In this document: in pieces, positions 1-64,000 of the stretch | How the letters are laid out: each line of letters opens with the position of its first letter | Position numbering within the stretch: the stretch's first letter is position 1 | Source: Oscillospiraceae bacterium | GTDB taxonomy: Bacteria > Bacillota > Clostridia > Oscillospirales > CAG-272 | Assembly: GCA_015064285.1 (NCBI GenBank) | Contig: SVSN01000007.1 | Location: 1 to 64,000, forward strand | Direction of reading: 5' to 3' | DNA length: 64,000 nt | Program-made: the position numbers and the translations under genes | Notes under the pieces: generated by a model | Seen by the model: the letters and a program-made list of their open reading frames with translations, nothing else | Databases searched by the model: none | Told to the model about the DNA's origin: nothing

Positions 1-113
1 TAGGTATTCGCCAACACGAAACGACGGAGGTTAGACAAGGTTCTAACCTCTCGTTCGTTTTGGGATAATTCAGAGGAAAGCATACCGGCGTTTAACAGCA
101 GATATTACGCTAA

Positions 114-429
114 GGTATTCTCACAAAATATAGAGCATACCTCGGAATTTGCGAAGCAAATTCGCAGCGTTTATCAGCCGACAGAACGCTTTGGTATTCT
201 CACAAAGTATAGAGCGTACCTCGGAATTTGCGAAGCAAATTCATAGCGTTTATCAGCTGACAGAACGCTTTGGTATTCTCACAAAGTATAGAGCGTACCT
301 CGGAATTTGCGAAGCAAATTCATAGCGTTTATCAGCTGACAGAACGCTTTGGTATTCTCACAAAGTATAGAGCGTACCTCGGAATTTGCGAAGCAAATTC
401 ATAGCGTTTATCAGCTGACAGAACGCTTT
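114..429. repeat. Four tandem ~79-bp repeats, each with hairpin GAATTTGC-gaa-GCAAATTC
   Basis: ggtattctcac... restarts at 114, 193, 272, 351 and (partial) 430, period 79 bp; units 2-4 nearly identical, unit 1 slightly diverged. Confidence 0.9.
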
Positions 430-451
430 GGTATTCTCCCCATAAACGCGG

Positions 452-524
452 TCCTCCATAGCTCAGTCGGTAGAGCACCTGACTGTTAATCAGGGTGTCA
501 CTGGTTCGAGTCCAGTTGGGGGAG
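452..524 (+). tRNA. tRNA-Asn (GTT)
   Basis: Cloverleaf: acceptor TCCTCCA/TGGGGGA, anticodon loop ctGTTaat, T-loop GGTTCGAGTCC. Confidence 0.93.
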
Positions 525-531
525 TGAATTA

Positions 532-563
532 AGCCTCACGGAATTTCTTCCGTGGGGTTTTTT
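532..563 (+). terminator. Rho-independent terminator after tRNA-Asn
   Basis: CCTCACGGAA-tttc-TTCCGTGGGG followed by T-run. Confidence 0.75.
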
Positions 564-722
564 CTTGCTCATACGAAGCTGACTCTGCTGCCGGGTGTCA
601 CTGATTCAAGACCAGCCGCCATAGGCGAGGGGAGTGATTAGACCTTTGCAGTTTTTCAAGGTTTTTTCTTTTATGAAAAATTACAGCTTTGTACATTTTT
701 ATCTAAACAAAAAGAAATTTCA

Positions 723-751
723 TTGACGAATCAAGGCAGATATGCTATACT
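723..751 (+). promoter_or_regulatory. Sigma70-type promoter upstream of SGNH/GH28-like gene
   Basis: TTGACG - 17 nt - TATACT; followed by inverted repeat GAAACT-aa-AGTTTC, an operator candidate. Confidence 0.7.
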
Positions 752-803
752 GAAACTAAATAAAAGTGAAACTAAAGTTTCTGAAATTGAGGGAGGGTAT
801 GCT

Positions 804-2807
804 TTGAAAATTTTATATCTTGGGAACAGCATTACACTGCATGGTATCAGTCATAGCATTGGATGGCATGGTGAATGGGGGATGGCGGCATCGGCGGCGG
901 AAAAGGACTATGTCCACTGCCTGAACCGGATGATCGAAGAAAAAGAATCGGTTTCCGTGGAATATAAGGTGCGCAATGTGGCGGATTTTGAAAGAATGCC
1001 GGATACTTTTGATCTGGAAACGCTGGCGGAACTGCGGGACTGGGCGCCGGATGTGCTGGTTCTGCGGATCTGCGAAAATACGCCGGAAGATAAGGTGGAG
1101 GCGTTCGGTGAGGCCTATCTGCGGCTGATCCGGTATTTCCAGATTCCGAATATCAAGATTTATGCGGTAGGGGCTTTCTGGAAGCATGAGCGGAAGGAGG
1201 AATGCATCCGCCGGGCAGGGGCGCTGCTGGGTGTGACCTATGTTTCTCTGGAACATCTGCATTCGGAGGCATACCAGGCCATCGGTCTTTTTGAGCATTC
1301 CGGTGTAGCGGCACATCCTTCCGATAAGGGAATGAAAGCCATTGCAGACGCCATTTTTGACGCCATGCGGAAAACCCGAACCAATGCATGGTTCTATCCC
1401 TTTGTAAAGCCGGAACCTTCTTCCACAAGATACCGGGTACAGGTTGGTGAAATCGATGTTCCCTGCTATGTCTGCCGGGTATCAGCCATGCCGTTTAACC
1501 GGGTATGGCCGGGCAGTCAGCGGCCTCTGGATCAGACGGAGATGGCATATTTTGTGAACTTTGCTTCTGCCGTGCCCCAGGAGATCACCGTAACCATGAG
1601 CCGGGATTTCAGTGAGGCTGTGATCAGGCCTCTGTCCAAAAATATTCCGTTGAAAATTGACGGACGGAAGATCACCTTTACGCTGAAAGACGCAGGACAG
1701 TATTCTCTGGAAATAGACGGACGACACGGGAATCTGCACATTTTCATGGATCCGCTGGAAACAGATCCCGCGGCACTGGAAAAGGACAGAGAAAGACAGA
1801 AAAACGCCACATATTATTTTGCTCCCGGGATCCATGAAGCGGGGATGATTACCCTGCGGGAAGGCGAGAGCCTGTACATTGCCGAAGGAGCAGTGGTGCA
1901 TGGAATGGTTACCGCTGTGGACTGCGGAAACATCGGTATCTACGGTCACGGTATTCTGGATCAGTCGAGATACGAACGGAACACCTACCAGAGCGGCATC
2001 ATCCGCATGACCCGGTGCCGGAATATTGAGATCGAGGGGATCATACTCAGAGATTCCAGCGCCTGGACCATGACGCTGCTCAACTGTGACGGCGTGGAAT
2101 GCCGGAACCTGAAAGCCATCGGTATGTGGCGGTACAATGCGGATGGCTTCGATTTCTGCAACTGCCGGAATGTGCATGTGACAGACTGCTTCCTGCGGAA
2201 TTTTGACGATGTGATCGTACTCAAAGGCCTGCGCACCGGCGAACCGTCCGCAGAACTGTGGAATCTGGAAAATATTCTGGTGGAAAACTGTGTTCTCTGG
2301 TGTGACTGGGGCGGAGCGCTGGAAATCGGTGCGGAAACCGTGGCGGACGAATATAAGAACATCACGTTCCGGAATATCGATATCATCCGGAACGACTCCG
2401 GGGCACTTCGGATCCAGAGCGGTGACCGGGCGGAAGTCCATGATGTACTGTATGAGGATATCCGGGTGGAATACTCCGGATACGACAGAGCGTCCGTGTA
2501 CCAGCAAAGCGACGATATGGTGTACGCACCGCCGGAAGAATACTATGTGCCGGATGCGATCCGTGTATGGATGTACTGCAATATGTGGACAAAGGACGGC
2601 ATTCTGGGGCACGTACACGATATTACCTATAAAAATATTCAGGTGTTCACCGAACCGGGAATGTCTGCGCCTGCCTGCAGCTTTTTCGGGGCGGACGGAG
2701 AGCACAGGGTGGAAAATGTGACCATTGACGGATTTTATGTAAACGGTATATCCGCTGTACCGGATGTGAATACCAACGAATTTGCCGGACAACCGGATGT
2801 GAAATAA
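804..2807 (+). CDS. SGNH-hydrolase-like N-terminus + GH28/polygalacturonase-like right-handed beta-helix protein
   Basis: LKILYLGNSITLHG (SGNH block I-like) and NADGFDFCNCRNVHVTDCFLRNFDDVIVLKG (GH28-like). TTG start at 804 after GGGAGG is preferred; the track start at 723 lies in the -35 box. Confidence 0.75.
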   Translation: MKILYLGNSITLHGISHSIGWHGEWGMAASAAEKDYVHCLNRMIEEKESVSVEYKVRNVADFERMPDTFDLETLAELRDWAPDVLVLRICENTPEDKVEAFGEAYLRLIRYFQIPNIKIYAVGAFWKHERKEECIRRAGALLGVTYVSLEHLHSEAYQAIGLFEHSGVAAHPSDKGMKAIADAIFDAMRKTRTNAWFYPFVKPEPSSTRYRVQVGEIDVPCYVCRVSAMPFNRVWPGSQRPLDQTEMAYFVNFASAVPQEITVTMSRDFSEAVIRPLSKNIPLKIDGRKITFTLKDAGQYSLEIDGRHGNLHIFMDPLETDPAALEKDRERQKNATYYFAPGIHEAGMITLREGESLYIAEGAVVHGMVTAVDCGNIGIYGHGILDQSRYERNTYQSGIIRMTRCRNIEIEGIILRDSSAWTMTLLNCDGVECRNLKAIGMWRYNADGFDFCNCRNVHVTDCFLRNFDDVIVLKGLRTGEPSAELWNLENILVENCVLWCDWGGALEIGAETVADEYKNITFRNIDIIRNDSGALRIQSGDRAEVHDVLYEDIRVEYSGYDRASVYQQSDDMVYAPPEEYYVPDAIRVWMYCNMWTKDGILGHVHDITYKNIQVFTEPGMSAPACSFFGADGEHRVENVTIDGFYVNGISAVPDVNTNEFAGQPDVK

Positions 2808-2822
2808 GGAGATGGTGAGAAT

Positions 2823-3560
2823 ATGACTTTTGATGTAAATCATCCGGTGCTGTTCGGTCTTGTTGCCGTAATCATCGCCGCAGTGCTGGGACAATCTGTG
2901 TTTTTTCTGGTGAAAGCCTGGAAAAGAGGACGGGAAATCGGTATGGATCCGGCAAAGCTGCGCCGAATTGCGGTAACTGCCGCCGTGTTCACCATAGCTC
3001 CCGCTGTGGCGATTGTGATCAGTGTGATTACGCTGGCAAAAGACCTGGGCGTAGCGCTGCCCTGGTTCCGGCTCAGTGTGGTAGGTTCGCTGTCCTATGA
3101 AACCATTGCGGCGGCCAATGCGGAAAGCGCCATGGGTCTGACCTTCGGGCAGGTAAGCGCGCTGACTGCCTCTCAGTACGTGACCATTGTTGCTGTAATG
3201 ACCCTGTCCATTATGGTGGGGATCTGGCTGGTGCCGGTACTGGCGAAGCGGATGCAGAAAGGCATGGTGTCTCTGGAAAAGAGAGACAAAAAATGGGCGG
3301 ATATTTTTCAGTCCGCCATGTTCATCGGTATGATCGCCGCTTTTGTGGGGTATGTATTCTGTGATGTATCCACGATTTTCCACGGATCTGCCGTTGGGCT
3401 GATTCCGGTGTGCGTTATGGCAGTATCCGCCCTTGTAATGTGCCTGTCCGGGGTACTGGTGAAGGTGACAAAAGCCCGCTGGATTTCCGATTACGCTTTG
3501 CCGGTGAGTCTGATCGTTGGCATGGCAAGCGCCATTCCGATTACCGCATGGCTGAGCTGA
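2823..3560 (+). CDS. DUF5058-like multi-pass membrane protein
   Basis: 245 aa, multiple TM segments; sequence resembles the DUF5058 family. Confidence 0.6.
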   Translation: MTFDVNHPVLFGLVAVIIAAVLGQSVFFLVKAWKRGREIGMDPAKLRRIAVTAAVFTIAPAVAIVISVITLAKDLGVALPWFRLSVVGSLSYETIAAANAESAMGLTFGQVSALTASQYVTIVAVMTLSIMVGIWLVPVLAKRMQKGMVSLEKRDKKWADIFQSAMFIGMIAAFVGYVFCDVSTIFHGSAVGLIPVCVMAVSALVMCLSGVLVKVTKARWISDYALPVSLIVGMASAIPITAWLS

Positions 3561-3572
3561 GGAGGAGAAAAT

Positions 3573-4238
3573 ATGAAAAAATACGATACCTATATGGATA
3601 AAGTACATCACTGGGGCACGGTATGGAATCTTTCCATGATGGTGATTCTGCTGGCTTTCCCGGCGGTGGTGGGGATTCTGTTCGGCGCCGCACCGGATCT
3701 GCAGGGGCTTGTGATGGGTCTTGTTGCCACGGCACCCATGTACTGGGCGGTGGGCGTGATTGAAACCATTACCTATATTCCCATGCTGGGAGCGGGCGGT
3801 TCCTATCTGTCTTTCGTGACCGGGAATATCTCCAATCTGAAGCTGCCCTGTGCGCTGAATGCGCTGGAACAGGCGGGCGTGAAAGCCGGTTCCGATGAAG
3901 GGGAAGTAGTTTCTACCATCGCGATTGCCGTTTCCAGTATCGTAACCACGCTGATCATCATTCTGGGCGTGATCCTGATTGTACCGCTGTCCCCGATCCT
4001 CAATGCACCTGTACTGGAGCCTGCCTTTGCGCAGATTCTGCCGGCACTGTTCGGCGGACTGGGCGTGGTGTTCGTTTCCCGGAACTGGAAGATCGCCATT
4101 GCGCCTGTTTCCCTGATGCTGGTGCTGTTTATCGCCGTGCCTGCCCTGAATGCCGGAACGGTGGGGATTATGGTGCCGGTCAGTGTGCTGTTTACCCTTG
4201 GGGTGAGCCGGATTCTGTATAAGAAAGGGTGGCTGTGA
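3573..4238 (+). CDS. Multi-pass membrane protein, partner of upstream DUF5058-like protein
   Basis: 221 aa hydrophobic ORF, RBS aggagg, tightly co-oriented and overlapping the downstream peptidase. Confidence 0.6.
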   Translation: MKKYDTYMDKVHHWGTVWNLSMMVILLAFPAVVGILFGAAPDLQGLVMGLVATAPMYWAVGVIETITYIPMLGAGGSYLSFVTGNISNLKLPCALNALEQAGVKAGSDEGEVVSTIAIAVSSIVTTLIIILGVILIVPLSPILNAPVLEPAFAQILPALFGGLGVVFVSRNWKIAIAPVSLMLVLFIAVPALNAGTVGIMVPVSVLFTLGVSRILYKKGWL

Positions 4239-5671
4239 TGGTGGTTTATATCATTCTGGGACTTCTCGCCCTTCTTGTGGCAGTCATTCTCATCCGTACT
4301 GCCCTGTTCCGCCCGAAAACGATGCCTGTTGCGGAAAGCGAACCGGTAACCTTTGACAGAGAGGCGGCTGTGGATGCTCTGCAGGCGCTGGTACAGTGCA
4401 GAACCGTTTCCTATTACGATCATGCACTGGAGGATGACGGGGAATTTGAAAAGCTGATCGGAATGCTGCCCCGGCTGTATCCGGCAGTGTGGGAAACCTG
4501 CAAACTGACCCGTCTGCCCGACAGAGGACTTTTGTTTCTGTGGCAGGGGAAAGCCCACGATGCTCCCTCCGTAATGATGGCACATTACGATGTGGTGCCG
4601 GTGGAAGAGGAAAACTGGGGAAAACCGCCGTTTGCCGGGATCATCGAAGACGGTGTGCTGTGGGGCAGAGGAACGCTGGATACCAAAGTTACCTTCAATG
4701 GCGTGCTGTCTGCGGCAAATCACCTGATCCAGGAAGGCTTTATGCCTGCGCAGGATATGTATTTTGCTTTCTCCGGCGGCGAGGAAGTCAACGGAGAGGG
4801 TGCTGTCCACATTGTGCGCTGGTTTTTGGAACATCAGATTAAGCCTGCACTGGTGGTGGATGAAGGGGGCGCCGTGGTGGAAAATGTATTCCCCGGGGTG
4901 AAAAATCCCTGCGGTCTGATCGGGATTGCGGAAAAAGGGATGATGAACCTGACCTTTTCCGTTTCCTCCGGCGGCGGACACGCTTCCGCACCGAAACCCC
5001 ACACCCCCATCGGGATTCTGGCAAAGGCCTGTTGTTCTGTGGAAAACAAGCCTTTCCCCATGCGGCTGTCAAAGCCGGCGGCGGAAATGTTTGATACCCT
5101 GGGACGCCATTCCACCTTCCTGTTCCGGATAATTTTTGCCAATATGTGGCTGTTCTCCGGAGTGATCGATCTGCTGGGACGGAAAACCGGCGGCGAAATC
5201 AATGCGCTGGTGCGGACAACGGTGGCGTTCACCCAGGCAAGCGGCAGCAAAGCGCCCAATGTGATCCCGCCGAGAGCGGAAATGACTGCCAACCTGCGTC
5301 TCTCTCCCGCCGATACGGTGGAGGGTGCGGCGGCACGGATCCGCAAGGTGGTAGGGGACGATTCCGTGACCCTGACGGTGGGCAGCCATATGGAACCCAG
5401 TCCCGTTTCCGAAACCGATTGCCCCGCATGGGATAAGGTAGCCTCTGCGGTTGCCCATACCTGGCCGGGATGCATCGTGTCGCCCTATCTGATGGTGCAG
5501 TGCTCCGACAGCCGCCATTACCGGGATCTGTCCGACCATGTGTACCGCTTCTCCGCCATGGCGCTGACCTCTGCGGAACGGGCTACCATCCACGGCAGCA
5601 ATGAACGGATCCGGCTGGAAGCGATCGGACAGGCTGTGGAATTCTATATCCGGCTGATGATGCTGTGCTGA
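4229..5671 (+). CDS. M20 family metallopeptidase (N-terminal TM anchor)
   Basis: MMAHYDVVPV, WGRGTLDTK, SGGEEVNGEGA motifs. Confidence 0.88.
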   Translation: MAVMVVYIILGLLALLVAVILIRTALFRPKTMPVAESEPVTFDREAAVDALQALVQCRTVSYYDHALEDDGEFEKLIGMLPRLYPAVWETCKLTRLPDRGLLFLWQGKAHDAPSVMMAHYDVVPVEEENWGKPPFAGIIEDGVLWGRGTLDTKVTFNGVLSAANHLIQEGFMPAQDMYFAFSGGEEVNGEGAVHIVRWFLEHQIKPALVVDEGGAVVENVFPGVKNPCGLIGIAEKGMMNLTFSVSSGGGHASAPKPHTPIGILAKACCSVENKPFPMRLSKPAAEMFDTLGRHSTFLFRIIFANMWLFSGVIDLLGRKTGGEINALVRTTVAFTQASGSKAPNVIPPRAEMTANLRLSPADTVEGAAARIRKVVGDDSVTLTVGSHMEPSPVSETDCPAWDKVASAVAHTWPGCIVSPYLMVQCSDSRHYRDLSDHVYRFSAMALTSAERATIHGSNERIRLEAIGQAVEFYIRLMMLC

Positions 5672-5679
5672 GGTGACGT

Positions 5680-6306
5680 ATGCATAAATATTTCTCCTGT
5701 TTCGGGCTGCCCGGTACAATGGTGCTGACTTTCCTGTTGTCCCTGACGGCTGTGATTCTGGCTGCCGGTTTCCGGACAAGGGACAGATGGCTTTGCATGG
5801 CGGCTATGCTTCTTTCCACGGTCGGAGATATATTCATGGACAATTTCATGGATATCGGCTCAAAAATTCCGATTCCCCCCTTTTTCGTGGGGGCCGCGTT
5901 CTTCATTCTGGCGCATATTGTGTATATCTTCGCCTTTTCTTCCCTGATCCGGGCAAAGGAATATACGCTTGTCAATCCCGGGTTCTGGGCTGCGATTGTG
6001 TTTGTGCTGGCCTGTGGGGTGTTTGTAATTGCGAAAAGCCTTTCCGGCGGCAGTGTGAACTGGGGCATGATGCTTCTGTGCGTGGTGTATATGTGCATCA
6101 TCGGCACCAACTGTGCGTTTATCTCCTCCTTCGCATGGTCAGTGAAAAGCATCCGTTCCATTGCGGCCCTGGGGGCGGTTTCCTTCTTCATTTCCGATTT
6201 GATCATCGGCTATAACGTGCTGGTGGGCTATCCCGGCGACACAATCTGGGGTCTGATCTGGTGGTTCTATCCTATAGGACAGTTCTTTATGATTCTCTGC
6301 GGATAA
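5680..6306 (+). CDS. YhhN-family (lysoplasmalogenase-like) membrane protein
   Basis: GDIFMDN, SFFISDLIIGYN and eight-TM pattern typical of YhhN. Confidence 0.7.
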   Translation: MHKYFSCFGLPGTMVLTFLLSLTAVILAAGFRTRDRWLCMAAMLLSTVGDIFMDNFMDIGSKIPIPPFFVGAAFFILAHIVYIFAFSSLIRAKEYTLVNPGFWAAIVFVLACGVFVIAKSLSGGSVNWGMMLLCVVYMCIIGTNCAFISSFAWSVKSIRSIAALGAVSFFISDLIIGYNVLVGYPGDTIWGLIWWFYPIGQFFMILCG

Positions 6307-6311
6307 AAATA

Positions 6312-6349
6312 AGCATGGCCTGTAGGTGTGGTTCCTGCAGGCCATGCTT
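6312..6349. terminator. Bidirectional terminator hairpin between convergent genes
   Basis: AGCATGGCCTGTAG...CCTGCAGGCCATGCT stem. Confidence 0.7.
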
Positions 6350-6365
6350 GTGTATAGGGGATCTC

Positions 6366-6761
6366 TCACAGATATCGTATTGCGAAGTAAATCACATACA
6401 CCCAGTTCAGTGCGCCGTGGAGAATGGCCCAGCCGATGGAGTTCCATTTAACGTATGAGATCACTACAGCCAGTGCAACACCCAGCATGGTGCCGGTTTC
6501 TACGGTGTTTTTCACTTCCTTCCGTTCCACCACCTGCCGGATCACGGTGGGTTCTTTCAGACGCTGGCCGTAGATCAGTTCTTCCACGGTTACCTCAAAA
6601 TATTGGGCAATGCGGTGGAGGGTGTCCAGATCCGGTTCCGTGCGGCCGGTTTCCCAGGAGGATATGGTCTGCCGGGTCACGTTCAGTGCCAGCGCCATGT
6701 CTTCCTGACTGACCTTCTTCTGTTCCCGGTACTTGCGGATATTTTCTCCTACGATGTGCAT
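6366..6761 (-). CDS. XRE-family HTH regulator with C-terminal membrane segment
   Basis: MHIVGENIRKYREQKKVSQEDMALALNVTRQTISSWETGRTEPD; start placed at internal Met. Confidence 0.85.
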   Translation of the reverse strand: MHIVGENIRKYREQKKVSQEDMALALNVTRQTISSWETGRTEPDLDTLHRIAQYFEVTVEELIYGQRLKEPTVIRQVVERKEVKNTVETGTMLGVALAVVISYVKWNSIGWAILHGALNWVYVIYFAIRYL

Positions 6762-6994
6762 AATAATCTCCTTGCCTTGGTTTTGTTGTATACAGTATAC
6801 CTGCCCCGGTGGAAAATAGCAAGCAACATTTTGTTTCCGGCAACATTTTCCTCTGCAACGGTTTGCTGCAGAGGCCGAAAGCAAATATTTCCCACAGATT
6901 TCACCGGATGTGTTGACGAATGGTTGTGCAATATGATACAATACAGAAAAGAGCGATACAGAGCGGAGAATACCTGTTGAGGGAGGAAAAACTG

Positions 6995-8923
6995 ATGAAA
7001 ATTTTTGAGTCCGGGAAGTTTTTCACCGGCTGTAACTATTGGGCATCCCATGCCGGTACCAATATGTGGTCAGACTGGCGGCCGGATGTGATCGAAGAGG
7101 ATTTTGCCAGACTGGCGGAAGCGAAAATCGGGGTGCTGCGTATTTTCCCCCTATGGAGCGATTTTCAGCCCCTGCGGATCCATCGCGGAGGCGGCGGCAG
7201 TGAACGGGAATACAGACTCAGAGAAGATCCGCTGCCCTTTACCGAAGCGGGACGGGCCGGTGTGGATGAAGTTATGGCGGAACGGTTCGGCGTGTTCTGC
7301 GATCTGGCAGAAAAGTACGGTCTGAAGCTGATTGTGGGGCTTGTCACCGGCTGGATGAGCGGACGGATGCATATGCCTGAAGCTTTTGCCGGAAAAGCAC
7401 TGCTGACCGACCCGGCGGTGATCCGCTGGCAGGTGCGCTTTGTGCGGTACATGGTGAAGAATTTCAAGGATAAACCCGCCATCGCCGCATGGGATCTGGG
7501 CAACGAATGCAACTGCATGGGCAGTGCCGACCGGAACGCTGCGTATCTGTGGACCACGGTAATCACCGATACCATCAAGCTGGAAGACCCGGATAAGCCG
7601 GTGGTATCCGGTCTGCACGGGCTGAAGCCGGACGGAAACTGGACGCCGGAGGATCAGGGCGAGATTCTGGATATCCTGTGTACCCATCCGTACCCCCTGT
7701 TCACGCCCCACTGCGATACCGATCCCCTGAACCAGATGAAATCCATCCTGCACTCTACGGCGGAATCGGTGATGTACGAAACCATCGGCGGCAAGCCCTG
7801 TTTCATTGAGGAAGCCGGTACCCTGGGACCCATGATCGGAGATGAAGACATTGCGGCAGACTATATCCGTACAGCGCTGATCTCCGCCTGGGCTCACGAT
7901 CTGCGGGGCTTTGTGTGGTGGTGCGCCAACGAACAGTCTGCGCTGACCCACACGCCCTATGACTGGGATGCTGTGGAAAGAGAGCTGGGGCTGTTCCGCC
8001 TGGACGGCTCGCCCAAGCCTGTAGCCGGTGCTTTCGCAGACTTTATGAAGCAGCTGGGCATATGGGAAACGAATCTGGAAAAACTGCCGCCCCGGATTAC
8101 CGATGGTGTGTGTGTGCTGACCGCCGGTCAGGACAACTGGGCTGCGGCGTACGGAACATTCCTTCTGGCAAAACAGGCCGGACTGGATATTACCTTTGCC
8201 TGGTGCCATGATGAAATTCCAACGGCTCCTGCCTATTTCCTGCCGGCACTGAGCGGTCTTGCTGCCATTGAAGGACATGAACTGACAGAACTGCTGCGCA
8301 GGGTACATGACGATGGTGCCAGTCTGTATCTTTCCGTGAACGACGCTCTCCTTTCTCCCTTTGCCTCGTTTGCCGGCGTGAAGGTGAAGACCAGATGCCG
8401 CCGGACGGCAGGCGATACTGTAAAGCTGGGGGATACCGCTTTCAGTATGTGGAGTCCCATCCGGATGCAGATGGAAGCTACCACCGCCAAAACGCTGGCA
8501 GAGGACGAAGAAAACAGACCGGTGTTCACCGTCAACGAATACGGGAAAGGGAAAGTGTACTTCTGTGCCTATCCTCTGGAACTGGATGCATCCTGCAAGC
8601 CGGGCGTGATCAGCGGACAGACAGCGGTTCCCACCTGGCGGTTCTATGAGGCCATGGGGCTGAAAAATCCCGCAAAGCTGTTTGTTCCCACAGCCGGTGA
8701 CACGCAGTATATCGGGATCACGGAACATCCGGTTGACGAAAACCGCCGGGTATTGGTATTTGTAAACTATACGCCGGAAGAACGATCGGTTACTGTAAAC
8801 CTTGTCGGCTGGCAGGTGCGGTATCTGCAGTATTTCACGGAAGGCAATGTGATCAAGGGCACGGACGAGCTGACCATAACTCTGCCCGGCAACACCGGTG
8901 CTGCCGTAATTCTGAAAAAATAA
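6995..8923 (+). CDS. GH5-like (clan GH-A) glycoside hydrolase with C-terminal GATase/beta-sandwich-like region
   Basis: IAAWDLGNECNC (acid/base NE), CFIEEAGTLG (nucleophile E); RBS gggagg before ATG 6995. Confidence 0.75.
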   Translation: MKIFESGKFFTGCNYWASHAGTNMWSDWRPDVIEEDFARLAEAKIGVLRIFPLWSDFQPLRIHRGGGGSEREYRLREDPLPFTEAGRAGVDEVMAERFGVFCDLAEKYGLKLIVGLVTGWMSGRMHMPEAFAGKALLTDPAVIRWQVRFVRYMVKNFKDKPAIAAWDLGNECNCMGSADRNAAYLWTTVITDTIKLEDPDKPVVSGLHGLKPDGNWTPEDQGEILDILCTHPYPLFTPHCDTDPLNQMKSILHSTAESVMYETIGGKPCFIEEAGTLGPMIGDEDIAADYIRTALISAWAHDLRGFVWWCANEQSALTHTPYDWDAVERELGLFRLDGSPKPVAGAFADFMKQLGIWETNLEKLPPRITDGVCVLTAGQDNWAAAYGTFLLAKQAGLDITFAWCHDEIPTAPAYFLPALSGLAAIEGHELTELLRRVHDDGASLYLSVNDALLSPFASFAGVKVKTRCRRTAGDTVKLGDTAFSMWSPIRMQMEATTAKTLAEDEENRPVFTVNEYGKGKVYFCAYPLELDASCKPGVISGQTAVPTWRFYEAMGLKNPAKLFVPTAGDTQYIGITEHPVDENRRVLVFVNYTPEERSVTVNLVGWQVRYLQYFTEGNVIKGTDELTITLPGNTGAAVILKK

Positions 8924-8951
8924 AAATTACATAAACGAAAGGAAACACAAA

Positions 8952-9674
8952 ATGGAAAAGGTTCTGATTTTTCAGGGGGGATGGGACGGCCATGAGCCCC
9001 AGCTGACCTCCAGGCGTTTTGCAAAAATGATGGAAGACGAAGGGTATTCCGCTGAGATTTACGACACGCTGGATTGTCTTGCGGATCCGGAAAAGCTGGA
9101 AACCTACTCTTTGATCGTTGCCTGCTGGACCATGGGCTCTATCCCCGGAGAATACACCCGCAACGTATCCAGAGCAGTCAGCAAGGGTACCGGACTTGCC
9201 GGATGCCACGGCGGGATGTGTGATGCTTTCCGGCAGGACACCGAATGGCAGTTCATGACCGGCGGTCAGTGGGTCAGCCATCCGGGCGGTGATGGTGTGG
9301 AATATATGGTAAATATCTGCCACAGCTCTTCCCCCATCGTGACCGGTCTGGAAGACTTCCCCGTAAAAAGCGAACATTACTACCTCCACGTAGACCCGGC
9401 CATCGAAGTGCTGGCAACCACCCGTTTCCCGCTGGTGAACTATTTCCATGCTTCCAACAAGGTCATTGATATGCCGGTAGTATGGACGAAATACTGGGGC
9501 TGCGGCAGAGTGTTCTACACCTCTCTGGGGCACCACGACGATGTGTTTGACAACTCCCCCAACGCAGCTGTCCTGATGCGCAGAGGGATGAAGTGGGCGG
9601 CAGAGGGCAAGAAGTATGCCATTGAAAACGGCCTGTCCTCCGCCAGATACGAAAACAATGCCAAGATGTATTGA
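8952..9674 (+). CDS. ThuA-like domain protein
   Basis: GWDGHEPQLTSRRFAKMMEDEGY, GLAGCHGGMCDAF motifs. Confidence 0.85.
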   Translation: MEKVLIFQGGWDGHEPQLTSRRFAKMMEDEGYSAEIYDTLDCLADPEKLETYSLIVACWTMGSIPGEYTRNVSRAVSKGTGLAGCHGGMCDAFRQDTEWQFMTGGQWVSHPGGDGVEYMVNICHSSSPIVTGLEDFPVKSEHYYLHVDPAIEVLATTRFPLVNYFHASNKVIDMPVVWTKYWGCGRVFYTSLGHHDDVFDNSPNAAVLMRRGMKWAAEGKKYAIENGLSSARYENNAKMY

Positions 9675-9702
9675 TTCTGAAAAACGGAAAGGACATTCGG
9701 AT

Positions 9703-10809
9703 ATGAAAAAGATCAAGATCGGTTTTGTGGGTGTGGGTGCCATTTCCGGAATCTATCTGGAAAACATCACCAACATGTTCAAGGAAATTGAAATCATCGG
9801 CGTGTGTGACCTGATCCGTGAACGGGCGGAAAACGCTGTGAAGAAGTACAACCTTCCCAAGCTGTACAACGATATGCACGAGCTGTTCGCAGATCCCGAA
9901 GTGGATATCGTGCTGAACATCACCCGCCCCTACGAACACTATGAAGTGACAAAGGCGGCTCTTCTGGCGGGCAAGCACGTATACAGCGAAAAGCCCCTGG
10001 GTGCTTCTCTGGAAGAAGGGAAGGAACTGGTGGCTCTGGCAAAGGAAAAGGGACTGCTGCTGGGCGGTGCCCCCGACACATATCTGGGCGCCGGGATCCA
10101 GACCTGCCGCAAGGTCATTGAAGACGGCGTGATCGGTGATATCGTAGGCTGCGCAGGCTGGATGGTCTGCCACGGACACGAATCCTGGCATCCGGATCCG
10201 GAATTCTATTACAAGTACGGCGGCGGCCCCATGTTCGATATGGGTCCCTACTATCTGACCTGTCTGGTAAATCTGGTAGGCTGCGTGGAAGCGGTTTCCG
10301 CTATGACCAAGATTTCCTTCAAGGAAAGACTGATTACCAGCCAGCCGCATAACGGTGAGATCATCACAGTTGATGTTCCCACCTATTACGCCGGCAACCT
10401 CCGCTTTGTGAACGGTGCCATCGGTACCCTGATTACCACCTTTGACGTACACAATACTGCAAGAAACAACTGTCTGGAAATCTACGGTACCAAGGGTACG
10501 CTGTATGTGCCCGACCCGAACTGCTTCGGCGGCCCTGTTTATGTTCAGGTAGCCGGGGAAGAGAAGAAGGAAATACCGCTGGCGTTCAATTATCCGGAAA
10601 ACAGCCGTGCACTGGGTCTTGCGGATATGGCCAAGGCTGTGGCGGATGGCAGATGTTCGTTCCGTGCCAACTGCGGCCAGACCTTCCACGTACTGGAAAT
10701 CATGGAAGGCTTCGCAGCAAGCGGCGTAGAGCATAAGGAAGTGGAAATCACCTCCCGGTTTGACAAGACCCCTGCCATGGACCCCACTCTGGAAGTTGGT
10801 ATTCTCTGA
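9703..10809 (+). CDS. Gfo/Idh/MocA family oxidoreductase
   Basis: MKKIKIGFVGVGAISGIYLENI Rossmann N-terminus; SEKPLGASLEEGKELV. Confidence 0.93.
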   Translation: MKKIKIGFVGVGAISGIYLENITNMFKEIEIIGVCDLIRERAENAVKKYNLPKLYNDMHELFADPEVDIVLNITRPYEHYEVTKAALLAGKHVYSEKPLGASLEEGKELVALAKEKGLLLGGAPDTYLGAGIQTCRKVIEDGVIGDIVGCAGWMVCHGHESWHPDPEFYYKYGGGPMFDMGPYYLTCLVNLVGCVEAVSAMTKISFKERLITSQPHNGEIITVDVPTYYAGNLRFVNGAIGTLITTFDVHNTARNNCLEIYGTKGTLYVPDPNCFGGPVYVQVAGEEKKEIPLAFNYPENSRALGLADMAKAVADGRCSFRANCGQTFHVLEIMEGFAASGVEHKEVEITSRFDKTPAMDPTLEVGIL

Positions 10810-10867
10810 AGGAAAGCTGATCGTTTACTCCATGCGTATTCGTAATACCGGAAAGGCAGGAAATCTG

Positions 10868-11602
10868 ATGCGCAGAACCATTCTGACATTCTTTACTGCA
10901 GTATTGCTTGTACTGCTATGTACACTGCCTGCTTTTGCCAATGCGACGGAACCGCCCTGCTTTACCATATTGGTCAACGGTGCACCGGAGGATCTGCAGA
11001 TCACAGTGGTCACGCCGGAAGGTGTACGGCAGGAACTGCATCCGGTGAAGCGGGGATGGGAAAGTTATTTCAGCTTCTACTATTATATGGATGGAAACTA
11101 TCTGGAACGGGAAGATGTAATTTCTTTCATGCTGGAGGTATCAACAAAGGGAGAAAACTATGCCTTTGAGATCCCTGATGATATCAGACAGTATAACACC
11201 ATATTCCATCTGGATCTGTCTGCCGGTACGCTGAAAGAAGCGGTACTGGCGGGACGGAATGCCCTGCTTGTTGCCATGCGGGTCAGCATCACATTGGTGA
11301 CGGAAGGAATGGTTCTGTGGCTGTTCGGGTATCGGACGAAGCGAACATGGATTGTCTTTCTGGCGGTAAATCTGGTGACACAGACCTTACTGAATCTGTC
11401 TGTCACCGGGGTAATTCCGCCGGATGGCTACTGGTGGTTTGCACTGATATTCGGAGAAATTCTGATCTTTCTGGCAGAAGCCACTCTGTTTACACTGCTG
11501 TTCCGGGAAAAGGGAAGACCTTTGGCAGCTTTGGTGTCACTCTGTGCCAACGGTATCAGTCTGGCTGCGGGTGCATGGATTTTGTCCGGTCTCCCGCTGT
11601 AA
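10868..11602 (+). CDS. Hypothetical membrane protein with signal peptide
   Basis: Signal peptide MRRTILTFFTAVLLVLLCTLPAFA followed by soluble and TM parts. Confidence 0.65.
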   Translation: MRRTILTFFTAVLLVLLCTLPAFANATEPPCFTILVNGAPEDLQITVVTPEGVRQELHPVKRGWESYFSFYYYMDGNYLEREDVISFMLEVSTKGENYAFEIPDDIRQYNTIFHLDLSAGTLKEAVLAGRNALLVAMRVSITLVTEGMVLWLFGYRTKRTWIVFLAVNLVTQTLLNLSVTGVIPPDGYWWFALIFGEILIFLAEATLFTLLFREKGRPLAALVSLCANGISLAAGAWILSGLPL

Positions 11603-11616
11603 AGCACAGCAAAATA

Positions 11617-11654
11617 AGGCTTATCACTCTCCTTTGTGAGAATGGTAAGCCTTT
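11617..11654. terminator. Bidirectional terminator
   Basis: AAGGCTTA...TAAGCCTT stem between convergent genes. Confidence 0.65.
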
Positions 11655-11656
11655 TC

Positions 11657-12745
11657 TCATGCCTTATAAAAATCCGATATCTTCGGATAATTCCCCGGAT
11701 CGTCCGAGAAATCCGATAAACCTGCAAGTTGACTGAAAGAACCAATGGACGGCAGCATTTCCAGCTCTGTGCCTGCCAGTTCCGCCATGGCCGATTCCGA
11801 CCAATGTTCCGCGAAAATCACTTTGATTGCTCTGCCGTAGTAATCCTGCACTTTTACCGGTACCGGGGCGGCAAGTCCGCTGTCATTGTGCATCTGTGCG
11901 GTAAGTACCATAGCCTGCAGCAGCTTTTCTTCCCGCAGGGTAACTGTATCCGCGGCAAGAGCGTCACGGATAGACTGACCGATGGCAGGATCTATGTCCA
12001 GTTTCCCGAAGGCGGTGCCGAACCACTTGCTGTAAGGCGCGTATACCCCTTGGTACAGGAAGCAGAGCCGCATGAGCCGTTCTGCCATCCGGGCACAGAT
12101 CAGCCGGGAACCGATGTCGTCCCCTGCATCTCCCGCACGCCGGAGAAAGGCCTGCTCAGAAGCGATGATATTCCAGCAGGAAGCAATCAGATACAGCCGA
12201 ACGGGCCGGGGATAATACCGTAGTTTTTCCACAAGTTCCATGCATCCCAGTCCGTCATAAAAGAACTTTCCGGAAATGATGGAGAGAAGCCGATGCTCCG
12301 AGATAGCAAGCCACATTGAATAGGTGAGGGAATCCGGATCCGGCGTACCCAGCTGTTCTGTAAGAAAACTGCCGAAAGTCTGTATGAAAATCAGCGGATG
12401 TACCGGCCCCTCGGTGATAAATGCCGGGTGACGTACACCGTTGTCGTTTTTGTCCGCTTCGGTAAAGTTTACGCTGTATCCCCGATAGGTGCAGGGCAGA
12501 CGTTCCGAAAAGGTTTTCATGACAGCATCCGCAAGGTACATATTCTCCGGGGCGAGAAACAGATAGAACCGCGGCCCCCACATGTGGTCACAGGAAACCG
12601 GATCGTCATACCCCAGAACATCGGAACCGTACCCGATCAGTGCGGCGGAATATACCAGTTCCGGAAAACAGTCGGCAAGGATTCTCTCAGCACAGTCATG
12701 GAAAAAACTTTCACACAGTTCCATGCCTTTGATAAACTCAGCCAT
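11657..12745 (-). CDS. DUF4037 domain (nucleotidyltransferase-like) protein
   Basis: AALIGYGSDVLGYDDPVSCDHMWGPRFYLFL resembles DUF4037. Confidence 0.7.
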   Translation of the reverse strand: MAEFIKGMELCESFFHDCAERILADCFPELVYSAALIGYGSDVLGYDDPVSCDHMWGPRFYLFLAPENMYLADAVMKTFSERLPCTYRGYSVNFTEADKNDNGVRHPAFITEGPVHPLIFIQTFGSFLTEQLGTPDPDSLTYSMWLAISEHRLLSIISGKFFYDGLGCMELVEKLRYYPRPVRLYLIASCWNIIASEQAFLRRAGDAGDDIGSRLICARMAERLMRLCFLYQGVYAPYSKWFGTAFGKLDIDPAIGQSIRDALAADTVTLREEKLLQAMVLTAQMHNDSGLAAPVPVKVQDYYGRAIKVIFAEHWSESAMAELAGTELEMLPSIGSFSQLAGLSDFSDDPGNYPKISDFYKA

Positions 12746-13454
12746 GAGTACACCCCTTTCCGGAAATCAGCAGACGTTTTCTGCGTTTTTTCCGGCGGAT
12801 ATATACGATACCGTCTACCAGATGACCGCTGTGGTGTCTGTGATGTTCCCGCCAGTCGGCAAGGGGCAGAAAATACCGGTGTCCCCAGGAGGAAAGCTCC
12901 AGCCAGCCGCTTGTCATACCTGCTGCCACCATATAATGGGCTCTGACAGAGGCACAGGGCTTTTCAGCGTCCGGAGAGGCGTACAGAGAAAGGGGATGTT
13001 TCTGCCAGAGCAGTGGGAAATCAGGCCCTACGGAAAAGATTACCGGAATATCCTCATCCAGCATCTGTCCCATCCGGCGGAGGGCTTTTTCCCGGCTGCA
13101 GCACCATGCGGCATGAAAGGGCATCCGGTGTCTGTGGAAATACCGGTTCAGGCAGAAGGCCAGAGACAGCCCGTTCATACCAAACCGGGGCAGAATGGGG
13201 AAATGCCGGCGACCGACAGTATCCAGCAGCGCAGCGCAGTATTCTTTGGATGGTTCAGGTGGCAGGGCTTCCAACGGCAGGGAAAAGCCGTCCGGATGAT
13301 GCAGACACAGGTACCCGAGCACCATCAGTGCCGCGGCAGGCCCGCATCCCCAACCCCGCATGGCGGGACGGGAAGACCACTGCTGGCTCAGACCGAACGC
13401 AGGAGCATGGCCGGTTTTTACAGGCCAGAACGGATGACGCAGACGGTGTTCCAT
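12738..13454 (-). CDS. C39-like papain-fold peptidase domain protein
   Basis: GWGCGPAAALMVLGYL (Cys), RAHYMVAAGM (His), LSSWGHRYFLP; RBS ggaggtatct before ATG 13454. Confidence 0.6.
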   Translation of the reverse strand: MEHRLRHPFWPVKTGHAPAFGLSQQWSSRPAMRGWGCGPAAALMVLGYLCLHHPDGFSLPLEALPPEPSKEYCAALLDTVGRRHFPILPRFGMNGLSLAFCLNRYFHRHRMPFHAAWCCSREKALRRMGQMLDEDIPVIFSVGPDFPLLWQKHPLSLYASPDAEKPCASVRAHYMVAAGMTSGWLELSSWGHRYFLPLADWREHHRHHSGHLVDGIVYIRRKKRRKRLLISGKGCTHG

Positions 13455-13626
13455 AGATACCTCCGGTAAGTTTTTCATATCTGCGACAATTATACCGCAG
13501 AAACAAGATATTGTCAATCGAAAATGGTTTACACCGGTGAAAACTTTGCGTTTGCGGTTGATTTACAGCATCGAATATGGTACAATAACTGTGTATGTGA
13601 TTTTGATGAATACGGCGGTGTTTGCT

Positions 13627-15168
13627 ATGAAGCTCAATTACAAGCGTACCATTCTGGTGGGGTTTGCCTTTTTCCTGATCAGTGTATTCTGGCAGGCGTA
13701 TGACAGTATTATCCCCAAAATGCTGACGGATAAGTTCGGGCTGAACCAGTTCTGGTCCGGGATCATCATGGCGCTGGACAATGTGCTGGCGGTATTCATG
13801 CTGCCGGTGTTCGGTTCCCTTTCCGATAAATGCAGTACAAAGCGGGGACGGAGAACACCGTTCATTCTCTGCGGTACGCTGGCAGCGGCCATTCTGTTTG
13901 TGGGGCTTTCCGTGACGGACAATCTGCAGTTGGCTGCCATAGAACCGGTTGCGGCAGTGACGGACAGTGCTGATGCAGCCTATTCCGGCGCAATGGACAA
14001 TCTGTATGCTTCCGGTGTGACTGTTTCCTATACCAAAGACGGCGTGAAAGACCGGTACACTCTGCCGGAACTGTTTACGGCGGAAGAATTTGCACAGATA
14101 CAGCCCGGTACGGTGGAATACCAGAATGCAGTAATTCCTGCAAGACAGGCCTATGCATGGCAGATGACGATGGAAAATCCGGTGACGCTGGTATTCTTTA
14201 TGCTGCTGCTGTTCCTGGTGCTTGTATCCATGGCCACATTCCGCTCTCCCGCGGTGGCGCTGATGCCTGACGTAACTCCCAAGCCCCTGCGTTCCAAGGG
14301 CAATGCCATTATCAATCTGATGGGCAGTGCAGGCGGTATTCTGGTACTGGTTCTGGGAATTGTGTTCGGAACCGGCAAGGCAGCCAATGCACTGATGTCC
14401 TACACAGGCTTTTTCGTGGTGACGGCACTGGTGATGCTGGCAGCCCTTGTCATCTTCCTCTTTACGGTAAAAGAACCCCAGTGGGCGAAGGAAGCACAGG
14501 AGATTTGCCCTGACACGCCTGCGGCGGATTCTGAAACCGCAGCGGTGCCCGGGAAACTGTCAAAGGCAGAGCTGCATTCCCTGTTTTTCATTCTGGCATC
14601 CGTTGTACTCTGGTTCTTTGGCTACAACGCTGTTACCAGCAAGTATTCGGTATATGCCGGACAGGTGCTGGGACTGGACTATAACCTGACCCTGATTGTG
14701 GCACAGGCGGCAGCCATTATTTCCTACCTGCCTGTGGGTATGGTAGCATCCAGGATCGGCCGGAAGAAGACCATTCTGGCCGGGATTGCCATGCTGGGGA
14801 CTTCTTTTCTGCTGGCATCCTTCATGCGGGAAGGTTCCAACATCTGGGTGATGAACGGTCTGTTTGCACTGGCCGGTATGGGCTGGGCGACCATCAATGT
14901 CAACAGTTATCCCATGGTGGTGGAACTGGCGAGAGCAGGCGATGTGGGCAAGTATACCGGGTACTACTATACCGCCAGTATGTCTGCACAGATTCTGACC
15001 CCTGTGATCAGCGGTGCATTTCTGACAACCATCGGGATGACCACCCTGTTCCCCTATGCGGCGATTTTCGTAGCCGGTGCGGCTGTAACCATGTCCTTTG
15101 TCAAGCATGGTGATGCAAAGCCCCAGGAGAAAAAATCCATACTGGAGCGGCTGGACGTGGATGAATAA
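13627..15168 (+). CDS. MFS transporter, sugar/SLC45-like
   Basis: PVFGSLSDKCSTKRGRRTPFI, LMPDVTPKPLRSKGNAIINLMG motifs; 12 TM. Confidence 0.85.
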   Translation: MKLNYKRTILVGFAFFLISVFWQAYDSIIPKMLTDKFGLNQFWSGIIMALDNVLAVFMLPVFGSLSDKCSTKRGRRTPFILCGTLAAAILFVGLSVTDNLQLAAIEPVAAVTDSADAAYSGAMDNLYASGVTVSYTKDGVKDRYTLPELFTAEEFAQIQPGTVEYQNAVIPARQAYAWQMTMENPVTLVFFMLLLFLVLVSMATFRSPAVALMPDVTPKPLRSKGNAIINLMGSAGGILVLVLGIVFGTGKAANALMSYTGFFVVTALVMLAALVIFLFTVKEPQWAKEAQEICPDTPAADSETAAVPGKLSKAELHSLFFILASVVLWFFGYNAVTSKYSVYAGQVLGLDYNLTLIVAQAAAIISYLPVGMVASRIGRKKTILAGIAMLGTSFLLASFMREGSNIWVMNGLFALAGMGWATINVNSYPMVVELARAGDVGKYTGYYYTASMSAQILTPVISGAFLTTIGMTTLFPYAAIFVAGAAVTMSFVKHGDAKPQEKKSILERLDVDE

Positions 15169-15212
15169 TCGCAGGCTGCTTTCAAATATACGAATGGAGA
15201 AATACTGTATTT

Positions 15213-16055
15213 ATGATTGTACTCAATTCCCTGATTCTGGTTCTTGTTCTGTTTCTGGCGTATCTGTTCTGTATCCACCCCGGCAGCAGACCCATCCCGG
15301 AGGATATGCAGAAAAATTATGCACACCGGGGGCTGTACGGCGGTGATGTGCCGGAGAATTCACTGAAGGCCTTTGAAAACGCTGTAAATGCCGGATACGG
15401 GATCGAACTGGATGTGCAGCTTTCCTGTGACGGGGAAGTGGTGGTGTTCCATGACGCAACCCTGGACAGAATGACCGGCGTCCACGGCAAAGTAATCGAT
15501 TACACACTGGCGCAGCTGAAGACTATGGAACTGGATGGTTCCGAACATCGGATTCCTACCCTCAGAGAAGTGCTGGCGCTGGTGGACGGTAAGGTACCGC
15601 TGCTGGTGGAACTGAAGGGAGAAAGCACCGATACTTCCGTTTGCCCGGCGGCGGACGAAATCCTTCGGGAATACAGTGGCTCCTACCTGATCGAAAGCTT
15701 CAACCCGCTGCTGCTGCGGTGGTACAAAAAGAACCATCCCGATGTGCTCAGAGGTCAGCTGACCACCAATCTGAGCAAGGGACTGGGGAAAAATATGCGC
15801 AACCGCCTGCTGGATTCCATGATTCTGAATCTGGTGACCCGTCCCGATTTTCTGGCATACGATATCCGCTGCCCCAAGCGGTTTCCCGTGCGGCTGTGCA
15901 CCGGACTGTTCCACGCCAACCGGTTTGTCTGGACTGTCCGTGACCGGGACGAATACAGCAAATCCGAAGCGCTGGATGCTTTTGCCATCTTTGAAAATTT
16001 CTGTCCCCCCATTACCCTGAACATCGAAGACGAAAACGACGTTGCCGTTTCCTGA
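15213..16055 (+). CDS. Glycerophosphodiester phosphodiesterase
   Basis: AHRGLYGGDVPENSLKAFENAV, ELDVQLSCDGEVVVFHDATLDRMTG. Confidence 0.9.
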   Translation: MIVLNSLILVLVLFLAYLFCIHPGSRPIPEDMQKNYAHRGLYGGDVPENSLKAFENAVNAGYGIELDVQLSCDGEVVVFHDATLDRMTGVHGKVIDYTLAQLKTMELDGSEHRIPTLREVLALVDGKVPLLVELKGESTDTSVCPAADEILREYSGSYLIESFNPLLLRWYKKNHPDVLRGQLTTNLSKGLGKNMRNRLLDSMILNLVTRPDFLAYDIRCPKRFPVRLCTGLFHANRFVWTVRDRDEYSKSEALDAFAIFENFCPPITLNIEDENDVAVS

Positions 16056-16074
16056 CTACATAAGGAGGAGCATT

Positions 16075-17349
16075 ATGATTCTGAAGCCTGTGTATACTGC
16101 CGCTGCCCGCTTTGCCGACTGCGTGCAGGTGTTTGCTGACTATGCCGAAGAGGCGCTGGGTACTGCCTTTGGTGCCGGTGAGGGAGGTCTTTGTCTGACG
16201 GAGGATCTTTCCCTGCCCGCAGAAGGCTACCGTCTGACCGTAGAGGAAACCGGTGTGACCCTTGCCGCATCCGAAGAAAAAGGGATGCACAACGGACTGG
16301 CAGATCTGCTGGCCAGACTGACCGCCGCCGGAGAGGGACTGACCCTGGCGGAAGGGGAAACTGTCGAAGCGCCGGACTGCAGTTATCGCGGTCTGATGGT
16401 GGATCTGGCAAGACAGTGGCATCCGCTGCCCTATATTCTGCAGTACATTGACCTGTGCTGGAAAAACCGTGCCACCCACCTGCAGCTCCATTTTACCGAC
16501 AGCCAGAGCTTTACTCTGCCCATTGCCGCCTATCCGAAGCTGTCTACGGACGGTCGTACCTACAGCCGGGAAGATATTGCCGTGATGAATGCATACGCCA
16601 GAAAGCGTGGTATCATTCTGGTTCCGGAAGTGGATGTGCCCGGACATACGACCCAGTTCTTTGTCAAGTACCCGGAAATCTTCGGGGAAACCGGCGTACT
16701 GCCAGCCTGTGAAGAAGTGTTTGACGCTCTGCGCACCATTTTTGCGGAAGTGACGGAAATGTTCCCGGATTCTCCCTGGATCCATCTGGGCGGAGACGAA
16801 GCCGCTATCGGAGGCTGGGAAAACTGCGGACGGACGAAAGCCTATATGGCAGAAAACGGCATCGAAAACATCCATGAAATGTATGCCGAATACATCCGTA
16901 TCGTGACGGAGATGATCTTTGCGCTGGACAGAATCCCTGTGGTCTGGGAAGGCTTTGCCAAAGAATACAACGACCGGATCGACAAGCGCACCATTCTGAT
17001 TGCATGGGAATCCTACTATCAGCCTGCCTACGATCTGGCGGCCGCCGGGTTCACCCTGATCAACTGCTCCTGGAAGCCCCTGTATATCGTAACGCCGGAT
17101 ACCAAATGGACCCCGGAGGAAATCGAAGCCCTGGATCCCTGGAGATGGGATCACTGGTGGGAAAACTCTGTGGCTTATCCCCATGGGTATTCCATTGACA
17201 GGCGGTATCCCGTGCTGGGCGAGCAGATCTGCGCCTGGGGAGACCGGATTGCTTCCTGGGAAAACTGGGAAGACGGCATCCGCAAAGAATATGAGCTGGT
17301 GGCGGAAAGACTGCCCGCCATGTGCCGCAAGCTGTGGAAGCTGAACTGA
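16075..17349 (+). CDS. GH20-type beta-N-acetylhexosaminidase
   Basis: LMVDLARQWHP, PEVDVPGHT, HLGGDEAAIGGW; start 16075 after aaggagg. Confidence 0.88.
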   Translation: MILKPVYTAAARFADCVQVFADYAEEALGTAFGAGEGGLCLTEDLSLPAEGYRLTVEETGVTLAASEEKGMHNGLADLLARLTAAGEGLTLAEGETVEAPDCSYRGLMVDLARQWHPLPYILQYIDLCWKNRATHLQLHFTDSQSFTLPIAAYPKLSTDGRTYSREDIAVMNAYARKRGIILVPEVDVPGHTTQFFVKYPEIFGETGVLPACEEVFDALRTIFAEVTEMFPDSPWIHLGGDEAAIGGWENCGRTKAYMAENGIENIHEMYAEYIRIVTEMIFALDRIPVVWEGFAKEYNDRIDKRTILIAWESYYQPAYDLAAAGFTLINCSWKPLYIVTPDTKWTPEEIEALDPWRWDHWWENSVAYPHGYSIDRRYPVLGEQICAWGDRIASWENWEDGIRKEYELVAERLPAMCRKLWKLN

Positions 17350-17452
17350 ATCGTATCCTGAAAGATCCTTCGGAGACCGGGGGATCTTTTTTTGTCCGGG
17401 AAACGGCAAAACAAAAACGCCCTTCCCGGAAAGGGAAAGACGTTTGACAGGC

Positions 17453-17965
17453 TTACTTCTTCAGAGAAGCGGCGATGTCTCTCAGCAGCTGGAGTTCTTC
17501 TTCTCTTTCTGCTTTTACCTTGGCAGCGGCTTCAGCGGCGACGGCAGCTTCCGCATCGGCTTTTTCCTTGGCGGCGGCTTCTTCAGCGGCTTTCTTTTCG
17601 GCAGCTTCTGCGATTTCCTTGGCGTTGATCTTTTCCTTGGCCTTCATGATGATCCGCAGAACGATGAAGATGGCCAGAGCGGTTACGATGAAGTCGATGA
17701 TGGTCTGGATGAATGTACCGTACAGGATAGCGGTTTCAGCGGTTACAACAGCACCGGTTTCGTCCAGTACTTCGGGCTTGAGCACAACCTTCCAGTCGTT
17801 GATGTTCAGACCGCCTACCAGCAGGCTGATCAGGGGGGTAACGATGTTGTTTACCAGACCGGTGGTGATCTTACCGAACGCACCGCCGACTACAACGCCG
17901 ACTGCCATGTCGATGACATTGCCCCGGGTAACGAATGCTTTGAAATCTGTCCAGAATTTTCCCAT
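17453..17965 (-). CDS. mscL: Large-conductance mechanosensitive channel MscL
   Basis: FKAFVTRGNVIDMAVGVVVGGAFGKI signature. Confidence 0.95.
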   Translation of the reverse strand: MGKFWTDFKAFVTRGNVIDMAVGVVVGGAFGKITTGLVNNIVTPLISLLVGGLNINDWKVVLKPEVLDETGAVVTAETAILYGTFIQTIIDFIVTALAIFIVLRIIMKAKEKINAKEIAEAAEKKAAEEAAAKEKADAEAAVAAEAAAKVKAEREEELQLLRDIAASLKK

Positions 17966-18099
17966 GATGAAATCCTTTCGATATGTAAAAACTTTATTTT
18001 GCATGAATCAGTATACCATATTTTGTGTCCGTATGCAAGAGGAAAACGAAATTCCGACAAAAAAATGCAGGCCTGCCGTAAAGACAGACCTGTGGGGCA

Positions 18100-20667
18100 T
18101 TATTTGGTTTCGGTATCCTTTGCGATTTCTTCCGGTGTGCGTACCCGGCTGCCGAACAGGGCGGCGATCAGCACCATGCGTCCCTTTTCGTCTGTGCGAA
18201 CGGTGTATTCCGTCCGGCCCAGTACATCTTCCGGCACATCCACAAGTTTGTAGATCCGGCGGAAACCATCGGCCAGGGGCATATAACCTTCGCCGAATCC
18301 TTCCGCTTCCGTCAGCGCAAACCGGGCGCACTGTTCGGTTTCCCCTTCCATATAGTAGTGAACCGCCTGTACGATCCCCACGCCGGGAGCAAAGTCGTAG
18401 TACATCTTACCGCCGCGGTAGCCGTATCCGCCGTTCTGTCCCGCGGAATAGATGTGTACCCGGAGGCAGTTTTCATAGGTTCCGCAGGGAACGGTGAGGC
18501 TTTCCACAGCTTCCACCCGGATGTCGGAGGTTTTGCCGCCATCGTATTCCCGCTTTTCGGTGTAACCGGCCACCCACTTGTCCGACCAGATGCACCCGGT
18601 CACATCCTTCAGAATGTCCCAGATCCAGTTGTACAGGAGAGGGGAGAGCAGGGGGATGTCTTTCCACTCAAAGTGGTAGATCATGTTGTCGTCCAGTGTC
18701 CAGCCGTCGTCGGTCTTGTGCAGCCAGAAGGGGGAGAAGAAGTTCCAGTACCCCTTCACAGGGCAGCCGGGATTGGCCTCCGGGTCAGTGGTCCAGATTT
18801 CCTCCATGACCTTCCGGGCGGCAGCGGTGTAGTCTTTCTGATACGGGGTGACAGCCAGTTCTGCAGCACGAGCCAGAGTGGGGCGCATATCCTTGGCCAG
18901 CCATTCTCTGTCTCCTTCCTCTGCCACATATTCTGCACGAACCTTTATAAACTGGTCTTCCCAGGTATCGGCGTACCCAAGTCTCTGTGCCAGATGACAA
19001 CCGGAGAGGATCGCTTTTTCGCTGTCTGTATAGGTAACTTCGTAGGTTTCCCAGGAGGTGAGCATATCATTGGCTTTTTCCGACGTGTATTCCCAGCGGT
19101 TGCCCACAGCCATGGGGAGAAGACCTTCGCCGCCTGCGATATGGTATGCTTTCAGGATGAGCACTTCATCGCCGTCTCTCTGGGAAAAGCGAACCAGACC
19201 CACACCGGGCTTCATCCAGAAGGTCATGTCGCCTTTCCAGCTGCCGGAGATTGTCCAGCGTCCGCAATCCTCAAAGACTCCGGCAGGGGTTTCCACTGTG
19301 ATGCCATCTTCCACAAAGGTCAGTACCACTTTCCCGTCCGATGCGGTGATCGATTCCCCGGGTTTCATGCCGGCATCCGGGAAGCGGTTGTCACACCGGG
19401 AGATAAAGTAAAAGGGAGAATTCGGTACACCGCCGTAGTTCATCAGATCTCCGGTGCAGTAGCCGGGCTGCTTATCGAAATACAGCTTACCATCTTCAAA
19501 ACGGTATTCTTCTCCGGTAGCACCACCATAATAGCTCTTATGCTGCCCTCTGTCCGGAATGCTTTCTTCCAGCCTGATAGCGGCCAGTGCGTTGGCATAG
19601 TACACATCCGCCGGAGTCAGCACCTCCAGCACCTTCCGGTAGCAGTCGAACATGGTGTCACGGTCGCCGTTTTCCTGGGAGTAGTACCCCAGCCAGAACC
19701 ATTCGTACCCCAGCGCCTGCACGTAGCCTTCTTCTTCCAGCTTGGTAATTTCCTGCCGCATGAAGTCCAGCCGCTTTTTGCCGGAGAACTTTTCATAGTC
19801 CTGCACCAGCAGAAACTGCTTCACATCCTCGTTGTGGCTGGCGTCACAGCATTCCCGGATCCGGGCAAGCAGAGCGTCCTTGTCCCCCTTTTCCTCCTCC
19901 GGCAGCCACCAGAAGCCCCGCATCAGCACATCGGCCATGGCATGATTCTTCTGGGTGCGATAGCCTTCCTCCGGGATCTTCTCCACATCCGCCAGTACGT
20001 CTTTGTAGTAGTCGGAGAATCCGGTTTTGTCGCTGCGGTAGCACCACTTTTTCAGCTTCTCTACCTTTTCCATTACCGTATTTACAAATTTTTCCATTTC
20101 GTTTCCGTTCATCATATCAAGCCCCTTCCTTAGTTTTTCTCTGCCTTCGTGCAGTCTGTATTTCACCGTGCCTGCCGGGATGGACAGCCGGTACGCAATT
20201 TCCGCCACGGACAGCCCCTCAAAATAGTGGAGCCGGATGACGGTACGTATCTTTTCACTGAGCCGGTTCAGACTCTGCCGGAGGGTTTCGCTGACTTCTT
20301 CTTCCGCCTGTGCTGCCTGCCACTGAATATAGTCCCGGCGTGCGGAAAGGGCGGCCAGTTCCTCTTCATCAGGCGGCAGATAATCCCGGTAGTGCTTTGC
20401 CATGTTTCTGGCGGTGTTCCCGGCGATCCGGCATACCCACGGGCCGAACCGCGCCGGTTCCCTCAGGGTATTCAGCCGCATCCACGCGGTGACAAAAGCG
20501 TCCTGTGCGGCGTCTTCCGCCAGAAAACGGTTCCGCAGGGACAGATACGCCGTGTTCAGCGCCGGTTTCTGATACCGCCGGACCAGCTCCTCATAAGCGT
20601 CCTGTTCCCCAAGCAGGGTCATGGACACCAGGGCGTCATCCGGGATATCGTGGTATTTCTTTGCCAT
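18100..20667 (-). CDS. ECF-type sigma-70 factor with ~650-aa C-terminal extension
   Basis: N-terminal ~190 aa has sigma2 (AEDAAQDAFVTAWMRL) and sigma4 (YFEGLSVAEIAYRLSIPAGTVKYRLHEGREKLRKG); one continuous frame to 855 aa. Confidence 0.88.
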   Translation of the reverse strand: MAKKYHDIPDDALVSMTLLGEQDAYEELVRRYQKPALNTAYLSLRNRFLAEDAAQDAFVTAWMRLNTLREPARFGPWVCRIAGNTARNMAKHYRDYLPPDEEELAALSARRDYIQWQAAQAEEEVSETLRQSLNRLSEKIRTVIRLHYFEGLSVAEIAYRLSIPAGTVKYRLHEGREKLRKGLDMMNGNEMEKFVNTVMEKVEKLKKWCYRSDKTGFSDYYKDVLADVEKIPEEGYRTQKNHAMADVLMRGFWWLPEEEKGDKDALLARIRECCDASHNEDVKQFLLVQDYEKFSGKKRLDFMRQEITKLEEEGYVQALGYEWFWLGYYSQENGDRDTMFDCYRKVLEVLTPADVYYANALAAIRLEESIPDRGQHKSYYGGATGEEYRFEDGKLYFDKQPGYCTGDLMNYGGVPNSPFYFISRCDNRFPDAGMKPGESITASDGKVVLTFVEDGITVETPAGVFEDCGRWTISGSWKGDMTFWMKPGVGLVRFSQRDGDEVLILKAYHIAGGEGLLPMAVGNRWEYTSEKANDMLTSWETYEVTYTDSEKAILSGCHLAQRLGYADTWEDQFIKVRAEYVAEEGDREWLAKDMRPTLARAAELAVTPYQKDYTAAARKVMEEIWTTDPEANPGCPVKGYWNFFSPFWLHKTDDGWTLDDNMIYHFEWKDIPLLSPLLYNWIWDILKDVTGCIWSDKWVAGYTEKREYDGGKTSDIRVEAVESLTVPCGTYENCLRVHIYSAGQNGGYGYRGGKMYYDFAPGVGIVQAVHYYMEGETEQCARFALTEAEGFGEGYMPLADGFRRIYKLVDVPEDVLGRTEYTVRTDEKGRMVLIAALFGSRVRTPEEIAKDTETK

Positions 20668-20847
20668 GGGCTCTCCTTTTTTGTTTCAGATGCATCTGTT
20701 GACAGATAGACAACCGGAGCGGGGAAAAGGTTGGGTGATCGGAAAAATTTTTGTGATTTTTTGTTTTTTTCTTGATTATAGCACAAAAAAGCGGTATACT
20801 CAAGGGGAACAATGCAGGTGTATGCCTGCCGTAAAAGGAGCTTTGTT

Positions 20848-22077
20848 ATGAAATTACATATAGCGGTAATCGGCTGCGGCGATTTTGCCAAAAGCTTTGT
20901 TCCCCTGTTCAAGGCCCATCCGAATGTGGAATCGGTCTGCGTGTGCGATATTCTGCCGGAGCGGGCACAGGCTTATGCGGAAGAATTCGGTGTGCCTGTA
21001 TGTCCTTCCTTTGAAGATGTCCTTGCGGATCCCGCCATTGATACCGTTGCCATTTTCACCCAGCGGCACCTCCATGGCCCTATGGTGACAAAAGCGCTGT
21101 ACGCCGGGAAACACGTGTACTCCGCCGTGCCTATGGCGACCACCCCGGAAGAATGCGGCGCGATCATTGAAGCGGTTAAGGCTACCGGCAAGTGTTACAT
21201 GATGGGTGAGACCTGTATCTACTATCCCTGCTCCATGTACTGCCGTAAGGCATACGCCAGAGGCGATTTCGGTAAGTTTGTGTACGGCGAAAGCCAGTAT
21301 TTCCACGATCTCTCCCACTTCCCGAAGAATTTTGTGGAAGACAGACCCAATTCCGCTCTGCCGCCTTTCTTCTATCCCACCCACTCCACCGCCATGCTGC
21401 TGTATGCCGTGGGGGAACACGCGGTAAAGGTGTCCGCAGTGGGATATAAAGATAAGGAAGAAAATACACCCTATGCCGTGGGTGAGAATCCCTGGGACAA
21501 CGAATTTTCCAACGAATTTTCCCTGATGCAGCTTTCCGGCGGCGGAGTTGCCCGGATCAGTGAATGCAGACGGATCGGGTATAAGGCACCCTCGTCCTTT
21601 ATTTCCGGTTTCTACGGTACGGAAGGTTCTTATCAGTTCAACAATGCACAGCATCTGGTGACTAAGCTGACCAAAGCCGGTGTGGATCTGACCGATGTCA
21701 GCGATCAGGTGAATCCATATGTGATGACAGAACACAGGGGGGATGAGGATTTCAAACAGAAGGTCGCCAACCATACCTGGCAGTGGAACGGTTTTTCCCC
21801 TGTACAGGACGATGAATACGAAAGACTTCCACAGTCTTTCCGGGATATACCGTCGAAAAACGGGCACATGGCCTCCCATCAGCTGCTGATCGACGATTTC
21901 TGTACGGCAGCGGCGGATGGAAAGCTGCCGAAGGTGCATGCATGGCTGGCAGCCCGGTTCACCATTCCGGGGCTGGTGGCGCACGAATCCGCAAAGCAGG
22001 GAGGGGTACTGCTGGATATTCCGGATTACGGCGAACCGGATATGTCCCTGTATGAAGGAACGGAGGCGGATATATGA
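20848..22077 (+). CDS. Gfo/Idh/MocA family oxidoreductase
   Basis: MKLHIAVIGCGDFAKSF; AGKHVYSAVPMATTPEE. Confidence 0.9.
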   Translation: MKLHIAVIGCGDFAKSFVPLFKAHPNVESVCVCDILPERAQAYAEEFGVPVCPSFEDVLADPAIDTVAIFTQRHLHGPMVTKALYAGKHVYSAVPMATTPEECGAIIEAVKATGKCYMMGETCIYYPCSMYCRKAYARGDFGKFVYGESQYFHDLSHFPKNFVEDRPNSALPPFFYPTHSTAMLLYAVGEHAVKVSAVGYKDKEENTPYAVGENPWDNEFSNEFSLMQLSGGGVARISECRRIGYKAPSSFISGFYGTEGSYQFNNAQHLVTKLTKAGVDLTDVSDQVNPYVMTEHRGDEDFKQKVANHTWQWNGFSPVQDDEYERLPQSFRDIPSKNGHMASHQLLIDDFCTAAADGKLPKVHAWLAARFTIPGLVAHESAKQGGVLLDIPDYGEPDMSLYEGTEADI

Positions 22078-22637
22078 CAACGGTTCTTTTGCAGCAGACC
22101 GGCGGTGCCGTAAACACCATCGCCCAGATCATCGGTGTGGCGGCGGTGGCGGTTTCCTGTGTGATTTTTCTCGGCCGGAAGCGGCGTACCATCCTGATCT
22201 CCAAATTTACAGCGGATGTGCTGTGGTTTCTCCACTATTTCCTGATCGGTGCCTACTCCGGAGCAGCGCTGAATGTGCTGGCGCTGGGACGGGAAAGTGT
22301 GTTTTATAATAAAGAAAAAAAGTGGGCATCCCACAGGTTCTGGTTGTTTCTGTTCCTGATACTGACCATTGCATCCTGCCTTATGACATGGGAAGGCCCT
22401 ATCAGCCTGCTGCCTATGATTGGTTCCTGCTCAGCGGTGGTGAGTTTCTGGTGTACAAAGCCCATCCACATCCGCCTGATGGCCATTCCGGCACAGGTGC
22501 TGTGGCTGATTTACGGGATCGTCCATTTCTCCCTCCCCGGTTTTATCTGCAATACCATGGCACTGGTGACCATCGGCATCGGTCTGTGGCAGGATGTGCG
22601 GGAAAGCAAGAGGGAAAATGTAAACGATAAAAAGTAA
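22074..22637 (+). CDS. YgjV-family inner membrane protein
   Basis: AQIIGVAAVAVSCVIF...LHYFLIGAYSGAALNVLALGR typical of YgjV. Confidence 0.75.
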   Translation: MTTVLLQQTGGAVNTIAQIIGVAAVAVSCVIFLGRKRRTILISKFTADVLWFLHYFLIGAYSGAALNVLALGRESVFYNKEKKWASHRFWLFLFLILTIASCLMTWEGPISLLPMIGSCSAVVSFWCTKPIHIRLMAIPAQVLWLIYGIVHFSLPGFICNTMALVTIGIGLWQDVRESKRENVNDKK

Positions 22638-22743
22638 TAAAGCAGTCTGCGGGATGGTTGGAAGGATCGTTCCGCAGGTTTTTTGGAGTACGGATAGAAG
22701 AAAAGATACTTGGAAATTATTTTACAGGATTTTGAAAAAGGGC

Positions 22744-22772
22744 TTGACAAGCGGGAGTGAATGTGGTATAAT
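22744..22772 (+). promoter_or_regulatory. Consensus promoter for tRNA-Cys
   Basis: TTGACA - 17 nt - TATAAT ahead of the tRNA. Confidence 0.85.
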
Positions 22773-22790
22773 ACCATCCGTAAGCCAAGC

Positions 22791-22862
22791 GGCGCTATAG
22801 CCAAGCGGTAAGGCAGAAGTCTGCAAAACTTTTATTCCCCGGTTCGATTCCGGGTGGCGCCT
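22791..22862 (+). tRNA. tRNA-Cys (GCA), left island junction (attL side)
   Basis: Acceptor GGCGCTA/TGGCGCC, anticodon ctGCAaaa, T-arm CCCCGGTTCGATTCCGGG. Confidence 0.93.
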
Positions 22863-22903
22863 TGGATAACGAAAGACAGTCTCCGATTCGGGGGCTGTTT
22901 TTT
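22795..22903. repeat. Left copy of 109-bp direct repeat (att core: tRNA-Cys from nt 5 + terminator)
   Basis: Matches 54068-54176 with one visible mismatch (ttgGataac/ttgAataac). Confidence 0.9.
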
Positions 22904-23060
22904 TTGTTATTTTTGAGCAAAAAGAAAGCCTGTCCTTTGGGCAGATATGGGTATATTGACGGATGAGGAAATACGTTCGCTGTATCCCGGAATGCTTTTC
23001 GCGTGTAAAACGGAAACGGAATTGGTTTCCAAATTGGTTTCCAAAAAAAGGGGAAATCAT

Positions 23061-23868
23061 ATGGAAAACATTAAGAAAAAGAATGGTGAGGGTTCCATTT
23101 TTCAGGTTTCTGAAAACAAATGGGTGGCAAAAATCAGCCTCGGTACCGGTGCAAACGGAAAACCTGTCATCAAGCAGTTCACCGGTAAGACAGAAGCAAT
23201 TGTGAAAAAGAAGCTGAAAGACTTCCGGAAAAGTGAAGATTTTGCGGAAAGACATATGCCCGCACAGGATACGGTACAGGCATACTTTACCAGATGGTTA
23301 CAGGAATACCAGTATAATAAACTGAAACCCGCCAGTTATGACAGACTGGAAACCACAGTGCGCTGTCATATCCTTCCTGCTGTTGGTGGTACAAAGATGG
23401 ATAAGCTCACCAGAGACGATATACAGGGACTTATCAACAGGATGTTTCCGGCAGGGATTGTCCTATTCTACGGTTAAGAAAGTCTATATGGCTCTGAATG
23501 CCTGTTATAAGCACGCTTTGGCAGATGATACGGTACTGCGAAATCCCTGTCTGGGGATCGTCCTGCCCTCTCAATCAGAACGGACAAAACAGATTGAAGC
23601 TTTTTCAGAAGAAGAAATGGAACGGCTGCAAAGGGAGCTTTTCCAGAAGACGGAATGCGGGGAAAATGTTTATTATTATGCCCCGGCATTTTTGCTGATT
23701 CTGCATACCGGAATGCGGATGGGAGAAGCCTTATCTCTGACATGGGATGATGTGGATTTTGCAAAAAAGACTATCACCATCTGCAAGAACAGCATTCTGG
23801 TGAAGAACCGGAACAGGAAAGGGGAAGCATCCGGCGGATATTCTTTGCAGACACAGAACAGTACCAAT
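23061..23868 (+). pseudogene. Tyrosine-recombinase integrase, frameshifted near 23,440-23,460 and lacking the C-terminal catalytic half
   Basis: Frame 1 MENIKKKNGEGSIFQ...DDIQGLINRM; frame 2 GLSYSTVKKVYMALNACYKHAL...HTGMRMGEALSLTWDDVD then homology stops; no HxxR or Tyr motif follows. Confidence 0.85.
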
Positions 23869-24210
23869 GTGGGTGTATTCATGTTCAATGATTCTTTGGA
23901 TATGGGCATTGGTGCAGACAATACTCTGGTTGATTCTTTCTATCTCTTCGAAGTCGATATTGGGGAACCGCCGGAGATCAGTCAGAAAATTATCTGTATT
24001 TGCTTTTGTTTCCAACACCTTAGCTTTTCTGGAGGTTATGAGCAATACCTTGTACTTTTCGGAGAGCCCCTCATAGTCCACATCGCCATCATGGTACCCC
24101 TCTACGAAAGAGTTCTTACCTGCTCCTACTCCGGCGTAGATAGCAGTTACACCGTGGGATAGCAGGTCTCTTTCTACATCAATTAGGTCAGCAACTCGTT
24201 TCTTTTCCAA
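23865..24210 (-). pseudogene. N-terminal remnant of a P-loop ATPase/helicase-like protein
   Basis: GVTAIYAGVGAGKNSFVEGY (Walker A), YKVLLITSRKAKVLETK; frame runs antisense into the integrase at ~23,865. Confidence 0.65.
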
Positions 24211-24394
24211 TAATATTCATCTCCTTTATTATTATGTAAATCTATTGATTGGTTCATATGAACCATTTATATTCTATCATAATTTGTTAAGATTGTAAAT
24301 AGTGCACAAAAACGACAGAAAATCATAATTTTCCGTACTTTTTCATACATATAAAATTGGTATTATTTACCATATTATCAGCATTTTCGGTTCA

Positions 24395-25018
24395 GTCAAA
24401 TGGGGCCCCTTTGACCACCAACTTCCTCGTTTGTCGCAAGTGTCAAACTCGGAACCTGCGCCCCAAAGGGTCTTCCCCATACCCCTTCCCCAAAATGCGC
24501 TTGTTATCTTTTCCATGTATGGATAGACAATAGGTCACCCCCCCACGCTATTTTTTGGCTCTCGCAAAGCTCGCCCCAAAAACCGCCCCCACTCTTGGGG
24601 GCTATACCGGGGAGACGATTCTCACTTCGTTCGTATCGCCTCCCTAAACCTCCTTTTGGCAGATAAGAATCATGAAATCGATATGAACCCAGGAAAAATC
24701 ATACACATTCGTATTTTCCGCCGTATACTGAATCGTCTCTTATCCAAGTATTCTAGCCAACCAAATCAAAAGGACAGGTTTACCCGCCTGCCTTTGTACA
24801 TTGAATCATAATTTTCAACCAAATCCTCTGCCTGATTGCCCTCTCCGTAAGTGGAAAAATACGTTAAAATGACGCATGACGTGCAAAAAAAATAGCATGA
24901 GCATCGGGGATGATGTTCATGCTTTAAGTGCCGAAGGTGCGCAGCCGCAGATTTATCTGCGAGGGGAGGGTTTCAGGGATGCTGCCCTGACAAGTTTTGT
25001 TTATGGGGGCCCATAAAC
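24395..25018. other. Palindrome-rich noncoding region, candidate origin/oriT remnant
   Basis: GTCAAA-t-GGGGCCCC-TTTGAC (24395-24415), GCCCCCA..TGGGGGC (~24585), AGCATGA..TCATGCT (~24895), CAGGG..CCCTG (~24974), GTTTATGGG-gg-CCCATAAAC (24999-25018). Confidence 0.4.
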
Positions 25019-25219
25019 CCTGCTTGCAAAAATGGGTTATCCTATCTCTGGCACACTGAATCTACTGAAAAAAAGGAAGAAAAATAGAGCAAATATATAG
25101 ATAAATCGTTTTCGATTATGCAAGAACATTGTTGATTACAATTCTCATGTTTTCATCAGAATTGTTGATTATAGTAAACGGGCTAGGCATCATCGGCTGC
25201 ATGAAACAGGATATAAAAA

Positions 25220-25250
25220 ACGACAGTGTTTCGTGAATGCACACTGTCGT
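25220..25250 (-). terminator. Terminator of DUF2325-like gene
   Basis: ACGACAGTGT...ACACTGTCGT perfect 10-bp stem. Confidence 0.65.
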
Positions 25251-25258
25251 TTCCCTGT

Positions 25259-26420
25259 TCATATGCTTTTTTCCACTCCCACCAACTCCTCCGCACATTT
25301 CCGTGCGCTGGCATATCCAAAATATCGCACCGGAACCTTATGCTCCCTTGCCGCATTGATAATGGAATAATAATTCCCATGGGATATCGCATTCGGCTGG
25401 ATCCACACAATATCAGCATACCGGATCACTTCCGGCCGGGGGAGGGTATCCCGGTCATAAAACCGTACTTCCGGCAGCATAGGCTTGATTGCTTTCCGCC
25501 ATGTGTCGTGACCGCCGAAGACACAGATCCGGCGTGTAGTTGTATAGGGGAAAGTGATCGAATCATCCGGTGACGGTTCTTCTTCTGCGGACTGCATATG
25601 GAATATGGTTTCCCGCAGGGCGATCAGTTCGTCATGATCTGCAGCTGCGGAAGATTCTGTGGTTTCAAGCTGCTTCTGCAGTTTCTGCTGTTCTCGTTCT
25701 GTGGCGGACAATGCCTGCTGCAGCATGATGACCTTTTGTGTCAGCGCATCGATCTGTTTTTCAGCAGCAGCCAGTTTTTCTTCCGGAGTCAATTCAGCTG
25801 GAGAAGCTTCTCCGGAAGGTTCTGTTATCCTTTTTAACTCCTCCAGGGAGGATACTTCCAGAAGTTCACCGAAGTTTATATCTCGGTACTGGGTGTGGTG
25901 GAACAGGTGGGTGATCATGGCAATCTCATGCGCCATGGCTTCCGGTATACCGTATTCCTGTAATTCATCCACCAGTTCCTGGGATATATTTCCCGTTCTC
26001 GGCGGGATAATATCGGCACAGGCATACAGGGCCTGACCATATGTAATCCGATCTGTATAGGGATTTGTATCCGGCGTATCGGACCAGTACCCTTTGATTT
26101 CATGCATGGTGTAGTCTGCATCCGCATCTTTATCAATGATATGGCTTTCGATAAAGAGTGCTTCTGAACTGAATGGCAGCCGGGAGTTGGCATATGCCAG
26201 AACGGCGGCGGTCAGTGTGTTCAGATGGGCAAGAGCATGACCCTGTTCACATAGAAGCAGATATGCAGTGCACAGATCATACGGGTCACCGGCGCCGAAA
26301 TCCAGCAGCAGTTCGGCGGCCTGTCGGATCATCCACATTTCGGGAACTTCCCTGTTTTGGGGATGACTCACCACCACCATGCTGATCTTCTGTGAGACAT
26401 TTTGCAAAACTTCCCCAAAG
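25259..26420 (-). CDS. Coiled-coil protein with C-terminal DUF2325-like domain; N-terminus uncertain or truncated
   Basis: RICVFGGHDTWRKAIKPMLPEVRFYDRDTLPRPEVIRYADIVWIQPNAISHGNYYSI. The N-terminal ~130 aa of the track ORF (to 26836) overlap a GH78 ghost and are probably not real. Confidence 0.55.
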
Positions 26421-26551
26421 GCCATTCGTACCAGATAAGAACTATATTTTGATACAATTCGTATTGTGGTTATAGTCCTTTTTGACGGCAATACATCGTT
26501 TTTTAGGATTCCCCTATTTCTTGATATACAAATTCCCCCTATGTCAGCTTT

Positions 26552-26833
26552 ATTCTGCCATATCCGGAATGGAACATCAATACCAAAGCCGGGGAGATTG
26601 TTAAACTTTCCTTTGCGGAAGTCCTGGACAAAGAAGGCAATTTCTATACAGAAAACTATCGAACAGCAAAATGTCAATACCAGTATACTTGTCGTAATGG
26701 GCAGCAGACATATAAGCCCCATTGTGTATTTTATGGGTTTCGATATATCCGTGTGGACAGTTTTCCTGCGTCGGCTGTTTTGGATACAGATACTTTTACT
26801 GCGGTGGCTGTTTATTCTGATATAGAAATATGA
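26552..26833 (+). pseudogene. Fragment of GH78 alpha-L-rhamnosidase
   Basis: Start-less frame translates ILPYPEWNINTKAGEIVKLSFAEVLDKEGNFYTENYRTAKCQYQYTCRNGQQTYKPHCVFYGFRYIRV; not in the ORF track. Confidence 0.75.
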
Positions 26834-27117
26834 CATTTTCAGTATCTTATACTTTCAAAGCTGCCTCGAAGCACCGGCTTAACACTTAGGAATACTTTTA
26901 CGGGAGTGATTTGGAATGGTGGGAAATACCCGAAAATAGCAGAAAAAACGAGAAAACGGGAGATAAACGGTGGAATTCGGTAGTATGGGAGAATGTAGGA
27001 TATAGTATGAATAGAACCTGTTTTGAGTGGGCGGATTAGCACGGGATTAGCAAGGAAAAGAAATCAGATCATCTGCAGGATTATAGCTATAAATTATCTT
27101 CGTTCCGTCGATATACT

Positions 27118-28407
27118 TCATAAATGTTTTTTCTGTCTTTCACACCAGCCGTTTACCAATGCCGCATATTCCTCCGCTATGGCAGGATCCTCAAACCGGT
27201 CAGGCAGCAGGGATGCACAGGGATACCCGCCTTCCAGACCCAGCAATAGCCTTGCATGAGCAATATACGGTGCAGCTTCCGGGACAGGGGTATTGGTGCC
27301 GATATGGTCAAGGTTCAGGACCCGGTCATGGGAGGAATATCGGCAGACCTTATAGTGCTCCATGGTCACAGCACGCCACTGATCCTTGTCATCAAAGGAA
27401 ACATCATTGATACGGACAGTGTCACAGTACCGTGACACGAAAATATCCGGTATATGAGCTTCTACTTCTACGGCAGGATTATGCTTCTTGATAATCCGGT
27501 ACATCATAGCGAGCAGTTCTTTCATCTCCCGCTTGTTGCCGTAGGACATATCCAGCTTGAACTTCCGGAAACCCATGTCGATATAGTACCCGAACACTTC
27601 TTCATAATACCGCTCCAGAATGGGCGAGGGTTTTATAAACATCAGACTCTGGGAATCGTAGTTTTCAGCGCTTTGATTCCAGTTTTCACCGATCAGTTCA
27701 GGGTGATGCTGTGCCAGAATACAGTTCGGCGTGAAGGTGAATGGTGCAAACCAAAGTCCGGGGACAAAGCCGGCGGCGGTCATATCTTTGACAAGCTGTT
27801 CCATATGGGGGAATTTGCTCCGGTCGATTTCCCAGTTTCCCCAGACTTTTTCCCCGGTCGGATATCGCAGATCCCATCCATCGTCGATGGTCAGCTTTCC
27901 CTTGGGCAGTCCCAGCTTTTCTACCCGGTTCATGTAGTCATACACATAGCTTTCGCAGAGGAATTCCTGCATATTGGTACTTCCGGCCCGCACAGCAACA
28001 TTTTTCTGATCCACCCATGTACAGTATTCCAGGCTGCCCCAGAAGGATTCCGGGCAGTATTCCGGCTGGCCTTTCAGCACGGCTTCGTTGTATTGACGCC
28101 ACTGTTCATAGGGATTGCAGTCCTCCGCCACCCACAGGGATTGTCCTGCTGGGCAGGTGAAGGTCAGCTTTCCGCAGCCATCGTAGGAGATACGGCCGCC
28201 GACATCTGTCAGAAATCCAAAGAACCTGTCACCAGCCAGCACCACAGGAGAACCGGACGTACTGGAAGCACGCAGGGTGAAGGGATCGTAGTCAAAGGCA
28301 GAGTAGGTATAATAAGCGTTTGCTCCCCACTGGTTGTAAAACGGAAGATACAGGGGTGGTAAAACAGAAAAAGTCAGCGTTTCTTCTTTATTGCAGGTGT
28401 AGATCAT
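27118..28407 (-). CDS. Clan GH-D-like (GH36/GH31-type, alpha-galactosidase-like) glycoside hydrolase
   Basis: LTIDDGWD, GLWFAPF, FRKFKLDMSYG (nucleophile D). Confidence 0.7.
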   Translation of the reverse strand: MIYTCNKEETLTFSVLPPLYLPFYNQWGANAYYTYSAFDYDPFTLRASSTSGSPVVLAGDRFFGFLTDVGGRISYDGCGKLTFTCPAGQSLWVAEDCNPYEQWRQYNEAVLKGQPEYCPESFWGSLEYCTWVDQKNVAVRAGSTNMQEFLCESYVYDYMNRVEKLGLPKGKLTIDDGWDLRYPTGEKVWGNWEIDRSKFPHMEQLVKDMTAAGFVPGLWFAPFTFTPNCILAQHHPELIGENWNQSAENYDSQSLMFIKPSPILERYYEEVFGYYIDMGFRKFKLDMSYGNKREMKELLAMMYRIIKKHNPAVEVEAHIPDIFVSRYCDTVRINDVSFDDKDQWRAVTMEHYKVCRYSSHDRVLNLDHIGTNTPVPEAAPYIAHARLLLGLEGGYPCASLLPDRFEDPAIAEEYAALVNGWCERQKKHL

Positions 28408-28646
28408 GATAGGATGCCTCCATGTAATTCATGCGTATTATTTAAGTCCCTCTCCAGGAACGATGATATACTTAAAAGATATTATAGATTGATGATTATT
28501 CTGATTTCCTGGAGAATGAGACATTATAGAAGAATTCTTTGATTGGTACGATCCTGATGAAGATGGGTATCGTACAATGTGCGAAGTTTACAGAACGGCG
28601 GCGTAACACGCGGTGGAGTTGCGGCTCATAGCGGGGATCTCTGTTT

Positions 28647-29510
28647 TCAATGCATATTCTGATGAATTCGCGCAAAGGTCTGACGGTATTCCGTCGGCGT
28701 GATATTCTCCATGCGACGGAACAGCTTCATGAAATATTTCTCATCACGGAATCCCGCACGCGATGCCACTTCACCGATGCGCAGGCTTGTGTCAAGCAAC
28801 AGCTTTTTTGCTTCATCAAGACGGCGGCGGTTGATGAATTCACCCATCGTCATGCCTGTCATGCGGCGGAACAGTTGGGTCAGATAGTCACCGTTGTAGC
28901 CGAAATGTGCCGCCGTATCCGATGGCTGGATGCCTTCGCAGGCGTGTAGTCGGATCCATTCCGCCACACGCTCCACCAGTACCGCGCCCCTATCTCTAGT
29001 CGGCTTCATCTGCTCCCGACGGCAGTCATCTGAAAGCGAGGACAAAATGATGGAAATGTACGCATCGCAAACGCGGCGGCGATTTCCGTCATCCGCATAA
29101 CTGCTGTATTCCGCATCGATCATCTGGCGGAAGAGGACGGTATATTTCTCAAGATGCGCAATGTGGCCGGATTCCGGCAGGATCAGCGTTCCCGAATGCT
29201 CAGGAAATGCCTCGTGATAGACCGCTGCCGCATCGAAATGACACCACAGATGGGACTGGATGTCACTGGCCGGCATAGTACCATAATGCTCCATGCCCGC
29301 TGGAAGCAGCAGAAACGTCCCCTTGGACAGCGTATACTCACGCCCGCTCACACTGATGGGATAGGTTCCCGCGCAGCCAATAAGCAAAACATTGCTGTCA
29401 AGAATACGCCGCGGATGGGTGGGATTGCCGCCAGCGATGAACTGTCCGGCGGATTCGTAGGTGATTTGCGCAGGAAATTCATAACAAAACATCTCGGATT
29501 TTTCCACCAT
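28647..29510 (-). CDS. AraC-family transcriptional regulator
   Basis: C-terminal double HTH: SDTAAHFGYNGDYLTQLFRRMTGMTMGEFINRRRLDEAKKLLLDTSLRIGEVASRAGFRDEKYFMKLFRRMENITPTEYRQ. Confidence 0.93.
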   Translation of the reverse strand: MVEKSEMFCYEFPAQITYESAGQFIAGGNPTHPRRILDSNVLLIGCAGTYPISVSGREYTLSKGTFLLLPAGMEHYGTMPASDIQSHLWCHFDAAAVYHEAFPEHSGTLILPESGHIAHLEKYTVLFRQMIDAEYSSYADDGNRRRVCDAYISIILSSLSDDCRREQMKPTRDRGAVLVERVAEWIRLHACEGIQPSDTAAHFGYNGDYLTQLFRRMTGMTMGEFINRRRLDEAKKLLLDTSLRIGEVASRAGFRDEKYFMKLFRRMENITPTEYRQTFARIHQNMH

Positions 29511-29621
29511 TTATATAATTTGTCAGTTTACAACCACTGTTTTTCTGTGGTACAATGACATTAACATCATCATTATACCACAAATTCTACCAAGCGACAA
29601 TACTAAAAAGGAGATTTTATC

Positions 29622-31451
29622 ATGAATATTTCACGTGCTGCCGCTCTTTTGCGTCCGGCTGTCCCCCAAGTCTCCGTAAAAGATAGGTTTTGGACACCAT
29701 ATCTGGAAAAAATACGTCATAAGACACTCCCCTATGTCCTCGACAAGTTTGAGGAAATCGGTTATGTTGACAATTTTCGCATTGTTGCCGGATTGAAGGA
29801 GGGGGAGTCCAAAGGCCCGTCCTTCTCTGATGGTCTGCTGCTTGAAACAATGCGAGGTGCTTCCGATCTGTTGGCGGCGGAATATGATGCTGCCCTCGAC
29901 GCTCGGCTGGACGCGCTCATCGAAATCATCGCCGCTGCGTCTGATGCGGATCCCGACGGTTTCATCTGCACGAAAACCATACTGAACTATCCCGATCAGC
30001 GCTGGGGTGAAAACGGCGGTGACATCATCATTGCGCATGATCTCTACGACCACGGCGCGCTTGTAGAAGCGGGCGTGCATCACTACCTCGCCACCGGCAA
30101 AACCACGCTCCTGCGTCCCGCCGTCCGAGCGGCGAACTATATCTGCCAGGTGATTCCGCCGCTCGGTATCGTTCCCGGCCATTCCCTGCCTGAGGAAGCC
30201 TTTGTCAAGCTCCATTGTCTCTTCCGTGATCACACAGAGCTTGCCGCCTTTGCCATGGAGCACGGCGTTGATGCGGACAAATACCTGCGCATGGCGGAAT
30301 TCTGGTATGATGAGCGCGGCAAGAAGCCCGGCAGCCATCTGCCCAGATTCTCCATGTCTTACAACCAGAATCACGTACCCTTCGCCGAGCAGCGGGAGGC
30401 ACTTGGCCATTCCGTCCGTGCGACGCTCTGCTACACCGGCGCATCCGCTGTTGTACGCGAGGCGGGACGCGAGGATTATCTCCCCGCACTCAATGCACTC
30501 TGGGAAAACATCACCAAGCGCAAAATGCACATCTCCGGCGGTGTCGGTACCCGTCATGACATCGAGGGCTTCGATGTGGATTACAACCTGCCCAACGACG
30601 CCTACCTCGAGACCTGCGCAGGCATAGGCCTCACCTTCTTCGCAGCAGAATTTGGCCTCATCTCGCCGAAAGCCGAACGCTTCGATGTATTCGAGCGCGC
30701 ACTCTGCAACAACATCCTCGCCGCCATCGGTGAGGACGGTCAGCATTATTTCTACCAGAACCCGCTCCTTTCCGACGGTTCCATCCGTCGCTGGGACTGG
30801 CACGGTTGTCCCTGCTGCCCACCCATGCTCTTAAAGCTCTACGGTGCGCTTGGCACCTTCATTTACGCATACAGCGCCGACGATCTGTATGTCAACTTGT
30901 ATATCGGCAGCGAATGCTGCACCGACCGCTTCGATGTGTCGCAGAAAGACGGTGCGATTAAAGTCCAAACCAAGGGTACACCGCTGACGCTTCGTCTACG
31001 CATACCCGGTTACGCGGAAAATTTTGCGCTGACGATGGACGGAAGAACGGTCGGATATACCGTCGAGGACGGATATGCTGTGCTCATCGTGGAGAGCGGT
31101 ACGCTGACGGTCTCCTTCGACACACCACCGAAGCGTATCGCCGCAAACTTCGCAGCGGAAGCAGATCGGGGCATGGTGGCTGTCATGCGCGGTCCGTGGC
31201 TGCTCTGCGCTGAGGAGATCGACAATGGCGATGTAGATTTCACCGTGGCTGAGGATGCAAAGCTCCGCGCGGACGGTGACGGAGCGGTAGGTTTGCGTGC
31301 AGACGGCAGCGAGTTCAAACTCATCCCCTACTACCGCTGGTGTAATCGCGAAAACTCCGGCCGTATGCAGGTATGGTTTCATCAGGAGAATATGAAAAAT
31401 AAGTCAAATTTGAAAGGAGAATTGTATTATGATTATGAGAAAACATTGTAA
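29622..31451 (+). CDS. GH127-family beta-L-arabinofuranosidase
   Basis: DRFWTPYLEKIR, HDLYDHGALVEAGVHHYLATGK, HGCPCCPPMLLKLYGALGTFIY (Cys cluster). Confidence 0.9.
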   Translation: MNISRAAALLRPAVPQVSVKDRFWTPYLEKIRHKTLPYVLDKFEEIGYVDNFRIVAGLKEGESKGPSFSDGLLLETMRGASDLLAAEYDAALDARLDALIEIIAAASDADPDGFICTKTILNYPDQRWGENGGDIIIAHDLYDHGALVEAGVHHYLATGKTTLLRPAVRAANYICQVIPPLGIVPGHSLPEEAFVKLHCLFRDHTELAAFAMEHGVDADKYLRMAEFWYDERGKKPGSHLPRFSMSYNQNHVPFAEQREALGHSVRATLCYTGASAVVREAGREDYLPALNALWENITKRKMHISGGVGTRHDIEGFDVDYNLPNDAYLETCAGIGLTFFAAEFGLISPKAERFDVFERALCNNILAAIGEDGQHYFYQNPLLSDGSIRRWDWHGCPCCPPMLLKLYGALGTFIYAYSADDLYVNLYIGSECCTDRFDVSQKDGAIKVQTKGTPLTLRLRIPGYAENFALTMDGRTVGYTVEDGYAVLIVESGTLTVSFDTPPKRIAANFAAEADRGMVAVMRGPWLLCAEEIDNGDVDFTVAEDAKLRADGDGAVGLRADGSEFKLIPYYRWCNRENSGRMQVWFHQENMKNKSNLKGELYYDYEKTL

Positions 31452-32904
31452 AGCATTGGCAGCCATCCTTGCACTGTTTCTTGCAGCATCTGCTCTAACG
31501 GCCTGCGGCGGCGGAGAAACTGCAGAAAAAACTGCAGCGGAAGAAACTGCAGTTCAGGAAACCCAAGCTGCGGAAACCGAAGAAACCAGATATGTGGCTG
31601 ACTATCTGCCGAATGTAACCTATGATGGCTATCAGTACCGGATCATTTCCTATGATGAATACCCGGCACATGTGGAGGAACTCACCGGGGAAGTAATCGA
31701 CGACGCCATTTTTGAACGGAATGCCCTGGTCGAAGAAACCTACAATATCGAATTTATGCAGGAACTGTATCCTTTCACGGAATATGACAAGGTAACGGCT
31801 CTGATGACCAACGCAGGCCGTGCCCAAAGCGACGACTTTGATCTGGCGACACTGGTATTCCGTGCGGCGTATTATGCTGTACTGGAAGGGACTGCTCCGG
31901 CAGCATCCTCCCTGCCCATTGCCGACCTATCCCAGCCCTGGTATGTCCGTTCTGTAAACGAAGGCCTGAACATCGATGGTGTGACACTGCTGGGCTTTAC
32001 AGCTTTCGACCTGAACCCCGGCGGTAAGTGTTTACTGTTCAACAGAAATTTACTTACCGATCTGAATCTGGAAGATCCTTATGATCTTGTGGATGAAGGT
32101 TCATGGACTTGTGATGTGCTGTACTCCATGGCGGAATCGGCTATCAGCGATTTGAATGGGGACGGCCAAATGACCGTTGATGACCGGTTCAGCTTTATTA
32201 CCGAATGGGACTGGATGTCTATGATCGCATATATCGGCACCGGAAACCTGCTTGTGGATGTCATCGATGGTGTTCCTGTGGCTTCCCAGTCGGAAGCACT
32301 GATCGATGCCTTTACGAAAGTTGTACAGTATCTGAACATTGACGGATTTATGTTGGATACTTTTAAAGAATTCGGTACCGCAGAAGCAAGCCGTATACGC
32401 GGATTGGAACTGTTCAAAGAAGGACACAGTCTGTTCGTCTGTACCGGTACCACCAATCTGACCATCATGGGTGACATGGAAGCGGACTATGGTCTGGTCC
32501 CCTTCCCGAAATGGACGGCAGAACAAGCGAGGTATTACTCTTATCTGGACAGAGATGCCGTGGCTCTCCCTCTGTCCTGTTCCACAGATCTGGAACGGGT
32601 ATGTGTGATCAAGGAAGCTCTGGCGGTGGAATCTCTGAACATCAACCATCCGGCATACTATGAAAACGCCTTGAAGAACCGGTATCTCCGGGACGAAAGA
32701 TCTCTGGCAATGTTGGAAATCATCACGAATACTGTAGTAAACGATCTGGGCCAGAACCCCTGGTGGGATATTGTACGGACCCCGTGGCAGGATACTATGT
32801 CGAAGAAGGGCACGGAATTTGCCTCCGCAGTACAGAAGAATATGCCCAAGAGCGAAAAAGCTATTGCTGACCTGATGGAAATGGTGGAATCGCTGAAAGG
32901 TTGA
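31429..32904 (+). CDS. Extracellular solute-binding lipoprotein
   Basis: Lipobox LTACGGG; RYVADYLPNVTYDGYQYRIISYD; same family as the ORFs at 56.5 and 58.1 kb. Confidence 0.85.
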   Translation: MIMRKHCKALAAILALFLAASALTACGGGETAEKTAAEETAVQETQAAETEETRYVADYLPNVTYDGYQYRIISYDEYPAHVEELTGEVIDDAIFERNALVEETYNIEFMQELYPFTEYDKVTALMTNAGRAQSDDFDLATLVFRAAYYAVLEGTAPAASSLPIADLSQPWYVRSVNEGLNIDGVTLLGFTAFDLNPGGKCLLFNRNLLTDLNLEDPYDLVDEGSWTCDVLYSMAESAISDLNGDGQMTVDDRFSFITEWDWMSMIAYIGTGNLLVDVIDGVPVASQSEALIDAFTKVVQYLNIDGFMLDTFKEFGTAEASRIRGLELFKEGHSLFVCTGTTNLTIMGDMEADYGLVPFPKWTAEQARYYSYLDRDAVALPLSCSTDLERVCVIKEALAVESLNINHPAYYENALKNRYLRDERSLAMLEIITNTVVNDLGQNPWWDIVRTPWQDTMSKKGTEFASAVQKNMPKSEKAIADLMEMVESLKG

Positions 32905-33004
32905 ACATACATACACTGTGACAGAGTAGTGATGGTCAACGTGACACAACGCTGCAACAACCTGCGCTGCCTGTTCCTGGCACTGGGAGAAAACACCATT
33001 GTGC

Positions 33005-33045
33005 CCCCCACTGTGGTTCAAGCTGTACAAGAACCACAGTGGGGG
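33005..33045. repeat. Perfect 15-bp inverted repeat
   Basis: CCCCCACTGTGGTTC-aagctgtacaa-GAACCACAGTGGGGG. Confidence 0.85.
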
Positions 33046-33482
33046 AAAGCATCCTGTTCGCCAAACAAAAAAACAAAATTCTCCAGGTTAACCGTACCGA
33101 GAAACGACCCCCACAGGCACAACACATTTGATGATCCCGATACTGTTAAGCCCATGGATTCTGTGTCCGTACAGGCGGTAAACGGGCAAGTGACCGTGAA
33201 TTTGCAGAAAACTAGTGTGGCTATGGTAGAGTGGTAAAATAATATAACACAGGATAAATTGAAAGGACTTCTCGGAGGCATCTTTTGTAGGACATCAAGT
33301 TTTTTCTTGAAATTTCTACACATATAAACTTACCAAAAACGAAGGTTTATGAAAAAAAGATCACCTGTGTCAAAACTCATCCAAACGGAGATTTTTGACA
33401 CAGGGTAACCGCCAAATAATCCCCCGTACCTGAAAACACAGAACCGTCAGCCGAACAGACTGACGGTTTTCGCATATTCACT

Positions 33483-34960
33483 TTACCACGGCATAACCAG
33501 AGTCCCCGGCTGGCTGCGGAACAGCTCTGTCAGATACTCTTCCACCTTCATCCCGTTCGCACAGGCAGTAGCAGCGACGGAATACATCATCGCACTCGCT
33601 TCCGCGCCTTTCACCGATGCTGAGAACAGCCAGTTGCGTCTGCCTACACACATGGGTCGTACCGCATTCTCCGCACGGTTGTTGTCAATCGGAATATCTC
33701 CCGACTCGAGAAACCGGCACAGATACTTCTTCTCGTTCTTGGCATACTGTACCGCTTTCGCAAGATTTGATCCTCCCGCCGGTTCTACCGTATCAAGCCA
33801 TGCGTAAAAAGCTTCAAGGACAGGTTTCGACTGTACCTGACGCGCGTTATGGCGTTCTTCACTTGACATGGGCGGAGCAATCTGCTCATCTTTTTCATTG
33901 CGCCCGCTGTACTTCCGTTCCAGCAGAAACAGCTGATTGCAGTATTCCACACCTTTCGCAGCAGCGGAAGTGGGAAGCAGATCTTTATCACCCGGCAGGG
34001 CATCCACAAATTTTCTTCTCACATGAGCCCAGCATCCGCAGCGGAAAGCTTTCTTCAGCTTGTTGTAAGCGTCATAGCCATCGCATACGATGTATCCGCT
34101 GTAATCTCCAAGGAATCTTGCTGCATGGTCGCCGTTCCGGGTGGGCTGGTAGTCGAACAGAATGTTGTTCTTTCCGTCCACCTTCCCATTGCAGTATACC
34201 CACATACGGGAATCCGTTTTCGCTTTCTTACCCGGTTCATGCAGAACCTGTACGACCGTTTCATCAGCATGAATGACTGATGAAGTGACAAGCTCCCGGT
34301 GCATCTGATCACATACAGGCTTCAGCCATCTCTGCGATGCCATGATGATCCAGTTCGCCATTGTCGTGGAAGAAAGATTCACACCCTTAGCCTTGAAGTC
34401 TTTCTCCAGACGGGTCAGCGGCACTGCCTTACAGTATTTCTCATAGGCTATATGTGCCAGAAGTTCCGGTGTGCAGAAGCTGTGCGGAATCATGGGTGCG
34501 GGAACTTCCGCTGTACGGATATGGCACGGTTCGATATCGGGAAGATCAGCATCTCTGGACTCGTCCATACCGCAGGCAGTACACTTCACCACTTCCGCAA
34601 TATGACGGCGCAGGAACATACGGGCAGGAACGTATACCAGCTCATCTCTGATCTTTTCTTTCCCGATGACCACCATTTCAGAGCCGCACCTGTCACAGAT
34701 CTTGTCTGCAGCTTCGTGAACTACTTCTTCCACTTCCATATCGGCATAGATTTCATCACGGGTACGTTTTACTCTCTTGCTCGCTTTGACGTCGATATAC
34801 TCCGGATTTTTCAGATTTACATCCGCAGTCTGTTCCGCTTCATCAAATATGTGAAGCTGTTCCGAATTTTCCAGGATTACTTCGGTCTTCTCGCTTTTCT
34901 GTCCGTATACCTGTTTCTCAAACCATGCAAGACGTTCCTTCAGAACGGAGACTTCATCTG
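33483..34960 (-). CDS. tnpC: IS66 family transposase (TnpC), 5' end unclear
   Basis: LAWFEKQVYGQKSEKTE, CGSEMVVIGKEKIRDELVYVPARMFLRRHIAEVVKC, HADETVVQVL, DNNRAENAVRPMCVGRRNWLFSAS. Confidence 0.9.
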
Positions 34961-35208
34961 GTCTCGATGCGGATTCCGGCGGATGATGCAGGCTTCGGCA
35001 GTTCGAGCGGAACGAGCTGTTTTTCCTGCAGCATGGATTCGCGGATTTTCCGGAGGTAGTGGTAGTAGGAACTTGTTGCCACACCGTTTTCCTGACACCA
35101 CGCTTTGATACGCATCCCGCTTTGCTGACATTCCATAATCCGCTGCTGCCATTGTTCCATTGAGACTGTTGCTTTGATTTCCGTAATTGCTGTTGTTATT
35201 TTGTTCAT
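34954..35208 (-). CDS. IS66 accessory protein TnpA-like
   Basis: WQQRIMECQQSGMRIKAWCQENGVATSSYYHYLRKIRE. Confidence 0.8.
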   Translation of the reverse strand: MNKITTAITEIKATVSMEQWQQRIMECQQSGMRIKAWCQENGVATSSYYHYLRKIRESMLQEKQLVPLELPKPASSAGIRIETR

Positions 35209-35542
35209 GGTGTCCTCCCTGACCTTGTGCTCCAATTCCTCGATTCGAGTGTTTGGATCACTTTATCTCTGCAGGAATTTTACCATGGTTTTGTGATTTT
35301 CTTTAGACGTGGATTATTTGGTAGTTACTCATTGAATCATAATTTTCAACCCAGTCCCACACCCAACCACCCTCTCCCATATTTCTTACCGAAACCCTGC
35401 CATTTCAGTTTTAACCACCCCCCATTTCACCAGATTTCCTTTCAAAAATGCGGTTTTGCACCTGTCCATTCTCTGCGGTATACTGAAACCACCACAGGGA
35501 ACGGACAACCTGAACCAAAGCCGGAACGAAAGGAACAACACT

Positions 35543-35818
35543 ATGTCAACAAGCGAACTCATCCGTACCATTGAAGAACTGCAGACTCTGGAACAGCTCA
35601 TCCGGGAAGCAGAAGCCGAAGCGGAATCTCTGAAAGACAGCATCAAGGATGCTATGGTGGAACAGGGCACAGAAGAACTGGAAGTCGGAACCCACATCAT
35701 CCGGTACACCACCGTTCTGACCCAGCGGTTTGACAGTACCTCCTTCAAAAAGAAGTACGAAGAACTCTACCGGGCATTCACCAAGCAGACCACCAGCAAG
35801 CGATTCACCATCAGCTGA
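35543..35818 (+). CDS. Small conserved coiled-coil protein (91 aa), copy 1
   Basis: MSTSELIRTIEELQTLEQLIREAEAEAESLKDSIKDAMVEQG...; paralog at 52914. Confidence 0.8.
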   Translation: MSTSELIRTIEELQTLEQLIREAEAEAESLKDSIKDAMVEQGTEELEVGTHIIRYTTVLTQRFDSTSFKKKYEELYRAFTKQTTSKRFTIS

Positions 35819-35833
35819 GAGGGGGGAACTGCC

Positions 35834-36478
35834 ATGAAAGAGATAAGCAAGTACAGCCGTCTGGCTATGTATCTGGAAAAGCTTTATGACCGCCTGAACG
35901 AAGATTTTTTCTCCGGTGAACTGGAACGGCCTGTCATCACCATCCAGTCTACCGCAAGAGCCTACGGGCACTACACCCTGTACGATGCATGGAGTGTGAA
36001 GGGAGAGGGCTACCGAGAGTTGAATATTGGTGCAGGGACACTGGACAGACCCATCGAAAATGTCCTGGCCACTCTCCTGCATGAAATGTGCCACCAATAT
36101 AACGATGTGGTTCTGAATGTGCAGGACTGTTCCAGAGGAGGGACATACCACAACAAGCTGTTTCAGAAAACGGCAGAAACACACGGTCTGACGGTACGTA
36201 AAACAGAGAAATACGGCTACAGCAGAACAGAACCATCGGATGTACTACTGGAATGGATTTTGAATCATAATATTCAAGAGATTCAGCTGTATCGGAATGA
36301 CCTGCCAATGGTTCCTGTGGTGATACCCGGCGGAGAGACTGCCGGAACAACGGTACACACGGGGAATAAAAACGGTTCCAGACGGTACTGCTGTCCGATG
36401 TGCGGGATGATTGTCCGGGCGACCAGAGTGGTGCATGTAATCTGCGGAGACTGCGGGATGGATCTGGTGGAAGGATGA
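35834..36478 (+). CDS. SprT-like zinc metalloprotease-fold protein, copy 1
   Basis: LLHEMCHQYNDV (HExxH), C-terminal zinc ribbon CCPMCGMIV...CGDCGMDL. Confidence 0.85.
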   Translation: MKEISKYSRLAMYLEKLYDRLNEDFFSGELERPVITIQSTARAYGHYTLYDAWSVKGEGYRELNIGAGTLDRPIENVLATLLHEMCHQYNDVVLNVQDCSRGGTYHNKLFQKTAETHGLTVRKTEKYGYSRTEPSDVLLEWILNHNIQEIQLYRNDLPMVPVVIPGGETAGTTVHTGNKNGSRRYCCPMCGMIVRATRVVHVICGDCGMDLVEG

Positions 36479-36667
36479 TCAGGGGGAATATAACGTGGTG
36501 TGAGGGAGAACAAAAGACACTCCCTCTTATCACATATTATATCATTTTTGTGATTTTGTTTAAGCTGAACAAAAGAACGATTTTTTTTGTTACTTATACA
36601 TCCGTTATAATGACAATATACTTTTAATGGTAAATATGGTATAATGAAGAAAATGAGGTGAATTATT

Positions 36668-39238
36668 ATGGCCTTAAACGATTTTGCATGGGCAAAAAGC
36701 AATCCCAGAAAGTCCCTGTACTGTCACATGTACGAAGCTGCGGTTGCAATCCGTACTCTGCTGACAGACAGCATATACGCACCGGTACTGCGGAATCTTT
36801 CCTTCTGGTTGGGGCTTACTTCCGAAGAAACTATCCGACTGCTTATGTACCTTGCAGCCCTCCATGATATCGGCAAAGCACATCCGCTTTTTCAGAACCA
36901 TAGATCCGTTCCGTTTGCTATACAGTATTTTCAGGATCATCCGGAATACATAGGTAATTATCTCATGCATCCCGATTATCGTCATGAAAAGGGAAGCTGT
37001 ACAGCAGTCTGGCGGATCTGGAAAGACAATGCTGTGTTTGAACCAAAACTCATCAAAGCATTTGCCAATATAATGACACTGCATCATCAAGGGAAAAAAG
37101 GCAATGATTACTGTATTTCCCCAAACCCGGACTGGGATCATCCGGAATGGCAGGGACTGCAGGATGAACTGGAAAGGAAAATACGATTCTGGATAAATCC
37201 ACCGATGGTTACGGGAAAACAGATCCGTCATATGGATGCAGCCTGTACTATGATTACGGCTTTAGTCATTTTTACAGACTGGATTATCTCATCGGAACTT
37301 CTGAGTACGTACGGCGAACCTGCACCGGAAGAACAAATTGAAAACCGGGTGAGAATGTTCCTGAACGCTGCCGGACTGGCGGACTGCAATGGGATTTCTG
37401 AGAAGCACATCTGGGAGATATGGCCTTGGATGAAAGCGGAATCTCTGCGGCCGGTGCAGTCTGTATTGGATACATATCTATCACAAAGAAATGAAATGCC
37501 GACTCTGATGATTCTGGAAGCTCCCATGGGAGAGGGAAAAACCGAAGCCGGTATTTATGCAGCACTGCGGATGGCTGCGTACTGGGAAAAAAGCGGTTTA
37601 TACATTGGTTTGCCGACAGCCGCTACTTCCAATCAGATGCATAGCAGAGTGAATGCACTTCTGGAAACACACAACATTGGATCTGCCAGACTTCTGCACA
37701 GTATGGCTTGGCTGGAAGATTCGGATGATACAATGGTACAGGATGCTGACAATGAGTACAGCGACTGGCTGAAACCTTCCAAAAGATCACTTCTTTCTCC
37801 ATGGGCAGTAGGAACTATCGATCAGGCACTGATGTCTGTATTGCGGGTAAAATACGGTGTTCTGCGTCTGCTGGGGCTGTCCGGAAAAGTTCTTGTACTG
37901 GATGAGATACATGCATATGATGCGTATATGTCTTCCATAATCAAACGGCTTCTGGAATGGTGTAAAGCATTGAAAATTCCGGTTGTAATGCTTTCTGCGA
38001 CACTGCCGGAAGAAAAAAGAGCGGAACTGCTGTCAGTATATACTTCTGATACACCGGCAGCAAAAGGGTATCCGCAGATTTCTGCTGTGTTTGATGATGG
38101 AAAGCTGGAACAGATCGTAGTAGATGGAAGTTATCAAAAGCAGACTGTTTCCATCAATAGGATACCGGTCTCCATGACAGAACCGGCAGAGATTGCCACA
38201 TATTCTGAAAAAAAGATTGTTTCCGGCGGCTGCCTTTGTATCCTTGTCAACACCGTAAAAGCGGCACAGGAGATCTACAGGTATCTGAAAGAAAAGAATC
38301 CGGAATATCCTCTGTTGTTGTTCCATTCCAGATTTACAGCAGCCAGGAAAAAAGAGATTGAAGAAGAATGTATCCGGTTGTTTGGCCCGGATCACAGCAA
38401 TCGTCCGGATAAAGCGATTCTTGTGGCTACGCAGGTGGTGGAGCAGAGCCTCGATCTGGACTTCGATGCAATGATAACAGAAATCGCACCGGTTGACCTG
38501 CTTCTGCAGAGATGCGGCAGACTGCATAGACATAAAGATACCCTGAGACCTGCAGCACTATCTGAACCGGAACTTGGAATTCTTGTCCCCACGGACAGAG
38601 AGTACGGGGCGGCAGAGATGATATATTATCCTCTGCTGCTGGACAGAACAATGGATGTTTTACAGGAGTATCCTTGCATACACATTCCGCAGGACATTCC
38701 GGTTCTTGTGAACAGAGTGTATCAGATGCATACCATGGCACAGGATGAAATGGAAGCATTTTTGAAAATACAATTTCAAGAGGACATTCTGACAGGGCAG
38801 GCCGAAATGGTAGAGCTGGATCCGCCAAATGCCAGAGCATTCCAGTTGAAGAATACATCTGCATTTTTGGAAGACGATGACCAGTCTGTTCAGGCCAAGA
38901 CAAGATTCAGTGAAGAAACTGTCCGGATTGCTATTGTACCGGAACGCCTCTATAAGCAGGTACAGGACAGTACAGGTATATCGGCCGACCTTGCCCGGCG
39001 GGTGATGCTGTACAGTGTGACGGTACGGAAAAAAGTGTTGGATACGTTTCAGATTGCCTGTCCGGATAACAGGAATCCTTTACAGGGGAAGGGAAAACTG
39101 CTCGGAGTATCGCTGTATTGTGCAGCAGAAGAAAGCTGTAAGCCAAACGAAACATGCCGTGTCTGTTTTCAGGAAGGTTGTATACTGGCAGACAAGGAGA
39201 TGGGAATGATTATGAAAAGGAAGGGGGATACAGAATGA
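36668..39238 (+). CDS. cas3: Type I-E CRISPR-associated helicase/nuclease Cas3
   Basis: HD motif LHDIGKAHPLFQNH, Walker A APMGEGKTEA, DEIHAYD, SATLP, VATQVVEQSLDLDFD. Confidence 0.95.
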   Translation: MALNDFAWAKSNPRKSLYCHMYEAAVAIRTLLTDSIYAPVLRNLSFWLGLTSEETIRLLMYLAALHDIGKAHPLFQNHRSVPFAIQYFQDHPEYIGNYLMHPDYRHEKGSCTAVWRIWKDNAVFEPKLIKAFANIMTLHHQGKKGNDYCISPNPDWDHPEWQGLQDELERKIRFWINPPMVTGKQIRHMDAACTMITALVIFTDWIISSELLSTYGEPAPEEQIENRVRMFLNAAGLADCNGISEKHIWEIWPWMKAESLRPVQSVLDTYLSQRNEMPTLMILEAPMGEGKTEAGIYAALRMAAYWEKSGLYIGLPTAATSNQMHSRVNALLETHNIGSARLLHSMAWLEDSDDTMVQDADNEYSDWLKPSKRSLLSPWAVGTIDQALMSVLRVKYGVLRLLGLSGKVLVLDEIHAYDAYMSSIIKRLLEWCKALKIPVVMLSATLPEEKRAELLSVYTSDTPAAKGYPQISAVFDDGKLEQIVVDGSYQKQTVSINRIPVSMTEPAEIATYSEKKIVSGGCLCILVNTVKAAQEIYRYLKEKNPEYPLLLFHSRFTAARKKEIEEECIRLFGPDHSNRPDKAILVATQVVEQSLDLDFDAMITEIAPVDLLLQRCGRLHRHKDTLRPAALSEPELGILVPTDREYGAAEMIYYPLLLDRTMDVLQEYPCIHIPQDIPVLVNRVYQMHTMAQDEMEAFLKIQFQEDILTGQAEMVELDPPNARAFQLKNTSAFLEDDDQSVQAKTRFSEETVRIAIVPERLYKQVQDSTGISADLARRVMLYSVTVRKKVLDTFQIACPDNRNPLQGKGKLLGVSLYCAAEESCKPNETCRVCFQEGCILADKEMGMIMKRKGDTE

Positions 39239-40677
39239 CATTCAATGTACTATCGGAACCATGGATTCCGATAAAAACATCCGATGGAGATGTGAAAGAA
39301 CTGGGAATTCTGGAACTGCTGGAAAAAGCATCGGAACTTCTGGAAATAGCAGATGCTATGCCCCATTACGAATATGGTATATACCGGATGCTGTTTGTAT
39401 TCCTGATGGATGCATACCGACCGGAAACAGATGATGATATTTATTATGATCTGTTAGACGATGGCTCATTTGATATGGAACGTATCAATGAATATGTGGA
39501 AGCCTGTAATGCTGATGGGGAACGGTTCGATCTTCTGGATGAAAAGTATCCGTTTATGCAGTGCGGAAAAGACCAGTGGGCTGCAGATGCAAAAGTGAAA
39601 TCCTCTGCGAACCTTTCGTCTGTGTTTGCGGCAGGTAATAACCATGTGCATTTCGACCACTGCCGGGAAAAGGATCGGAAACTGACCTTTGCAGAAGCAG
39701 CAAAAGCAGTGTGTTCTGTGAATCTGTTCTGTACTTCGGGTGTACAGGGATATCCGTCTACGCCCAGCGGCGCACCACCGATCTACAGTATTATAAAGGG
39801 AAATACTCTGTTTGAAACACTGGTGTATGGGATGGTTGCAGTACACCAGAGCAGGAAGGATGATGTTCCGTTCTGGCGTAGTCAGGAGTATGTGGAACCC
39901 AAAAAACAAGTGGCTAAAATTTCTCTGCTGGAAGGATTGACACTTCCCTGCAGGCGGATCTGTGTACTACAGGAAAATGGAGAGATAGCTTCTGCTTTGT
40001 TCGAACAGGGATTGAATTATGTCAACTACACGGCATGGAATGATCCGTATGTATCCTATTATCAGACAAAAGCCGGGGATCGGGCAAATCTGAAACCGGG
40101 GATTGATAAGGAAACATGGCGGAATTTGGATACACTTCTGAATATTTCCGACACATCGCCGGAGATTGTCAAGCAGTATTTCCGCAATACCAATTGTCAG
40201 ACTGTGCATGTATGTACATATTCGGTTGTTACCAATCAGGCTTCATATCTGGATATGCAGAAGGGTGAATACACGATTCCTGCAGATATTGTCCGGACAC
40301 CACAGCGGTTTGAAGTTCTGCAGGAGGCACTAGCCGCAACGGAACTTACCGGCAGAATACTGCGGAATGCAGTAACAACACTGGCAAAAGAACTTGGATC
40401 AGACGGAAAAACAGGGGCAGCGGTATCGGAATGTGAAAGAACACTCCAACGGTATTATGCTTCTGTGAAAACGGAATTTTTCAGCTGGCTCTGTCCTGTG
40501 CTGCAGGAGGTTCCCGGAGATGAGCTGAATATGTGCAGACAGGAGTGGAATATAAAAATCCGGCGAATCTGCTGGGACACATATGATTCTTTTGCAGAGC
40601 GGCTGGGAGCAGATATCCATGTACTGATGAAAGCGCAGGAAGTAAAAAAAGATATTTTGCAGAAGGAGGGTCACTGA
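39235..40677 (+). CDS. casA: Type I-E Cascade large subunit Cse1/Cas8e
   Basis: MTFNVLSEPWIPIKTSDGDVKELGILELL; position in cas operon. Confidence 0.93.
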   Translation: MTFNVLSEPWIPIKTSDGDVKELGILELLEKASELLEIADAMPHYEYGIYRMLFVFLMDAYRPETDDDIYYDLLDDGSFDMERINEYVEACNADGERFDLLDEKYPFMQCGKDQWAADAKVKSSANLSSVFAAGNNHVHFDHCREKDRKLTFAEAAKAVCSVNLFCTSGVQGYPSTPSGAPPIYSIIKGNTLFETLVYGMVAVHQSRKDDVPFWRSQEYVEPKKQVAKISLLEGLTLPCRRICVLQENGEIASALFEQGLNYVNYTAWNDPYVSYYQTKAGDRANLKPGIDKETWRNLDTLLNISDTSPEIVKQYFRNTNCQTVHVCTYSVVTNQASYLDMQKGEYTIPADIVRTPQRFEVLQEALAATELTGRILRNAVTTLAKELGSDGKTGAAVSECERTLQRYYASVKTEFFSWLCPVLQEVPGDELNMCRQEWNIKIRRICWDTYDSFAERLGADIHVLMKAQEVKKDILQKEGH

Positions 40678-40679
40678 AC

Positions 40680-41183
40680 ATGGAAAATGCACATATACAG
40701 GAATTTTTCCAAAGGCTCGATGCACTGGAACCCAAACACCGGATTCATCTGAAAAGAAGCTGCGGGATGCTTCTGCGGGAAGCGGATGCGGAAACCATGC
40801 AGGTGTTTTTCAGAGTATTGCCGCAGGATGTTCCGGGATGGTTGGAAGACCATTGGTTCACGGCAGCCTGTATCCATTGCCTGTGGAAAGCAGAAGAAGA
40901 GAACAGAAAGCCCATGCAGGAATGTATTGCCGCAGTAAAAGAGCTGGAAGGGACTTCGGAAAGCTTTGAAAAGCGGTTTACCACACTTCTGGAAACACCA
41001 TGGGAAGATGACGGTTTCCTGTGCAGAAAAATGGAACGGATGGCAAAGTACCTGAAGCAGAAAGGATATGCGGTGGACGGGGCACTGCTGCTTCGGGATC
41101 TGCTGTATTGGGATCATGAAGATAAATTTGTCCAGAAGCAGTGGATCAAGACATACTGGCAGATGACACAGAAAGAAAACTGA
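40680..41183 (+). CDS. casB: Type I-E Cascade small subunit Cse2
   Basis: Position between casA and casC; 167 aa helical protein of Cse2 type. Confidence 0.88.
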   Translation: MENAHIQEFFQRLDALEPKHRIHLKRSCGMLLREADAETMQVFFRVLPQDVPGWLEDHWFTAACIHCLWKAEEENRKPMQECIAAVKELEGTSESFEKRFTTLLETPWEDDGFLCRKMERMAKYLKQKGYAVDGALLLRDLLYWDHEDKFVQKQWIKTYWQMTQKEN

Positions 41184-41199
41184 ACGGAGGATATAGAAA

Positions 41200-42324
41200 A
41201 TGCTTATCGAAATTCATATGCTGAAAAACTACCAGCCTACCAATCTGAACCGGGATGATACAGGCGCGCCGAAGACCTGTATGTTTGGCGGCGTACAGAG
41301 AGGGAGAATCTCCAGCCAGTGCCTGAAACACAGCTGGCGTACTTCCGGTTTGCTGAGTGATGCGATCGGGAGCAAGCAGATTGGTGTCAGAACCAGAAAA
41401 TTGCCGGATCTTGTGGGGGAAGCACTGGCGGCAAAAGGGGTAAAAGAAGAATATATCACAGCCCTGCAGAAAAACCTGACCGGGATCGGCACAAAAGATG
41501 GAAAGGAAAACAAGGACGGAAAGACAGCGCAGGTAATTGCCTACAGTCCGGAAGATATTCAGGCGATTACAGATCTGATTCTGGAAAAACTGGAGAACTG
41601 CAAGACAGTCAAAGATGCAGAAAAGATCAAAGCAAAGGATTTGCAGGATATTCTGGGTAAGAACACCAAGCGCAGCGTTACACTGGATATGGCACTGTTC
41701 GGACGCATGGTAACTTCGGATGCCTTTGCGGATGTGGAAGCTGCCATGCAGGTAGCCCATGCGATCAGTACCAATCGCGTATATATGGAATCGGACTATT
41801 TCACTGCAGTGGATGATCTGATTGACGGAAGCGAAACGGAAACCGGCAGCGCTATGATAGGGGACATTGACTATAATTCTTCCTGTTATTATATGTATGC
41901 CTCTCTGGATACGGACAAACTGCGGGAAAACCTGCAGTATAACGATGACGCAGAAGAGATCATGAAAAAGATCGTTCCCGTGCTTGTGGAAACCATGGCA
42001 ATGACCAACCCTTCCGGAAAACAGAATTCCTTTGCCGGACATTCCCTGCCTTCTGCTGTATTGGTGGAATGTAAAGAAAAGCATATCCCTGTCAGCTATG
42101 CCAATGCCTTTGAAGAACCTGTGAAACCGGAAAAGGGCCACGGACTGGTATACGGCAGTATCTGTGCTCTGAAACAGGAATGTGAAAGCATAGCAGCGGA
42201 TTTTGGACTGGCTGTGGAAAAGCGGCTCTGGTTCTCCCGGGATGCTTCTGTCTCCTTTGGGGAAGATATAGCTGTAAACTGCCGGAACTTCCGGGAACTG
42301 CTGGATCAGATTCCGCAGGTATAA
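41200..42324 (+). CDS. casC: Cas7e (Cse4/CasC) backbone subunit
   Basis: MLIEIHMLKNYQPTNLNRDDTGAPKTCMFGGVQRGRISSQCLKHSWR. Confidence 0.96.
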   Translation: MLIEIHMLKNYQPTNLNRDDTGAPKTCMFGGVQRGRISSQCLKHSWRTSGLLSDAIGSKQIGVRTRKLPDLVGEALAAKGVKEEYITALQKNLTGIGTKDGKENKDGKTAQVIAYSPEDIQAITDLILEKLENCKTVKDAEKIKAKDLQDILGKNTKRSVTLDMALFGRMVTSDAFADVEAAMQVAHAISTNRVYMESDYFTAVDDLIDGSETETGSAMIGDIDYNSSCYYMYASLDTDKLRENLQYNDDAEEIMKKIVPVLVETMAMTNPSGKQNSFAGHSLPSAVLVECKEKHIPVSYANAFEEPVKPEKGHGLVYGSICALKQECESIAADFGLAVEKRLWFSRDASVSFGEDIAVNCRNFRELLDQIPQV

Positions 42325-42336
42325 TGGGAGGCGCAT

Positions 42337-43029
42337 ATGGGAATTCCCATTTTACTGTTTCGACTGGAAGGGGTTCTGCAGAGCTGGGGAGAACATTCCA
42401 AATGGGACTACCGGGACAGTGCGGACTTTCCTTCCAAATCCGGGGTTGTCGGTCTGATTGGATGTGCGCTCGGGCTGGAACGGAATGATACCCGTCTGGG
42501 GGAGATCAGCCGGAAGCTGCATATGATTGTCCGTGCAGACAAGCCCGGTGAACTGATTTCCGATTTTCATACGGTATCGGCTGAAGTGCTGTACAATGCC
42601 GAAGGAAAACCGCGTGGCGGCGGCAGTACCGTTATCACACACCGCAGTTATCTGCAGGATGCCAGTTTTCTTGTGGGGCTGACCGGGGATGTGACACTGC
42701 TGGAAGAGATTGAAGCAGCGCTTCAGAATCCCAGATGGACACCATATCTTGGACGGAAAAGCTGTGTACCGACTGTACCGATCATCGGAACTGTGACAAC
42801 AGAATATGATTCACTTCTGCAGGCAATGGAAAAATATCCAGTACGGAAGTGCCGCCGGAACGGGAAAGTACTGCAGGAAACCCCTCTGTTGGTGGAGATG
42901 GAGAGTGAAGGAATGGAAGGCAGACAGCGGCCGGATGAGCGGTCTTGTGAACCGGGACTGCATTATCAGAACAGAAGAGTGGTGGTACGCAGGATTGTGA
43001 AGCAGGAGGAAAACGATGTATCTGAGTAA
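42337..43029 (+). CDS. casD: Cas5e (CasD)
   Basis: LLFRLEGVLQSWGEHSKWDYRDSADFPSKSGVVGLIGCALG. Confidence 0.96.
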   Translation: MGIPILLFRLEGVLQSWGEHSKWDYRDSADFPSKSGVVGLIGCALGLERNDTRLGEISRKLHMIVRADKPGELISDFHTVSAEVLYNAEGKPRGGGSTVITHRSYLQDASFLVGLTGDVTLLEEIEAALQNPRWTPYLGRKSCVPTVPIIGTVTTEYDSLLQAMEKYPVRKCRRNGKVLQETPLLVEMESEGMEGRQRPDERSCEPGLHYQNRRVVVRRIVKQEENDVSE

Positions 43030-43624
43030 AATCGGTCTGGATATACGCGCGGCTTCTGTGCGTCAATCCATGCGGGACTGCGGCGATATGCACCGGAATG
43101 TACAGAAATTGTTCTCCGCCCCCAGAGCAGAAGAGAGTGTTCTGTATCGGGTATATCAGAATGAAACAGGCTGTTTTCTCTACACCATGTCAGAAAATAT
43201 GCCCCGGGAAACGCAGGATACCCTTCACAACGGAATGCATATTCTTGGATGCAAAGACGTTTCAGCTATGGAAGTGGCGTTTATACCCGGAAGACAGCTG
43301 CGATTCAATCTTCTGACAATGCCGTTTAAGAAGGTCTATGATGGGGTCAGCAAAAACAGCCGCAGGAAATTTTTGCAGTCTCCGGAAGAGAGGGCGGCAT
43401 GGCTTCAGCGAAAAGGAGAACAAAACGGTTTTCAGATTCTCAGCATGGAGGAACTGCAGGGGAACATACTGACAAGCCGCCAAAAGGGAGAAACGATGTA
43501 TATTCCGACTGTCCGGTATACAGGGGTTCTGTGTGTACAGGACAGGGATGCGTTTATTCACGGATGGAAATATGGTATTGGTGCTGAGAAAGCATATGGT
43601 TTGGGAATGCTGTTGATCCAGTGA
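43016..43624 (+). CDS. casE: Cas6e (CasE) crRNA endoribonuclease
   Basis: MYLSKIGLDIR...DMHRNVQKLFS; C-terminal GIGAEKAYGLGMLLI. Confidence 0.95.
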   Translation: MYLSKIGLDIRAASVRQSMRDCGDMHRNVQKLFSAPRAEESVLYRVYQNETGCFLYTMSENMPRETQDTLHNGMHILGCKDVSAMEVAFIPGRQLRFNLLTMPFKKVYDGVSKNSRRKFLQSPEERAAWLQRKGEQNGFQILSMEELQGNILTSRQKGETMYIPTVRYTGVLCVQDRDAFIHGWKYGIGAEKAYGLGMLLIQ

Positions 43625-43651
43625 TAGAAATGAATTTTTTGTGAACGAAGT

Positions 43652-44171
43652 GTATACCCCACGTGTGTGGGGATGAACCGCGGTACAGAGTATCCGGACA
43701 GCAAACGCAACGGTATACCCCACGTGTGTGGGGATGAACCGCAGATTGACGAATTTGAGAAGTGCCACACGCTGTATACCCCACGTGTGTGGGGATGAAC
43801 CGCGATGCACACCGATAAAGATCTGGCCTGGCTCCGTATACCCCACGTGTGTGGGGATGAACCGAATTTTGAGACGGCCCACAAGACCGCAACCCTGTAT
43901 ACCCCATGTGTGTGGGGATGAACCGTACCGCTGTATGAGACGGGCGGCAGAACTATTGTATACCCCACGTGTGTGGGGATGAACCGTAGTTGTTGCTGAT
44001 CTCCACACCATTCATATGGTATACCCCACGTGTGTGGGGATGAACCGCATACGACGAAACCACGGCCTACGGCGACAACCCGTATACCCCACGTGTGTGG
44101 GGATGAACCGAAGCTCTATACCATACCGGAGGACAACGAGCAGTATACCCCACGTGTGTGGGGATGAACTA
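43652..44171. CRISPR. Type I-E CRISPR array: 9 repeats of 29 bp, 8 spacers of 32-34 bp
   Basis: GTATACCCCACGTGTGTGGGGATGAACCG at 43652, 43713, 43774, 43836, 43897, 43958, 44019, 44082, 44143. Repeat 5 has one substitution; the terminal repeat is degenerate (...AACTA). Confidence 0.98.
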
Positions 44172-44247
44172 CATTGATGGGGTATAACATATGCCAAAAG
44201 ATTTCCATAAACCGTGGTAAATCGGACAGTACCGGTACTTCATTCCG

Positions 44248-45333
44248 TCACCGCGTATAGATCCTGCATAATGTTCCCAACGGATGCCATACATTATAGT
44301 CCAGATTTGTCTGTACTCCGAACAATACATCTTTTCCCGCTCCATTCCGGTTCTTGACAATCTTGAATGCGGCAACATTGGTGTCTTTGGGAATAGAGAT
44401 GCGTTTTTCAGCACCGGATGGTTCCTGTATTTTTACGCAGAATTCCTGCGGATTGATCATTTTGAACATCAGCATATTGTCTGTGACATGCATGATGTGT
44501 TTGGCATTTGCAATGTTATTGGAGTTCAAATCCTCCGGATTCTTGTAAACAGTATCATCGGTCAGCTGGAATGTGGCAAGCCCTGTGATACTATCCGGAT
44601 CACTTTTTATAACTTCGGATAACTCAGTTGCGGTCTGCTGCAGTTCACCCCACTCGGCACTTCCGCAGCTTTTCAGGGTATCATATGCCACAACTCTGCA
44701 CCCTTTCTTCTTTGCGGTTCGGATTTCCATACGGATGCGTTCGATACTGTAGTCGTCACTTATATTCTTAAAATGAAACATATTCCGGTAATTGGTTTGC
44801 AGCCAATCCAGTATGTTCAGATAGGCCTTAAATGTGCTGCTTTCCGCTTCCAGACGTTTCATATAGTCTTCCGTTGTCTCATGTAGCTGTTTCTCTATCG
44901 GCTGTCCATCCGTTGTGCGGAACTGCGGCTGAGTAATATCTGATTGGGTCATGTGCAGTGTCTGACCATGCAGTGCACAAAGCTGCGGCATATTGACGAT
45001 GGTACATAACAGGATTTTTTCAAACTGTTCCTGTGTCATTTCATTTATACGTTCCGGCTTCTTAAACAGTTTCCTGTACACTTCGTTATTGGCAATCCAC
45101 TTTATATGCAGCAAAGCCATTTTCTCCGGGGTTAAATCTGCACTGTAAGTTTTATAATAGTCTTGTAGAAAACTGTAAGAGATTCTTCCACCGTCATCAT
45201 GAAAGTCATCTGCATGGAGGCTGTAGTTATACTGTTCCAGTAATGATATGTTATTGGATATGTGGCCAAGCAGAACAAGTTCGGCGGATGTAGTAATTGT
45301 GGTTTGGGATAGGTTTTCTTCCTCATGAGTCAT
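44248..45333 (-). CDS. DnaB-like replicative helicase-related protein (divergent)
   Basis: RIRMEIRTAKKKGCRVVAYDTLKSCGSAEWGELQQTATELSEVIKSDPDSITGLATFQLTDDT resembles DnaB-type C-terminal sequence. Confidence 0.5.
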   Translation of the reverse strand: MTHEEENLSQTTITTSAELVLLGHISNNISLLEQYNYSLHADDFHDDGGRISYSFLQDYYKTYSADLTPEKMALLHIKWIANNEVYRKLFKKPERINEMTQEQFEKILLCTIVNMPQLCALHGQTLHMTQSDITQPQFRTTDGQPIEKQLHETTEDYMKRLEAESSTFKAYLNILDWLQTNYRNMFHFKNISDDYSIERIRMEIRTAKKKGCRVVAYDTLKSCGSAEWGELQQTATELSEVIKSDPDSITGLATFQLTDDTVYKNPEDLNSNNIANAKHIMHVTDNMLMFKMINPQEFCVKIQEPSGAEKRISIPKDTNVAAFKIVKNRNGAGKDVLFGVQTNLDYNVWHPLGTLCRIYTR

Positions 45334-45348
45334 AAAATCACACTCCTC

Positions 45349-45858
45349 TTAAAACTGAATAAAATAGGTATTGACAGTATTCTCGTAGGCCGAACGCTCC
45401 TCAAGAGCGGGCGGTTCAACTATGTTTTCTATGTTTTCTGTATTGTTTTTGGATACACCATCCTGCTTTTTTCGTGGTGTGTTTTTGGGTACACCTGTTT
45501 TGGTTTTTCGCGACCGATTCTGTTCCTTGTCGGCATGGGGGGCACCGCCTTCATAAAAGGTGAAGTGGCTTTTCCAGTTTTCATCCGGAACAAGATATCC
45601 TTTTTCGAGAAGTTCCGCAAAGGCTTTTCTGTAGGTACTCTCTGTACAACTGGTTTTCTGCAGCAGAATGGCAGGTGAAAACCAATCTTCGTAATTGTTG
45701 GCATTCAACGCCATGTAGCTGTACAGCATGTAGGCACTGTAACTCAGGTTTTTCATTGCATCCTGAGCCGCTTGGATATTGATTTTTGTGTAACCTGCTG
45801 TTCCTTCGATTTTGTGATACGTAATTCTGCGTTGATTTTGGTTGCTTGAAAAAATCAT
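45349..45858 (-). CDS. Winged-helix replication-initiator-like protein
   Basis: NLSYSAYMLYSYMALNANNYEDWFSPAILLQKTSCTESTYRKAFAELLEKGYLV; strong RBS. Confidence 0.6.
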   Translation of the reverse strand: MIFSSNQNQRRITYHKIEGTAGYTKINIQAAQDAMKNLSYSAYMLYSYMALNANNYEDWFSPAILLQKTSCTESTYRKAFAELLEKGYLVPDENWKSHFTFYEGGAPHADKEQNRSRKTKTGVPKNTPRKKQDGVSKNNTENIENIVEPPALEERSAYENTVNTYFIQF

Positions 45859-46608
45859 ACTGTTTTTCTCCTTTTTGTATAATATAATCTGCCAAAGAAT
45901 GGATTTCTTTGGTGTAATTAGTATAACATATTTGTCGTAATTTGTCCATTCGCAGAATGCTCGAAAATTGAAGAGTGGCGGCTATTGCAGAATAATAACA
46001 GCTTTTTTCTGTCATTTTTTCCACCTTGAACAATTATTTCAATTTGTTCAATATGCACAAAAATGATGAAAAGAGGATGGGTCTGGACTTTGCATTGATG
46101 ATGTAAAGATTACGCAACTATCGTCTGAGTAAGGCAAATTGCGGGAATTCCCTGATATAGGATCTGGGTGTGTTTTTGGAAATATCGTCCATGGAATAAT
46201 GTTGCTGAAGATGTCTGACAGCCCGTTTTTGGGGGAGCTTACATGAATCTTGGGATATATACGTAGAGGCAGGAGCCTGTCATTGTAGTGAATGGTTCCC
46301 AGCAGTACGAACATCAGAAAAAGGACAGGATTTATTACCTGCCCTTTTGTATTGAATCTTAATATTCAAATATACCACAACATATATTCAATCAATTTAT
46401 AATATTGACTTTTGGTTGCATATATAGTATAATACATGTACCAAAATCACGAAATCACAGTTTCCACTTTCAGACTTTCCACAGTTATTCGAAAATCTCC
46501 TGTATCACACTTGCACTTTCCACACCCCTTCCACCCCCACGCAAAAAAGAGAGGGAACGGTTTCCCATCCCCTCTCGGATTTATACACTTTTGTGTATGC
46601 TTCCTCAA

Positions 46609-46740
46609 TTACTTGTTGCCGAAGTATCTTTCCAGCAGGCCTGCAAATGCCTTGCCGTGTCTTGCTTCGTCCCGGGCCATTTCATGAACGGTGTCATGGA
46701 TAGCGTCCAGGTTCAGCTGCTTAGGCTCCGCCGAACGTAG
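46609..46740 (-). pseudogene. 3' fragment of a rubrerythrin-like gene
   Basis: Reverse-strand frame: [42 protein letters not shown]; no upstream coding. Confidence 0.75.
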
Positions 46741-46972
46741 TGGATTTCACAAGGAAAATACAAGCAAAAAACCAATCATCAAAACCAATTTTATCCAGTT
46801 TTGTGTAGAATCAATCCTGTTTTTTGTTGGGATCACAGGCAGGCTGCTGCCTCCTGAATCAAATTTCTTATAATTATTAATTATTTAATTGAATTGACAA
46901 ATCTTCCATTAGGATATATAATATAAAATAATATATCTACCTTCGGAAATATTTACACCAATGGAGGACAGT

Positions 46973-49900
46973 ATGAGAACAAAGAAGATTCTTGCGTTTC
47001 TGATTTCTGCCGTAATGGCAGTACAGGCGGTACCGATGTCTGCGGCGGCCGTGGAGGCAGAGATACAGGAGACGGCTGAAATACTTGAGGAACCGGTACT
47101 GCTTCAGGAGGAACCTGAAGAACCGGAAGTGCATGTGATCCCGGATGTGATGGTTTCAGAAAAAGCGACGGAATTATATGCAGCTGCGGTGGTATCGGGG
47201 GATTTTGAATATGCAGTCAAAAATGACGATACTGCGACCATCACCGGATTTGTCGGGGAAGTTAGCGGCGATCTGGTGATTCCCGGGGTGATTGATGGGT
47301 ATACAGTAACTGAGATTGGGAATTATGCCTTCTATAACTGTTCCGGCTTTACGGGAAGTCTGACGATTCCGGACAGTGTTACTTCTATAGGGGAGGGTGC
47401 ATTCTCTGACTGTTCCGGCTTTACGGGAAGTCTGACGATTCCGGACAGTGTTACTTCTATTGGAAATCATGCATTCTCTGACTGTTCCGGCTTTACGGGA
47501 AGTCTGACGATTGGGGACAGTGTTACTTCTATTGGGTATTTTGCCTTCTATAACTGTTCCGACTTTACGGGAAGTCTGACGATTCCGGACAGTGTTACTT
47601 CTATTGGGGATTATGCATTCGAGTGCTGTTCCGGCTTTACGGGAAGTCTGACGATTCCGGACAGTGTTACTTCTATTGGGGGAAGTGCATTCTCTGAATG
47701 TTCCGGCTTTACGGGAAGTCTGACGATTGGGGACAGTGTTACTTCTATTGAGGATTATGCATTCTTTTACTGTTCCGGCTTTACGGGAAGTCTGACGATT
47801 CCGGACAGTGTTACTTCGATTGGGGAGTCTGCATTCCAAAACTGTTCCGGCTTTACGGGAAGTCTGACGATTCCGGACAGTGTTACTTCGATTGGGAATT
47901 ATGCATTCAGTCACTGTTCCGGCTTTACGGGAAGTCTGACGATTCCGGACAGTGTTACTTCTATAGGGGATTATGCATTCTATAACTGTTCCGGCTTTAC
48001 GGGAAGTCTGACAATTCCGGACAGTGTTACTTCTATTGGGGAGTTTGCATTCTATGACTGTTCCGGCTTTACGGGAAGTCTGACGATTCCGGACAGTGTT
48101 ACTTCGATTGGGAATTGTGCATTCTATTACTGTTCCGGCTTTACGGGAAGTCTGACGATTCCGGACAGTGTTACTTCTATTGGGGAGTCTGCATTCTATT
48201 GCTGTTACGGCTTTACGGGAAGTCTGACGATTCCGGACAGTGTTACTTCGATTGGGTGGGGGGCATTCTATAACTGTTCCGGCTTTACGGGAAGTCTGAC
48301 GATTGGGGACAGTGTTACTTCGATTGGGGATGAGGCATTCTATAAATGTTACGGCTTTACGGGAAGTCTGACGATTGGGGACAGTGTTACTTCGATTGGG
48401 GATGAGGCATTCTATAACTGTTACGGCTTTACGGGAAGTCTGACGATTCCGGACAGTGTTACTTCGATTGGGGATTATGCATTCTATTACTGTTACGGCT
48501 TTACGGGAAGTCTGACGATTCCGGACAGTGTTACTTCGATTGGGGATTATGCATTTAAGTCCTGTTCCGGATTCACGGGCAGCCTGATAATTGGAGACAG
48601 CGTGATTTCCATCGGTACCTATGCATTTGATTCTTGCAGTGGTTTTTCTGGAGAACTTATCATCGGTAAAAGTGTTACATTAATTTGTGACTCTGCGTTC
48701 AGAAGTTGTTACAATTTTACTGGCTCTTTAACCATCCCCTCATCAGTTGAAACTATCGAATATGCAGCTTTTGCGTTCTGTAGAAATATACACAATGTAT
48801 TTTTCAATGGAGATATTCCCGCAAATCTGGGGGGATATTTCTTCTTTGATTTCCCAACAGACTTCACAATTTACTACCCCGAAGGAAACACATCCGGCTG
48901 GACATCCCCCACATGGACTGCACCGGACGGAACCGTATACAATACAGCAACATTTGTGCCGGATCAATCCATAACAGTCGAATGGGATACCGCGTCCGTT
49001 ACACTCATTGTAGGGGACTCCTATGATTTTTCCGGTGAAGTTCGGTCATCGTTCAAAGATCTGTACGCTGTTCATTTCACGGTCAACAACCGGACAAATC
49101 AAGCAGATGGGATCGACTATTTTCGTACCGAATCCCCCGGCAGATATTTCAGGCTTGACGAAATTCCTTCCCTTACCGCCGGGGAAGTCCTGACCGGTCT
49201 GCAGGTTACCAACGGCCTTGATTCGCTCGAACTGGTTCCCGGGGAATATATCATCCGTATGTGGGTGAAAGATACTGCGGGAAACTCCGTATACAAAACC
49301 AAGGAATTGACAGTAATTGAAAAGCAGATTGTACTTCCGCCGGAAACTATGGTGCAGCCCACTTCCATCAAAGCCGGTGAATCCGCCGCATTCACACTGA
49401 CTGCCTATGAGAAACTGACGGATGTCTACGTTCAATTCATGCTGACAGATGGCAGCTGGATGAATGAAGACACCTGTGCGGAAGAGTATGCACTTTCCGC
49501 AGCATCGGAAGAAGACGGCGTATATACCTATACTGCGGATATTACCCTGAATACTCCCGGCAATATGTACGACGGAAACCGCCGGTACTTCCGTTTTGTC
49601 TACACGGACGGAGAGGGCAGAGTGAACTATACGGATTTGAAAACTATTGTCGTAACTACGGATGAAAAACAGATAGAACTGAAGATCATTTCCGGCGGTA
49701 CCCAGAGTGACAGTATGATCCATATGAACGATGTAAAGATCGTATTGTCAGTTGTCAGCGATGATGGAAGCAAACCGAAAAACGTAAGTATTGATTATCT
49801 TGACGGGGATTCAAGTAAAGTATCTTTTTATTACAATAAGGATACCAGACAGATCATCGGAAACATCATCAGTACACCGGAGGGCGAGGAAGTACTGTAT

Positions 49901-52636
49901 ACGCTTCAGCTGAACATTCAGTATGCCGGAGACGATAATATCTATCAGATTGCCCGATCGCTGTTTGTTTATCCAGTAGATAAGGAAACGAATTTTATCG
50001 TCAAAGCCATTGATAAGGACACACAGAAAGAAGTTGCAGTATCCGGAGCAACGGTGGAAATCTACAGTGACAGAAACGGCAAAAATCTTGTGGCAACACT
50101 TCCGCCGACGGATGCGAACGGCAGAACTTCCTACACCTGGAACGGAAAATACAAGAATCTTTATGCGGTCGCCTATAAGAAAGTTGCATCAGAGATGACG
50201 GAACATGATGTAGCCGGAGAATATGAAAAATATTATCTGGAACTTCGTTCCGATACCATCGAACCGAGCAACGGTGAAATTACCATCGATCAGATTCATC
50301 AGGGAAAGACAGTGACTCTGCTGCTGGATCGTCCGAAATTCCATCTGAATCTGACAGTAGCGTATTTTGTACCGAAGGATAATTGGTGGAACAGACAAAA
50401 ATATAAGGAAATGGGTGCGTTTGAGGATTACTATGATGATGTTGCTGCTCTGATGAAGGAAACGAACAAGCGGCTGCTTGAGTCTACCGATGGATATTTT
50501 TGTATTGATACGGCGTATATTTATTCAACGGATAAAGATATGGTGGAAGAAGGAATTGCAGATATAAATTGTTCGTACAGAGGAAAATTCCATGTGTCTT
50601 TTGGTTCATCTACAGATTTTACCATAATAAATAATCAGTACGCAAAAGTAGGTGGAATTCATATCGCTAAATATCCTCTTCAATATCCAGAAAATTCAAT
50701 AAGTAATGATACAACATTCTATGATGAATCAAGAGTACAACACTCTGCTTTGGCTCTTGTACATGAAATAGGACATTATGTACTAGGCCTTTTGGATGAA
50801 TATCTCTCAAACGAATATGATGAACATTCTTCTGGTTATCTAGACTGGGACTATGATATTAATGAAATCGATTTATATTATGATCTTGACAAAGAATACT
50901 ATTTTGGGTTAATGAGTAATCAAATTTATAACCATGAACTTTCATATTCTGAATTATATTCATATCTATATATTATTGGAAAAAGCGATTGGAGTAATGA
51001 TATGTTGACACGTCAATATGTCAATACATATCGTGGGAAAACTAATATGTCTTGTTGGGAATGGTTAAAAAATACATATTACAGTTGGCATAATGGAGTT
51101 ATTGATTCTCCATATATATATTATTTTGAATCCCCTGCTGTATATCATAATAAATTTAATGAAGAACTGGGTTGGTATGAAGGAAATGGGGTAAAGTATC
51201 AAACTCCCCGCACCTTCTCCGATTTTACCGACACCGTAACCATAGTGGACTGCCGTACCTCTCCGACTTTGCTTTATACCAGCGAAAGCCCTGTCCTCTA
51301 CTCCGACAACAGCCTGACCTACGATGTCCGTACCCCCATTGCCTACGCGGGCGTAATCTACGACACCGCCGAGCAGACCTACAAAGTCAAGCTTATTCCA
51401 CAACTTTCCGGCGAAATCCATCTCTACGACGTCACTTCCGACGTATGTACGGAAATCCTCCTCACCGAAGCGGAGGATGGCTGTCTCTACGGTATTCTCG
51501 ATTCTTACCCCGAAGATGGCACGTCCGTCCTGTTCGAACTGGAGATGACCGATGGTACAACCTGCTATCTCAACTCCTTCTATTCCTATGTTTCCGATCC
51601 CGTTCTCGAATACAATTCCAACGATTACGGCAGCGGTTTCAACTTCACCGTCGCATTCTCCTTTGAAACCCTGAACCGCTTCATCATCACAGAAATGGAA
51701 TTTGTAGATGCTTCTCCCGCTACGCTGAACAAGGGCGGTCAGCCGTACTATATTGCTATCAAGGAAGAGACTGACTATAAAGGATATCTTTCCGCCAATG
51801 CATATGGTGCGCTTGACCTGACAACGCTCGCATGGTACCGCTTCGAGGACGGTGCATGGAATAAATGTGAGAGCGAAACGGATATCGGCATGGATGGTGT
51901 GGTTGTATCAACAGCTGCAGACGTGGAAGGACTGTACATGATTCTCGGTGAACCTGCATCGGAAGAGAACACTCTTTCCGTAATTACCGATCTTCAGGCT
52001 ATTCCTGTCGATACGATCGATGGTGGTATCCTATTTACATTTACAGACAATAATGATGCCGAAGAAGTTCTTGGTTACAGTGTTTACTACAGTAAGACTC
52101 CCTTTACCGACACCAATGACGCATTATACTATCCGAATTTGTTTACCGATTCTATCATAACACTGACTTTCCCTGAAGCCGGATGCGAATACTATCTTGC
52201 AGCTATAATACACGGATTGGAGGGCAGTATTTCTGAACTCAGTGAAGTTGTTTCCTGTGTCTCCGGTGTCCACATGATGGAAGGGAGCAATATTCCAGTA
52301 TCATGGCAGCAGAAGTATTGTTTGTGGGATATTCCTGGCGAAATCATTGACGATAAGGATAATGACGGTGACGGGCTGACGAATCTTGAGGAATATCTGG
52401 AAGGGACTGATCCACTGACTGCAGATAATTCAAACGATGTATACTCCGACCTCAACGCCGACGGCCTCACCGACGAAGCCGACGCGCTGTACCTCCTTCG
52501 TCACACTCTCCTGCCCGAGCGGTATCCCCTCCCTGCAGGTGATGCAGACTACGACGCAGATGGTACTGTGACAGCAAAGGATGCTGTGTATCTGTACAAT
52601 AAGATTCTGACGCCTGCACAGTATACGATCGATTAA
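46973..52636 (+). CDS. Secreted BspA-type leucine-rich-repeat protein with CLCA-like zinc metallopeptidase motif and C-terminal dockerin
   Basis: Signal peptide MRTKKILAFLISAVMAVQAVPMSAAA; ~20 repeats CSGFTGSLTIPDSVTSIGxxAFxx; VHEIGHYVLGLLDEY; SDLNADGLTDEADALYLLRHTL...GDADYDADGTVTAKDAVYLYNKIL (duplicated Ca-binding dockerin). Confidence 0.88.
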   Translation: MRTKKILAFLISAVMAVQAVPMSAAAVEAEIQETAEILEEPVLLQEEPEEPEVHVIPDVMVSEKATELYAAAVVSGDFEYAVKNDDTATITGFVGEVSGDLVIPGVIDGYTVTEIGNYAFYNCSGFTGSLTIPDSVTSIGEGAFSDCSGFTGSLTIPDSVTSIGNHAFSDCSGFTGSLTIGDSVTSIGYFAFYNCSDFTGSLTIPDSVTSIGDYAFECCSGFTGSLTIPDSVTSIGGSAFSECSGFTGSLTIGDSVTSIEDYAFFYCSGFTGSLTIPDSVTSIGESAFQNCSGFTGSLTIPDSVTSIGNYAFSHCSGFTGSLTIPDSVTSIGDYAFYNCSGFTGSLTIPDSVTSIGEFAFYDCSGFTGSLTIPDSVTSIGNCAFYYCSGFTGSLTIPDSVTSIGESAFYCCYGFTGSLTIPDSVTSIGWGAFYNCSGFTGSLTIGDSVTSIGDEAFYKCYGFTGSLTIGDSVTSIGDEAFYNCYGFTGSLTIPDSVTSIGDYAFYYCYGFTGSLTIPDSVTSIGDYAFKSCSGFTGSLIIGDSVISIGTYAFDSCSGFSGELIIGKSVTLICDSAFRSCYNFTGSLTIPSSVETIEYAAFAFCRNIHNVFFNGDIPANLGGYFFFDFPTDFTIYYPEGNTSGWTSPTWTAPDGTVYNTATFVPDQSITVEWDTASVTLIVGDSYDFSGEVRSSFKDLYAVHFTVNNRTNQADGIDYFRTESPGRYFRLDEIPSLTAGEVLTGLQVTNGLDSLELVPGEYIIRMWVKDTAGNSVYKTKELTVIEKQIVLPPETMVQPTSIKAGESAAFTLTAYEKLTDVYVQFMLTDGSWMNEDTCAEEYALSAASEEDGVYTYTADITLNTPGNMYDGNRRYFRFVYTDGEGRVNYTDLKTIVVTTDEKQIELKIISGGTQSDSMIHMNDVKIVLSVVSDDGSKPKNVSIDYLDGDSSKVSFYYNKDTRQIIGNIISTPEGEEVLYTLQLNIQYAGDDNIYQIARSLFVYPVDKETNFIVKAIDKDTQKEVAVSGATVEIYSDRNGKNLVATLPPTDANGRTSYTWNGKYKNLYAVAYKKVASEMTEHDVAGEYEKYYLELRSDTIEPSNGEITIDQIHQGKTVTLLLDRPKFHLNLTVAYFVPKDNWWNRQKYKEMGAFEDYYDDVAALMKETNKRLLESTDGYFCIDTAYIYSTDKDMVEEGIADINCSYRGKFHVSFGSSTDFTIINNQYAKVGGIHIAKYPLQYPENSISNDTTFYDESRVQHSALALVHEIGHYVLGLLDEYLSNEYDEHSSGYLDWDYDINEIDLYYDLDKEYYFGLMSNQIYNHELSYSELYSYLYIIGKSDWSNDMLTRQYVNTYRGKTNMSCWEWLKNTYYSWHNGVIDSPYIYYFESPAVYHNKFNEELGWYEGNGVKYQTPRTFSDFTDTVTIVDCRTSPTLLYTSESPVLYSDNSLTYDVRTPIAYAGVIYDTAEQTYKVKLIPQLSGEIHLYDVTSDVCTEILLTEAEDGCLYGILDSYPEDGTSVLFELEMTDGTTCYLNSFYSYVSDPVLEYNSNDYGSGFNFTVAFSFETLNRFIITEMEFVDASPATLNKGGQPYYIAIKEETDYKGYLSANAYGALDLTTLAWYRFEDGAWNKCESETDIGMDGVVVSTAADVEGLYMILGEPASEENTLSVITDLQAIPVDTIDGGILFTFTDNNDAEEVLGYSVYYSKTPFTDTNDALYYPNLFTDSIITLTFPEAGCEYYLAAIIHGLEGSISELSEVVSCVSGVHMMEGSNIPVSWQQKYCLWDIPGEIIDDKDNDGDGLTNLEEYLEGTDPLTADNSNDVYSDLNADGLTDEADALYLLRHTLLPERYPLPAGDADYDADGTVTAKDAVYLYNKILTPAQYTID
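47340..48640 (+). repeat. 72-bp (24-aa) intragenic tandem repeats in the BspA-like gene
   Basis: tgttccggctttacgggaagtctgacgattccggacagtgttacttc... recurs about 17 times nearly verbatim. Confidence 0.95.
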
Positions 52637-52913
52637 CATCACAAACCGCATCGATACGACAAAGCGAAAGGACAGGTCTATTCGGCCTGTTCTTTTTTCG
52701 CTGAATCATAATTTTCAACCCAGTCCCACACCCAATCACCCTCTCCTATATTTCATACCGTAACCCCGCCATTTCAGTTTTTAACCACCCCCCATTTCAC
52801 CAGATTTCCTTTCAAAAATGCGGTTTTGCACCTGTCCATCTTCTGCGGTATACTGAAACCACCACAGGGAACGGACAACCTGCACCAAAGCCGGGAACGA
52901 AAGGACAGACATC

Positions 52914-53189
52914 ATGTCAACAAGCGAACTCATCCGCACCATTGAAGAATTGCAGACTCTGGAACAGCTGATCCGGGAAGCAGAAGCCGAAGCGGAATCT
53001 CTGAAAGACAGCATCAAAGCCGTCATGGTGGAAAAAGGTATGGAAGAAATGGAGGCCGGAACGCACATCATCCGGTATACCACCGTTCTGACCCAGCGGT
53101 TCGACAGCACCTCTTTCAAGAAAAAGTACGAAGAACTCTACCGGGCATTCACCAAGCAGACCACCAGCAAGCGATTCACCATCAGTTGA
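52914..53189 (+). CDS. Small conserved coiled-coil protein (91 aa), copy 2
   Basis: Paralog of 35543-35818. Confidence 0.8.
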   Translation: MSTSELIRTIEELQTLEQLIREAEAEAESLKDSIKAVMVEKGMEEMEAGTHIIRYTTVLTQRFDSTSFKKKYEELYRAFTKQTTSKRFTIS

Positions 53190-53202
53190 GAGAGGGGCTG
53201 CT

Positions 53203-53847
53203 ATGAAAGAAATCAGCAAGTACAGCCGTCTGGCTATGTATCTGGAAAAGCTCTATGACCGACTGAACGAAGACTTTTTCTCCGGGGAGCTGGAACGGCC
53301 TGTCATCACCATCCAGTCTACCGCAAGAGCCTACGGGCACTACACCCTGGACGATGCATGGAGTGTGAAGGGAGAGGACTACCGAGAACTGAACATCGGC
53401 GCCGGTACACTGGACAGACCCATCGAAAACGTCCTTGCCACCCTGCTGCATGAGATGTGCCACCAATACAACGATGTGGTACTGAATGTACAGGATTGTT
53501 CCAGAGGGGGGACATACCACAACAAGCTGTTCCAGAAGACTGCGGAAGAACACGGCCTGACGGTGCGGAAAACAGAGAAGTACGGCTACAGCAGAACAGA
53601 ACCATCGGATGTACTGCTGGAATGGATTTTGAATCATAATATTCAAGAGATTCAGCTGTATCGGAATGACCTGCCAATGGTTCCTGTGGTGATACCCGGC
53701 GGAGAGACTTCCGGAACAACGGTACACACAGGAAACAAAAACGGTTCCAGACGGTACTGCTGTCCATCGTGCGGGATGATTGTCCGGGCGACCAGAGTGG
53801 TGCATGTGATCTGCGGGGACTGCGGGATGGATCTGGTGGAAAGGTAA
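53203..53847 (+). CDS. SprT-like zinc metalloprotease-fold protein, copy 2
   Basis: LLHEMCHQYNDV; zinc ribbon CCPSCGMIV...CGDCGMDL. Confidence 0.85.
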   Translation: MKEISKYSRLAMYLEKLYDRLNEDFFSGELERPVITIQSTARAYGHYTLDDAWSVKGEDYRELNIGAGTLDRPIENVLATLLHEMCHQYNDVVLNVQDCSRGGTYHNKLFQKTAEEHGLTVRKTEKYGYSRTEPSDVLLEWILNHNIQEIQLYRNDLPMVPVVIPGGETSGTTVHTGNKNGSRRYCCPSCGMIVRATRVVHVICGDCGMDLVER

Positions 53848-54067
53848 TTGGGGGAAAGATTTAGACTATATAAGGGGGAGCAAAAAAGTCCCCCCTTTTT
53901 AGTCAGAATGATATACCACAGTTCGGATAATTTGACACAGTCCATCTTCTGTGCTATACTTTCTTACGAAAAAATACAAACCACATTTGGTTTCCAATTT
54001 GGTTTCCAACACATTTTCGGGAGACTGCATACACCTGAAATAACAAGGTATTTCCTTGCGATTTCGC

Positions 54068-54176
54068 CTATAGCCAAGCGGTAAGGCAGAAGTCTGCAAA
54101 ACTTTTATTCCCCGGTTCGATTCCGGGTGGCGCCTTGAATAACGAAAGACAGTCTCCGATTCGGGGGCTGTTTTTT
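54068..54176. repeat. Right copy of 109-bp direct repeat (attR): tRNA-Cys lacking its first 4 nt, plus terminator
   Basis: Identical to 22795-22903 except one base; upstream TCGC cannot pair with the acceptor 3' strand. Confidence 0.9.
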
Positions 54177-54454
54177 GTTGCTTGTGGGCAAAAAGGAGAC
54201 CCGGTTTTTTGTACAGAATGCCTGTGGGAAGCGGACGAGCGTTTCCGAATGGTTATGGCTTGCGGAAAGCATATGCCCGTACAGTATTATGGCACGAGAC
54301 AATGTCGAAAACAGACTACCAGAAATCGGTTCATTATTCGCAAGAGTATATGGTATCCCTACAGTACGATGCATATTTATATCACCAGTTTCGCAGGTAT
54401 TTTTGCTTCTGCGAAGAAAAAGGTTTCCGCACGATTGTGTTGAAACCTTCTTGA

Positions 54455-55093
54455 TTATACCGCAACTGCTTCCAGCATACAGCTGTTGCCGCGCCTCAGT
54501 TTTTCACGGCTGAAGTAATCGTCGTACAGCCAGTTTTCTACCTCATGTTTTCCCAGAATCAGCGGCATCCGGTCATGGATTGCCTCTATCGTCAGGGTGG
54601 GACGGGTGGTCAGAATGACTGCGTGTTCTGTATTATCGAAAACATGGGTCATACCGGCCAGGTAAACCAGCCCTTCGCCGATATGGTATTTCCGCTTATC
54701 CGGCGACCATTCGTAATAACCGGAGGTGGGAATGGCTACGCGCCGGTTTACCACATCATCCCGGAAAAATCGTTTTTCCATGGCGGTTTCCGCACGGGCG
54801 TTGATCACCAGACTGGTACGGCGTGTCGGCTCATGGGCCAGCTCCGTCGGATCTGCCAGCGCACCGGCCAACGTAAGGCTTACAGGACGGTTGTTTTTTG
54901 TCTCCACAAACGGATAGCCCCACTTCACAATCTTGGCTCTGAGAAAATATCCGCCGCCATACAGGACAGGGATTTCATCTCCGGGAAACACTTCGCCGCG
55001 CATCAGGAAACGATTCGCATTTCCTTTTTTCTCCCGTTCCACGATGGCCGCCAGTTCCTCATCTTCAATCCATGCCTGATATCTTCCGCACAT
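54455..55093 (-). CDS. SRAP/HMCES (YedK)-family protein
   Basis: MCGRYQAW N-terminus with catalytic Cys2; NARAETAMEKRFFRDDVVNRRVAIPTSGYYEW. Confidence 0.93.
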   Translation of the reverse strand: MCGRYQAWIEDEELAAIVEREKKGNANRFLMRGEVFPGDEIPVLYGGGYFLRAKIVKWGYPFVETKNNRPVSLTLAGALADPTELAHEPTRRTSLVINARAETAMEKRFFRDDVVNRRVAIPTSGYYEWSPDKRKYHIGEGLVYLAGMTHVFDNTEHAVILTTRPTLTIEAIHDRMPLILGKHEVENWLYDDYFSREKLRRGNSCMLEAVAV

Positions 55094-55137
55094 AAAATCC
55101 CCCCTGTCGTTTACTGATTTCTTCCGGTGAACATGAT

Positions 55138-56376
55138 TCACATCCGCTGTACATCCTGCAGAGAATACCCGATCCGCCGACTGGAAAGCTTGCCAACGGC
55201 CAGATAACCGCCGTTGGTAACTGCATGGGTGCCGTAGCGTTCCCGGATGGTGTCCATAGTATTTTCCAGCGACAGCAGACGTTCTCTTTTCCGATGATCT
55301 GTGAAGAGATCCAGCTGTTCCGGTACATTTTCCCTGTCGATGCCGATGGCGCGCACAGTAACGGAACGGAGCGGCAGACGCCAGGTATGTTTTCTTTGGA
55401 ACAGCATGGCTGCTTCTCCGGCAATTTCACGGGCCAGCTGGGTTCTGTGTGGCAGCTGACACTGGTATTCCCGGACGGTCATGTCGTTTTCCCGTACCTG
55501 TACCGCTACGCCGCCTGCACTGAGACGGTTGGCGCGGAGCTTTGTACCCACTTCTTCTGCCAGCTCTTCCAGGACATACCGTACTTCTGTCTGGTCTACC
55601 AGATCCCTGACGGTAGTGGTACCGTGACCGATGGACTTGATGGGTTCTGCTTCCGCCTGCCAGAGTACCCGGGAGTTTTCCAGGCCGTTGGCATACACCC
55701 ACAGCATTTTCCCCAGTTTGCCCAGCCAGGATTCCAGATATTCCACTTTCATGTTTGCGATATCGCCGATGGTGCGGCAGCCGCGGTAGTAAATTTTTTT
55801 GTACGTTTTCATCCCCACGCCCAGCATTTCAAAAGCCGGCAGGGGCCATACGATTTCCCGGAAGCTTTCATAGGGGATTTCCGTGACGGCATCCGGTTTT
55901 TTCATGTCTGAACCCAGTTTGGCAAAGACCTTGTTGAAGGAAACGCCCACCGAAATGGTCAGACCTGTTTCTGCTTTGACGGTACGACGCAGCTTTTCCG
56001 CAATTTCCCGGCCGCTGCCGAACAGATCCCGGCTTGCAGTGACATCCATCCAGCATTCGTCAATGCCCATGGATTCGATCTGATCTGTAAACCGGCTGTA
56101 GATCCGGCGGACCGCCTTGGAATAGTAGAGATATTCGTCGTAATGGGGTTCGGCGATGACCAGATCGGGACACTTCACCCGGGCCTGATAAATACTTTCC
56201 CCTGTCTGGATACCGAATTTCTTGGCGATGTTGTTCTTGGCCAGTACAATACCATGGCGCTGTTCGGTTTCGCCGCCGACGATCATAGGTACATCCCGGT
56301 ATTCCGGATGTTTGAGGCTTTCAACGGATGCAAAATAGTTGTTCAGATCACAGTGCAGTATGGTGCGTGTCTCCAT
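55138..56376 (-). CDS. dinB: Y-family DNA polymerase (Pol IV/DinB type)
   Basis: ILHCDLNNYFASVES, SMGIDECWMDVTASRDLFG, SVGVSFNKVFAKLGSDMKKPDAVTEI. Confidence 0.93.
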   Translation of the reverse strand: METRTILHCDLNNYFASVESLKHPEYRDVPMIVGGETEQRHGIVLAKNNIAKKFGIQTGESIYQARVKCPDLVIAEPHYDEYLYYSKAVRRIYSRFTDQIESMGIDECWMDVTASRDLFGSGREIAEKLRRTVKAETGLTISVGVSFNKVFAKLGSDMKKPDAVTEIPYESFREIVWPLPAFEMLGVGMKTYKKIYYRGCRTIGDIANMKVEYLESWLGKLGKMLWVYANGLENSRVLWQAEAEPIKSIGHGTTTVRDLVDQTEVRYVLEELAEEVGTKLRANRLSAGGVAVQVRENDMTVREYQCQLPHRTQLAREIAGEAAMLFQRKHTWRLPLRSVTVRAIGIDRENVPEQLDLFTDHRKRERLLSLENTMDTIRERYGTHAVTNGGYLAVGKLSSRRIGYSLQDVQRM

Positions 56377-56416
56377 GTCTGCCACCCCCCTTTGAGAATA
56401 ATGCGAACATACAATC

Positions 56417-56469
56417 AGAACGCCTGTTTGCTGTGTCTATAGTATACACGAACAATGGTTCTTTGTCAA
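56417..56469 (-). promoter_or_regulatory. SOS-type promoter of dinB/SRAP operon
   Basis: Reverse strand TTGACA-17 nt-TATACT with AGAACCATTGTTCG in the spacer and a second box CAAACAGGCGTTCT downstream; both near the Firmicutes LexA consensus CGAACnnnnGTTYG. Confidence 0.75.
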
Positions 56470-56561
56470 GGGGGTTGCAGAAAAAAAGAACAAAAGTTTT
56501 TCTTTGGAGAATGGAAAAACGCCTGCTTCCGGAGAAACAAGCGTAAAATCCGAATGATATT

Positions 56562-57995
56562 TTACTGTTCAAGAGCCATAATCTTATCGGCGTAATCGAA
56601 CAGTTCCTTGTCAGAGGCAGTGCTCATAGAAGCGTAGAAGGAGCCGAAGCCCTGGTTGCCCTTGCAGTATTCCAGCAGAGCATAACCGTAACCCTGGAAG
56701 CCGCCGAAAGCAACACCGAAGTTGTACTTCACGTTGTCCAGAATGGTTTCGATCATGAACTGAGCGTCTTCATCGCGGGTACCCTTGGTCAGGATGGAGT
56801 TTTCCACATAGGCCGGGTATACGTACTTTCTGCCGTAGAAGGACAGTGCGTCTGCAACAGCGGCGGAACGTTCAATATTGGAAATGGAAGCGGGGAAGCA
56901 TACCAGCAGACCTGCTGCGGTAGCGATGTAGTTTTCCTGCAGCTGATCGTACTTGGGAATCGGTACTACGCCGTAACGTACATCATAGTCACGCAGAGCA
57001 GCGCACTGATTCAGGGTCAGAATGGTGAACACACAGCTCATTTCTTCTGCCAGAGGGCCTGCACCGGTCCAGCCCATGGGACAGTAGCTGCCTTCGGATT
57101 CTACCATCCAGGTTTTCAGCTTGTTGAAGATGGATTCGGTTTTTTCGGAATGGAAGGTAACATCGATATAGTTTTCTGCGGTTTTGGTAGTAATATCCAC
57201 ATAGTAGTTGGACAGGTTGTAGATGGACTGGAGCTTGCCGTGGAAGCCGTACAGGTCGCTGCCGTCTTCATCACGTACACCGTTACCGTTCCGGTCAATA
57301 TAGAAATCCTTGGTCATGGAGATCAGCTTGTCGATGGTCCATTCGTTTTCATAGGCCAGCGTGTAAGGATCTTCCATATCATAGTCTTCGACCATATCCC
57401 GGTTGAAGAATACGGCTTCCAGATTGTAGTTGGACAGACACATATCTCCCATCAGCAGATAGGCGTTCTTGCCGATGGACAGTTCGTCATAGGAAGATTT
57501 GTTCCACCAGGGATTGTCCATGCTGATGAAGGGGGCATTGTTGACGTTGTAGAAATACCCTTCAGCGGACAGATAGGTGGTGTTGTACATGTTACCGGTG
57601 AACACATCATAGTCATCGGAACCGGACATAACGGCAGCCATGACATTGGCACGGAAATCTTCGTTATTCCAGGGATTGATCACGGGGGTCAGCTGCACAT
57701 TCAGCAGATCGGAAACATCCAGATTCCGGTTGAAGATGGCGTCGTTCAGCACATCACCGTTCAGATCTTCTGCGATGTGTTCAATGCTGTAGGCACTGTG
57801 GTCGAAGGTATAGATATGGAATGTATACCCTTCGTAATCCAGCCCTTCAGGCAGCTGCAGTTTGAGCTCGGTATCTGCGGTATCGGTAGTGGTTTCAGCG
57901 TCTGTTGTGTCAGCAGGCCCTTCAACGGTATCGCCGCAGGCGGTAAGGGGAAGCATAACAAGCATTGCAATCAGTAAACAAAGCAGGCGTTTCAT
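56562..57995 (-). CDS. Extracellular solute-binding lipoprotein
   Basis: Signal/lipobox MKRLLCLLIAMLVMLPLTACGD; paralogous to next gene. Confidence 0.85.
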   Translation of the reverse strand: MKRLLCLLIAMLVMLPLTACGDTVEGPADTTDAETTTDTADTELKLQLPEGLDYEGYTFHIYTFDHSAYSIEHIAEDLNGDVLNDAIFNRNLDVSDLLNVQLTPVINPWNNEDFRANVMAAVMSGSDDYDVFTGNMYNTTYLSAEGYFYNVNNAPFISMDNPWWNKSSYDELSIGKNAYLLMGDMCLSNYNLEAVFFNRDMVEDYDMEDPYTLAYENEWTIDKLISMTKDFYIDRNGNGVRDEDGSDLYGFHGKLQSIYNLSNYYVDITTKTAENYIDVTFHSEKTESIFNKLKTWMVESEGSYCPMGWTGAGPLAEEMSCVFTILTLNQCAALRDYDVRYGVVPIPKYDQLQENYIATAAGLLVCFPASISNIERSAAVADALSFYGRKYVYPAYVENSILTKGTRDEDAQFMIETILDNVKYNFGVAFGGFQGYGYALLEYCKGNQGFGSFYASMSTASDKELFDYADKIMALEQ

Positions 57996-58138
57996 AGGCA
58001 TTCTCCCGAATTTTGGATTGGTCACAGCATCTGTGCCTGTGTTTATTATAAACAATTCCTAAAGGAATGTCAATAGATATAAAAAAATCCCTGCCATACA
58101 AAATGCACAGCAGGGATAGTGAATATGTTCTGTTCGGA

Positions 58139-59605
58139 TTACTGTTCCAGTGCCAGGATCTTGTCGGCAACGTCGTACAGTTCCTTGTCAGCAGACTGGT
58201 TTCTTGCTTCGTAGAAGGAAGCGAAGCCCTGGTTGCTTCTCTGGAAGTCCAGCATAGCACAGCTCCAGCCGGTGAAGCTGCTGTATTCCTTACCGAAGTC
58301 GTAGAATACGCTGTCCAGAATGATTTCGATCATCTTGGCGGCGTCTTCGTCACGGGTACCCTTGTACATCAGGGTGTTGTCAACGTATGCGGGCAGTACA
58401 TACAGTCTGCCGTAGTAACCCAGCGTATCAGCGATGGCGGCAGAACGTTCGATGTCGGTGGCGGAAACCGGGAAGGAAACAACCAGACCGGTACCAACAG
58501 CGGTGAAGTCTTCCTGCAGTTCATCGTACTTCGGAATCGGAACGATACCGTAGTCCACATCGTAGTCACGGAATGCTACGCATCTCTGGAGAGACAGCAT
58601 GGTGAAGATGCAGTTTTCATATTCAGCAAACTGAACATAGTCGGTCCATCCATCGCTCTGATACAGGAAACCGTCGGAAGCGGTGAACCAATCCTTCAGC
58701 TTGGTCAGGATTTCTTCGTTTCTTTCGGAACCGAAGTTAACCTTGATGTAGTTGTCCTCGGTCTTTTCAACGATCTTCAGGTAGTAGTAAGCCATGTTGC
58801 AGACGGAGTGGCTGGCACCGTAGATACCGTAAATATCGCCTTCTTCGTCACGGGTACCGTTACCGTTCAGGTCCTGATAGAAATCCTTGGTCATGCTGAT
58901 CATGTTGTCCAGCAGCCATCTGTCTTCGTATACCATGGTGTAGGGGCTTTCCAGGTCGTTGTCATTGATCAGTTCCTTGTTGAAGAATACGGCTTCCAGA
59001 GAGTAGTTGGAGGCACAGATGTCACCCATCAGCAGGAATGCCTTGTCGCCGACAGACAGTTCTTCGTAAGCGGACTTGTTCCACCAGGGAGAATTCATGG
59101 GATCGATGTAGGGCATCTTGGTTACGTCATAGTAGTAACCGTTGGCGGACAGGAATGTGGAGTTGTAGGTGTTGCCGGTGTAAATATCGTAGGCATCGTC
59201 CCCGGACATGGCGGAATTCCGAACCATGTAACGGAAGTTGTCGTTGTCCCACTTGTTGATCACAGCAGTGATCTTAACGTTCAGCAGGTCGCTGGTGGCA
59301 AGGTTACGGTTGTAGATGGCGTCGTTCAGAACTTCACCGTTCAGCTCTTCCGCAACGTGTTCCCAGTGGTAACCGGAATGTTCGAAGGAGTAGATGTGGG
59401 CTTCGTATCCGCCGTAATCCAGATCGGCAGGTACGGACAGCGGAGGCATGGTTTCTTCTTCGGTTTCGGTCTGGGTTTCGGTGGCTTCTTCAACAGCTGT
59501 TTCGGTCTGCGCAGTGGTATCTGTTTCTGCAGGCTGGGAATCCCCGCAGGCTACCAGAGGCAGTGCTGTCAGAAGTGCCAGAAGCAGGCAGTTCAGGCGT
59601 TTCAT
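58139..59605 (-). CDS. Extracellular solute-binding lipoprotein
   Basis: MKRLNCLLLALLTALPLVACGD lipobox; DLDYGGYEAHIYSFEHSGYHWEHVAEELNGEVLNDAIYNRN. Confidence 0.85.
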   Translation of the reverse strand: MKRLNCLLLALLTALPLVACGDSQPAETDTTAQTETAVEEATETQTETEEETMPPLSVPADLDYGGYEAHIYSFEHSGYHWEHVAEELNGEVLNDAIYNRNLATSDLLNVKITAVINKWDNDNFRYMVRNSAMSGDDAYDIYTGNTYNSTFLSANGYYYDVTKMPYIDPMNSPWWNKSAYEELSVGDKAFLLMGDICASNYSLEAVFFNKELINDNDLESPYTMVYEDRWLLDNMISMTKDFYQDLNGNGTRDEEGDIYGIYGASHSVCNMAYYYLKIVEKTEDNYIKVNFGSERNEEILTKLKDWFTASDGFLYQSDGWTDYVQFAEYENCIFTMLSLQRCVAFRDYDVDYGIVPIPKYDELQEDFTAVGTGLVVSFPVSATDIERSAAIADTLGYYGRLYVLPAYVDNTLMYKGTRDEDAAKMIEIILDSVFYDFGKEYSSFTGWSCAMLDFQRSNQGFASFYEARNQSADKELYDVADKILALEQ

Positions 59606-59739
59606 AAGCAGTCTCCTGTGATTTTAATTTTTGATATTATAAAATAAGTGCTATGGGTACATTATAAGCGAAAAGTAAGGAAAAGTCAATAGAAAGTATA
59701 TATTTAACAGGTGTAAGGAATTGAGGGCCGAAAGTTCCG

Positions 59740-61836
59740 TTATTCCTTATGGGCGCAGGCGTCGATGTATACCGCTGCCATGGAAGCAAAGCCATGGTTC
59801 AGGCTGCAGCCCAGGTTGGAGTGTTCCCACAGGGTTCCGGTCATATCGGCCATGTTCGAGAAGAAGTCACGGCATTCGGAGAGAACCTGATCGTGGTAAC
59901 CGAAGTCGGTCAGCAGTTCCAGACGGAGGTAGTTGCCCACAATGGCGTTGGAAGGATATACATCCGGATATACCGTAGAAGCATCTCTCTTGGGACCAAA
60001 GGTGGTCAGCATCAGATTGAACAGTTCCGGATAGTCTTCTCTGGAGGCAGTACCGAAGTAGAAGGCATAGTACTGGGTAGTTTCGGTGGTGTGACCGGTC
60101 TTGGTCAGATTGCCTTCGCTGTCACGGACGCCGTTGTCTTCAAAGAAGGTACCGTTCCATGCCAGGGTACGGATCATTTCTTTCATCTGCGCGCTCTTTT
60201 CAGCCAGTGCCGGATCGTCGTACAGCTCGGCGGCGGCTTCCAGTGCAGCGGCCCAGATCATGTTGGAGGGGTAGTTCACGCCGCGGATGTAGTCGGCATC
60301 GTTGCACTTGCTCCATTCGATGAAGACCCAGCTTTCCAGATTTTCCAGCAGACCGAATTCGTTGTAGTATCTGGAGAAGAAGTTCACAAGGCCGTATACC
60401 TTTTCACGGGAAGCGTTCTTCATTTCCAGATCTCCCGTGCGGTTTACATAGTTGCGCAGTTCCAGAATGTACCACATGGTCCAGTTGGGGATGTATACGT
60501 GGTCGTTGTGGTCGGAGGGGTAGCACATGGGCAGCATTCCTTCAGGCAGGAAGGGAGACTGGTGTGCCATGGCATAGTTTTCCAGGAAGCTCTTTTCCAC
60601 CAGGTTATTGCCGTTGAACAGCGCTTCCGCACGGGAGGAGAAGTAGCTGTCGCACAGCCAGCCGGCCCGTTCTCTGGAGGGACAGTCGGTCAGAATATCC
60701 ACAGCGTTCTGGGCAAAGGTGTTTACAGCGGCGGCAACGATCTTGTTCAGCTCTGCATCGTCATAATCGTATTTGTAGTCAGCCGCATCGGGGTTTTCGT
60801 ACAGTACCATACCGAATTCGGACAGTTCTGCTTCGCCGTCGGTGATGACCACATTGGCGAACCGGGTGGCGTTGGCTTCCATGGAGATGCAGGTGTATTC
60901 ACCGGGTTCAAAAGTGTATTTCAGTACGTTGCAGCAGGTGTTCCGGAAGGGAGAAACTTCTCTGTAGGTTCCCTTGTCCACCATCACTTCGTCAAAGAGG
61001 ATGTACAGGGTGGTCCGGACGGCTGCCTTTACCTTGAAGGTGAAGAAACCGGTAACGGTACGGCCGTAGTCGCAGATCTGGTACATCATGGGGCCGATCT
61101 TTTCTGCCTTGCCGTCGGCGATGGCTTCATAGGTGAACTTGCTGGCTTCCGCACCGGAATCTTCTTCCAGCTCTTCCGGGAAGAAACCCTTGAACTGGGT
61201 GTTGTCTACTTTGTAGGCACGGTCGATCCAGGGGGCGGCATTTTCGTCAATGGCGATCTTGCCGTATTCCACGTACTTCTGCGTGTCCCATACGTTCAGC
61301 TTGGGGTAGTGCACATACCGGGGCAGCAGCTTATTCATGGCTACTTCTTCCGTTTCCACGGGCGTGCGGCCGGAGGCATCTCCTGCATAGAAGGCGGCCG
61401 GATCGGAGGTCAGGTGGTAGATTTCTGTGAAGGTTCTCTGGAAGCTGAAACGGCGTACCTTCTGCACCCGTTCGGTCAGGAGATAAGCGGTGAAATCGGA
61501 AGCGGATGCGATGACTTTGCCGCCTTCGGTGATTTCTGCTGCGAAGAAAGGCGCTTCTTCCACCACGTAGAAGCTGTTGACATTGGCGGAATGTACGTCG
61601 ATGGAAAGGGTCACGTACTGGCCGGCCCAGGGGGAAAGATCGTATTCATCCAGACGGGAATAGCCGTGTGCCGCTCTGGCAGGACCGTAGCCCACCAGCT
61701 TTCCGCCCACGAACAGGCGGTACAGGTTGGAGGCGGCCAGAGACAGCCTGGTGTCTGCGGCAGGGGTCAGGGAATACTGGAAAGTCAGGGTGATGTTGCG
61801 GGCGTCAAGAAGCCCTTTTGCCCAGATAGACTGCAT
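59740..61836 (-). CDS. GH78-type alpha-L-rhamnosidase-like protein
   Basis: DILTDCPSRERAGWLCDSYFSSRAEALF; YGPARAAHGYSRLDEYDLSPW. Confidence 0.85.
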   Translation of the reverse strand: MQSIWAKGLLDARNITLTFQYSLTPAADTRLSLAASNLYRLFVGGKLVGYGPARAAHGYSRLDEYDLSPWAGQYVTLSIDVHSANVNSFYVVEEAPFFAAEITEGGKVIASASDFTAYLLTERVQKVRRFSFQRTFTEIYHLTSDPAAFYAGDASGRTPVETEEVAMNKLLPRYVHYPKLNVWDTQKYVEYGKIAIDENAAPWIDRAYKVDNTQFKGFFPEELEEDSGAEASKFTYEAIADGKAEKIGPMMYQICDYGRTVTGFFTFKVKAAVRTTLYILFDEVMVDKGTYREVSPFRNTCCNVLKYTFEPGEYTCISMEANATRFANVVITDGEAELSEFGMVLYENPDAADYKYDYDDAELNKIVAAAVNTFAQNAVDILTDCPSRERAGWLCDSYFSSRAEALFNGNNLVEKSFLENYAMAHQSPFLPEGMLPMCYPSDHNDHVYIPNWTMWYILELRNYVNRTGDLEMKNASREKVYGLVNFFSRYYNEFGLLENLESWVFIEWSKCNDADYIRGVNYPSNMIWAAALEAAAELYDDPALAEKSAQMKEMIRTLAWNGTFFEDNGVRDSEGNLTKTGHTTETTQYYAFYFGTASREDYPELFNLMLTTFGPKRDASTVYPDVYPSNAIVGNYLRLELLTDFGYHDQVLSECRDFFSNMADMTGTLWEHSNLGCSLNHGFASMAAVYIDACAHKE

Positions 61837-62110
61837 AGAAAATACCTCGGAGTTTCATAGAATTACAGATACTATCATCATACCAAAATCTGCAGTGAAA
61901 ATCAAGGGGACAGACGAAAAATTCCTCTGTTCACACAAATATCACGTATTGCACCGATTTCGTGTCTTGCAATTTCCGGGGAAGTATGGTAGTATATATG
62001 TTATTAAGAAGTAAGAATTCAGACCTGCGGTGTGCTGTGCGGATGCGTGCGGTACAGCCGTTTTCCCCGGATGACCGGGAATATAATCTCTGCAGAAAAG
62101 GAGCAAGAAT

Positions 62111-64000
62111 ATGGAACTGTTTTATACTGCCCCTGCGGCGAAATGGGTGGAAGGCCTGCCCATCGGAAATGGCAGACTGGGTGCCGTGGTGTATGGGAAT
62201 CCTGTGCACGAGACCATTCAGCTCAACGAAGAAAGCCTGTGGACCGGGTATTATGATCCGGATGCGGACAACCCGGAATGTGCTCCCATGCTGGACGAAA
62301 TCCGTAAGGCGATTTTTGCCGGAGATTATGTAAAAGGGGAAGAACTGACCAATACATACATGATCTGCCGGGGTATGGGATCCAATATCTGGACCGACAA
62401 ATATGTCCCCTACGGAAGCTATCAGACAGCCGGGGAACTGCATATCGACTTTGCCTATGGATCGGAAAACATTACGGATTACAGCCGGAAACTGGATCTG
62501 GTAAGCGGTCTTGCCTCTACCCGGTTTAACGTGGACGGTATTTCCGTGAAAGGATATGTGTTCACATCCTTTGCCGCCGGCGTTACCGTCTGCTATTATG
62601 CCAGCGAAAAGCCTTTTACGGCTGCCTGCAGACTGACCAGAGAAGGGGCTGTTTCTTCTGCCAACCGTACCATGCGTACCATTTCCCTGATGGGAACCTG
62701 TCCTGCGGATCCCACTGAAGATGACGGTATTGCCTATGCCACTGTGGCCAAGCTGTATCCCGAAGGCGGAAGTGTGGAAATCGACGGCAGTACCCTGATC
62801 GTAAAAGATACAACGGCGCTTGCCATCGTGCTGGATACCGAAACCACCTATGAACCGCCCAAACCGGATACCGGCGTGGAGCTGTGCAGAGATCCTGCTG
62901 TGCCCTACGCTGCCTGTCTGGATAAGCTGGTGAAAAATCCCATCCGGAATACCGCCGATGTGGAGGATATGTTCTCCGAAAGTGCCCACATTCTTTCCGG
63001 TTTCATGAACCGTGTGCAGCTGGATCTGGACGGCAAGGATCCCAGCCTGAAGGTTCTGCCCACCGATGAGAGAATCCGCCGGATGCAGCAGGGAGAAAGC
63101 GATACAGGGCTTCTGATTACCTATTTTGCTTTCGGCCGGTATCTGCTGGTGTCTTCCTCTTATAACTGTCGCCTGCCTGCCAACCTGCAGGGGATCTGGG
63201 CGGATACATATGTAACACCCTGGAGCGGGGATTACCATATCAACATCAACCTGCAGATGAACTACTGGCTCTCCGAAACCTGCGGGCTGGGGGAAATGAA
63301 CAAACCCTACTTTGACTATATCCGTTTCCTGGCGGAACATGGTGCCAGAACCGCAAAAATCCAGTACGGTGCGGACGGCTGGTGTGCCCATACCAGTACC
63401 TCTCCCTGGGGCTTTACTTCTCCCGGTCAGAACGCTTCCTGGGGTTCCTTTATGGCGGCGGGTGCGTGGTGCTGTACCCATATCTGGGAACGGTACGCCT
63501 TCTCCGGAGATAAGAAAGTGCTGGAAGACTATATCGATGTGATGGTGGGTGCGGCCAAGTTCTTCCTGGATTTCCTGGTGGAAGATCCCAGAACCGGCTA
63601 TCTGGTTACCTGTCCCTCCAACTCCCCCGAAAACCATTTCAGAGATCCGGTCAGCGGAGAAACCTGCGCCATCTGTGCAGGACCTGCTATGGACAACGCC
63701 ATCGTACGGGATCTGTTCACCCAGACGGCAGATGCGCTGGAAATTCTGGGCAGAGGCAGTGAAGAAATCTGCGGAAAAATGCGGGCTGCCTGTGAAAAAC
63801 TGCCGCCCATTCAGATCGGTAAACACGGTCAGATTATGGAGTGGAGCGAAGACTTTGAGGAAACAGAACCGGGACACAGACATATTTCCCATCTGTATGC
63901 TCTGCACCCCTCCGCACAGATCACAGAAAGCACGCCCGAACTGCTCAAAGCGGCAGGCGTAACACTGGAAAGAAGACTGGCTTCCGGCGGCGGACATACA
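62111..64000 (+). CDS. GH95-type alpha-L-fucosidase, open at window end
   Basis: MELFYTAPAAKWVEGLPIGNGRLGAVVYGNPVHETIQLNEESLWTGYYDPDADNPE; no stop before 64000, so absent from the ORF track. Confidence 0.88.
   Translation, partial: MELFYTAPAAKWVEGLPIGNGRLGAVVYGNPVHETIQLNEESLWTGYYDPDADNPECAPMLDEIRKAIFAGDYVKGEELTNTYMICRGMGSNIWTDKYVPYGSYQTAGELHIDFAYGSENITDYSRKLDLVSGLASTRFNVDGISVKGYVFTSFAAGVTVCYYASEKPFTAACRLTREGAVSSANRTMRTISLMGTCPADPTEDDGIAYATVAKLYPEGGSVEIDGSTLIVKDTTALAIVLDTETTYEPPKPDTGVELCRDPAVPYAACLDKLVKNPIRNTADVEDMFSESAHILSGFMNRVQLDLDGKDPSLKVLPTDERIRRMQQGESDTGLLITYFAFGRYLLVSSSYNCRLPANLQGIWADTYVTPWSGDYHININLQMNYWLSETCGLGEMNKPYFDYIRFLAEHGARTAKIQYGADGWCAHTSTSPWGFTSPGQNASWGSFMAAGAWCCTHIWERYAFSGDKKVLEDYIDVMVGAAKFFLDFLVEDPRTGYLVTCPSNSPENHFRDPVSGETCAICAGPAMDNAIVRDLFTQTADALEILGRGSEEICGKMRAACEKLPPIQIGKHGQIMEWSEDFEETEPGHRHISHLYALHPSAQITESTPELLKAAGVTLERRLASGGGHT

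What the first reader, a model, noticed from the sequence alone, without database searches (positions are those of the whole stretch)
36668..44171. Type I-E system reduced to interference only, with the leader nearly gone
cas3-casA-B-C-D-E is complete, but no cas1 or cas2 exists in the window. Only 27 bp separate the cas6e stop from the first repeat, where cas1-cas2 and the leader normally lie. The degenerate repeat is at the distal end, so the leader side is the cas side. A clean deletion of adaptation module plus leader would leave this. The array is probably frozen and co-transcribed with the cas operon.
Basis: partly seen in the sequence, partly recalled or inferred. Interest (0 to 1): 0.7.

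Follow-up and report, generated by a model that had tools for sequence, protein, structure and literature searches.

The report
CRISPR system that lost memory-making genes
This bacterium carries a CRISPR defence (type I-E) whose targeting genes look intact but whose memory-writing genes, which once sat just beyond the array, have been deleted down to a six-codon scrap; this is an ordinary kind of decay, though relatives show a possible sign that the memory-writing enzyme can cut out its own genes.

Summary
In detail: a complete I-E effector operon, a 9-repeat array 27 bp after cas6e, no cas1/cas2 gene, and the degenerate repeat at the far end.

The explanation needs correcting twice. First, cas1-cas2 did not lie between cas6e and the array. 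At least four relatives have cas6e-array-cas1(-cas2), and here the first six codons of cas1 survive just beyond the last repeat (44191-44208). A second decayed copy in the same genome (contig C107) keeps one repeat, the same cas1 start and the cas2 C-terminus. The adaptation genes were lost downstream of the array.

Second, the leader is not nearly gone. Canonical relatives have only about 15-25 bp between cas2 and the array, ending in AGT. The window ends in AGT too, and its 21-nt leader is identical in a relative with only ~40% identical Cas6e.

The locus sits in a ~31 kb tRNA-Cys island with a broken integrase. The array is very probably frozen in cis, but the MAG is only 73% complete.

Most novel lead: in seven decayed loci (C107 included) a deletion joins the array at a repeat edge, six at the 5' edge that Cas1-Cas2 normally attacks. 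This hints at integrase-made self-deletion; the sample is small and was noticed post hoc.

The parts
36668..39238 (+). cas3 (HD nuclease-helicase), 856 aa, full length
   Evidence: Pfam and NCBIfam; conserved positions kept
39154..40677 (+). cse1/cas8e; start codon uncertain, listed ORF overlaps cas3
40680..41183 (+). cse2
41200..42324 (+). cas7e
42337..43029 (+). cas5e
43016..43624 (+). cas6e; His26 invariant among 19 relatives
43631..43651 (+). Short leader TGAATTTTTTGTGAACGAAGT, ending in AGT
   Evidence: Identical in L037; AGT ending in nearly all leader-bearing relatives
43652..44171 (+). CRISPR array, 9 repeats of 29 nt and 8 spacers; last repeat degenerate
44191..44208 (+). 5' stub of cas1, six codons MPKDFH (ORF runs on to a stop at 44220)
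   Evidence: Sequence; same start on C107 followed by the cas2 C-terminus; Cas1e starts of relatives
44248..45333 (-). DnaB-like replicative helicase (partial match to the family), just beyond the cas1 stub
   Evidence: PHROG 19, E 2e-14
45349..45858 (-). Replication initiation protein-like
   Evidence: PHROG 270
22791..22924 (+). tRNA-Cys and left copy of the flanking direct repeat of the island (repeat 22795-22924)
22947..24162 (+). Broken tyrosine integrase in two frames, catalytic domain truncated
   Evidence: Pfam
54068..54195 (+). Right copy of the flanking repeat with part of tRNA-Cys; right end of the island
35333..36488 (+). SprT-like segment upstream of cas3, repeated at 52702-53856 (92%); its first 97 bp flank the remnant on C107

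Best explanation
A type I-E CRISPR-Cas locus on a decayed tRNA-Cys island, of the layout cas3-cse1-cse2-cas7-cas5-cas6e-leader-array-cas1-cas2. The effector genes, leader and array are kept. cas1-cas2, which lay downstream of the array, was deleted to within six codons of the cas1 start. Inferred function: the array is read through from the cas operon, Cas6e cuts the transcript into crRNAs, and Cascade-Cas3 destroys DNA matching the eight old spacers; no spacers can be added in cis. Shown: genes, array, leader conservation, cas1 stub, no I-E cas1 found in the assembly. Inferred: expression, interference, and no adaptation in trans.
For: Full-length effector proteins with few, mostly conservative departures from positions invariant in relatives. 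cas6e-array-cas1-cas2 layout intact in L015, L019 and L040; L046 runs into cas1 at its contig end; L074 is a more distant example. cas1 start codons after the last repeat in the window and on C107, where the cas2 C-terminus follows. Only RT-Cas1 (C2) and a Cas2 fragment (C107) elsewhere. Identical 21-nt leader in L037 and the general AGT ending. No terminator- or promoter-like site in 43400-44400.
Against: The assembly is a MAG, 73% complete in 134 contigs, so an I-E cas1-cas2 elsewhere cannot be excluded. No protospacer was found for any of the eight spacers, so past targeting is not shown. The cas1 stub is only 18 nt; its identity rests on position, on C107 and on relatives.
Confidence: 0.85

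Rival explanations
1. One reading: the ancestor was canonical (cas6e-cas1-cas2-leader-array) and one clean deletion removed cas1, cas2 and the leader from between cas6e and the array.
For: Canonical order is the commoner one among relatives, for example L013, L018, L023 and L029; the gap is short.
Against: cas1 start codons lie after the array in the window and on C107; several relatives have the array before cas1; the leader is present.
Confidence: 0.06
2. The array is still growing because an I-E cas1-cas2 acts in trans from an unassembled part of the genome or another replicon; the intact leader is kept for that reason.
For: Leader identical to that of L037; the MAG is 73% complete; trans use of adaptation machinery is proposed for mobile-element systems (PMC9071438).
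Against: No I-E cas1 in the assembly. The only Cas1 found is an RT-Cas1 with its own arrays and an unrelated repeat. L037, which shares the leader, also has a broken cas1.
Confidence: 0.12
3. The whole locus is dead: effector genes are unexpressed relics of an immobile island and merely have not decayed yet.
For: The island's integrase is broken, a sister copy on C107 has decayed almost completely, and no spacer target was found.
Against: Six open frames of normal length with conserved positions largely kept, beside a cas1-cas2 that has gone entirely.
Confidence: 0.2
4. Assembly artefact: the loss of cas1-cas2 is a misjoin in a metagenome assembly.
For: The source is a fragmented MAG.
Against: The locus lies well inside a 64-kb stretch; C107 shows an independent decayed cas1-cas2; isolate genomes L014 and L016 show the same layout with cas1 stubs.
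Confidence: 0.03

Closest known systems
Canonical type I-E CRISPR-Cas (cas3-cse1-cse2-cas7-cas5-cas6e-cas1-cas2-leader-array)
   Same: All six effector genes in the same order; 29-nt palindromic repeat; spacers of about 32 nt
   Different: Array directly after cas6e; cas1-cas2 lay downstream of the array and is deleted
CRISPR-Cas loci on plasmids and other mobile elements without adaptation modules (36% of plasmid loci have one against 88% of chromosomal loci, PMC9071438)
   Same: Effector plus array without cas1-cas2, on an island derived from a mobile element
   Different: The loss is visibly secondary: a cas1 stub remains, and the island itself is immobile
Type I-E loci of Butyricicoccus pullicaecorum DSM 23266 (L014) and Pseudoflavonifractor capillosus An827 (L016)
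   Same: cas6e-array-cas1 stub (about 53 and 10 codons), no cas2
   Different: Different deletion endpoints and array lengths (about 4 and 26 repeats)

Membership tests
Type I-E CRISPR-Cas | Cse1/Cas8e and Cse2 with Cas7e, Cas5e and Cas6e | tested here: met
   All above NCBIfam cut-offs
Type I-E CRISPR-Cas | Cas3 with HD and helicase domains | tested here: met
Type I-E CRISPR-Cas | Array of 28-29-nt palindromic repeats with spacers of about 32 nt | tested here: met
Type I-E CRISPR-Cas | I-E Cas1-Cas2 adaptation module (usual, not required for the subtype) | tested here: not met
   Absent from the window; no I-E cas1 and only a cas2 fragment in the assembly
Interference-only CRISPR-Cas | No adaptation genes for this array anywhere in the genome | tested here: inconclusive
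   None of I-E type found, but the MAG is 73% complete
Interference-only CRISPR-Cas | Effector destroys matching DNA | not testable with these tools
   Needs an assay
Integrated tRNA island | tRNA gene at one end, flanking direct repeat, integrase | tested here: met
   tRNA-Cys, 128-130-bp repeat at 94.6%, integrase present but broken
CRISPR-associated transposon | Tn7-like tns genes and tniQ with Cas3 absent | tested here: not met
   Cas3 present; the neighbouring ORFs scanned gave no tns or tniQ match

The most novel reading that the evidence does not exclude
Cas1-Cas2 may delete its own genes. In five relatives a truncated cas1 runs straight into the 5' edge of a CRISPR repeat with the leader gone (L021, L022, L024, L036, L060), and C107 in the window's own genome joins an upstream flank to the exact first base of a repeat. 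In L051 the cas1 stub joins at about the 3' edge of a lost repeat. These edges are where Cas1-Cas2 makes its two strand transfers, so a broken chromosome end used as a prespacer could be joined to the array, deleting what lies between.
Probability: 0.25. Interest if true: 0.8.

Novelty: new member of a known kind. Interest (0 to 1): 0.42.

Why it matters
The locus shows the adaptation half of a CRISPR system lost while effector genes and leader are kept. The comparison shows repeated cas1 loss among related loci, whereas nearly all of about 30 other Bacillota I-E loci sampled keep cas1. If the repeat-edge junctions hold up in a larger sample, they would suggest one reason why so many CRISPR systems lack adaptation genes: the integrase may remove itself. 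That is directly testable by breakpoint surveys and in vitro.

Tried and rejected
Spacer targets: no match in 50,697 phage records, no exact match of a 22-23-nt core of each of the 8 spacers in IMG/VR, and no convincing self-match (best 85% over 27 nt). RT-Cas1 on C2 as supplier of adaptation: different repeat and own arrays, judged unlikely. Hairpin slippage as the cause of repeat-edge junctions: the palindrome starts about 5 nt inside the repeat, whereas the junctions lie at the repeat edge. The shared distal spacer of L019, L021 and L046 as a self-targeting element: its degenerate pattern occurs only in the arrays of those genomes. The class-level search was run with too strict an E-value and added little. 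Family searches around G187 and G363 gave no new independent fusion; L095 has the same sequence as L021. Literature searches found no report of cas1 stubs fused to repeats, but the library is partial.

Full report
Observation. The window holds a complete type I-E effector operon at 36668-43624: cas3, cse1, cse2, cas7, cas5, cas6e. All match Pfam models, and all pass NCBIfam cut-offs (for Cas3, the core helicase and HD models). A 9-repeat array follows at 43652-44171 with 8 spacers. The gap from cas6e to the first repeat is 27 bp, and the last repeat is degenerate at its 3' end, so the leader side is the cas side. No cas1 or cas2 gene is in the window. In the assembly (73% complete, 134 contigs) the Cas1 family matches only an RT-Cas1 on contig C2, which has its own arrays with an unrelated repeat, and the I-E Cas2 family matches only a C-terminal fragment on contig C107.

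Where the adaptation genes were. Shortly after the last repeat the window reads GTATAACATATGCCAAAAGATTTCCATAAACCGTGGTAA: an ATG and six codons (MPKDFH) that match the start of Cas1e in relatives (MPKDLHELPK in L021, MKKDFHELPK in L013), then a stop. Contig C107 carries a repeat, a homologous junction with the same ATGCCAAAAGA start, and then roughly the last 35-44 residues of Cas2. Relatives show the ancestral layout: L015, L019 and L040 have cas6e-array-cas1-cas2 intact, L046 has cas6e-array-cas1 up to a contig end, and L074 is a more distant example. Butyricicoccus pullicaecorum (L014) and Pseudoflavonifractor capillosus (L016) have the same layout with cas1 cut to about 53 and 10 codons. 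So cas1-cas2 lay downstream of the array and was lost there, not between cas6e and the array.

The leader. Relatives with the canonical order cas6e-cas1-cas2-array mostly have only about 15-25 bp between cas2 and the first repeat, so 27 bp is not unusual. Of 25 leader-bearing arrays, 23 end in AGT directly before the first repeat in the scripted count. L014 was off by one coordinate in that script and also ends in AGT, making 24; only L034 (AGC) differs. Only 4 of 428 internal spacers end in AGT. The window ends in AGT, and its 21-nt leader TGAATTTTTTGTGAACGAAGT is identical to that of L037, although their Cas6e proteins are only about 40% identical. The leader is therefore present.

Context. 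The locus sits in an island of about 31 kb. tRNA-Cys at 22791-22862 and a 128-130-bp direct repeat (22795-22924 and 54068-54195, 94.6%) mark its ends; the integrase is broken into two frames with a truncated catalytic domain. An IS66 transposase, a GH127 gene, a duplicated SprT-like segment (35333-36488 and 52702-53856, 92%), a replication initiator, a DnaB-like gene and an LRR-dockerin gene share it. The DnaB-like gene ends 27 bp beyond the cas1-stub ORF. C107 is a decayed second copy: its flank equals window 35332-35428 at 96% and then jumps to the repeat.

Function. The effector proteins depart from positions invariant in relatives about as often as other members do, mostly conservatively, and Cas6e His26 is kept. 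With no terminator- or promoter-like site found around the cas6e-array junction, read-through is the simplest expression model. No spacer target was found in phage records or IMG/VR, and there was no convincing match elsewhere in the genome. I infer working interference with a frozen set of eight spacers; this is not shown.

How common is it? Among the relatives brought in by Cas7e or Cas6e, broken or truncated cas1 occurs in L014, L016, L021, L022, L024, L036, L037, L051, L059 and L060. In a phylum-wide sample of about 30 Bacillota I-E loci, nearly all keep cas1 near cas6e; the exceptions are L078, L089 and L090. Loss of adaptation on mobile elements is already documented: 36% of plasmid loci have an adaptation module against 88% of chromosomal loci (PMC9071438).

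A lead from the relatives. In L021, L022, L024, L036 and L060 a truncated cas1 runs straight into a CRISPR repeat, with the AGT leader gone. Reading the sequences against intact Cas1, the residual between the last cas1-like base and the repeat is 0-2 nt in L022, L036 and L060, one repeat base is missing in L024, and up to about 4-7 nt is uncertain in L021. The automatic alignment ran some codons into the repeat for L021, L024 and L060, so those three values rest on reading by eye. C107 joins the upstream flank to the exact first base of the repeat. In L051 the stub is followed by one spacer length (34 nt) before the repeat, which places that junction at about the 3' edge of a lost repeat. If breakpoints were uniform over the 61-bp period, five or more of seven within 2 nt of the 5' edge would have a probability of about 7e-5. 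The pattern was noticed first and tested afterwards, the sample is small, most are MAGs and the loci are related, so this number is only indicative. That Cas1-Cas2 joins prespacer ends at these two repeat edges is established knowledge; joining of a broken chromosome end there is my inference. The window's own cas1 deletion is not of this type, since its far end is not a repeat.

Verdict. An ordinary kind of decay, correctly spotted, with its geometry and leader misread. The repeat-edge junctions are the part worth following.

Noticed in passing
L021:4818, L022:12527, L024:5016, L036:12724, L060:2378, L051:2253; L002:6436 (C107, minus strand): Truncated cas1 (on C107 an upstream flank) joined directly to a CRISPR repeat edge with the leader gone; six at the 5' edge, L051 at about the 3' edge of a lost repeat.
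   Followed up: partly
L019:13594, L021:4970, L046 (G398:C87:313-344): The distal-most spacer is shared by three species with mostly synonymous-like differences (reads QLMAGGGVALI or near). Its degenerate pattern occurs only in the arrays of those genomes.
   Followed up: partly
L003 (own genome, around C2:8558-9394): RT-Cas1 fusion plus Cas2 between two arrays with repeat GTATCAATCTCTAATATAGGTATGGAAAG.
   Followed up: no
window 22791-54195: tRNA-Cys island of about 31 kb with broken integrase, GH127, AraC-type regulator, IS66 transposase and LRR-dockerin protein.
   Followed up: partly
window 35333-36488 and 52702-53856: A 1.16-kb direct repeat (92%) with a SprT-like gene on both sides of the cas operon and LRR gene.
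   Followed up: partly
L024:4397-5285: Selenomonas locus with array, cas1 stub, second array, then cas3.
   Followed up: no
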